The notes under the pieces are model-generated. The model worked only from the letters and a program-made list of their open reading frames with translations, was not told the origin of the DNA and made no database searches. Positions 1-40,302 of a stretch of DNA of 40,302 bases are shown piece by piece; positions within the stretch are counted from its first letter, which is position 1, and every line of letters starts with the position of its first letter. The position numbers and the translations under genes were made by a program. The stretch is from Bacteroidia bacterium (GTDB taxonomy: Bacteria > Bacteroidota > Bacteroidia > AKYH767-A > OLB10): positions 1 to 40,302 of the forward strand of contig JAGOJO010000013.1 in assembly GCA_017995075.1 (NCBI GenBank), in the 5' to 3' direction.

Positions 1-2118
1 GCTACACCAACAAATGGTGGTACAACTCCTGCTTATCAATGGAAGGTGAATGGCACAAATGTAGGAACCAACAGTGCAACATTTACAACAACTACGCTAA
101 CCAATGGTCAGATTGTTACTTGTGTTTTAACGAGCAATGCCACGTGCGCAAGTCCGACGACTGCTACATCGAATGCAATTACAATGACAGTAAACCCTTC
201 AGTGGTGCCTTCGGTTAGTATCTCTGCAAACCCCGGTAGTACGATCTGTGCAGGTGCCAGTGTTACATTCACTGCTGTACCAACTAACGGCGGTGTTACT
301 CCTGCTTATCAATGGAAAGTGAATGGAGCTAACGTTGGAACGAATAACGCAACATTTACAACAACTACGCTAACCAATGGTCAAATTGTAACTTGTGTGT
401 TAACCAGCAATGCAACATGTGCAATTCCTGCGTCTGTTACTTCTAATTCGATCACCATGACAGTTAATTCTGTGGTTGTACCTTCAGTTTCTATCGTGGC
501 AAATCCCGGAAGTACCATTTGCACAGGCACCAGTGTTACATTCACTGCTACACCAACAAACGGCGGTGTTACTCCTGCTTATCAATGGAAAGTGAATGGC
601 ACAAATGCAGGAACCAACAGTGCAACGTTTACAACAACTACGCTAACCAATGGCCAGATTGTTACTTGTGTTTTAACGAGCAATGCCACGTGCGCAAGTC
701 CGACGACTGCTACATCGAATGCAATTACAATGACAGTAAACCCTTCAGTGGTGCCTTCGGTTAGTATTTCTGCAAATCCTGGTAGTACGATCTGTGCTGG
801 TACTAGTGTTACATTCACTGCTGTACCAACTAACGGCGGTGTGACTCCTGCTTATCAATGGAAAGTGAATGGATCTAACGTAGGAACGAATAGTGCAACA
901 TTTACATCAACCACATTGACCAATGGTCAGATCGTAACCTGCGTATTGACCAGCAATGCTACTTGTGCAAGTCCGACTACCGCGACTTCAAATGCAATTA
1001 CAATGACAGTAAATCCTCTGTTGACACCTTCAGTAAGTATCGCAGCGAATCCGGGTAGTACTATCTGCGCTGGCTCCAGTGTTACATTTACCGCAACACC
1101 AACCAATGGCGGAACAACACCGGCGTATCAATGGAAAGTGAATGGTGGCAATGTGGGAACCAATAGTCCGACCTTTACTACAACTACTTTAACAAATGGT
1201 CAGATTGTTACTTGCGTATTGACGAGTAATGCTGTTTGTGCAAGCCCGACCACATCTACGTCGAATGCAATTACAATGACAGTGAATCCTGTTGTGGTGC
1301 CTACGATTTCGATCTCTGCAAATCCCGGAAGTACAGTTTGTAATGGAACCAATGTTACATTTACAGCTGTCATTACAAATGGTGGAACAACTCCGGTTTT
1401 TCAATGGAAAAGAAATGGTAGTGCTGTTGGAACTAATAGTCCTACTTATTCAAGTAATACATTTCTTACAGGAGAAGAAGTATCATGTGTCTTTGTAAGT
1501 AATGCCTTGTGTGCGAGCCCTGCCAGCGAAAATTCGAATACGATCACGATGACGGTTAATCCAGTTCTGACTCCATCAGTAAGTATTTCAGCGAGTACGG
1601 GAACATCCATCTGTGCAGGCACGAGCGTGACATTTACTGCAACACCAACCAATGGCGGAACTACTCCTTTGTATCAATGGAAAGTGAATGGAGCAAATGT
1701 TGGAACCAATAGTACAACGTTTACTACAACAACACTTACCAATGGACAGATTGTAACCTGTGTGTTAACCAGTAATGCCGTTTGTGCGAGTCCGACTACA
1801 GCAACATCAAATGCACTTACTATGACCGTGAATCCATTATTGACTCCGGCAGTAAGTATTGCAACGCTTTCAAGTAATATTATTTGCTCAGGTACCAGCG
1901 TGACTTTTACAGCTACTCCTACCAATGGTGGTACAACTCCGGCTTATCAATGGAAAGTAAATGGCGTGAATGCCGGTACTAACAGTGCAACATTTACAAC
2001 TACAACTTTAACAACAGGCCAGGCTGTTACTTGTGTGTTGACAAGCAATGCAACTTGTGCGAGTCCGACTACAGCAACTTCGAATGCGATTACAAGAACT
2101 GTGGTGGCTGGAGTACCG
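1..2118 (+). repeat. Tandem 273-bp coding repeats (Ig-like units)
   Basis: Unit boundaries fall at 208, 481, 754, 1027, 1300, 1573 and 1846, every interval exactly 273 bp with no indel, preceded by a partial unit. Units 1-2 and 3-4 are much closer to each other than to the rest: bases 61-230 and 607-776 are nearly identical, an offset of 546 bp. The unit at 1300-1572 is the most divergent. The array encodes Ig-like domains of a surface protein. Confidence 0.95.
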
Positions 2119-2688
2119 TTGATTACTTCTGTAACACCGTCGTCGGGTCCGGTAGGAACTTCCATAGTTATCAGAGGAACTCGATTGGCAACTGCTACCC
2201 AAGTCCAGATTGGCAGTGGATCAACCACGAGCATGATCGTTTCAGGTGATACAATGATTACGACAACAGTTCCAGCCGGCTCAACTACAGGAATTGTACG
2301 TGTTACGAATGTTTGCGGTCAAAATACAACGGGTGTTACCTACACAGTGACTTCTTCATCGGTTACTTTAAACCTCGGATTGTTTATCGAAGGTTTCTAT
2401 ATTGGCAGTAATACCATGTCTCCAGTGTTGTTTAATAGTGGAGCAAGTTCAAATCCATTAGCCTGCGATAGCATCACCATAGAACTGCACAATACGACCA
2501 ACCCTTATGCAACTGCTCATACAGTAAATGGATTGCTACTTACAAATGGTACCTGTCAGGTAACTTTCCCGGGAAGTGCGCTGGGTAACTCATATTACAT
2601 TGTTGTGAATCATCGGAACACGATTGAAACATGGAGTAAATTGCCGGTTTTAATGAGTTCTAATACCAGTTACACCTTCAAGCAGTAG
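1..2688 (+). CDS. Large Ig-like repeat surface protein, 3' part (adhesin-like)
   Basis: The gene is open from base 1, so the N-terminus and any signal peptide lie outside the window; 895 codons are visible. What is seen: one partial and seven complete Ig-like units of exactly 91 residues (units begin near bases 208, 481, 754, 1027, 1300, 1573 and 1846). Each carries a conserved YQWKVNG core strand and three cysteines (contexts STIC, VTCVL, ATCAS). An IPT/TIG-like domain follows (about 2110-2355, beginning PLITSVTPSSGPVGTSI). The end is a ~110-residue module (LGLFIEGFY ... NHRNTIETWS) that I recall from the C-termini of other Bacteroidota surface proteins. No classical T9SS type A tail is present, and in relatives that last module often continues further, so the end may be shortened. 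A role as a cell-surface adhesin or matrix protein is inferred. A strong terminator follows. Confidence 0.85.
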   Translation, partial: ATPTNGGTTPAYQWKVNGTNVGTNSATFTTTTLTNGQIVTCVLTSNATCASPTTATSNAITMTVNPSVVPSVSISANPGSTICAGASVTFTAVPTNGGVTPAYQWKVNGANVGTNNATFTTTTLTNGQIVTCVLTSNATCAIPASVTSNSITMTVNSVVVPSVSIVANPGSTICTGTSVTFTATPTNGGVTPAYQWKVNGTNAGTNSATFTTTTLTNGQIVTCVLTSNATCASPTTATSNAITMTVNPSVVPSVSISANPGSTICAGTSVTFTAVPTNGGVTPAYQWKVNGSNVGTNSATFTSTTLTNGQIVTCVLTSNATCASPTTATSNAITMTVNPLLTPSVSIAANPGSTICAGSSVTFTATPTNGGTTPAYQWKVNGGNVGTNSPTFTTTTLTNGQIVTCVLTSNAVCASPTTSTSNAITMTVNPVVVPTISISANPGSTVCNGTNVTFTAVITNGGTTPVFQWKRNGSAVGTNSPTYSSNTFLTGEEVSCVFVSNALCASPASENSNTITMTVNPVLTPSVSISASTGTSICAGTSVTFTATPTNGGTTPLYQWKVNGANVGTNSTTFTTTTLTNGQIVTCVLTSNAVCASPTTATSNALTMTVNPLLTPAVSIATLSSNIICSGTSVTFTATPTNGGTTPAYQWKVNGVNAGTNSATFTTTTLTTGQAVTCVLTSNATCASPTTATSNAITRTVVAGVPLITSVTPSSGPVGTSIVIRGTRLATATQVQIGSGSTTSMIVSGDTMITTTVPAGSTTGIVRVTNVCGQNTTGVTYTVTSSSVTLNLGLFIEGFYIGSNTMSPVLFNSGASSNPLACDSITIELHNTTNPYATAHTVNGLLLTNGTCQVTFPGSALGNSYYIVVNHRNTIETWSKLPVLMSSNTSYTFKQ

Positions 2689-2708
2689 ATAACGCAAAAA
2701 GAGCAATG

Positions 2709-2733
2709 AAAGGGGTCGGTTTCGACCCCTTTT
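2709..2733 (+). terminator. Rho-independent terminator of the repeat adhesin gene
   Basis: A perfect 10-bp stem (AAAGGGGTCG at 2709-2718 with CGACCCCTTT at 2723-2732) closes a GTTT loop and runs into a T-rich stretch, 21 bases after the stop codon. Confidence 0.85.
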
Positions 2734-2749
2734 CTGTTTAAATCAATAC

Positions 2750-2779
2750 TTGGATGCATATATTGATTGTGTAACTTTG
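2750..2779 (+). promoter_or_regulatory. Bacteroidota-type promoter of the trans-sulfuration gene
   Basis: TTG at 2750-2752 (-33-like) and TAACTTTG at 2772-2779 (-7, exact match to TAnnTTTG) are separated by 19 bp, the spacing known for this phylum's primary sigma factor. The expected start of transcription is around 2785, some 15 bases before the ATG at 2801. The TTG that would give a longer reading frame is therefore better read as the -33 box than as a start codon. Confidence 0.75.
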
Positions 2780-2800
2780 GCTCCGTTAATAGAATTTGAA

Positions 2801-3952
2801 ATGAACGAAAATGCAGGTTTTGGCACTAAAGCCATTCACGCGGGTCAGGAACCCGACCCAACTACCGGAGCTATCATGACCCCGATCTACCAAACCAGTA
2901 CTTATGTACAGGAATGGCCGGGAAAGCATAAGGGTTATGCCTATGCACGCGGTAAAAACCCAACCAGAAATGCTTTGGAACAGTGTATTGCTGCACTGGA
3001 GAATGCTGCACATGGTTTATGCTTCAGCAGTGGACAGGGTGCGAGCGATGCAATTATAAAAATGTTGCGTCCAGGTGATGAGGTGATTGCTACCAACGAC
3101 TTATATGGTGGAAGCTACCGGATGTTTACAAAGATATTTGAACCAATGGGTATCAAGTTTCACTTTGTAAATATGTATGATGCAAATAACATCAAGAATT
3201 TTATAAATGCTAATACGAAGATGCTCTGGGTGGAAACTCCAACCAACCCGACGATGCAGATTATAGATGTAAAAGCATGTGCAGCCATCGCTAAGGAAAA
3301 TAAACTGATTCTGGTTGTAGATAATACTTTCGCCTCTCCATACCTGCAGAATCCTTTGGCACTTGGCGCTGACATCGTGATGCATTCTGTAACAAAATAT
3401 CTCGGTGGACATAGTGATGTGGTGATGGGTGCTATCTGCACAAATAATAAGGAATACTATGACCAATTAGCTTTTATTCATAATTCTTGTGGAGCTACAC
3501 CCGGACCAATGGATAGCTTTCTGGTATTACGTGGTTTGAAAACCTTGCATGTACGCATGGAACGTCATTGCCAGAATGGTAGGAAAATTGCCGAGTATTT
3601 AAAGGCGCATCCGAAGGTAGATAAAGTCTATTGGCCGGGATTTCCTGATCATCCGAATCATGAAATAGCAAAGAAGCAGATGAAAGATTTTGGAGGAATG
3701 ATTTCTTTCACGTTGAAGAATGCAACAACGGAGGAGACATTTACAATGGCATCTAGAGTGCGCGTATTTTCGCTGGCAGAATCACTAGGTGGTGTGGAGT
3801 CTCTATTGAATCACCCTGCAACCATGACTCACGCTTCAATACCAAAAGAAGAGCGGGAAAAAGCTGGTGTAACAGATGGATTAATTCGCCTAAGCGTGGG
3901 CATTGAGGATATAGAAGATCTCATTGCGGATCTTCAGCAGGCTATTGGATAA
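2801..3952 (+). CDS. Cystathionine gamma-synthase/lyase family PLP enzyme
   Basis: This is a cytosolic PLP-dependent enzyme of the Cys/Met metabolism family, 383 residues from the ATG at 2801, the usual family length. Visible family marks: the YAYARGKNPTRN segment (Tyr/Arg that bind PLP phosphate from the neighbouring subunit), SSGQGASD, the VVDNTFASPYLQNP strand with the PLP-pyridine Asp (about residue 174), and the Schiff-base Lys in HSVTKYLGGHSD (about residue 199). The C-terminal SLGGVESLLNHPATMTH block is also typical. Whether it acts as cystathionine gamma-synthase, gamma-lyase, beta-lyase or a sulfhydrylase cannot be decided from sequence alone. The ATG at 2801 is preferred because the upstream in-frame TTG at 2750 lies in the promoter. 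The gene is a single transcription unit with its own promoter and terminator. Confidence 0.93.
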   Translation: MNENAGFGTKAIHAGQEPDPTTGAIMTPIYQTSTYVQEWPGKHKGYAYARGKNPTRNALEQCIAALENAAHGLCFSSGQGASDAIIKMLRPGDEVIATNDLYGGSYRMFTKIFEPMGIKFHFVNMYDANNIKNFINANTKMLWVETPTNPTMQIIDVKACAAIAKENKLILVVDNTFASPYLQNPLALGADIVMHSVTKYLGGHSDVVMGAICTNNKEYYDQLAFIHNSCGATPGPMDSFLVLRGLKTLHVRMERHCQNGRKIAEYLKAHPKVDKVYWPGFPDHPNHEIAKKQMKDFGGMISFTLKNATTEETFTMASRVRVFSLAESLGGVESLLNHPATMTHASIPKEEREKAGVTDGLIRLSVGIEDIEDLIADLQQAIG

Positions 3953-3972
3953 GTTATCCATGGTTCATAACT

Positions 3973-4004
3973 AAAGCGGGGTCATTTTTGACTCCGCTTT
4001 TTTT
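3973..4004 (+). terminator. Rho-independent terminator of the trans-sulfuration gene
   Basis: A 12-bp stem with one G:T pair (AAAGCGGGGTCA at 3973-3984, TGACTCCGCTTT at 3989-4000) has a TTTT loop and is followed by TTTT. It begins 20 bases after the stop codon. Confidence 0.9.
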
Positions 4005-4036
4005 GTGATTGTTCCTTTGAAAAGTGTAATAAACGA

Positions 4037-4070
4037 AAAAGGCTGCATCCGTGTAAATGCAGCCCTTTTA
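4037..4070 (-). terminator. nrdA: Rho-independent terminator of nrdA
   Basis: An 8-bp stem (GGCTGCAT at 4042-4049 with ATGCAGCC at 4058-4065) is flanked on the minus-strand 3' side by a run of five T. It lies about 20 bases past the nrdA stop codon, so it serves the minus strand. Together with the plus-strand hairpin at 3973 it insulates two convergent genes. Confidence 0.8.
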
Positions 4071-4090
4071 CTATAAAGAATCGTTAACTT

Positions 4091-6538
4091 TTAACTTCCG
4101 CACATCAAACATCCATCTGGATTGTCGAGTGAGCAACTAAGCTGATCAGCAGCACTTGGCGCATCATCGGTGAAATCATTTACAACAGGAGCTGAACCCT
4201 GTACACTTGTTACCGAAGAAGCAGTAGTGGTTGTAGTCGCCATAACAGCTTCTGCCGGATGTGGCATCATTTCATATTGTTTATCTACCGTAAACTTGAT
4301 AGCGCTTGCAGCTGGTTTGGTGCGCAGGTAGTACATGCCGGTTTTGAGACCACGCTCCCATGCATAGAAATGCATCGAGGTAAGTTTCGCAAAGTTTGGT
4401 TCAGCAATGAACAGATTCAATGATTGACTCTGGCAGATATATGCCCCACGCTCAGCGGCCATGTCGATGATCGTACGTTGCTTGATTTCCCATACTGTTT
4501 TGTAGAGTTCTTTGATCTCCTGTGGAATTTCAGCAATATGTTGTACAGATCCGTTGGCTGCGATGATTTTATTCTTCATGTCGTTGTTCCAGAGGTTCAG
4601 ACGAACAAGGTCCATGAGGAGATGTTTATTTACAACAATGAATTCTCCACTTAATACGCGACGGTTGTAAATGTTGGTGGTGTATGGCTCAAAGCACTCG
4701 TTATTTCCGAGAATCTGTGAGGTAGAAGCTGTTGGCATTGGAGCAAGTAACAACGAGTTGCGTACACCATGCTTTTTCACCTCTTCACGTAACACATCCC
4801 ATTCCCAACGATCTGTTGGTTTTACATTCCACATATCAAACTGGAAGATGCCTTGTGATACAGGTGAACCTTCGAATGTTGAATAAGGACCTTCCACTTT
4901 CGCCAAATCTTTAGAAGCGGTCATTGCAGCATAGTAGATGGTCTCGAAAATTTCGCGGTTGAGTCGACGTGCATCTTCACTTTCGAACGGATAACGCATC
5001 AGGATAAACGCATCGGCCAATCCCTGCACACCAATTCCGATCGGACGATGACGCATATTACTGTTGCGGGCTTCTTCAATCGGATAGTAGTTCACATCGA
5101 TGATGCGGTTCAGGTTCTTGGTAGCGACGTAAGTGATCTCAAATAATTTCTGATGATCAAACGAACCGTTCGTTACAAAGCGAGGTAACGCAATAGAAGC
5201 AAGGTTACATACTGCAACTTCATCTGCTGCTGTGTATTCAACAATCTCTGTGCAAAGATTCGAACTCTTGATTGTTCCCAGATTCTTCTGGTTACTCTTC
5301 TCGTTGCAGGCGTCTTTGTAAAGGATATATGGTGTTCCTGATTCAATTTGAGATTCGAGAACGGCTGTCCATAATTCACGCGCTGGAATAGTACGACGTG
5401 CACGGCCTTCCTCTTCATACTTGGTGTAGAGTAACTCAAACTCCATTCCATAGCAATCAGCCAGACCAGGAGCTTCATTCGGGCAGAATAAACTCCATTC
5501 GCCTTCTTCTTTCACACGCTTCATGAACAGATCCGGAACCCACAGTGCGTAGAACAAATCACGGGCGCGGATTTCTTCCTTACCATGGTTTTTCTTTAAC
5601 TCCAGGAATTCGAAAATATCAGCATGCCACGGCTCCAGGTATACAGCAAATGATCCTTTGCGTTTTCCACCACCCTGATCAACGTAACGCGCTGTATCAT
5701 TGAATACACGCAACATCGGAACAATACCATTGCTGGTGCCGTTGGTGCCGCGGATATACGATCCTGTAGCACGTACATTGTGGATGCTTAGTCCAATACC
5801 ACCGGCACTCTGTGATATCTGTGCAGTTTGCTTCAGCGTATTGTAGATTCCCTCAATACTGTCCGATTGCATCTGCAACAGGAAACAAGAGCTCAATTGT
5901 GGCTTTGGTGTACCAGAATTGAATAAAGTTGGTGTGGCATGCGTAAACCAACGCTCGCTCATGAGATTGTAAGTCTCAATGACCGCATCGATGTCGTTCA
6001 GGTGAATACCCACCGAAACACGCATCAACATGTGCTGAGGACGCTCAACCACTTTATTGTTGAGTTTCAGGAGATAAGACTTCTCTAGCGTCTTGAATCC
6101 GAAGTAGTCATACCCGAAATCCCGGTCATATATAATAGTAGAGTCCAGAAGATCCGCATGGGTATTGATGACCTCCATCGCTTCATCAGAAACGAGGGGT
6201 GCTTTCTTACCCGTCTTAGGATCAATATATTCGTACAAATCCTTCATCGTTTCAGAGAAGGACTTTTTCGTGTTTTTGTGTAGATTGGAAATGGCGATCC
6301 TGGATGCAAGTAATGCAAAATCAGGGTGTCGCGTGGTAAGAGAGGCTGCTGTCTCCGCTGCCAGGTTGTCCAGTTCTGTGGTGGTCACGCCATCATACAC
6401 ACCTTCAATTACCTTCTGAGCTACCAGAATGGCTTGAACGTGGTCGGGCGAGAGGCCATAGCACAGTTTCTGAACTCGTGCGGTGATTTTATCAAATTTC
6501 ACCGTCTCCTTTTTGCCGTCTCTTTTTATAACGAACAT
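4091..6538 (-). CDS. nrdA: Ribonucleoside-diphosphate reductase, alpha (large) subunit
   Basis: Class I ribonucleotide reductase large subunit, 815 residues, which reduces NDPs to dNDPs together with a radical-bearing beta subunit. An ATP-cone occupies about residues 1-95, so overall activity is probably controlled by ATP/dATP. Catalytic features in order: Cys218 (LSSCFLL) and Cys444 (VAVCNLAS) as the reducible pair, N427-x-C429-x-E431 (SSNLCTEI) for radical chemistry, the [17 protein letters not shown] block around 598-614, Tyr736-Tyr737 (GMYYLRT) for radical transfer, and a C-terminal Cys810-x-x-Cys813 tail that shuttles electrons to thioredoxin. A flexible Thr/Ala/Ser-rich linker (about 766-800) precedes that tail. 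The ATG at 6538 begins directly with the cone motif [11 protein letters not shown]. No beta-subunit gene is adjacent. The 440 bp upstream are non-coding. Confidence 0.97.
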
Positions 6539-6780
6539 ATCTGCTGTGTGTTTGTAAGGTTAAAACTCGTTTATTCTAGTACTATAAGGTTCAGACTCGC
6601 AATTATTGCCTTCGATTGGAGCGACGATTATCCCTACAACGCGAAGACGCTGTTTTTAAGTATCCGGTAAGATCAGATGAGTTTGAAAACCAGCGCTTTT
6701 CTCAACAAAGGTGAGCAGCAGCTGAACCGGGTACAAATCACGTTAAAGATATCGTTGAACCCAAGGGGTATTTTTTCACA

Positions 6781-6829
6781 TTAGGGTTCATTTTTCAACA
6801 AATCATGGGTGCGAAAAAATAAACCCTAA
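6781..6829. repeat. Long imperfect inverted repeat upstream of nrdA
   Basis: TTAGGGTTCATTTTT (6781-6795) is matched by AAAAAATAAACCCTAA (6814-6829) with one mismatch, around an 18-base centre. It sits about 245 bases before the nrdA start. It could be an operator or an RNA hairpin; no poly-T follows in a position suggesting termination. Confidence 0.6.
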
Positions 6830-6910
6830 AAAATTTTGTTTCCAGCCGGAAATGAACTAATAGAGGAAAAGCATGTTTGTCTAAAATAGTAATGATATTC
6901 AGAAAAATTA

Positions 6911-6947
6911 TTTTCCCCTCTGAGAAACTGCTTTTTCAGAGGGGAAA
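6911..6947 (-). terminator. Terminator hairpin of the propeller-type T9SS gene
   Basis: TTTCCCCTCTGA (6912-6923) pairs perfectly with TCAGAGGGGAAA (6936-6947). Four further pairs, one of them G:T, continue into the loop and leave a CTGC tetraloop, 16 bp in all. It lies 34 bases after the stop of the minus-strand gene ending at 6981; a T-rich stretch follows on that strand. Confidence 0.75.
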
Positions 6948-6980
6948 TGTAAATCTGCATTCTTTGTATCTGATCTCCTG

Positions 6981-9464
6981 TCAATGGATTACCATTTGAC
7001 TTCCGCTTTGTTTTCCTTCGGTGGAAATTATGATGAAATAAATTCCTTTTTCCAGATGCGGAAGTTGTATTAATCCTCCTGTTAAAGGAAGTTCGGTGAT
7101 ATAACGGCCAAGCATATCCGAAAGATAAATTTTGTCTACGGGCTTTTTTATAGATAATTGAAATGTACCGTTGTTGGGATTGGTGAATTGCAGATATTCT
7201 GCGGGGTTAATTTCAGCCGTTCCCGTTGGTGTAGTTGGTGATTTAAATAGTCCGCCGCCAAAAGTGGTGACCCACATTTCATTGTTGCGGAAGAATATTC
7301 GTTCAGGCTGTTTGAAGGGGAAGCTGTGTTCCCGCTGAAATACCGGATTGGCAGTGTTCATTCCGGTTGCTTTCCACAAGCCTGATGTTTCTGTGCTGAT
7401 CCATGCTTCTCCTGTGTTGATTGGATGGAAGCTGATAGAACTTACTCGATCAACACCGTTAAATATTCTTGTCCAGCTCTGGCCACGGTTAGTTGTCTTG
7501 TATAGTCCGCCGAGTCCGTTAGGTGGTCCGCCCCAGCCACTCCAGATGCAAGCATACCATGTGTTTTGTGTTGGATCTGTGGGGTCAACAACAATGTCTT
7601 TGGTGTAATACATCATACCTGCGTCGCTTCGGTCACTCCAGGTACTGCTGCCTGCGGGTAAATAGAATACTCCCGATGAGGCGGTGAACGCTCCTGTTGC
7701 ATCTCGTCGTGCTGAATAACTGGCGACCAGACTCCCGTCGTTGAGTACGATGATATTAAAAGGGTGTCCTTCTGTTCGTGGTGGATTATTCAGTTTTACC
7801 CATGTACTGGCTGATCCTGCATTCAGGTTTTCTGTTTTCCAGATTCCTCCTTCTCCAACACCCATGGCATAGTGTATCACCGAGGCGAATAATCGGTTGC
7901 TGTTTGTCGGGTCAGCAGCGAGCCATATAACCGGGTGATTGAAATCGTGTAAGGTGGTCCAGCTTGTTCCGTTGTTGTTGCTGTATCGGATGGTGCCTAA
8001 ACCCGGATCGATTCGTGCATCGGTGAGATAGGTTGTCTGGTACATATCGTGTACGGTAGAGGTGGCCGCATAAAGTACAGAGCTCACAGGATGCTTTAAA
8101 ACATAATAGGTGGTATTCTGTGTTGTTGCAGCAGCCATGCGCCAGCTTTCTCCGCCATCGTCACTTCTGATGCCATTGATATCGGAAGCTGCACTGAAGA
8201 GTTGTTGGTTGTTGTTCCAGCAGAGCATCCAATGTGATGTGTTTTCCAGACCGATTCCATTGTATGACTTTAATACCGGCGTGTTTACTCCATTCAGATT
8301 TTCATCGGCATCATCTACGTAAGCTTGTCGCCAGGTAGTACCTCCGTTGGTGCTGACATGTACAAATCCAAGGTCGGTAAAGGCGATTTGGTTTTTGTCG
8401 TTTTGTGCTACAGCTAATCCTAAAACATATTCTCCATATCCCCAGCCACGATCTCCTCCGTCTCCACTCCAGCCGGTAATAATATTATTGTTGAGGGAGG
8501 TGAGAAATGTATTTGTCCAGGAAGATCCTGCCGTGGTGGTTTTGTAAATGACCGGGACACCGTTGTTTTGATCTCCACCTGCTGCATATATAGTGTTGAT
8601 GTCGTTCAGTGCACAGCCGATAAAAAATATTTTATGGTTAGCAGAGATGCCATTCATGCGTTGTGTCCAGCTGGTGGATGCTCCATCGCAGGAGTAGATG
8701 CCTGCACTTGCACTGAAGTCGGCTCCGGTGATTCCGGCATATAAATCGATTTGTGGAAATGCGGTGGCGTATAATTTAACTGCGTTGCCATCTCTCGCTC
8801 CGGCAAATGATCCCATTCCCATTCCGGCAGGCCATCCGGTTAAGGTCATGGGTATCCATAAACTTCCGCCGTTACCCGAGTATAACATCCCGGCTGACGT
8901 TCCAACATATATGAAGTTCCCGTCAAAGAATGCACCGGCAAGATGAATGCCGTTTCCTCCGTTGCTGAAAGTGTAGATGAGTTGATAGTTGGTGCCGCTG
9001 TTGTTGGTGAACCATAGTTTGTCGTATCCGGCCAGGAAGTAGGTGTCGGTCCGGTTGGGATCTGCATATATCGTATAGGCCTCACCGTTAGATGGGTCGG
9101 GTAAGGAGTTCCACGTTACTCCGCCATCTGTGCTGACTACCGGCCTACTCATATCGATTCCGTTTTGGGCGGAGTGGTCTATGGCAAAAATGGAATCCGG
9201 GTTGGAGGTAAACGAAAGGGAGACCGTGGTGCCACCCTGCAGTTCTTCTGCATGTATGAGCGACCAGGATCTTCCGAATTGGGTGCTTCTGTAAAATCCA
9301 CTCATGTCAGAACTGACCCAGATTTCGTTCTTGTCGTGCGGGGAGATGACGGGACTGAAAAAAGCTCCTCCGCCACCAATTCCTTTAGAGGTCCAAACAG
9401 GCACCTGGCTGAATCCGGCACCATACATCAACAGTGCGATCAGCAATAGCAGCTTTCTTTCCAT
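6981..9464 (-). CDS. Secreted Asp-box beta-propeller protein with T9SS tail
   Basis: This is an 827-residue exported protein. A signal peptide is plain at the start (MERKLLLLIALLMYGAGFSQ). The body carries repeated Asp-box/BNR turns: STDGGVTWNS, STNGGTTWRQ, SDDGGESWRM, YSNNNGTSWTT and KTTNRGQSWTR. This pattern is typical of sialidase-, sortilin- and GH74-type propellers; the opening (GIGGGGAFFSPVISPHDKNEIWVSSDMSG) recalls GH74 xyloglucanase-like proteins. The last ~75 residues form a T9SS type A sorting domain (NPNNGTFQLSI ... DMLGR ... LEKGIYFI). No catalytic acids can be assigned, so enzyme activity on a polysaccharide is only a possibility; a binding or structural role is equally likely. 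It is monocistronic, with its own terminator. Confidence 0.88.
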   Translation of the reverse strand: MERKLLLLIALLMYGAGFSQVPVWTSKGIGGGGAFFSPVISPHDKNEIWVSSDMSGFYRSTQFGRSWSLIHAEELQGGTTVSLSFTSNPDSIFAIDHSAQNGIDMSRPVVSTDGGVTWNSLPDPSNGEAYTIYADPNRTDTYFLAGYDKLWFTNNSGTNYQLIYTFSNGGNGIHLAGAFFDGNFIYVGTSAGMLYSGNGGSLWIPMTLTGWPAGMGMGSFAGARDGNAVKLYATAFPQIDLYAGITGADFSASAGIYSCDGASTSWTQRMNGISANHKIFFIGCALNDINTIYAAGGDQNNGVPVIYKTTTAGSSWTNTFLTSLNNNIITGWSGDGGDRGWGYGEYVLGLAVAQNDKNQIAFTDLGFVHVSTNGGTTWRQAYVDDADENLNGVNTPVLKSYNGIGLENTSHWMLCWNNNQQLFSAASDINGIRSDDGGESWRMAAATTQNTTYYVLKHPVSSVLYAATSTVHDMYQTTYLTDARIDPGLGTIRYSNNNGTSWTTLHDFNHPVIWLAADPTNSNRLFASVIHYAMGVGEGGIWKTENLNAGSASTWVKLNNPPRTEGHPFNIIVLNDGSLVASYSARRDATGAFTASSGVFYLPAGSSTWSDRSDAGMMYYTKDIVVDPTDPTQNTWYACIWSGWGGPPNGLGGLYKTTNRGQSWTRIFNGVDRVSSISFHPINTGEAWISTETSGLWKATGMNTANPVFQREHSFPFKQPERIFFRNNEMWVTTFGGGLFKSPTTPTGTAEINPAEYLQFTNPNNGTFQLSIKKPVDKIYLSDMLGRYITELPLTGGLIQLPHLEKGIYFIIISTEGKQSGSQMVIH

Positions 9465-9549
9465 AACGGATAAGATAACTGAATCTGCCCCGGAAAGTGA
9501 TAGAAATAGCTGCTGAACTTACATCTAACCCTGTATTGGTTAGTTTGAA

Positions 9550-10374
9550 TCAGTTGATATGAGGGAAAATTAGTCGCGGTTGAGTGTAAACCATGTCATG
9601 TGCTGCGTTTTCAATTATCCGGATAGTGGTGCCGGGAACAAGAGCAGAGAATTCATCAGCCACAGCTTTATACATCGGGATGCAATGTCGGCCCAGTAAA
9701 ATTGTGACCGGTGCTGTGAGCTGCTTCAACATGTCTGAATTCAGTGAGGAAGGACTCTTCTCATTTATCATGCGGTGTAATGCACCTGCATTGGCGGCCA
9801 TGTCCCACCGAATTTGCTCGGGAAAGGCAATAAACCCCCGTGATCCGTTGGCATATCTCATGAGTGTGGCTACGGCATCCGCTGATTTTCCCTCTTCAAA
9901 ACAAACCCGGATTCGCTGAAAAGCTTCGGCTCGTTCTTCCCGAATCGATTGGTATCGCTCCTGGTCGTTAATCAGAAAGGCCAGACTCGGTTCTGCAAGT
10001 ATAATCTTCGTAAACAAATCTTTTCGGATAGCCGCAGCTGTTAGTACTACTGAACAGCCATAACTATGGGCGATGACTTTGCAGGGCGGTAAATTCAATG
10101 CTTCAATAAATCGAATGAGATCATTCGCATGTTGATCTGCATTGTAGTGGCTTGTTGACTGAGGATCATTCGGCAGGTGGAATCGTTGACTCAGACTGAT
10201 GAACCGGTATCCTTTGCTGAGATAAGCAGAAAGATATTGTCCATGGATCATGCTGGCGGCCGCTCCATGGACAAATAGTACAGGTGACCCGGACCCTTCT
10301 TCTGCGTAGTGCAGAATAGTGTCGCCGATATTAATGGTGGAATAATTCACTGTTGTTGATTTCGTGTTCCACAA
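9550..10374 (-). CDS. Alpha/beta-hydrolase fold protein
   Basis: This is a 274-residue cytosolic alpha/beta hydrolase without signal peptide. Visible: the oxyanion-region HG (VLFVHGAAAS, about 31-40), the nucleophile elbow A-H-S-Y-G with Ser104, and the C-terminal catalytic His259 (NAAHDMVY). The usual Asp after strand 7 is not apparent: the position reads LLGRHCIP, so the acid may come from elsewhere or be absent. There is no in-frame ATG near the start. An in-frame stop lies at 10387-10389, and between it and the conserved core only TTG (10374) and GTG (10350) are credible starts; I use the TTG. It follows the aldo/keto reductase by 49 bases on the same strand, so the two are probably co-transcribed. 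The substrate is unknown. Confidence 0.85.
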   Translation of the reverse strand: MWNTKSTTVNYSTINIGDTILHYAEEGSGSPVLFVHGAAASMIHGQYLSAYLSKGYRFISLSQRFHLPNDPQSTSHYNADQHANDLIRFIEALNLPPCKVIAHSYGCSVVLTAAAIRKDLFTKIILAEPSLAFLINDQERYQSIREERAEAFQRIRVCFEEGKSADAVATLMRYANGSRGFIAFPEQIRWDMAANAGALHRMINEKSPSSLNSDMLKQLTAPVTILLGRHCIPMYKAVADEFSALVPGTTIRIIENAAHDMVYTQPRLIFPHIN

Positions 10375-10423
10375 TAATACTGCGTTTTACCATACTCGGG
10401 AGAATGATAATCTGCAGTTTTAC

Positions 10424-11404
10424 TTAATACTCGGGCAGAACAGGCTTGTTTCCCATCACCGCTTCGATTCGATTCATGATTTCTTCTGTCAGCAGTGGAA
10501 CAATGTTCAGCGAATCGAGATTTTCATCAAGCTGTGATACCTTGCTGGCACCCAGAATGGCGGTACTGACATTTGGGTTTTTCAGACACCAGGCAATTGC
10601 CATTTGTGAAATGCTCACACCAAGATCATCCGAAATTTTCTTCAGTGTTTTCACTTTTTCAAGTCTTTCGGGCGTGATGTTCCGCTCACGAAGCCAATCC
10701 ATACCCTGCATACTTAAACGGGTATCTCCTGCTTCTCCTAAATATTTACCGCTGAGCAAACCGGATGATAAAGGTGACCAGATGGTAGTGCCCATTCCCT
10801 GATAGCGAAAAATGTGGAGATAATCGTCCTCCATTTTCTTCCGCTCAAAAAGATTATATTGCGGTTGCTCCATTACCGGGGCAATGAGGTGATGCTTCTC
10901 TGCTTCCAAATGCGCTTGCAGAATTTCCTGTGCGCTCCATTCAGAGGTTCCCCAGTATAAAATTTTCCCCTGCTGAATAAGCGTGTTCATCGCCTGAACT
11001 GTTTCGAGGATAGGTGTATTTTTATCCGGACGGTGACAGAAATATAAATCGATATATTCTACCTGCAACCGTTTGAGTGCCGCGTCACATCCTTCCAGAA
11101 TATGTTTCCGGCTTAAACCCCGTTGGTTGGGTTTGTTTTCTTCAAATCCAAAAAACACTTTGCTCGATACCATGTATGAACTTCGCGTCCAGTTGAGCTT
11201 CTTTAATGCATTTCCCATCACAATTTCGCTCTGTCCACGTGCATAGATTTCGGCATTGTCGAAGAAATTGATACCAGCATCATAGGCTTTTGCCATTAAT
11301 GTTTCACTGATATTATCTTCAATCTGTTTGCCAAAGGTGAGCCAGCTGCCAAATGAAAGTGCGCTGATCTGTAAGCCTGTATTACCAAATTTTCTATATT
11401 CCAT
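10424..11404 (-). CDS. Aldo/keto reductase (potassium channel beta-subunit-like)
   Basis: This is a 326-residue NADPH-dependent oxidoreductase with a complete AKR tetrad: Asp49 and Tyr54 (FFDNAEIYARGQSE), Lys82 (VSSKVFF) and His124 (YFCHRPD). The TIWSPLSSGLLSGKY segment and the C-terminal ILGASKVSQLDENL cofactor loop match the Kv-beta/YghZ-like branch of AKRs. It presumably reduces carbonyl compounds, with physiological substrate unknown. It is the first gene of a likely two-gene minus-strand operon with the alpha/beta hydrolase at 9550-10374. The start at 11404 gives the expected MEYRKFGNTGLQISALSFG opening. I see no clean promoter box upstream. Confidence 0.93.
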   Translation of the reverse strand: MEYRKFGNTGLQISALSFGSWLTFGKQIEDNISETLMAKAYDAGINFFDNAEIYARGQSEIVMGNALKKLNWTRSSYMVSSKVFFGFEENKPNQRGLSRKHILEGCDAALKRLQVEYIDLYFCHRPDKNTPILETVQAMNTLIQQGKILYWGTSEWSAQEILQAHLEAEKHHLIAPVMEQPQYNLFERKKMEDDYLHIFRYQGMGTTIWSPLSSGLLSGKYLGEAGDTRLSMQGMDWLRERNITPERLEKVKTLKKISDDLGVSISQMAIAWCLKNPNVSTAILGASKVSQLDENLDSLNIVPLLTEEIMNRIEAVMGNKPVLPEY

Positions 11405-11465
11405 CTGAAGGGTTCTTTAGATTGTAAAAATAGTGGACACAATCATTCATCTTGGAAAAATACCC

Positions 11466-11473
11466 TAATTTTG
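11466..11473 (+). promoter_or_regulatory. Candidate -7 element (TAATTTTG)
   Basis: An exact TAnnTTTG match lies only 5 bases before the ATG at 11479. If used, the transcript would be leaderless or nearly so. A well-spaced TTG is missing upstream, so support is moderate. Confidence 0.45.
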
Positions 11474-11478
11474 TTTGT

Positions 11479-12723
11479 ATGAAAAGAGGATTGATTATCA
11501 CTATGCTGACTCTTTTGTCGCATTGTTTGCCGGCTCAAACCACTAAAATCCTGTTGGTGGGCAATAGTTATACTGCAGCAAATAATCTTGCTTCGGTAAT
11601 TTCTCAGCTCTCTTTGAGTATGGGTGATACAGCTGAGGTTTATGCAGTAAATCCCGGTGGATATACTTTTGAGTTACACACTGTGTATGCTCCGACATTG
11701 GCAATGATTGATTCCATGGACTGGGACTTTGTGGTGCTGCAGGAACAAAGTCAGCGACCTTCTTTTCCTCAGTCACAGGTAGAAGTGGAGGTTTATCCCT
11801 TTGCCCGATACCTAGACAGCCTCATTCATGTCAATAATCAATGTACAGAAACTGTTTTCTATATGACATGGGGGAGGAAATACGGCGACGCAGGAAATTG
11901 CGCTTTCTGGCCACCAGTATGCACTTTTACAGGAATGCAACAACAGCTTCGTGATTCATATGTGAAGATGGCGAATGATAATGCTGCATTGGTAGCTCCT
12001 GTTGGGGAAGCATGGGAGCGAAGCTGGAATACTGATTCAACTATCAATCTCTGGGTATCAGATAATAGTCATCCTGATGTCACCGGTACTTATCTTGCCG
12101 CCTGCGTATTTTATGCTACGCTTTTCCGCCAATCGCCAGTGGGTGCTTCCTATACGGCCGGACTCTCTGCATCTGTAGCAACACATCTTCAGCAAATGGC
12201 ATTTCAAACGGTATTTGATAGTCTGGATACATGGAACATCGGCGACTATGATGTTGTTCCACAGTTTGCCGCAAATATCGCCGGACTCAACGTCCAGTTC
12301 GATAATCAATCATTGAATGGCCTTACGTACTTCTGGAGCTTCGGAGATGGAGGTACATCTTCAGATAGTTTGCCGCAACATACTTATACCTCGCCTGGTA
12401 ATTATCAGGTGACTTTAACAGTAAGCAATGGTTGCACAGGAGGTACAGTAACTCAAACGATCAACGTGACTTCTACTGCAATTGGTGATCAGATGAATGA
12501 AATTCCCTGTATATCGCTTTTAGAGAATGGAGTGTTTCAAACAGATTGCAGTTCGGGTTTAGAAGTGAAAATATTCACGTTGGACGGGAAACTTGTTGCT
12601 GATGAAACGATTGCGCCGCAAGGAATTTTCCGTGCAGTTGTTCCCGGCCCTGGCTTGTATATTGCTGTTTTTCAGGTGGATAATATCATTGTGGCGAGGA
12701 GCCGCTTCACCCGGATTTATTAA
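11479..12723 (+). CDS. Secreted SGNH-like hydrolase with PKD domain and T9SS-like tail
   Basis: From the ATG at 11479 the protein has 414 residues and begins with a good signal peptide (MKRGLIITMLTLLSHCLPAQ); an upstream in-frame TTG (11452) would bury that signal. The body opens with KILLVGNSYTAANN, a variant of the GDS block with Ser as likely nucleophile. It ends with a D-x-x-H pair (SDNSHPDVTGTYLA), the order expected of SGNH esterases; the layout resembles the DUF4886-type members. Next comes a PKD domain (YFWSFGDGGTSSDSLPQHTY). The last ~70 residues look like a diverged T9SS sorting domain (LEVKIFTLDGKLV ... GPGLYIAVFQ). A role as an extracellular deacylase acting on glycans is plausible but inferred. 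The next plus-strand gene follows after 164 bases. Confidence 0.82.
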   Translation: MKRGLIITMLTLLSHCLPAQTTKILLVGNSYTAANNLASVISQLSLSMGDTAEVYAVNPGGYTFELHTVYAPTLAMIDSMDWDFVVLQEQSQRPSFPQSQVEVEVYPFARYLDSLIHVNNQCTETVFYMTWGRKYGDAGNCAFWPPVCTFTGMQQQLRDSYVKMANDNAALVAPVGEAWERSWNTDSTINLWVSDNSHPDVTGTYLAACVFYATLFRQSPVGASYTAGLSASVATHLQQMAFQTVFDSLDTWNIGDYDVVPQFAANIAGLNVQFDNQSLNGLTYFWSFGDGGTSSDSLPQHTYTSPGNYQVTLTVSNGCTGGTVTQTINVTSTAIGDQMNEIPCISLLENGVFQTDCSSGLEVKIFTLDGKLVADETIAPQGIFRAVVPGPGLYIAVFQVDNIIVARSRFTRIY

Positions 12724-12781
12724 GAGAGTTTTCACAATTTTCAGCTTATAACTTTCGATGGTTTCCCGATAGAAATCATTA

Positions 12782-12816
12782 GGATCGTATTTGCCTATTC
12801 CCTACATTTACGATCC
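12782..12816. repeat. Small inverted repeat between the SGNH and M4 genes
   Basis: GGATCGTA (12782-12789) and TACGATCC (12809-12816) are perfect complements around a 19-base centre. No T-run follows, so an operator is as likely as a weak terminator; chance cannot be excluded. Confidence 0.4.
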
Positions 12817-12887
12817 CCAAACAAATCTCCACTTTTCTTAACGATGGAGATCCAGCTACCGAAATAAAACCAAAACAATACACTCTT

Positions 12888-15800
12888 ATGAAAAAAATCC
12901 TACTGGGCTGTCTGTTAGCCCTGGGCATGACTACAACACATGCACAGGTTGTTACAGGGTCAAATGCTGAAAAGCTACATCCATCTGCAGAGATGTTGCG
13001 ATATGATGATCGCACGACTGCACCACTGTATGTAAAATTTAAACAAGGTGCATTTGTTGCAGGAACTTCCGGAATGGAAGCTATGCGACAGGTATTGCAG
13101 AGTGGAACAGCTGATTCATGGCAACTGATCCGTACAGACGCTGATGATCTGGGAATGCAACATGCCCGTTATCAGCAATACTACAACAATGTAAAGGTGA
13201 TCACCGGTGAATACATTCTTCACCTGAAGCAGGGAAATATCGTTTCTGCAAACGGATTATTCTACCGCGGACTGCAGTTGAATACGAATCCAGCGTTAAA
13301 TGAAAAGGCAGCATTGGATGCGGCATTGAGAGCAATTGGTGCTTCCAAATATCTCTGGGAGTCTTCAGCGGCTGAACAGGAGATTCTTTCCGGTCACAAT
13401 CACGGTAGCGCCTATCCGAAAGGAGAGCTCGTTGTATTGCCTAAAGTGGAGTTTAATGCTTCCAAAGAAAATACACTCTGCTGGAGATTTGATATCTATG
13501 CAATGGAACCACATGAGCGCTGGTATATTTATGTAAATGCGCAAACCGGTGAAATTATTTTTAAAGAAAACAGAATCTGTACAATCACGGTAAACGCTAC
13601 TGCGGCTACCCGTTACAGTGGATCACAAACTTTCCAGGTAGACAGTCTTTCGGCTACTAGCTACCGTCTGCGTGATTTTACCCGTGGAAGCGGAGTAGAA
13701 ACTTACAACCTTGCAAATGGAACTACCTATGTAAATACTGATTTTACAGATACCGATAAAAACTGGACACCCGGTGCGCCGGACAATGCTGCGTTGGATG
13801 CACATTGGGGAACACAGAAAACTTATGATTACTACTTCGGCATCCATGGACGTAACAGTTATAACAATGCCGGTGCTGTTCTTCGTTCTTATGTTCACTA
13901 CAGCAGTGCTTACAACAATGCATTCTGGAATGGTTCTGTGATGACTTACGGTGATGGAGATGGTTCAACTTTCTCTCCGCTTACAGAACTGGACATCGTT
14001 GCGCATGAATTGACGCATGGTGTTACCAATTTCTCTTCAAACCTGGTTTACTCTTATCAGTCAGGTGCATTGAATGAGTCGTTCTCTGATATCTTCGGTG
14101 TAACGGTTGATTTCTTTGCACGTCCTGCTCAGGCAAACTGGACAATGGCAGATCAAAGTTATACACCAGCCACTCCCGGTGATGGAATCCGTTACATGAA
14201 CAATCCAAATCTCGCAGGAGATCCTGATACATATCTTGGAACAAACTGGTATACAGGTGCAGGTGATAATGGTGGTGTTCACTATAACAGTGGCGTACAA
14301 AACTTCTGGTATTACCTGTTGTGTGTGGGTGGAACAGGTACTAATGATTTCGGTTTTGCTTACAACGTAGCAAGCGTTACAATGGCGAAAGCACGAATGA
14401 TTGCTTACCGCAATAACTCATTCTATCTTACTTCCGGTTCACAGTATGCAGATGCAGCTTACTATTCATTGCAGGCGGCTACTGATTTATATGGTCCATG
14501 TTCTCCTGAGGCTTATTCCGTAAAAAATGCCTGGGATGCAGTAGGTGTTTATGGATTGTCATTAAATGCAAATGCAACAGCATCAGTAACTGGTGGAGCT
14601 TGTACAGGTTCTACTATACAGTTCACTGCAGCAGGTGGAGCTACTTATCAGTGGTCTGGTCCTGGTGGATTTTCATCTACCAGTGCTACACCAACCATTG
14701 CGAATGCATCTACATCTAACAATGGAACTTACACCTGCGTTGTAACTGCTGCGAATGGTTGCAGTGGTACAGCATCAGTAACTGTTAATGTTGGACCAGC
14801 TCCAAGCGTTACAGCTACCGGTGGCGTGGCGATCTGTAATGGTGGTACTGCACAATTGCAGGCTACAGCATCAGTACCAGGGCAGGGAGGAAATATTGGT
14901 GTGAATACAACAGCATTGCCAATTCCTGATTCTCCAAACCCTGCTGTGACTTCTAATATCACTATCAGTGGAAGCTCCAATGCCAGTGCGGTGATTGCTA
15001 TTACGATTGATTCTTTGACGCATACATATGATGCCGATCTTAAAATTGAACTTGTTGCTCCGAATGGATCATTGATTACATTGGCCAATGGTGTCGGTGG
15101 ATCTGGAGATAATTACATTCGTACCCGACTTGTTACAGGCGGAACCGCATTTGCAAATGGTGTTGCTCCATTCACAGGAAACTTTGCTCCTCAAACTGCA
15201 TTCAGTAACCTCACTGGTTCTGCAAACGGTGTATGGGGTTTACGGATCACTGATCTTGCTGGACAAGATGTTGGTACTCTTTGGAAATGGACACTTGAAT
15301 TGCCAGGTAACAGCATTTCTTCATACAGCTGGAATCCTTCAACAGGTTTGAACAATGCTTCTATTGCAAATCCGGTTGCTAGTCCTGCTTCAACTACAGT
15401 TTATACTTGTACTGTAACCGATAATAATGGATGTACTGCTGCCTCTTCAACTACTGTAACTATTGGAACATTGTCTACTACAGCAAGTTCTACCAGTGTT
15501 ACCTGCAATGGTGCTGCAAATGGAACTGCTACAGTTTCTGCCGCTGGAACACCTACTTATCAGTGGTCAAATGGTGCGAATACAAGCACTATTTCCGGAC
15601 TTACTGCAGGTTCATATACTTGTACCGTAAGTGATGGCTCAGGATGTACTGCTGTTCAGGTTGTGACCGTTACTCAGCCACAACAACTGGAAGGCTTTAT
15701 CACTACACAAAACGCTAATTGTGGTGCCAATGATGGTTCAGCGTATCTGACAATTTATGGTGGTACCTCTCCATTCACAATTGTATGGAACAATGGTGCA

Positions 15801-16949
15801 ACTACTCCGAATATTTCCGGACTTGGTGCTGGAACATATAGCGCTACTGTGACTGATGCGAATGGTTGTACATTCTTTACAAGTGGTGTGGTGAGTACAA
15901 CAGGCACAAATCCTCCTGCTACTCCAGGTTCAATTACAGGTACTAAAAATGGAGTATGTCCTGGCACTACTAAAACATATAGCTGTCCTTCTGTTGCAAA
16001 TGCATCTACTTATACATGGACCGTTCCTGCAAATGCAGTGATCAACAGTGGTCAGGGAACGAATTCAATTTCTGTAACATTCCAGAATTTATTTACTACC
16101 GGCCCTATCACAGTTACTGCAGGAAATAGTTGCGGAACAAGTAATGCAAAATCTGCAACACTTCGCAGTACGGCTCAGCAACCTGGAACAATTACTGGAC
16201 CTGCAAATAACCTTTGCAATAGTTTAACTACTTATAGCATTCCTGCTTCTACAACCGGTGCTACTTCTTATACATGGTCAGTTCCTGCAGGTGCAAGTAT
16301 TGTTTCCGGTCAGGGTACTACAAGTATTCAGGTGCAATGGCCAACTTCACCAATCAGTGGAGGCAGCATTTGCGTTGTAGCTAACAATGCTTGCGGAAGC
16401 AGCACGGCTCGTTGCAAAGCAAGTCTGACTACACTTCCATTGAAACCAACTACCATCACCGGACCTACAAGCGTTTGTGCCAACCAGTCGAATCTTACCT
16501 ATTCAGTAGCAACACAACCTGGTGTTACTTATACATGGACAGTTCCTTCCGGAGCTAGTCTCGTGAGCGGACAGGGTACAGGTACTGTTGTTGTAAACTG
16601 GAGATCTACTACCGGTTTGCTGAAAGTTAAAGCAGGAAATGCATGTGCAACTACCAGCGATAAATCCTTGCAGATCGTAGTTTCATGTCGTGAAGGAAAC
16701 TTTGGAACATTTGATGCAGCATTGATGCCAAATCCAAGTAATGGTCAGGCAGCTATCCGTTTCAATGATGAACCTGGAGATTATGTGGTAACTGTTTCCG
16801 ATATGCTTGGTCAAACTGTTCTGCGTGAAAGCTCTTCTCAGCGTAACTTCAACCTGAACATGACAGAAAATGCACCTGGAATTTACCTGGTTCAAATTCT
16901 GAACAGTAACGGTGATAAGAAAGTGATGAGAATGGTCATCAGCGAATAA
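12888..16949 (+). CDS. M4 (thermolysin-like) metalloprotease, multidomain, T9SS cargo
   Basis: This is a 1353-residue secreted zinc protease. Order of parts: signal peptide (1-20, ending THAQ), FTP/PepSY-type propeptide (about 30-230), and M4 catalytic domain with zinc ligands His373/His377 in HELTH and Glu397 (ALNESFSD), plus the transition-state His465 in GGVHYNSG. Then come an Ig-like domain, a proprotein-convertase P domain (about 690-810), two SprB-like repeats (CNGAANGTATV, NCGANDGSAYL), three PKD-like modules each with an SGQGT signature, and a T9SS type A sorting domain (MPNPSNGQAAIRF ... GIYLVQI). The key catalytic residues are intact. It should be exported by Sec, processed, and then moved to the surface or medium by T9SS, where it would degrade protein. 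The ATG at 12888 gives a clean lysine-led signal. A terminator follows at 16966. Confidence 0.95.
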   Translation: MKKILLGCLLALGMTTTHAQVVTGSNAEKLHPSAEMLRYDDRTTAPLYVKFKQGAFVAGTSGMEAMRQVLQSGTADSWQLIRTDADDLGMQHARYQQYYNNVKVITGEYILHLKQGNIVSANGLFYRGLQLNTNPALNEKAALDAALRAIGASKYLWESSAAEQEILSGHNHGSAYPKGELVVLPKVEFNASKENTLCWRFDIYAMEPHERWYIYVNAQTGEIIFKENRICTITVNATAATRYSGSQTFQVDSLSATSYRLRDFTRGSGVETYNLANGTTYVNTDFTDTDKNWTPGAPDNAALDAHWGTQKTYDYYFGIHGRNSYNNAGAVLRSYVHYSSAYNNAFWNGSVMTYGDGDGSTFSPLTELDIVAHELTHGVTNFSSNLVYSYQSGALNESFSDIFGVTVDFFARPAQANWTMADQSYTPATPGDGIRYMNNPNLAGDPDTYLGTNWYTGAGDNGGVHYNSGVQNFWYYLLCVGGTGTNDFGFAYNVASVTMAKARMIAYRNNSFYLTSGSQYADAAYYSLQAATDLYGPCSPEAYSVKNAWDAVGVYGLSLNANATASVTGGACTGSTIQFTAAGGATYQWSGPGGFSSTSATPTIANASTSNNGTYTCVVTAANGCSGTASVTVNVGPAPSVTATGGVAICNGGTAQLQATASVPGQGGNIGVNTTALPIPDSPNPAVTSNITISGSSNASAVIAITIDSLTHTYDADLKIELVAPNGSLITLANGVGGSGDNYIRTRLVTGGTAFANGVAPFTGNFAPQTAFSNLTGSANGVWGLRITDLAGQDVGTLWKWTLELPGNSISSYSWNPSTGLNNASIANPVASPASTTVYTCTVTDNNGCTAASSTTVTIGTLSTTASSTSVTCNGAANGTATVSAAGTPTYQWSNGANTSTISGLTAGSYTCTVSDGSGCTAVQVVTVTQPQQLEGFITTQNANCGANDGSAYLTIYGGTSPFTIVWNNGATTPNISGLGAGTYSATVTDANGCTFFTSGVVSTTGTNPPATPGSITGTKNGVCPGTTKTYSCPSVANASTYTWTVPANAVINSGQGTNSISVTFQNLFTTGPITVTAGNSCGTSNAKSATLRSTAQQPGTITGPANNLCNSLTTYSIPASTTGATSYTWSVPAGASIVSGQGTTSIQVQWPTSPISGGSICVVANNACGSSTARCKASLTTLPLKPTTITGPTSVCANQSNLTYSVATQPGVTYTWTVPSGASLVSGQGTGTVVVNWRSTTGLLKVKAGNACATTSDKSLQIVVSCREGNFGTFDAALMPNPSNGQAAIRFNDEPGDYVVTVSDMLGQTVLRESSSQRNFNLNMTENAPGIYLVQILNSNGDKKVMRMVISE

Positions 16950-16965
16950 TAGTAACCTCTATATG

Positions 16966-17002
16966 AAAGCCGGTTCGATTGATTTCGGACCGGCTTTTTT
17001 TA
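16966..17002 (+). terminator. Rho-independent terminator of the M4 protease gene
   Basis: AAAGCCGGT (16966-16974) pairs with ACCGGCTTT (16989-16997), and four more pairs (one G:T) extend the stem inward to 13 bp. A T-run follows directly. It starts 17 bases past the stop. Confidence 0.9.
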
Positions 17003-17043
17003 TGATGATGCTCAGTTGTTTTTCCGAAAGTAGAATTTAATAG

Positions 17044-17051
17044 TACTTTTG
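17044..17051 (+). promoter_or_regulatory. -7 element (TACTTTTG) of the AI-2E permease gene
   Basis: An exact TAnnTTTG match sits 18 bases before the ATG at 17070, the same layout as the promoter at 2772. The expected -33 TTG is not at 19 bp (TTC there), so only the -7 box is firm. The in-frame TTG at 17049 lies inside this box and is not a start. Confidence 0.6.
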
Positions 17052-17069
17052 AGGTTAAACCTATACCTC

Positions 17070-18137
17070 ATGAAGCCTGCATCTTCCAGTATCTTTTCCG
17101 GTTATTTCTTCTTCACAGGTGCAATTCTGTTTACCGGCGCCTTGCTGAAAATTGGATCTTCTCTGTTTGTTCCTTTAGGTTATGCTTTCTTTCTAAGTAT
17201 TGTTCTCTATCCTGTTTGTCATCTGCTGGAGAAAAAAGGATTAAGCCGGCAACTGGCAATAACGATTGGGTTAATCTTATTGCTTGCATTGATCAGTATT
17301 TTGATTTTGTTATTTAGTCTGCAGTTGCAGCATATTTTTGCTGAATGGCCATTGATCTACGCAAAACTTTCTGAACTGCTGATATCCGTTCAGGCTTATC
17401 TGTTGGAACGTTTCGGTATCAGTAATGAACAAGTAATTAAGTGGCTGGAAGATTCCTTAAACGGTTCCATTTCTTCTTCGGTAGGTGTTGTGGGAACAAC
17501 CTTGCAATCTCTCCTCGTAAATCTTGCAATTCTCGCGCTGATTCCGGTTTATACGTTTTTGATTTTGTTTTACAGATCTCGCCTTGTTGAGTTTCTGTTA
17601 TTACTATTGCCAGGTCAGGAACGTAGCAGGATTATCGAGGTGATCCAACTATCTGTGCATACGTACTTCAAGTTTATCAAGGGAATGGCTGTAGTTTATT
17701 TTTTGGTGGGAACATTAAACTCAATTGGACTTTGGTTAATGGGTATTCCGTATGCATTTTTATTTGGCTATCTCACAGCTGTAATGACATTCATTCCGTA
17801 CGTAGGAATTATTGTGGCAAGTATTTTACCGATCACTTATGCCTGGATATCCTACGGAGTAATCTGGTATCCGTTAGGTGTAGTGGCACTTTTCGCAGTT
17901 GTTCAGTACCTTGAAGCGAACATCATCTTTCCATGGGCAGTCGGGCAACGACTGGAATTAAACACTCTGGCTACATTAATAGTAATTGTAGTCGGTGGGA
18001 TTATCTGGGGCGCATCCGGTATGATCTTATTTATTCCATTCGCTGCTATCTTAAAACTCGTAGCGGATCGGATGCCGGGCTGGGAAGCTTTGTCGATGTT
18101 TTTAAGTAATGGAGCTAAATCAACGAGTGAAAAATGA
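17070..18137 (+). CDS. AI-2E family transporter (PerM/YdiK-like permease)
   Basis: This is an integral inner-membrane protein of 355 residues with the layout of the AI-2E/UPF0118 family. Two to three hydrophobic helices come first (about 8-75), followed by a soluble, amphipathic stretch (about 95-145, LLISVQAYLLERFGISNEQ). The remaining helices hold the conserved AFLFGYLTAVMTFIPYVG and QYLEANIIFPWAVGQRLELN blocks. Family members have been linked to efflux or exchange of small solutes (the name comes from autoinducer-2 export by TqsA); the substrate here cannot be told. The ATG at 17070 is used because an exact -7 element ends 18 bases upstream. The gene converges on the minus-strand gene ending at 18143 with only 5 bases between stops and no visible terminator there. 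Confidence 0.9.
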   Translation: MKPASSSIFSGYFFFTGAILFTGALLKIGSSLFVPLGYAFFLSIVLYPVCHLLEKKGLSRQLAITIGLILLLALISILILLFSLQLQHIFAEWPLIYAKLSELLISVQAYLLERFGISNEQVIKWLEDSLNGSISSSVGVVGTTLQSLLVNLAILALIPVYTFLILFYRSRLVEFLLLLLPGQERSRIIEVIQLSVHTYFKFIKGMAVVYFLVGTLNSIGLWLMGIPYAFLFGYLTAVMTFIPYVGIIVASILPITYAWISYGVIWYPLGVVALFAVVQYLEANIIFPWAVGQRLELNTLATLIVIVVGGIIWGASGMILFIPFAAILKLVADRMPGWEALSMFLSNGAKSTSEK

Positions 18138-18142
18138 TGCGG

Positions 18143-18850
18143 CTATTGATTGGAATAGCTCATGTATTTTTCTTTGATATATACCGCCATTTCATATTGC
18201 GAAAGTGATTTCAATAAAAATTCCGAGAGTCCTAAATAATCGATGAAAGCATTGTATTCATTATACTGCATTTTGATTAAGCCTGAACGGGAATAGTTGG
18301 CCAAGACTTCCCGCAGTAATTCACGACGACGGTCGTTATTCATCATCTCAGCCACTTTGCGTCTGCTTTGTTCTTTACGGCTGAACTCTTCGTATAAAGC
18401 TGTTAATGGGCTCTGCCAGGCTGCTACTCCTGTTAAACGATAATCTTTCTTGTTATAACCAAGTTTCTTTATATCGTCTTCAATTCTGTTCAGATCACGG
18501 GGTGCAAAAACTGTAAAATCATTCAGTGTTGACACTAACTTCTTTAATCCGATAATGATCTTGTACGATGACATCATCGCAGAATCCCGGAAACAAATTT
18601 TCACGGATTGGTACCCAAGTGCTGTAATAACGATAGTGTCGTTCTTTTCTGCAGTTACTGTAAAAGAGTTGTCAGCACCTGCAAATACTCCTTGTTGTGT
18701 ACGCAGGTTAATTGCCATCACCTGTTCCAGCAATAACGATGGAGAATTTTTATCCATCGCCTTTCCGTTGATGGTAATCGATTGTTGTGCATTAGCGGTT
18801 GTAATCAGGGAAAGCAGAAAACAGAAGAGGATAAAAGAAGATTTATACAA
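18143..18850 (-). CDS. Exported protein with carboxypeptidase-regulatory-like domain
   Basis: With a TTG start at 18850 the product is 235 residues and opens with a regular signal peptide (MYKSSFILFCFLLSLITTAN, cleavage near NAQ). Residues ~24-105 form a carboxypeptidase-regulatory-like beta domain (ITINGKAMD ... VMAINLRTQQGVF ... NDTIVITALGYQSVKI), a fold often found in periplasmic and outer-membrane proteins of this phylum. The remaining ~130 residues are helical and charged, with no recognised domain. Longer starts exist (ATG at 18916, further upstream 18955). They would put the terminator of the upstream M28 gene inside the coding region and give an untypical 45-residue leader, so the TTG is preferred. 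The gene follows the M28 peptidase on the same strand. Function is unknown; envelope localisation is inferred. Confidence 0.72.
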   Translation of the reverse strand: MYKSSFILFCFLLSLITTANAQQSITINGKAMDKNSPSLLLEQVMAINLRTQQGVFAGADNSFTVTAEKNDTIVITALGYQSVKICFRDSAMMSSYKIIIGLKKLVSTLNDFTVFAPRDLNRIEDDIKKLGYNKKDYRLTGVAAWQSPLTALYEEFSRKEQSRRKVAEMMNNDRRRELLREVLANYSRSGLIKMQYNEYNAFIDYLGLSEFLLKSLSQYEMAVYIKEKYMSYSNQ

Positions 18851-18895
18851 AAAACAGAAAGCAGAGGATTGAACGAACCCTCTGCTTTCTGTTTT
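18849..18895 (-). terminator. Strong terminator after the M28 peptidase gene
   Basis: AAAACAGAAAGCAGAGG (18851-18867) and CCTCTGCTTTCTGTTTT (18879-18895) form a perfect 17-bp stem with an 11-base loop. On the minus strand the hairpin is followed by TT and then G. It lies 23 bases beyond the M28 stop codon and directly before the TTG of the next gene. Confidence 0.88.
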
Positions 18896-18917
18896 ATTTA
18901 TTTTTTCTCTGATCATT

Positions 18918-20588
18918 CTAGAAAGTAACTTCAACGGATACTTCTTCTTTTCCACGTAGCACTTTCACCATTGCTTTGTCGCCTTTTGTGAATTTCCCCA
19001 ATGCTTTCATGTAGCTCATCATGTCGCCAACTTTATTGTCGCCTATCTGTAATACTACATCACCTGATTTCAATCCGGCTTTAGCGGCAGGTTTTCCATC
19101 ACTAACACCATCGATTCGCATTCCCTCGCCTTCAAAAGCATAGTCGGGAACAACACCAAGTGTAACTTTAAAGCGTGGACTTTCTTCGTTCGAATCATCC
19201 TTCGTTTTTACGAAGCTGATTTTTCCTTTATCATCCAGTTTTTTAATCAATGTGATCATGTAATTCAGGATGTCAATTTCTCCTTTGTAATTGATGAATT
19301 GCTCATCATCAGAAGGTTTGTGGTAGTCGTTATGTGTACCACTGAAGAAATGTAGTACGGGAATATTTTTCAGGTAGAAGGAAGTATGATCGGATGGACC
19401 AACACCTGACTCTGTGGTTTTGGTTTTCAATCCGGGAATGTCAATGTAATTCATCGTAATTTTCCATGCGTCCGAGGTGCCGACTCCGCTGATGATCAAC
19501 ACAGGTTCTTCTGTTTTCAAACGGCCAATCATATCCATGTTCAGCATGTAGTTCATTTTCTCTAACTCCAGCGTTGTGTTTTTTGTGAAGTAGCCTGATC
19601 CTAATAATCCTTTTTCTTCGCCTGAGAACGCTATGAAGAGGTAGTTATTGCTTTTCGGACCATTCTCTTTCATGTAACGGGCCATCTCAATAACGCCGGC
19701 AACACCACTTGCATTGTCGTCTGCTCCGTTATGAATCGCCGGTTCACCTCTATAAAGTGACTCTTCACCTCCATGTCCGAGATGGTCGTAGTGTGCACCG
19801 ATAACAATTGTGTTTTGCGCATTATTATCCAGGAAGCCCAATACGTTATTTCCTGTGGCTTCTTCCTTGATGATTTCAGCAACCATCTCAACTTTTACGT
19901 TGTCACTTAAGCCTTGACTTTTTTCGCGGGTCAGATACATCACCGGAATATTACAAGGCGCAACACGTATCTTGGATTGAAGTACCGGTTCCTTCATCTC
20001 CTTGTCGGTTGTATAAAAGACAATACCGGCCGCGCCATAGGCAATTGCACTATCGATGCGTGTGCGTAAATCAGCCTGTTCAGCAAATTTGGAGTGAGGG
20101 CCACCTTTGTCAGGAGTTGAAGCATCTATAAAGAAAATTTTTCCTTTAAGGTTTGATTTGTCTTTATAGTCGTTGTGCTGTTGGGCCGGAGCATTGATGC
20201 CATAACCTACCATTGCCGACTGACCTGAAGCGCCGGAGTTAGCCGAATATGCAAGCGGGTAACAATATTCACCTTCAGCAATCGCGTTACCAGAAATTAC
20301 CAGTTTGGTTTTTGCACCTGCTTTAACATGCTTTGTGAAAGTGAATGGTTGTAAAAAACCGTTCGTACCTTTTGGTGCTAAGCCTATAGATTTAAATTCT
20401 CCGATGATATAATTTCGTGCAAGTTCTTCGCCTTTTGTTCCCGGTTCGCGACCGCCAAACTCATCTGATGCGAGGGTAGAGATGTGTTTCTTTAACAACG
20501 GTTTGATCCGTGTTGAATCAAGTTGGGCTACAGCAGGTGCCGTCAAAAGCAAACAGGTTGCTATGAACAGATAATGGAGTTTTCTCAT
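18918..20588 (-). CDS. Exported M28 family metallopeptidase with PA and PDZ domains
   Basis: This is a 556-residue secreted zinc peptidase. The signal peptide ends at about residue 21 (MRKLHYLFIATCLLLTAPAV). A PA-type insert covers roughly 110-235. The M28 core shows the two-zinc ligand set: His266/Asp268 region (IVIGAHYDHLG), Asp290 (GADDNASG), Glu324-Glu325 (FSGEEKGLLGS), Asp352 (LNMDMIGRL) and His423 (THNDYHKPSDD). A PDZ domain fills the C-terminal ~95 residues (GVSDGKPAAKAGLKSGDVVL). Such enzymes are aminopeptidases acting in the periplasm or outside the cell; the PDZ domain may guide substrate binding. No T9SS tail is present. A TACCTTTG -7 element lies upstream and a strong terminator follows the stop. 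Confidence 0.94.
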   Translation of the reverse strand: MRKLHYLFIATCLLLTAPAVAQLDSTRIKPLLKKHISTLASDEFGGREPGTKGEELARNYIIGEFKSIGLAPKGTNGFLQPFTFTKHVKAGAKTKLVISGNAIAEGEYCYPLAYSANSGASGQSAMVGYGINAPAQQHNDYKDKSNLKGKIFFIDASTPDKGGPHSKFAEQADLRTRIDSAIAYGAAGIVFYTTDKEMKEPVLQSKIRVAPCNIPVMYLTREKSQGLSDNVKVEMVAEIIKEEATGNNVLGFLDNNAQNTIVIGAHYDHLGHGGEESLYRGEPAIHNGADDNASGVAGVIEMARYMKENGPKSNNYLFIAFSGEEKGLLGSGYFTKNTTLELEKMNYMLNMDMIGRLKTEEPVLIISGVGTSDAWKITMNYIDIPGLKTKTTESGVGPSDHTSFYLKNIPVLHFFSGTHNDYHKPSDDEQFINYKGEIDILNYMITLIKKLDDKGKISFVKTKDDSNEESPRFKVTLGVVPDYAFEGEGMRIDGVSDGKPAAKAGLKSGDVVLQIGDNKVGDMMSYMKALGKFTKGDKAMVKVLRGKEEVSVEVTF

Positions 20589-20613
20589 TTATTGGCGGAT
20601 TTTAACAAGATTA

Positions 20614-20621
20614 CAAAGGTA
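20614..20621 (-). promoter_or_regulatory. -7 element (TACCTTTG) of the M28 peptidase gene
   Basis: The plus strand reads CAAAGGTA, an exact TAnnTTTG on the minus strand, 25 bases before the ATG at 20588. No TTG lies at the standard upstream distance. The identical octamer precedes lysS. Confidence 0.55.
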
Positions 20622-20671
20622 ATTGAAACCACCTGTATTTCATCTGAAGAGATGTCGTAATACGGTAAAAT

Positions 20672-20711
20672 AGAAAAGCCTAAGGCATTTGTGGTGACTT
20701 AGGCTTTCTGT
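20672..20711 (-). terminator. lysS: Rho-independent terminator of lysS
   Basis: AAAGCCTAAG (20675-20684) pairs with CTTAGGCTTT (20698-20707), a 10-bp stem with a 13-base loop. T-rich sequence follows on the minus strand. It lies about 30 bases past the lysS stop codon. Confidence 0.82.
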
Positions 20712-20740
20712 TGTACTTATAACCCGTAAATGGGTGGAAA

Positions 20741-22462
20741 TCATCCGTTCACCCAGGTGCGGACATCGTCGATGGAAGGCATAGTTGCTTCCAGTTTTAA
20801 CTTTTTACGCATCCCGCCCAGATCATTGAAGAGTTTATTGGGATTCACAGCCTTTAACTGGTCGCGGGTTTGAATGCCCATTTTCCGTAGAACATCATCC
20901 CAGGGAGAAGGGATTCCCTCAAGATGTGCTACCTCATGTTCAAACGAGGAGACTGCCTGCTCGGGTCGCATCTGTGGGAAGAACAATACATCCTGAATGG
21001 AAGGAGAGTTGGTCATGATCATACTCAAACGATCGATGCCGATTCCGAGTCCTGCTGTTGGAGGCATTCCATATTCGATGGCACGAAGGAAATCTTCATC
21101 CAGTTGCATGGCTTCTTCATCACCACGTTTTCCTAATTCCAGTTGTTCTTCAAATCGCGCACGCTGATCGATCGGATCATTCAACTCAGAGAATGCATTG
21201 CAGATTTCTTTGCCGTTGCAGATGGCTTCGAATCGCTCCACGAGTCCTTCCTTGGTGCGATGTTTCTTAGCCAGCGGACTCATCTCAACGGGATAGTCAG
21301 TAATGAAAGTTGGCTGAATCAGTTTATGTTCGCAATGTGCCCCGAAAATTTCGTCAATCAATTTACCACGACCCATGGTATCATCTACCTCAACTCCCAG
21401 TTTCACTGCAGCTGCACGCATCTCCTCTTCTGTCATTTCTGAAATGTTGACTCCGGTAAAATGCTCGATAGCTTCGTACATGGTAAAGCGTTTCCACGGA
21501 CGTTGGAAGTTTATAACGTTATCGCCTACCCGAACTTCTGTGGTTCCATGCAGTGCAAGAGCTACCTTCTCTACCATTTCTTCCACCAGCTCCATCATCC
21601 AGTAATAATCTTTGTAGGCGACGTATAATTCTACTTGCGTAAATTCAGGATTATGGAATCTTGACATTCCTTCATTGCGGAAATCCTTGGCAAACTCAAA
21701 AACACCTTCATATCCTCCAACGATCAGCCTCTTTAGGTAAAGCTCATTGGCAATACGCAGATAGAGTGTCATGTCGAGGGTATTGTGATGTGTTTTAAAC
21801 GGACGCGCTGCTGCTCCTCCGTATAGTGGCTGCAGAATCGGTGTCTCCACTTCGAGATATCCTTTTCCACCCAGATACTGTCGGATGCTATTGACAAGCT
21901 GCGTACGCTTGATAAAAGTTTCGCGTACCTGAGGATTTACGATAAGATCGACATACCGCTGACGATAGCGCTGCTCCGGATCAGAGAAGGCATCAAATAC
22001 TTCACCGTCTTTTTCTTTTACTGTTGGAAGAGGGCGGAGTGATTTTGTAAGAATGGTAAATTCTGTTACATGCACGGAAGTCTCTCCTGTCTGCGTTTTG
22101 AAAACATAACCCTTTACACCGATAATGTCGCCCGTGTCAAGCAGCTTTTTGAAAACGGTATTGTAGAGATTTTTATCCTCGCCCGGACATAAATCATCGC
22201 GACGGAAATACGCCTGAATACGACCGCTTGCATCCTGGATCTCGGCAAATGAAGCATTCCCCATGATCCGGCGCGACATCATCCGGCCGGCAATAACGAC
22301 CTCCTTAAAACCCTCCGGATTCTGCTCGAAACCGGCATGTATCGCAGCGGCAGAGGTGTTTACGGGATAGAGCTCAGCAGGATAGGGGTTGATTCCCAGC
22401 TGATAAAGTTGTTCAAGGCTTTGACGTCGGATTAATTCCTGTTCGGTAAGTAGATGTGACAT
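20741..22462 (-). CDS. lysS: Lysine--tRNA ligase (class II)
   Basis: This is a cytosolic class II aminoacyl-tRNA synthetase of 573 residues charging tRNA-Lys. The N-terminal OB fold (about 55-140) binds the anticodon. The catalytic core has motif 1 around [18 protein letters not shown], motif 2 at about 257-280 ([20 protein letters not shown]) and motif 3 ending near residue 481 ([11 protein letters not shown]). Typical LysRS proteins stop shortly after VLFFPQMRP; this one carries about 70 further residues ([20 protein letters not shown] ...), an extension I associate with Bacteroidota LysRS. It has its own -7 element and terminator, so it is probably monocistronic. Confidence 0.97.
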
Positions 22463-22817
22463 ATTCTCGGGAAATGGAGGTCAAAGGTAATAAATTAGGC
22501 GCATTGGGAAGAGACCATTTTAAGGGGCTAAAGACCTCCGGAATTAGATGAAAATAAGCAGGAGGGACTTCCGGCGTTCAGGACTGGTTTTGATTCCTGT
22601 GAACTGACGAATGGAATCGGTTTTTATGTCAGCACCCATGTCCACATGGTTTCCTGGTTGATAGGGTCACAGAAATTTTGGATATTGGGCAACGGAAACT
22701 CCTTGACAATTGTCCAATGGTGTAGGTGATTGTATGTAAAAGTCCCTGGATTTAGACATACCGTTTAAAAGTTAAGAAATCGGGCGGGTTTAAATTTCAA
22801 CACAAAACGTAATCCTC
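22463..22817. other. Divergent intergenic region, lysS / tandem T9SS gene 1
   Basis: These 355 bp separate two divergent genes and hold no convincing coding frame. Seen: the lysS -7 box at 22482, a 10-bp palindrome GACAATTGTC at 22705-22714, and a near-consensus TAAATTTC at 22791-22798, 19 bases before the ATG at 22818, which may be the -7 of the plus-strand gene. No RNA gene is recognised. Confidence 0.5.
22482..22489 (-). promoter_or_regulatory. lysS: -7 element (TACCTTTG) of lysS
   Basis: The plus strand reads CAAAGGTA, an exact TAnnTTTG on the minus strand, 19 bases before the lysS ATG at 22462. No clear -33 TTG is present at the usual distance. Confidence 0.6.
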
Positions 22818-25800
22818 ATGAAAAGAATTTGTATGCGAAAATTACTCTCTAAAGTTTATTGGGCGTTTCTTTTTTTATTGATCACCCATGTTTCTGAAGC
22901 ACAGATACAGGTTGATTCAATGCCCCTGCCAACCGGATATACAAATAGTGTGTTACGCCAACGTTCGGATATGATCGCACGACAGAATGGTGAGGTATGG
23001 ATATCTTTCTATACTCTCGGGGTATTTCATTACACCGGAAGTTCATGGGTTATCTATAATCCACAGAATACTTCTAATCAATTGCCCTCTCTACAGGTAC
23101 ATAAATTATGCCTGGATAGTTCCGGAGCCATGTGGATGGCAAATGAGTTAAGTCTTACAAGAATGGACGTGAACGGGTTCAAGAATTACTTCTTTTCTTC
23201 ACCGTACAACAATGTTTCAAATCCTATAACCGACCTGGTAGAGTCGCAGGGTAAAGTGATCATGTCAACGAAGCATGGACTATATGTACTTGATACTTTG
23301 ACATCGGTATGGCAATCCTATACAACCCAAAATTCAAACTTACCAAACGATACCATTAATTCACTTTTTGGTGAACCTGCCGGACCAACCTGGATATGCA
23401 CGAAATTTGGATATGCCAGATATAATCAAAACAATCTGGTTGCATTTCCACCTGCCGTCAGCGGACTTCCGGTAAATGAGGTGAAGTCGATGGCCGTCAC
23501 CCCATTTGATACCCTGCTAGCGATGGGGAATGATGTTTTGTACCGAAAAGCAGGAAGCAGTTGGTTAAACATTGACTCAGTTTACCTAGGATATCCGGAA
23601 GCTAAAATGTGGTGTGATTCAGTTTCCTTTGGTGAGTTAGCCTGGAAAGGTGAAAGTACTAAATTCATCACAAACCTGATTGTGAATTCAAACAGTGATG
23701 TGTTTTTTGTCAGATATAGATCTTCTTACCCAACGGTTGGAGTTTTCGTGCTTGAACCAAACGGGAATATGAATTACTCTTGGGCATACACTGAAGTTTT
23801 TTTGAATACTGTAGCTGACTTTTATAAATCCGATTCTATTCTTATCGGCGGAGGACTTGCTTCAACGTTTTTGCGCATGGTTGAATCGCCCAATTTTGGA
23901 AATTATATTCAATCTCCCCCACAAAATAGCTTTAGCCCTCCTTATGATTTTGATTTTGTAATTCCTCCTTCCTATAAAGGAAATTCAATGGAAACCTTGC
24001 AAGGTAACAAGATTACTTCGGCAGTATTGAATCGTGGAGATTGGGCATGGGATCCGGTTGCTCAAATACCTTTGTATGATATTCCTCGGGGGTCCGACAA
24101 GCGCACGTTATATACTGCAGCTATATGGATGGGAGGATTTGATACAGGAGGACAACTCTATACAGCCGCAATGACTTACCGTCAAAATAGTTCAAGGGAT
24201 TTTCAGCCGGGGCCGCTGGATACAGCCGGAAATTCAGATATCCTTACGACATCAGTATTTGATCATATTTGGATGACTCGCAAATCAGATATTGATGAAT
24301 TCAGGTATCAGTATGCAATGGGAAATGTAACCAATGGTACTTACATTGTTCCGCAATATATCCTCGACTGGCCGGCATCTTATAACGACCCCGCCTATCC
24401 GCAAAATCTTGCTCCGTTTGTCGATGTAAATGGTGACGGAGAATACAATCCATACGATGGAGATTTTCCTGAAGTAAAGGGTGATCAGATGTCATGGTGT
24501 GTTTTCAATGATGACATGAGTAAAACGGAGACGAATTCAATTCCGATGTTTGTGGAAATTCATGCTTCTGCGTTTGGTTCCAATTGTATGGGTACCCCGG
24601 ATGCACTAGGTCGAATTCTTTCTTATACCACTTTTTATCATTTTGATGTGTACAATAGAGGTTCAATTGATTTTGATTCCTGTTATTTCGGAATATGGTC
24701 AGATTTTGATTTAGGAAATGGTGCAGATGATTACATGGGTTGTAATCTCTCAGCTAATTCTTATTATGTTTATAATGGTGATATCGATGATGAGGGGAGT
24801 GTTGGATTTGGATTATGTCCTCCCACACAAAGCATTTCCTTTCTGCAAGGCCCATTAGCACCTTTAGGAGACGGAATTGATAATGACCATAACGGTTTGG
24901 CGGATGAAGCGAACGAAGAACTCGGACTTTCTGCTTTCACTTATTATGAAAGTTCTAATAATTTGCCAACCGGGAATCCTAATGTAATGGATGATTACTA
25001 TCAATACCTGTCCGGATCCTGGGCAGATGGTGTCCCAATTACGTTCGGGGGTGATGGAAGAGGTGGTGGAACCGGTGCTACCAATGTTCCAACCACTTTT
25101 ATGTTTTCTGATACATCAGATACCAATTTTTCTACATCATGGACTATGCAATCTGCCAACATGGTTCCGAGAGACATACGCGGCGTGGGCTCATATGGAC
25201 CATTCGCTCTCTCTGCAGGTGCAATGAAAAGTTTCGACGTTGCCTATATCACAGGGCCAAATGATCTTGTTCAGAGTCACGATTTGGTGCGTAAGCTGAG
25301 GAATTCCTTCAGAAATGGCGATCTGAGTGCTTTTCACAGTGCATTACCTATGATTCAAGGGCCGACGCAGATTACTTCTACAGGTGGCAGTGTCGCCTAT
25401 TTACTCCCTTATCAAGTTACAGGAGCTCAGTATTTATGGACTGTTTCCAATGGTTTAATCCTTTCGGGTCAGGGGACGAATGGAATCACTGTCAGCTGGG
25501 GAACAATGGGAGTCGGAGAGGTATTTGTAGAGGTAATTGAACCTGGTAACCCATGTGGCATGCATCAACGATTACCTGTTTCAATTGGTACATTGGGATT
25601 CGGTCAAATCTCCAATGAAATCACCGCGCGTATCTATCCAAATCCAACGAGACATCATTTGCAGATCGAAACACCTGATAACCGGATTTCAACTTTTGCG
25701 CTTCGGTCAACAACCGGACAATTGTTGCAGCAGAAGTCCTATACAGGTGCCTGCGATGTATCATCTCTTAGTCCGGGAATGTACTTCCTTGAACTGAAGG

Positions 25801-25847
25801 ATGAAACAGGTGTAGTATTGATCAGGAAGATGTTTCTGAAGCAATAA
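22818..25847 (+). CDS. T9SS-exported propeller protein, tandem copy 1
   Basis: This is a 1009-residue secreted protein of unknown function. After a signal peptide (ends about residue 28, VSEAQ) comes a propeller-like region (about 30-260). Its repeats (NGEVWISFYTLGVFHYTGSSW; SSGAMWMANELSL; PTWICTKFGYARY) resemble two-component-regulator propeller (Reg_prop) blades. The middle (about 375-840) is a module I know only as uncharacterised in Bacteroidota: AAIWMGGFDTGGQLYTAAMT ... GPLD ... EFRYQYAMGN. It includes a Ca-binding-like loop (DVNGDGEYNPYDGD, near 535) and a second acidic loop (DNDHNGLADEANEE). A PKD-like module with SGQGT follows, then a T9SS type A sorting domain (IYPNPTRHHLQIET ... SPGMYFLEL). 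It is the paralogue of the next gene. Confidence 0.9.
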   Translation: MKRICMRKLLSKVYWAFLFLLITHVSEAQIQVDSMPLPTGYTNSVLRQRSDMIARQNGEVWISFYTLGVFHYTGSSWVIYNPQNTSNQLPSLQVHKLCLDSSGAMWMANELSLTRMDVNGFKNYFFSSPYNNVSNPITDLVESQGKVIMSTKHGLYVLDTLTSVWQSYTTQNSNLPNDTINSLFGEPAGPTWICTKFGYARYNQNNLVAFPPAVSGLPVNEVKSMAVTPFDTLLAMGNDVLYRKAGSSWLNIDSVYLGYPEAKMWCDSVSFGELAWKGESTKFITNLIVNSNSDVFFVRYRSSYPTVGVFVLEPNGNMNYSWAYTEVFLNTVADFYKSDSILIGGGLASTFLRMVESPNFGNYIQSPPQNSFSPPYDFDFVIPPSYKGNSMETLQGNKITSAVLNRGDWAWDPVAQIPLYDIPRGSDKRTLYTAAIWMGGFDTGGQLYTAAMTYRQNSSRDFQPGPLDTAGNSDILTTSVFDHIWMTRKSDIDEFRYQYAMGNVTNGTYIVPQYILDWPASYNDPAYPQNLAPFVDVNGDGEYNPYDGDFPEVKGDQMSWCVFNDDMSKTETNSIPMFVEIHASAFGSNCMGTPDALGRILSYTTFYHFDVYNRGSIDFDSCYFGIWSDFDLGNGADDYMGCNLSANSYYVYNGDIDDEGSVGFGLCPPTQSISFLQGPLAPLGDGIDNDHNGLADEANEELGLSAFTYYESSNNLPTGNPNVMDDYYQYLSGSWADGVPITFGGDGRGGGTGATNVPTTFMFSDTSDTNFSTSWTMQSANMVPRDIRGVGSYGPFALSAGAMKSFDVAYITGPNDLVQSHDLVRKLRNSFRNGDLSAFHSALPMIQGPTQITSTGGSVAYLLPYQVTGAQYLWTVSNGLILSGQGTNGITVSWGTMGVGEVFVEVIEPGNPCGMHQRLPVSIGTLGFGQISNEITARIYPNPTRHHLQIETPDNRISTFALRSTTGQLLQQKSYTGACDVSSLSPGMYFLELKDETGVVLIRKMFLKQ

Positions 25848-25925
25848 AACTTGAATTGTAGAATAACGCAATCAATGGAATATTTATATCTTAGCGGATA
25901 AGGACATGTTCCTTTACTTATCGAT

Positions 25926-28900
25926 ATGTATTTGAAGAAAATTATTCGGTTTTTATTTGTTCTGCTAGTAGTATTACTAAACGGAAAGGATACCATTGCG
26001 CAGTTGCCTGTTGATACTTTAACATTCCCATCCACCTATTCTCTTTCGCAAGTAAATAGTATCAAGGATCTGGAAGCAGATACTGCAGGAAATATTTGGG
26101 CATCTTTTCAGTCGATCGGAGTCTTGCATTTTGATGGAACTAACTGGCAGGTTTATAATAGAGCAAACACAGGTAATCTTTTGCCTTCTGATTCTGTATA
26201 TGCGATGTATCTCGGGAAAAATGGTGCATTGTGGATGATTACTCATTTGGGAGTTACGCTAAAAGATTCTTCAGGTTTTACTTATTATCCGGAAAGTCCA
26301 ACATTACCTATATCAGATGCTTCCTTTAGTGATTTGACAATAGCCAGAGATCAGATTTTTATTTCTTCCAAAAAGGGTGTGCTGGTGTATGATATAAATT
26401 CCGGAATCTGGCAGGAGTTCAACAAAACCAATTCTCTATTACCCAGCGATACAGTGAACGCTCTTTTTACTGATCAATCCGATAACGTGTGGGTAGCAAC
26501 GAATAACGGTTATGTAAACTGGACTGCTGCAGGAATGATTCCATTTACATCTGCTAATTCATCTTTTCCCGAAAAGATCGTAAATTCAATTGCAGTAACA
26601 CCATTTGACACGCTGATTGCAACGTATAATTCACTTTACAGTAAAAATGGAAATACATATACGAATGTTGATTCGCTCTACTCAAGATACTTAGTTCCTG
26701 ATTCATGGTGTGATTCTTTAGCATTTGGTTATCTGACCGGAGTTCCAAATTCATATTTTTTCAGCAGCAAGTTGGTAGTAGCACCTAATAATGATGTTTA
26801 CGTGGTCCGTTATGAACTTCCTTATTTTATAATGGTCATTAAGTCGGGTGGGATAGTTCGTGCTGCAAACCTGCCATTGTATGATTATTTATTCAACCGG
26901 TTCACTACTTTCAAACAGGATTCTCTGGTTTATTATTCACTACAAAAGAAATGTCTTCTAAAAATTCCTTCGAATGAGGTTTTCGCTTATAACGAACCTT
27001 CTCCGGAGTTAGCTATGGAATTTCCGGCTACTTATTCTTTTTCAATTCCCGAATCACATAAAAGTTATGGTTACCAGGCAGATTTAGCACCTAATATGAT
27101 TTCAACCCGTATTCTGAATCGAGGAGATTTAGGTTGGGATCCGGCAGCACAAAACACGTATTACAGAGTCCCACGTTATTCTGAGCTAAACACTATTTAT
27201 TGTTCTGCCATATGGTTCGGTGGGTATGATCAACAGGGGAATTTATATGCTGCTGCACAAACATATCGTCAAAATGCTGGCAATGATTTTATTCCCGGCC
27301 CCTTGGATACTGTCGGACAAGCGGATTCTGCTGCAAGGGTATTCTTTAATAATATTTGGGTGACGCGACGTACCGATATAGATGAATTTCGCTATCAATA
27401 CGCAATAGGAAATGTGCAGAATGGAACATTTTCAATTTCTCCTTATATTCTCAACTGGCCGGCATTTTATAGCAATACAGCATTTCCTCAAAGATTGGCA
27501 CCGTTCGTCGATTTTAATGGAGATGGATTGTATAATCCTTACGACGGTGATTATCCGAATATAAAGGGAGAACAAATGTCATGGTGTGTTTACAATGATG
27601 ATCTTGTCAAAACGGAAACGAATAGTCCGTCAATGTTTGCAGAGATTCACGCTTCTGCATATGGATATTATTGTCCCTCATCTCAGGATGCCTTGAGCCG
27701 ATTAATTGCCTACACAACTTTTTATCATTATGATCTTTACAATCGTAGTGATCGTACCTACGACTCCTGCTATTTTGGTATCTGGTCTGACATTGAGCTT
27801 GGGAATGGAGTAGATGATTATATAGGTTGTAATATTACCAATAATACATATTATGCTTATAATGGAGATTCGATTGATGATGGTGACGGTGGGTTTGGTT
27901 TGTGTACACCGGTTCAAAATATAACATTCTTAAAAGGCCCTCCAGCTCCCCTCGGTGATAATAAAGATAATAACCACAACAGAATTGTAGATGAGGTGGA
28001 TGAAGATTTAGGTCTGTCCGGTTTTTTAATTTTTTATTCGGGAAACAATACAATTTCAAGTAACCCACATACTGCAGATGATTATTACGGATATCTTGTT
28101 CCAAGGTGGATGGATGATAGCCCAGTAACATTTGGAGGGGATGGCGTTGGAAGTTATTTAGGTGCAACGAATATTCCGACAAAATTTATGTTTCCAGATA
28201 CTACAGATTCTAATTTTTCTATCCCATGGACTATGCCCGGGGCAGGTATACAGCCGACTGATGTGAATGGTAATGGTTCCGTAGGTCCTTTCACCTGGCT
28301 GCCCGATAGCATGATAAGCTTTGACGTTGCATATATAACCGGTCCGAATGATCTGGTGCAAAATCATGATCTCGTAAGGCAATTGCGTGAACTGTTTCGT
28401 AGTGGTGGAATGGAATCATATCGTAAGTTTTCATCGCCGATTATTGGTCCGGATTCAGTTGCCAATGCAGGTACAATTGTGACTTATATGATGCCTACTG
28501 AAGCAGAAAATTATATCTGGACAGTAACAAATGGATTGATAATTTCCGGGCAAGGAACAAATACAGTGGAGGTTACCTGGGGCGCAGCCGGTCAGGGTAC
28601 TATCACTGCCGAAGCTTTTGATACAGGCGCACCCTGTGAACGGATGCAAACAATGGAAGTGCTGGTGGGCCCACCGCTAGCCGGTGATTGTGATAGTGAA
28701 CTAACGGTGCGTATATACCCAAATCCGGTGAAGAGTGTTTTACAGGTTGAGACAGAGGGCAGTTGTGTGTCTTTTCTGCGGATTCTAACTGCAAGTGGAA
28801 GCCTGGTAGAAAGCCGTGCTTTCAATGGTCAGTATGATGCTTCTTATCTGAGTAAAGGAGTTTATATTCTGGAGATGAGCAATGAAGAAGGTACTCCGTT

Positions 28901-28928
28901 AGTGCGTAAACTGTTTGTGAAAAATTAG
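25926..28928 (+). CDS. T9SS-exported propeller protein, tandem copy 2
   Basis: At 1000 residues this protein matches the upstream neighbour along its whole length: signal peptide (about 1-26, ending DTIAQ), Reg_prop-like blades (GNIWASFQSIGVLHFDGTNW), the same uncharacterised middle module (AIWFGGYDQQGNLYAAAQTY, DEFRYQYAIGN, AEIHASAYG), a Ca-binding-like loop (DFNGDGLYNPYDGD, near 528), a PKD-like SGQGTNTVEVTWG module and a T9SS type A tail (IYPNPVKSVLQVET ... SKGVYILEM). Similarity is strongest in the middle and weaker in the propeller. It is separated from copy 1 by 78 bases without a visible terminator, so the pair may be one operon. No catalytic motif is seen; surface binding or structure is the likeliest type of role. 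Confidence 0.9.
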   Translation: MYLKKIIRFLFVLLVVLLNGKDTIAQLPVDTLTFPSTYSLSQVNSIKDLEADTAGNIWASFQSIGVLHFDGTNWQVYNRANTGNLLPSDSVYAMYLGKNGALWMITHLGVTLKDSSGFTYYPESPTLPISDASFSDLTIARDQIFISSKKGVLVYDINSGIWQEFNKTNSLLPSDTVNALFTDQSDNVWVATNNGYVNWTAAGMIPFTSANSSFPEKIVNSIAVTPFDTLIATYNSLYSKNGNTYTNVDSLYSRYLVPDSWCDSLAFGYLTGVPNSYFFSSKLVVAPNNDVYVVRYELPYFIMVIKSGGIVRAANLPLYDYLFNRFTTFKQDSLVYYSLQKKCLLKIPSNEVFAYNEPSPELAMEFPATYSFSIPESHKSYGYQADLAPNMISTRILNRGDLGWDPAAQNTYYRVPRYSELNTIYCSAIWFGGYDQQGNLYAAAQTYRQNAGNDFIPGPLDTVGQADSAARVFFNNIWVTRRTDIDEFRYQYAIGNVQNGTFSISPYILNWPAFYSNTAFPQRLAPFVDFNGDGLYNPYDGDYPNIKGEQMSWCVYNDDLVKTETNSPSMFAEIHASAYGYYCPSSQDALSRLIAYTTFYHYDLYNRSDRTYDSCYFGIWSDIELGNGVDDYIGCNITNNTYYAYNGDSIDDGDGGFGLCTPVQNITFLKGPPAPLGDNKDNNHNRIVDEVDEDLGLSGFLIFYSGNNTISSNPHTADDYYGYLVPRWMDDSPVTFGGDGVGSYLGATNIPTKFMFPDTTDSNFSIPWTMPGAGIQPTDVNGNGSVGPFTWLPDSMISFDVAYITGPNDLVQNHDLVRQLRELFRSGGMESYRKFSSPIIGPDSVANAGTIVTYMMPTEAENYIWTVTNGLIISGQGTNTVEVTWGAAGQGTITAEAFDTGAPCERMQTMEVLVGPPLAGDCDSELTVRIYPNPVKSVLQVETEGSCVSFLRILTASGSLVESRAFNGQYDASYLSKGVYILEMSNEEGTPLVRKLFVKN

Positions 28929-29026
28929 AAAGCAGGAGCAATAAGATGAATATTTCTTCGCTGTGCTACATCTTGTTTCTTAAAAGCAGTTTTCACCTGC
29001 CGATACTTGTCACAGCGTTTGGACAC

Positions 29027-29641
29027 TCAATACTGAAGATAGTAAAGCAGTCCTAGTTCTATTGTAAACCCTGCAATGAAACCGGTATAAACCTGTGAAG
29101 GCGTATGACTGGATCGGTATAATCGTGCTGCTGCAATAATACCTGCAGCAATTGCGAGGAGTATGGTGATATCAAGCACTTTCATGTGAAAAAACTTCCC
29201 ATATCCGTAAAACAATCCCATCAATCCTCCGATACCAATCATGTGAATACTGATTTTCCATCGTAAGTTAATAATGAAAGCAAGTAGAATCGCAATGCCG
29301 GCACCAACTATCGTTAATGCAAACAATCGTGGAAGAGGAAGACGAAACAGTAAATATACGGTAGCTACATAGCAGCTTAATGTAATCAGGTATGGTATGC
29401 TCCTTTCTTTGCGGTCTTCCATCTCCATACTGCTGATCCATCCTTTTTGCCACATCATCCAGGTGAGTGATGCCGGTAGGAGTGCAGTGCTGATGAAAAT
29501 AACTAGATACAGGTATTGTTGAAACTTATCAGGTACAGCGTACGTCAGATAGTTGTCGCTGTTCAGCAATAGCCATGTAGCATATAGCGGAAGAAACAGT
29601 GGATGGAAGAGTAATGAGATAAAGTAGGACGCACTACGCAT
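29027..29641 (-). CDS. PAP2-like multi-pass membrane protein
   Basis: This is an integral membrane protein of 204 residues with about six hydrophobic segments. Its layout recalls type 2 phosphatidic acid phosphatases, with positions that line up with the three family motifs but have changed residues. Motif 1 is reduced to RKERSIPYL (about 77-85). Motif 2 reads SIHMIG (131-136) instead of PSGH. Motif 3 reads R173-x5-H179-x3-Q183 (ARLYRSSHTPSQ), with Gln where Asp is expected. It may be a phosphatase with altered chemistry or a non-catalytic relative. It starts 23 bases after the stop of rpoN on the same strand, so it is likely co-transcribed with it. Confidence 0.75.
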   Translation of the reverse strand: MRSASYFISLLFHPLFLPLYATWLLLNSDNYLTYAVPDKFQQYLYLVIFISTALLPASLTWMMWQKGWISSMEMEDRKERSIPYLITLSCYVATVYLLFRLPLPRLFALTIVGAGIAILLAFIINLRWKISIHMIGIGGLMGLFYGYGKFFHMKVLDITILLAIAAGIIAAARLYRSSHTPSQVYTGFIAGFTIELGLLYYLQY

Positions 29642-29664
29642 AGTGTTGCAAATATAATATAATC

Positions 29665-31194
29665 CTACACCTCTTTCCGTAAACGTGCTACAGGTATGTT
29701 CATCTGCTCTCTGTATTTTGCTACAGTACGGCGTGCGATATTGTACCCGGCTTTATTGAGGATCTCTGCGAGTTTCTCATCAGGGAGCGGATGTTTCTTA
29801 TCCTCCTTGCTGATATTGTCTTCGAGAATCTTCTTAATCTCCCTGCTGGAGGCTTCTTCACCACTATCGGTAGCCAAACCTTCGGAGAAGAAATATTTTA
29901 AAAGGAAGGTGCCGTAAGGTGTTTCTACATATTTACTGTTGGCGACACGCGACACAGTGGAGATATCGAGTCCGACCATGTCTGCAATGTCTTTTAAAAT
30001 CATCGGCTTTAAATCACGCTCATCTCCTTGCAGAAAATATTCCTTCTGGTAATTCATGATGGCGGTCATGGTGCCAAGCAGTGTATGCTGACGTTGCTTG
30101 ATGGCATCTATAAACCATTTTGCTGCATCTATTTTGGATTTGATAAATGCAACTGCATCTTTACTGTCCTTCTTTTTATCTTTTGCATAAGTCGACAACA
30201 TCTCCTGAAAAGAACGACTGATACGTAAATCCGGATCATTCTTGGAGTTGAGACTAAGCTCAAGTTGGTTATCGATGACGCTGAGGATAAAATCAGGGAT
30301 GATCTGCTGACTGGTACGCGTATCATCTGCTGATCCTCCACCCGGACGCGGATTCAGCGTGAGTATTTCGTTGATGGCTTCTTTGAGCTCGTCGTCGTTC
30401 AGACTTAACGATCGCTGAATTTTTTCGTAATGCTTTTTCGAGAACTCTTCGAAATATTCTTTGAGAATCTGGTAAGCAGTGTCGTGTGGAGGATGATCAA
30501 GATGCTTACGTTCTAATTGTAGCATCAGACATTCACGTAAATCCCGCGCAGCAATTCCGGGAGGGTCGAGGGTTTGAATAACCTTTAACGTTTCCTCGAG
30601 TTCCTTTTCGTTGGTTTGGATATTGCGTGTGAAAGCCAGATCATCCACGATGGAGTCAAGGTCGCGGCGGAGATATCCATCATCATCTAAACTCCCGATG
30701 AGATGCTCTGCCAACTGGTAATGATGATCATCAAGTGGTAATACACCTAAATTCCCGAGCAGATTATCCTGATAGGAAACACTTACGGTGATCGGTGTTT
30801 CGGGACGCTCATCATCGGCCGATGAATTGTTGGCGTTTAATTTATAGTAAGGAACATCATCGTCATCGATGTAATCCGCTACATCTACATCTTCATTGCG
30901 GATAGCTTCCGATAAAGCTTCGGCTTCCGCATCGTCGGCTGATTCAGTGCGCTCTTCTCGTTCTGTTTCTTCATCCTCTGCATTGAACTCATCACGCTCG
31001 TCGATATCATCCTGCTGTGCTTCTTCCTCGGCAATGTCGTCCGGACTCCCTTCTTCCAAAGCCGGATTAATCTCCAGTTCTTCCTTGATCCGTTGTTCCA
31101 AAGCAGCCGTCGGCACCTGCAACAGTTTCATCAATTGAATCTGTTGGGGCGATAGCTTTTGAAGTAGCTTCTGATGTAATCCTAATTTTTGCAT
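29665..31194 (-). CDS. rpoN: RNA polymerase sigma-54 factor
   Basis: Sigma-54, 509 residues, directs RNA polymerase to -24/-12 promoters that need an AAA+ activator. Region I is the Gln/Leu-rich N-terminus (LGLHQKLLQKLSPQQIQLMK). Region II is a long acidic linker (about 50-120, rich in Asp/Glu). The core-binding and HTH parts follow (VGLDISTVSRVANSKYVETP), and the diagnostic RpoN box ARRTVAKYRE lies at about 487-496. All parts are intact. No sigma-54 activator gene is in the window, and I found no intergenic -24/-12 promoter. The gene heads a minus-strand pair with the PAP2-like protein. A near-match -7 (plus strand CGAAAATA at 31204-31211) lies just before the ATG. Confidence 0.97.
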   Translation of the reverse strand: MQKLGLHQKLLQKLSPQQIQLMKLLQVPTAALEQRIKEELEINPALEEGSPDDIAEEEAQQDDIDERDEFNAEDEETEREERTESADDAEAEALSEAIRNEDVDVADYIDDDDVPYYKLNANNSSADDERPETPITVSVSYQDNLLGNLGVLPLDDHHYQLAEHLIGSLDDDGYLRRDLDSIVDDLAFTRNIQTNEKELEETLKVIQTLDPPGIAARDLRECLMLQLERKHLDHPPHDTAYQILKEYFEEFSKKHYEKIQRSLSLNDDELKEAINEILTLNPRPGGGSADDTRTSQQIIPDFILSVIDNQLELSLNSKNDPDLRISRSFQEMLSTYAKDKKKDSKDAVAFIKSKIDAAKWFIDAIKQRQHTLLGTMTAIMNYQKEYFLQGDERDLKPMILKDIADMVGLDISTVSRVANSKYVETPYGTFLLKYFFSEGLATDSGEEASSREIKKILEDNISKEDKKHPLPDEKLAEILNKAGYNIARRTVAKYREQMNIPVARLRKEV

Positions 31195-31231
31195 ACGATG
31201 CTACGAAAATAACGAATGTGGGTGTGAAAGG

Positions 31232-31256
31232 GGGGATTTTTAGGGTAAAAATCCCC
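31232..31256. repeat. Perfect hairpin between rpoN and the beta-helix gene
   Basis: GGGGATTTTT (31232-31241) and AAAAATCCCC (31247-31256) form a 10-bp stem with an AGGGT loop, 38 bases upstream of the rpoN ATG. Seven A follow on the plus strand, so it is not a canonical terminator for either direction. It could be an operator or act in the rpoN leader. Confidence 0.6.
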
Positions 31257-31293
31257 AAAAAAAGGGTTGGATTAGGGCTAATGGTGGCAGAAA

Positions 31294-34200
31294 TTGAAAT
31301 TTGTTATTCATATCGTAGAAAATACTTCATATTTATTATCTTTAAGTAAATTTACTAAACTAAACTATTATGAAATTTACCCCCCCCCCCAACTCAGACC
31401 ACAAGTCTTAATTTCATTTTCTAAACAGGTATTTGGTTTAACTTATAAGGTATCAAAAGCCTTTATAGAATACAGAAAGTACTGCATTTATTATATCAAC
31501 GATTTCATTCAAAGAATACTAATAAAAATTACCAGTGGTAAAGAAATACGAAATTACACCTCCCAATTTTGTGTTTTAATCATGTTGTTTCATTCTAATA
31601 TCATTGCTCAAACTGTGGCTCCTTGTCCTCCATTCTCAGGAGCTAATTCAATAGATCTTTCTAATCAATTTGGAAGCGGATCCAATACATCTTCAAGCTT
31701 ATTTGCCTATCAGAGTACTATAGGGTCATTTTTGAATGCAGGCATTACACCGCTTTCGAATAATTGGTGGAGAAACGATTTACCTCCTAGTTGGTTTCCG
31801 AATGCTTATGGGGGTAATACTACAAATATTCAGTTTACTGCACAAAACTATCCAAATCCGAATACAGGGAAAGAAATTCGTATTACCGGGGACTTTATTG
31901 TTGATCAAAGCATTGCTATACAGTATTCTGAAATTAAAATGGGCACTGGAGCAAGGATCATTATCAAGCCAGGTGCCTTGTTAGATTTAAAAACATGCTG
32001 GGTTCACTCTTGCGATGAAGCTTCCTCCATGTGGGAGGGTATTATTGTCGAATCCGGTGGATTTCTACGAATTACGGCATCTACACTTGTCGAAGATGGC
32101 ATTACTGCCATCACTGCATTGAACAATTCTTTCATTGATATTTCAGTTTCGAATTTTAATAGAAATTATATAGGTATTAAACTGGATGGCCCGGTGGTGA
32201 ATGGCACAGCAGTGAACACAACCGGAAATGGTGTAAATATCGAGCGTACAAGTTTTTCATGTGTTAATATTTCGATGTTGATTTTGGGTGGTTCAATCTT
32301 GACTTCGGGTGTGGTGAATCTTGCTGGACCCTATTTGCCTTTAACCCTCAAAGCGCCTTATTCCAACAAGCGAAGTTATATTGGTATTTTGGTAAATGGC
32401 ATAGCTCAGAGTAATATGCCACATATTGGAAGGACTTATCAATCAAACGCAAAGAACCAGTTTGTCAATTTGACGACCGGGATAAAGGTTGAAAATTCCT
32501 TTGCACTTATATTAAATAGTCATTTCTATGATGTGAACCCTGATCCGGGTATTACAAATTCAAATGGCATTGCAATAGATATTAACGGGGTTTATTCGGG
32601 CGGGAGCCCTAATACAACACAATTTAATACTACCATTGGCGATGATATCCCTTCTACATTGTATGATCAATGTACCTTTTATAACGTTGTAGCCGGTGTA
32701 AGGGTACGAAATGCCAGCGATATAAGTATCTTTAATACATTTTTTGATAATCTGATCACAAGCCCGATCATTCTGGATAGAATAAGAGGAGGCAGGATTA
32801 TGGTGAAAAATAATACAATCCGAAATTATACAACGAAAGGGCTTTCCATATTGAACTGTATCAACAATCTTCAATTGGAGGTACATGGAAATACCTTCGA
32901 TTTGAGTTTAAACACAGGGTATTCGGGATTGAGTAAATTTGGTGAAACCGGTATTTATCTCATCAATACACCGATTGCCTATAGCGGTGCATTCATCAGT
33001 GAAAACACCTTTAGTAATCTTCGGCATGGCGTTTATTGTAATGGCGCAAGAACTTCCACTATCACAAGCAATACTGTTTCGTATAATCGCCCTTGGTCGG
33101 TTATGCAGAATAACCTGCATGCCGGTTTCTGGCTGGACAACACGGATAATGTGCGTATATACTTTAATCTCGTGGAGTATAATGCTACCAGAGCGGCACA
33201 GGTGCCCTCGGGTTCTTCCATTGCACAGGATCTTCGCGGACTTGTACTAAAAGCAACCACGAATACATTAGTTGCGTCTAATGTTTTTAGAAATACCGGC
33301 CGTCCTGTCAGGTGTGTGGATAATATTTTGAATACCTACTTTAACTGCAATGAATTCGATGGCTCCTTTGATGCCTGGCAGTTTCAGAATGTGGATTTAT
33401 CTGTACAAGGCGGACCGTCTAAACCTACCGGCAATATATGGAAAAACTACCCGCGTGTAAACTCTTCCGCAATAAATAAAGTGGCAGGGTATATCAGTTT
33501 TCTTACCGACTACTATTACAGCCCGGTCACGGCCGGTGCAATAACGCAAATTCCGCTGCCGAACGGATGTTTTAATTTTGTGGAAAAAATAGCAACCGGG
33601 ACAAGCCCCTGTCAGGATCAACAACTGGATGATAGTGGAGGAGATGTGCTGGATTTTGTGCTTGGTGATACAATAAATGTGTCGAACGATTCCCTTTTAT
33701 CAGAAGAACGTCGACGCTGGACGGCCTATCTGTTAGCATCCGATTCCCTCCGTGCCTTGCCTGATTATCAGAACTGGTTTCAGCAAATGGAAGGTGCTGA
33801 GTCGCGTATTTATGCCAATCTGGTGGATTCGGCGTATGAACGGTCACTGATTGTTGAAGACTTACGGCAACTGAGTGGATTTAAGTCACCGGAGTTCCAA
33901 TACAAACGTGATTTGTTTTTACATGCCCTTGTCAACCAGCTCTCGGAAGAGGATGAAGATGAATCATACGATACCTTGCAACTTGAAACCCTGGCGAATA
34001 CTCCGGCATGGTCAGGCACCAGTGCAGTTTTTCTTGCAAGAGCAATATTATCAGAGGAGGTAGATGACGAGGATCTGGGATTAAGACTTTTACAATATGC
34101 AAATCAGAAAAACCCTTGTTCAATAACAGTTATAATAGAGCATCAGGATTTAAAAATTGTTACTACCGATGCCTATATCGTAGAGTTGTATTCAGCCGAT

Positions 34201-34332
34201 GGGCGATTAATGTCAAGGACTTCTCTCACTGGCGATAAGTTAATCTCCTTATCCGATTATGATCAAATTGGATTTTACAGGGCTTATTCAGCAAATTGCA
34301 CTACCACCGGTAAATGGATACTTGTACGATGA
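31294..34332 (+). CDS. Secreted beta-helix protein behind a poly-C tract
   Basis: The reading frame opens with a TTG at 31294, but this start is doubtful. The mature part begins near NIIAQTVAPC (about residue 105), after a hydrophobic stretch (FCVLIMLFHSN). Residues ~200-680 hold right-handed parallel beta-helix repeats (many N-x-F/I-x-N turns, e.g. ISENTFSNLRHGVYCNGART). An acidic helical region (about 790-930) and a diverged T9SS-like tail follow (AYIVELYSADGRLMSRTSLT ... IGFYRAYS). The only plausible ATG (31370) is out of frame by one base because of an 11-C run at 31380-31390; 12 C would join it to this frame. No other in-frame ATG, GTG or TTG lies between the tract and base 31582. The next gene overlaps by ATGA, so both may be translationally coupled. 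Binding or degradation of polysaccharide is possible but not shown. Confidence 0.75.
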   Translation: MKFVIHIVENTSYLLSLSKFTKLNYYEIYPPPQLRPQVLISFSKQVFGLTYKVSKAFIEYRKYCIYYINDFIQRILIKITSGKEIRNYTSQFCVLIMLFHSNIIAQTVAPCPPFSGANSIDLSNQFGSGSNTSSSLFAYQSTIGSFLNAGITPLSNNWWRNDLPPSWFPNAYGGNTTNIQFTAQNYPNPNTGKEIRITGDFIVDQSIAIQYSEIKMGTGARIIIKPGALLDLKTCWVHSCDEASSMWEGIIVESGGFLRITASTLVEDGITAITALNNSFIDISVSNFNRNYIGIKLDGPVVNGTAVNTTGNGVNIERTSFSCVNISMLILGGSILTSGVVNLAGPYLPLTLKAPYSNKRSYIGILVNGIAQSNMPHIGRTYQSNAKNQFVNLTTGIKVENSFALILNSHFYDVNPDPGITNSNGIAIDINGVYSGGSPNTTQFNTTIGDDIPSTLYDQCTFYNVVAGVRVRNASDISIFNTFFDNLITSPIILDRIRGGRIMVKNNTIRNYTTKGLSILNCINNLQLEVHGNTFDLSLNTGYSGLSKFGETGIYLINTPIAYSGAFISENTFSNLRHGVYCNGARTSTITSNTVSYNRPWSVMQNNLHAGFWLDNTDNVRIYFNLVEYNATRAAQVPSGSSIAQDLRGLVLKATTNTLVASNVFRNTGRPVRCVDNILNTYFNCNEFDGSFDAWQFQNVDLSVQGGPSKPTGNIWKNYPRVNSSAINKVAGYISFLTDYYYSPVTAGAITQIPLPNGCFNFVEKIATGTSPCQDQQLDDSGGDVLDFVLGDTINVSNDSLLSEERRRWTAYLLASDSLRALPDYQNWFQQMEGAESRIYANLVDSAYERSLIVEDLRQLSGFKSPEFQYKRDLFLHALVNQLSEEDEDESYDTLQLETLANTPAWSGTSAVFLARAILSEEVDDEDLGLRLLQYANQKNPCSITVIIEHQDLKIVTTDAYIVELYSADGRLMSRTSLTGDKLISLSDYDQIGFYRAYSANCTTTGKWILVR
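31380..31390 (+). repeat. Homopolymeric C(11) tract at the 5' end of a secreted-protein gene
   Basis: Eleven consecutive C follow ATGAAATTTA (31370-31379). With 11 C the ATG frame ends after 13 codons at 31409-31411. With 12 (or 9) it fuses to the long frame below. This is the layout of a slippage-prone contingency tract, though a length miscall in sequencing would look the same. Confidence 0.9.
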
Positions 34333-35828
34333 GAGCGACCATCATTTTGTTTTGGCTGATGATTTCATCTTCGCTTAACGCCCAGTTCACCAATTGGAAC
34401 TGGGCGTTTGGGGATAGTTGTGGGATGCGGTTTAATAGTACCGGTATTGATTCTAATTATATCACGGCCGTAAATTCAAGAGGGACGTGTGCCAGTATAT
34501 CAGATGCCGGAGGTAATATGTTGTTTTATGCTAGTTCTCCTGAGCCAAATGTATTTCTAAGTCCTAATTTATTTATGGGAGTCATTTTCAACCGGAATCA
34601 CCAGGTGATGCAAAACGGATTGTACATTACCGGTTCTGCATGGTACAATGAAATGGTAATACTACCAGATCCGGGAAATGGGAATGAATTCTATGTATTC
34701 ACTGCCGGAATTACTTCATCCATCAACCCCGGGCTACGCTATACAAAAGTGGATGTAAGCCAGAACGGAGGCTTAGGTACAGTGACACAAAAAAACGTGA
34801 TGCTGGATCCCATGCAAATCAATGACGGAATCATAGCCGTGAAACACGGAAATGGGCGCGATTGGTGGTTGATTTACAAACATGGTTTTCCTCAAAATGA
34901 TTCGATGTGCAGAGTGTTAGTATCACCCAATGGAGTCTCATTGCAACCGGTTCAGCAAATCGGTACTTTCATGGAGTCGAGCGCATATCGCATGTCGATC
35001 AATCCGGCAGGGGACCTGATTGCAGGTGTTACGGTAAGGGGCGTTATAGAGCTATTTGATTTTGACCGCTGCACAGGTTTGTTAAGCAATCATCGATATC
35101 TCAAAAATAATTTAGGAACAAATGATGAGAAAGAACGATTCTGGAGTGTGGAATTTAGTAGTAGCAGTCGCTATTTATATGTCGCCACTGCAGATTGGAC
35201 CAGCTATCTCTACCAATTTGATCTGCAAAATGCTAACCCCTGGGCTTCGCGTGTATTACTGGATTCCATTGATGTTCCACTTGCACCCGCCAGTACTATT
35301 CGCCGGGGACCGGATAACCGAATCTATCGTGCCATCGCCTGGAACAACGGTTTATCATATAACTACCCATATCCCGATTCCGCCTGGAATATATACAACA
35401 CCCACCTGAGTGTCATCAACCATCCGGACAGTGCCGGTTTAGCATGCGATTACCAGCCTTTCAGTGTGTATTTGCCCGGCTGCAGAACATATCTGGGTCT
35501 GCCCAACAATCCGGATTATACCTTGGGTCCGCTGGCAGGAAGTCCCTGCGATACCTTAGCCATTGGCGTAGAAGAATTGCAAGAGGAGATCGTTCGCATC
35601 ATTCCTAACCCTGCAACTACAGAAATAAAACTTGAGTCTTCATCTGGTAACATCCGGGACGGCACCCTCTATCGCATCAACGACATCACCGGCCGAACGA
35701 AGTTAACTGGCTATCTCCTAGGTGAAACCTCTACAATAAATGTCCAGTCCTTAGTCCCCGGAGTTTATCTGTTGGAAATGTACTCAGAAAAGGGTAACTC
35801 AATGGCCAGGTTTGTCAAGATGGAATAA
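34329..35828 (+). CDS. Exported WD40/propeller-like protein with T9SS tail
   Basis: From the ATG at 34329 the product is 499 residues. The ATG overlaps the previous gene's TGA (ATGA), which argues for this start over an upstream in-frame codon and for translational coupling. A signal peptide is clear (MRATIILFWLMISSSLNAQ). The body (about 20-400) shows beta-propeller-like repeats, e.g. GDLIAGVTVRGVIELFDFDR and FSSSSRYLYVATADWTSYLY, in the style of WD40-like T9SS proteins. The end is a T9SS type A sorting domain (IIPNPATTEIKLES ... LVPGVYLLEMY). No catalytic residues can be named; the role is unknown. Its stop is 4 bases from the converging asnS stop, and no terminator is visible in that gap. 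Confidence 0.88.
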   Translation: MRATIILFWLMISSSLNAQFTNWNWAFGDSCGMRFNSTGIDSNYITAVNSRGTCASISDAGGNMLFYASSPEPNVFLSPNLFMGVIFNRNHQVMQNGLYITGSAWYNEMVILPDPGNGNEFYVFTAGITSSINPGLRYTKVDVSQNGGLGTVTQKNVMLDPMQINDGIIAVKHGNGRDWWLIYKHGFPQNDSMCRVLVSPNGVSLQPVQQIGTFMESSAYRMSINPAGDLIAGVTVRGVIELFDFDRCTGLLSNHRYLKNNLGTNDEKERFWSVEFSSSSRYLYVATADWTSYLYQFDLQNANPWASRVLLDSIDVPLAPASTIRRGPDNRIYRAIAWNNGLSYNYPYPDSAWNIYNTHLSVINHPDSAGLACDYQPFSVYLPGCRTYLGLPNNPDYTLGPLAGSPCDTLAIGVEELQEEIVRIIPNPATTEIKLESSSGNIRDGTLYRINDITGRTKLTGYLLGETSTINVQSLVPGVYLLEMYSEKGNSMARFVKME

Positions 35829-35832
35829 TTCA

Positions 35833-37218
35833 TCAAAACTCCGCATTCTTCGGCGTGCGTGGGAATGGAATTACGTCGCGGATGTTGTTCATGCCGGTTA
35901 CAAAAAGTACCAGTCGTTCGAAGCCGAGTCCAAATCCGGCGTGTGGGCACGATCCGAATTTACGTGTTTCGAGATACCACCAGAGACTCTCCTCGTGGAT
36001 GCCCATTTCTTTTACGCGTGCATAAAGTTTGTCGTAGTTGTCTTCACGCTGTGATCCGCCAATGATCTCTCCGATCCAAGGAAACAAAACATCCATCGCA
36101 CGCACAGTTTTTCCGTCGTCGTTTTGTTTCATGTAAAACGCTTTGATGTGCTTTGGATAATCGGTGAGAATAACCGGACCTTTGAAATGTTCTACGAGAT
36201 AGTTTTCGTGCTCTTTCTGCAGATCTGTTCCCCATTCAACCTTGAATTCAAATTTGTTGTTGAGCGGAATCAAAATATCTACTGCAGCCGTGTAGGATAA
36301 TCGGGTGAATGGCTTTTCAACTACCGATTGCAATCGCGCGAGAAGCTCTTTGTCATACATGTTGTTGAGGAACTCGAGATCGTCGTGGCAGTTGTCAAGC
36401 GCGTATTTTACGAGGTATTTCAACATGTCTTCAGCAAGATCCATGTTGTCTTCGATTTCGTAAAAAGCCATCTCCGGTTCGATCATCCAGAACTCAGCAA
36501 GATGTCGCGGTGTATTGGAGTTTTCAGCGCGGAAAGTCGGTCCAAACGTGTAGATCTTTCCGAGTGCCAGCGCACCAAGCTCTCCTTCCAGCTGTCCGGA
36601 TACTGTCAGGTTGGTTTCTTTACCGAAGAAGTCCTGGCTGTAGTCAATGCCTCCGTCTTCTGTACGCGGTGGATTTTTCAAATCAAAATTGGTGACATGG
36701 AACATCTCTCCGGCTCCCTCTGCATCCGAACCGGTAATGATGGGAGAGTGGAGATAGTAAAATCCACGATCGTTGAAATATTTATGAATCGCATAAGCCA
36801 TGTTATGACGGATGCGCAGTACTGCACCGAATGTATTAGTGCGCGGACGCAAATGCGCGATCTCCCTCAGAAACTCGAGGGTATGACCTTTCTTCTGCAA
36901 AGGATAAGTTTCCGGATCAGCTTCTCCGTAAACAAGCAATTCGTTTACCTGCATCTCTGTGGCCTGTCCCGATCCTGCAGAAGCAACAATGGTCCCTTTT
37001 GCACGGATACAGGCACCGGTGCTGATACGCTTCAAAAGATCCTCATCGAAATTATTCGGATCGACCACCAACTGCAGATTATGGATAGTACTGCCATCGT
37101 TCAGGGCGATGAAAGCCACGTTTTTATTGCCGCGCTTGGTGCGAACCCATCCTTTTGCGATGGCCGTGTTGCCGATAGATGCAGCGTTGAGAAGCTCTTT
37201 AACTGATGTATGTTCCAT
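35833..37218 (-). CDS. asnS: Asparagine--tRNA ligase (class II)
   Basis: Cytosolic class IIb synthetase, 461 residues from the ATG at 37218, which charges tRNA-Asn. The N-terminal OB-fold anticodon domain (about 15-110: [20 protein letters not shown]) precedes the catalytic core. The core has motif 2 with [20 protein letters not shown] and motif 3 with [15 protein letters not shown], and ends in [16 protein letters not shown] as usual for AsnRS. A longer frame to 37281 exists but would run through the putative -7 box at 37279-37286; the 461-residue form has the normal family length. It is probably monocistronic. Confidence 0.97.
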
Positions 37219-37278
37219 ATTACTAATATGCTGATTCCTAACTGTTTTTAACCGTGTTGTCTGTGGATTCACGGCGGG

Positions 37279-37286
37279 CAAATGTA
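37279..37286 (-). promoter_or_regulatory. asnS: -7 element (TACATTTG) of asnS
   Basis: The plus strand reads CAAATGTA, an exact TAnnTTTG on the minus strand, 60 bases before the asnS ATG. No TTG at the canonical -33 distance. Confidence 0.5.
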
Positions 37287-37356
37287 GGGCTTAATTTGCT
37301 CTTGATAAAATTGGATTTGAATAATGATGATTTACGACTTAAAAGTGATTTAAAAT

Positions 37357-37980
37357 TCAAGTTGATCTTAGCATTGCGTTAACTTCTTTGATAATTGAAT
37401 CTTTCACTTCATCCCAACTGATTGGATTCTTCATCCATTGAATTTCCGGGTCATTTTCTGCATCATTGAAAAATATTAAGCTTCGGGTGGCCATAAGTGT
37501 GTTGCCATCAGTAAACCGTGTAGAATAAAATTCAAAAATCTGGTTTAAAGTAAACGTCTTTAGTAAACAATATAAGTCAATAAAATCCCTCCTTCTTCCT
37601 CTGCCTGTTATAGCATGAATTTTCATGGCTGCAATATCTTTCAAGCCTGTTAGTTTAATGGTATCGATCAATAGAGGTGGTTCTATGTTTTTATAATTGT
37701 GTCGAACAAAATCTACCTTAATCCCATCTATGAAAAGTACTAATATTCTCTTAGATTGTGATGTTACCTGAATTTTGCCAATACCGTTTAATGCTTCAAG
37801 TATTTGCTCGTTTGGAATAAATGAATCTGAAAAAAAATCCAGGTCGTAAGAAATTCTATGACCAATTTGTAACGAAAGAGACGTGCCTCCCGCAAGTTGA
37901 AAATTAGAAAGTTCCGGTAATGCAGAAATTTTTTGCAAAAGCTGGAATGTCTGCTCAGCTACTGTCTCTCTGTATAACAT
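37357..37980 (-). CDS. AbiEii/AbiGii-like nucleotidyltransferase (probable toxin)
   Basis: This is a 207-residue protein of the AbiEii toxin-type nucleotidyltransferase family. The signature is plain: GGTSLSLQIGHRISYDLDFF, giving the GG-T/S turn (31-34) and the metal-binding Asp46-x-Asp48, a third acidic residue at about Asp90 (IKVDFVRH), and the GLKDIAAMKIHAITGRGRRRDFIDLY block (112-137) typical of the family. In characterised type IV systems (AbiE, MenAT) such enzymes modify tRNA or proteins and stop growth. Its start overlaps the upstream gene by 22 bases, indicating tight co-expression. The region is more AT-rich than the flanking asnS and dxs, consistent with lateral gain. Toxin activity is inferred from family and context. 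Confidence 0.85.
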   Translation of the reverse strand: MLYRETVAEQTFQLLQKISALPELSNFQLAGGTSLSLQIGHRISYDLDFFSDSFIPNEQILEALNGIGKIQVTSQSKRILVLFIDGIKVDFVRHNYKNIEPPLLIDTIKLTGLKDIAAMKIHAITGRGRRRDFIDLYCLLKTFTLNQIFEFYSTRFTDGNTLMATRSLIFFNDAENDPEIQWMKNPISWDEVKDSIIKEVNAMLRST

Positions 37981-38297
37981 CTAAAGCTGTTTAAAGGTAT
38001 GTCCAATGTGCAACTTAAAAAATGCAGTGTTTTAATATCTAAATCCCTTTCATTTTGCATTTCAAATCCTATCCGCTCTTTTCCATAAAAGGCGATCACC
38101 TGCTTCCATTCATCCAGGGTCCCGAATTGTACAACCCTGGCGATAATATATCTTGCATGTGTCTCATAATCAAGATTATGCGGATTGGTATCCCAGAATA
38201 AAGAAGGGTTGAGATTCATCTTCCAAAAATAATCCGAATTTGGTAATGTGACAGGAAAATCTGCCGTAATCATTAATTGTGGCCATTTTTCATTCAT
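37959..38297 (-). CDS. DUF6922-like small protein (probable antitoxin partner)
   Basis: This is a 112-residue protein. The core NPSLFWDTNPHNLDYETHAR ... FGTLDEWKQVIAFYG ... LDIKTLHFLS ... FRCY matches my recollection of DUF6922 proteins, which commonly sit directly upstream of AbiEii-like nucleotidyltransferases. The 3' end overlaps the nucleotidyltransferase start by 22 bases, so the two form an operon in the antitoxin-toxin order. The start is uncertain: ATG at 38297 gives 112 residues. An internal ATG at 38219 sits 4 bases after an exact TATTTTTG (minus strand, 38224-38231) and would give an 86-residue leaderless product starting just before the conserved core. Its role as antitoxin is inferred from position. 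Confidence 0.72.
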   Translation of the reverse strand: MNEKWPQLMITADFPVTLPNSDYFWKMNLNPSLFWDTNPHNLDYETHARYIIARVVQFGTLDEWKQVIAFYGKERIGFEMQNERDLDIKTLHFLSCTLDIPLNSFRCYTERQ

Positions 38298-38414
38298 TTA
38301 TCTCCCTGTTTACCATAGAAAGACCTCTGAATTAAACTTTCTTCCTAAATCTTTGTTAATTCCGTTAGACGGAAGTACCATCAATAATCAAATTCCCGTT
38401 CCCTTACAATTCCT

Positions 38415-38422
38415 TAACTTTG
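38415..38422 (+). promoter_or_regulatory. dxs: -7 element (TAACTTTG) of dxs
   Basis: An exact TAnnTTTG match, the same octamer as in the promoter at 2772, 12 bases before the ATG at 38435. The -33 position reads TTC instead of TTG. Confidence 0.6.
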
Positions 38423-38434
38423 CCCCTTCAGCCT

Positions 38435-40302
38435 ATGCCCATGCAACAGGTACAAGCAGGTCCACTGCTCGATAAAATCCGGATCCCAGCCGATCTGCGT
38501 AAACTCAACGAAGACCAATTAAAACAGGTCACGGATGAGTTGCGTCAGTATATCATTGATATCGTGTCGGTTAACGGCGGTCACTTTGGTGCCAGTCTGG
38601 GCGTAGTAGAAATGACGGTGGCTTTGCACTACGTCTTCAATACACCAGTTGATCAGCTGGTATGGGATGTGGGTCACCAGGCTTATGGACATAAAATCCT
38701 GACCGGACGCCGTGATGTTTTTCATACAAACCGCATCTATCAGGGTATTTCCGGTTTCCCAAAGCGTTCAGAGAGTGAATACGATAGTTTCGGTGTAGGA
38801 CATAGTTCTACGTCTATCTCTGCTGCATTGGGGATGGCGGTTGCTTCCCGATTGAAGGGCGATAAAAAACGTCAGCATATTGCAGTGATTGGGGATGGTG
38901 CCATGACTGCTGGTCTCGCATTCGAAGGACTCAATCATGGTGGAGTAGAAGATTCTAACCTTCTTGTAATCCTCAATGATAACTGCATGAGCATCGACCC
39001 CAATGTGGGTGCACTCAAAGAATATCTCACTGATATCACCACGTCCGGAACGTACAATCGTATGAAGGACGAAGTGTGGAAGATGCTCGGTGTGATTTCT
39101 AAGTTTGGACCGAATGCACAGGCGATTGCACAGAAGGTAGAAGGCGCGGTGAAGAGTGCATTGCTCAAGCAGAGTAATATGTTTGAGTCGCTCAAGTTCC
39201 GTTATTTCGGACCTATCGACGGGCATGATGTCAACCACATGGTGAAAGTGCTCAATGATCTGAAAAAGATTCCGGGACCGAAAATCCTGCATTGCCTCAC
39301 TGTGAAAGGAAAAGGGTATGATCTCGCTGAAAAGGATCAGACCAAATGGCACGCGCCCGGTTTGTTTGATAAAGTTACCGGTGAAATTGTGAAGCCGGTT
39401 ATTGAGAAACCTCAACCTCCAAAATACCAGGATGTTTTCGGACATACCATCGTGGAACTTGCGGAGATGAATAATAAAATTGTCGGAATCACTCCGGCAA
39501 TGCCCTCCGGATGTTCGTTAAATATCATGATGAAAGCCATGCCTGATCGTGCATTCGACGTCGGTATTGCTGAGCAACATGCTGTGACGTTCTCCGCAGG
39601 TCTCGCTACACAGGGAATGATTCCTTTTTGCAACATCTACAGCAGCTTTATGCAGCGCGCCTATGATCAGGTGGTGCATGATGTAGCATTGCAGAACCTC
39701 CACGTTATTTTCTGCCTCGACAGAGGTGGTTTAGCAGGAGCAGATGGTCCAACCCATCACGGAGCATTTGATCTTGCATTCTTCCGTTGCATTCCGAACA
39801 TGGTTGTTTCCGCACCAATGAACGAACAGGAGTTGCGCAATCTGATGTACACTGCTACTCATCCCGGCATGGGACCATTCTCTATTCGTTATCCGAGAGG
39901 AAATGGTGTCATGGTTGATTGGAAAAAACCTTTCGAAGCGATTCCGGTAGGCAAGGGACGTAAAATCCGTGGAGGAGAAAAAGTGGCCATACTCACTATC
40001 GGTCATCCCGGAAACTTTGCAGTAGAGGCTTGTGATAAACTGGCGGAAGAAGGACTCTATCCGGCGCATTACGACATGCGATTTGTAAAACCACTCGATG
40101 CTGCATTGTTGCACGAGATCTTCTCTGAATTCAAAAATATCATCACTGTAGAAGACGGTTGTATTCAAGGTGGATTCGGTAGCGCTGTCGCAGAATTTAT
40201 GATCGACAATCACTATCAGGCGCAGATCACCCGTCTCGGAATTCCTGATAAATGGATCGAACACGGCGAACAAAAAGAGCTGTACAGAGAATGCAATTTT
40301 GA
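38435..40302 (+). CDS. dxs: 1-deoxy-D-xylulose-5-phosphate synthase, 3' end missing
   Basis: Thiamine-diphosphate enzyme that condenses pyruvate with glyceraldehyde 3-phosphate, the first step of the MEP route to isoprenoids (cytosolic). 622 codons are visible and the frame is still open at the window edge; the family is about 635-645 residues, so only a short tail is missing. Marks: His50 (NGGHFGASLG), the ThDP/Mg motif GDGAMTAG (153-160) with Asn181, VKGKGYDLAE, catalytic Glu380 (DVGIAEQHAVTFSAG), and LDRGGLAGADGPTHHG. Two ATGs (38435 and 38441) are equally good. The gene diverges from the toxin-antitoxin-like pair; the 137-bp gap holds an exact -7 box. Confidence 0.96.
   Translation, partial: MPMQQVQAGPLLDKIRIPADLRKLNEDQLKQVTDELRQYIIDIVSVNGGHFGASLGVVEMTVALHYVFNTPVDQLVWDVGHQAYGHKILTGRRDVFHTNRIYQGISGFPKRSESEYDSFGVGHSSTSISAALGMAVASRLKGDKKRQHIAVIGDGAMTAGLAFEGLNHGGVEDSNLLVILNDNCMSIDPNVGALKEYLTDITTSGTYNRMKDEVWKMLGVISKFGPNAQAIAQKVEGAVKSALLKQSNMFESLKFRYFGPIDGHDVNHMVKVLNDLKKIPGPKILHCLTVKGKGYDLAEKDQTKWHAPGLFDKVTGEIVKPVIEKPQPPKYQDVFGHTIVELAEMNNKIVGITPAMPSGCSLNIMMKAMPDRAFDVGIAEQHAVTFSAGLATQGMIPFCNIYSSFMQRAYDQVVHDVALQNLHVIFCLDRGGLAGADGPTHHGAFDLAFFRCIPNMVVSAPMNEQELRNLMYTATHPGMGPFSIRYPRGNGVMVDWKKPFEAIPVGKGRKIRGGEKVAILTIGHPGNFAVEACDKLAEEGLYPAHYDMRFVKPLDAALLHEIFSEFKNIITVEDGCIQGGFGSAVAEFMIDNHYQAQITRLGIPDKWIEHGEQKELYRECNF

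Follow-up and report, generated by a model that had tools for sequence, protein, structure and literature searches.

The window, a stretch of 40,302 nucleotides from a Bacteroidia bacterium, carries at positions 31380-31390 of the forward strand an uninterrupted run of 11 C (C11), the first base of which lies 10 nt after the first base of an ATG at 31370. As assembled, this ATG opens a frame of 13 codons closed by a TAA at 31409-31411 (31370..31411, + strand). The same frame would comprise 17 codons with 10 C and 987 codons with 12 C, and the gain or loss of one C, a unit that is not a multiple of three, moves an intact long open reading frame (ORF) in or out of frame. The preliminary description had placed this ATG one base out of frame and put the frame opened by 12 C at more than 980 codons; both statements hold, and its claim that the long frame has no ATG, GTG or TTG between the tract and an ATG at 31582 agrees with the frame scan. 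Immediately downstream of the tract lies an AT-rich 5' extension (31391..31581, + strand) that forms the long n-region of the leader. Its 63 codons up to 31582 are stop-free in the gene frame only, which occurred in 0.9% of trials under a Markov model of the composition of the stretch. The predicted hydrophobic core and end of the signal peptide (TSQFCVLIMLFHSNIIAQ; 31558..31611, + strand) follow, with the core at residues 64-80 of the in-frame (ON) product according to a crude hydropathy scan; a leader with about 63 residues ahead of the hydrophobic core is unusually long. The 987-codon frame is otherwise undamaged. On the 5' side the region is bounded by the divergent neighbor rpoN (sigma-54; 29665..31194, - strand), which lies outside the proposed switch. 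C11 is the sole C or G run of at least 10 nt in the 3.24 Mb draft genome (176 contigs), for which 0.09-0.11 C runs of at least 11 nt are expected by chance, and none of the other C runs of at least 8 nt in this genome is located at a gene start.

The body of the secreted protein encoded by the 987-residue ON frame (31391..34332, + strand) is modeled as a right-handed parallel beta-helix (mean pLDDT 56, with most of the body at 70-90). Among solved structures, its best match is a cyanophage tailspike (7eea_B; Z 25.4, rmsd 3.2, 436 residues aligned), followed by NosD and, lower down, by the adhesin PfbA and alginate epimerases. All of these share the fold of the protein body (Z 19-25), but with identities of 9-15% they do not imply a shared function. 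The protein has no Pfam match above cut-off, and a type IX secretion system (T9SS) sorting domain at its C-terminus remains below cut-off (14.4 vs. 23 bits); the C-terminal ends of its homologues align over their length. The downstream gene (34329..35828, + strand), which overlaps the beta-helix gene by ATGA, encodes an exported protein whose N-terminus forms a signal-like helix and whose middle part is propeller-like in a model of low confidence (pLDDT 60); the protein also carries a T9SS type A sorting domain (PF18962 / TIGR04183; 35598..35813, + strand) that scores above both cut-offs (32.1 bits, cut-off 27; 34.3 bits, cut-off 23). Previously noted simply as an ATGA-coupled neighbor, it turns out to be a conserved partner: its homologues directly adjoin beta-helix homologues in four relatives (G009, G028, G019 and G013), and the two genes therefore constitute a conserved two-gene cassette. 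Two homologues of the partner gene, L054 (G007:C6) and L059 (G023:C4), contain internal poly-G runs (10 and 12 G) that are in frame and occupy the same Gly-coding site, and a third, L081 (G013:C22), contains an internal run of 10 G that is out of frame; judging from these sequences, the partner family may have a repeat switch of its own. Elsewhere in the window, two paralogous genes in tandem (22818-28928) encode exported proteins of about 1000 residues each, in which propeller repeats are combined with a PKD-like domain and a T9SS sorting domain, and positions 1-2688 contain a 273-bp repeat array (7.7 copies). The array lies within a long ORF made up of repeated domains, whose product may be a surface protein varied by recombination.

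A profile built from four full-length homologues of the beta-helix protein and searched against 42 genomes of the order retrieved nine full-length members, six of which carry a repeat directly after the start codon. These repeats are of two unrelated kinds, poly-C and an octamer, (ACACCAGT)n. Besides C11 in the window, which is out of frame, the 5' end of the G028 homologue reads ATGAAAAAGAAATTT-C13 (out of frame) and that of G009 reads ATGAAATCAATTTC followed by about eight copies of ACACCAGT, some of them imperfect (out of frame). Three paralogues are found in G007: (i) one with seven octamer copies, in frame (G007:C28); (ii) one with four octamer copies, in frame (G007:C10); (iii) one whose octamer array has decayed and whose frame shifts directly downstream of the signal peptide (G007:C14, L308), the switch having apparently been lost there, as far as its sequence tells. 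The remaining three members (G019, G013 and G023) have ordinary starts with no repeat. Among 100 relatives, the octamer (in three perfect copies) was found in G007 and G009 only, and there at the loci of this family only. As in poly-C, the gain or loss of one octamer unit shifts the long ORF in or out of frame. Neither repeat contains a stop codon in any frame, poly-C encoding proline and the octamer TSTPVHQY, and both are therefore suited to the tolerant n-region of a leader. The position of the tract is thus conserved among the homologues, and what varies is its length or the type of repeat (C11, C13, octamers); relatives retain ATG-AAA immediately ahead of the repeat. No single fixed in-frame length runs through the relatives, as would be expected of a mere error in the assembly; C13 or octamers stand at the same site, both in and out of frame. 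In the sister species of the genus, a direct search found the beta-helix protein to be absent.

The same layout recurs well beyond this family. Two scans were carried out, one for ATGAAA-(1-10 nt)-TTA-C10+ with one genome per species, limited to the matches listed, and the other for ATGA-(2-26 nt)-C9+ in 199 relatives. Together they yielded at least 76 non-redundant loci, including loci of cultured isolates, in which an ATG and a poly-C of at least 9 precede a signal peptide and a long exported protein; in the recurrent arrangement, ATG AAA is separated by a few codons from a C run that encodes proline, and the signal peptide and the long exported protein follow. The reversed-pattern control of the second scan also matched (repetitive tracts, abundant AGTA), and a test for an ORF with a signal peptide was therefore preferred. 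Among the matches listed, 113 sites with ATGAAA followed by C9 or more had sufficient sequence downstream; 68 of them showed a long ORF with a signal-peptide-like segment in one of the phases, compared with 113 of 1078 random ATGAAA sites. The signal peptide was scored by a crude hydropathy threshold, which 41% of the ordinary ORFs in these loci pass as well. When the shifted phases only were considered, the corresponding counts among the matches listed were 59 of 113 and 22 of 1078. Some spirochaete matches, the mnmG-like L132 and the contig ends of G145 belong to another kind and were left out of this argument; in G145, three contigs of one genome (L119-L121) start with the same ATGAAGT-C9-ATGAAATATCGG end, which looks like an assembly end artefact. 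Differences in tract length were seen within single genes and gene families. The same gene is in frame with C12 in Aequorivita antarctica (ON) and out of frame with C11 in A. capsosiphonis (OFF), and the alignment of the coding 5' end shows no further indel. In KatS3mg027, paralogues that share a contig carry tracts of C12, C14 and C16, and the tract is C12 in a related metagenome-assembled genome (MAG). Very long C or G runs were noted in other relatives: 22 in L044 (G025:C19), 18 in L042 (G040:C68) and 19 in L133 (G121:C1). The Bacteroidota promoter motif TAnnTTTG was found upstream of 9 of 47 tract genes, compared with 4.0 in shuffles; in the window, none lies within 110 nt upstream, and the motif proved uninformative.

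With C13 and octamers at the homologous site and the layout recurring in many genomes, isolates included, the earlier suggestion of a contingency switch gains support: C11 is very probably a short-sequence-repeat contingency locus that acts as a slipped-strand on/off switch for the beta-helix protein. The alternative that survives best, although unlikely, is that a tract in an OFF phase still permits expression. The ribosome would slip by +1 at CCC-C, or RNA polymerase would slip on the C run, protein would be supplied at a low and steady level, and tract length would set dosage rather than an on/off state. According to PMC8643618, +1 frameshifting is known to occur at proline codons, where m1G37 guards against it; this lends the alternative some plausibility, as does the distribution of phases. 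Of the 76 loci listed, 10 were assembled in frame and 66 in an OFF phase. The OFF loci are dominated by the phase that is curable by a ribosomal +1 shift: 47 of the 66 have one C too many, and the other 19 lack one. Most of the excess of loci with one C too many, however, comes from C10 tracts (24 of 31), which is consistent with the length cut-off used in the searches; among listed tracts of at least 11 C, 6 of 42 are in frame and the two OFF phases are represented by 21 (one fewer) and 15 (one more) loci. A cut-off of 9-10 C favors tracts slightly longer than an ON length, so that leaky decoding is not proven by the scarcity of ON alleles. Moreover, the window allele needs the opposite shift, and the octamers, which include two clear ON alleles, offer no such ribosomal slip. 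A share of ON alleles below one third is not predicted by pure neutral switching, though the length cut-off biases the count; the scarcity could be either biological (a cost of expression, with an OFF majority) or partly a matter of sampling.

An error of sequencing or assembly, in which the true tract is stably in frame and the gene is never switched off, is quite improbable. The window comes from a MAG-like draft of 176 contigs, and a one-base homopolymer miscall would give exactly such a picture, with the ORF otherwise intact. However, the octamers at the homologous site cannot be homopolymer errors, and no other argument weighs as heavily against the view that assembly error explains everything. 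In addition, poly-C at gene starts recurs in cultured isolates, and miscalls would be expected in a minority of loci, yet most loci are out of frame. Even if miscalled by one, a tract of 11-12 C would still be prone to slippage; the tract of this MAG could be off by one and the contingency reading would be unchanged. Slipped-strand phase variation thus appears much likelier than error on the comparative sequence evidence.

Less probable still is that the gene is a decaying pseudogene, or that translation actually begins at TTG 31294 or ATG 31582 and the tract is incidental. The account of C11 as a switch is most open to challenge at TTG 31294, which lies upstream of the tract in frame and, with 11 C, would cross it in frame to give a product of 1012 residues; it is disfavored as a start because the relatives conserve the anatomy of ATG-AAA and tract. 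ATG 31582 is a poor start because the hydrophobic core begins upstream of it, and initiation there would leave the core too short. Decay is illustrated by the G007 paralogue that is frameshifted after its signal peptide, but the 987-codon frame shows no other damage, and both the partner and the family are conserved. Control by an invertible promoter, the usual mode of phase variation in Bacteroidota as generally understood, can be dismissed almost entirely, as a search of 31000-31900 revealed no inverted-repeat arms flanking a promoter; a short palindrome and a hairpin of 11 nt whose loop measures 3 nt were all that it returned.

A slipped-strand contingency switch would operate in this strain as follows. 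Mispairing during replication would alter the number of C. At lengths of 3n (9, 12, 15), ATG 31370 would be in frame with the leader and signal peptide, and the beta-helix protein would be made and exported; at other lengths, translation would end within about 20 codons, leaving an OFF peptide of 13-17 residues. Expression of the ATGA-coupled partner would probably be lowered in the OFF state, by polarity or by lost coupling. Switching would be reversible and would change the level of the beta-helix protein, for which a surface role in adhesion, glycan binding or antigen/phage-receptor variation can be envisaged.

Discussions of phase variation in Bacteroidota usually center on DNA inversion; the present locus and those related to it suggest that exported proteins can also be switched by a second route, at the level of translation. 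It is somewhat better than an even bet that Bacteroidota and scattered other lineages harbor a class of translational contingency loci that has evolved repeatedly and has been overlooked, in which an unstable repeat lies at about codons 4-8, within the signal-peptide n-region of exported proteins, the majority allele is usually OFF, and, in one family of cassettes of a beta-helix protein and a T9SS partner, poly-C and octamer share the switch site. Gene callers are likely to miss such loci: as most assembled alleles are out of frame, the annotation loses the start and the signal peptide. Cultured species in which switching could be counted in existing reads are found in Aequorivita, Algoriphagus, Patiriisocius, Planktosalinus, Fibrella and Hydrotalea.

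Poly-A/T tracts at the 5' ends of genes have been described as a general regulatory device, with the poly-A of inlA as an example (Orsi et al. 2010; PMC2831843). They resemble the present loci in being homopolymers near the 5' end that cause reversible frameshift inactivation, but they consist of A or T, whereas the tracts described here are poly-C of 9-20; the main text of that study does not contain the names Bacteroid-, Flavobacter- or Cytophag-. Clusters of phase variation have also been treated generally by GeneTack (PMC3711429). Searches of the open-licence literature turned up no description of contingency loci in Bacteroidota that are based on poly-C or an octamer. The mechanism is already known, and its breadth in Bacteroidota is apparently undescribed. 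The capsule and surface loci of Bacteroides are controlled by invertible promoters; they likewise yield phase-variable surface products in the same phylum, but by DNA inversion at the level of transcription, and no such repeats were found in the region searched here. Leader-sequence phase variation is known from Neisseria opa (CTCTT repeats) and pilC (poly-G). As in those genes, the repeat lies within the region encoding the signal peptide, its copy number sets the frame and the product is an exported surface protein; here, in contrast, the hosts are free-living Bacteroidota, the repeat is a proline-coding poly-C or an octamer, and the gene belongs to a two-gene cassette with a T9SS-tagged partner.
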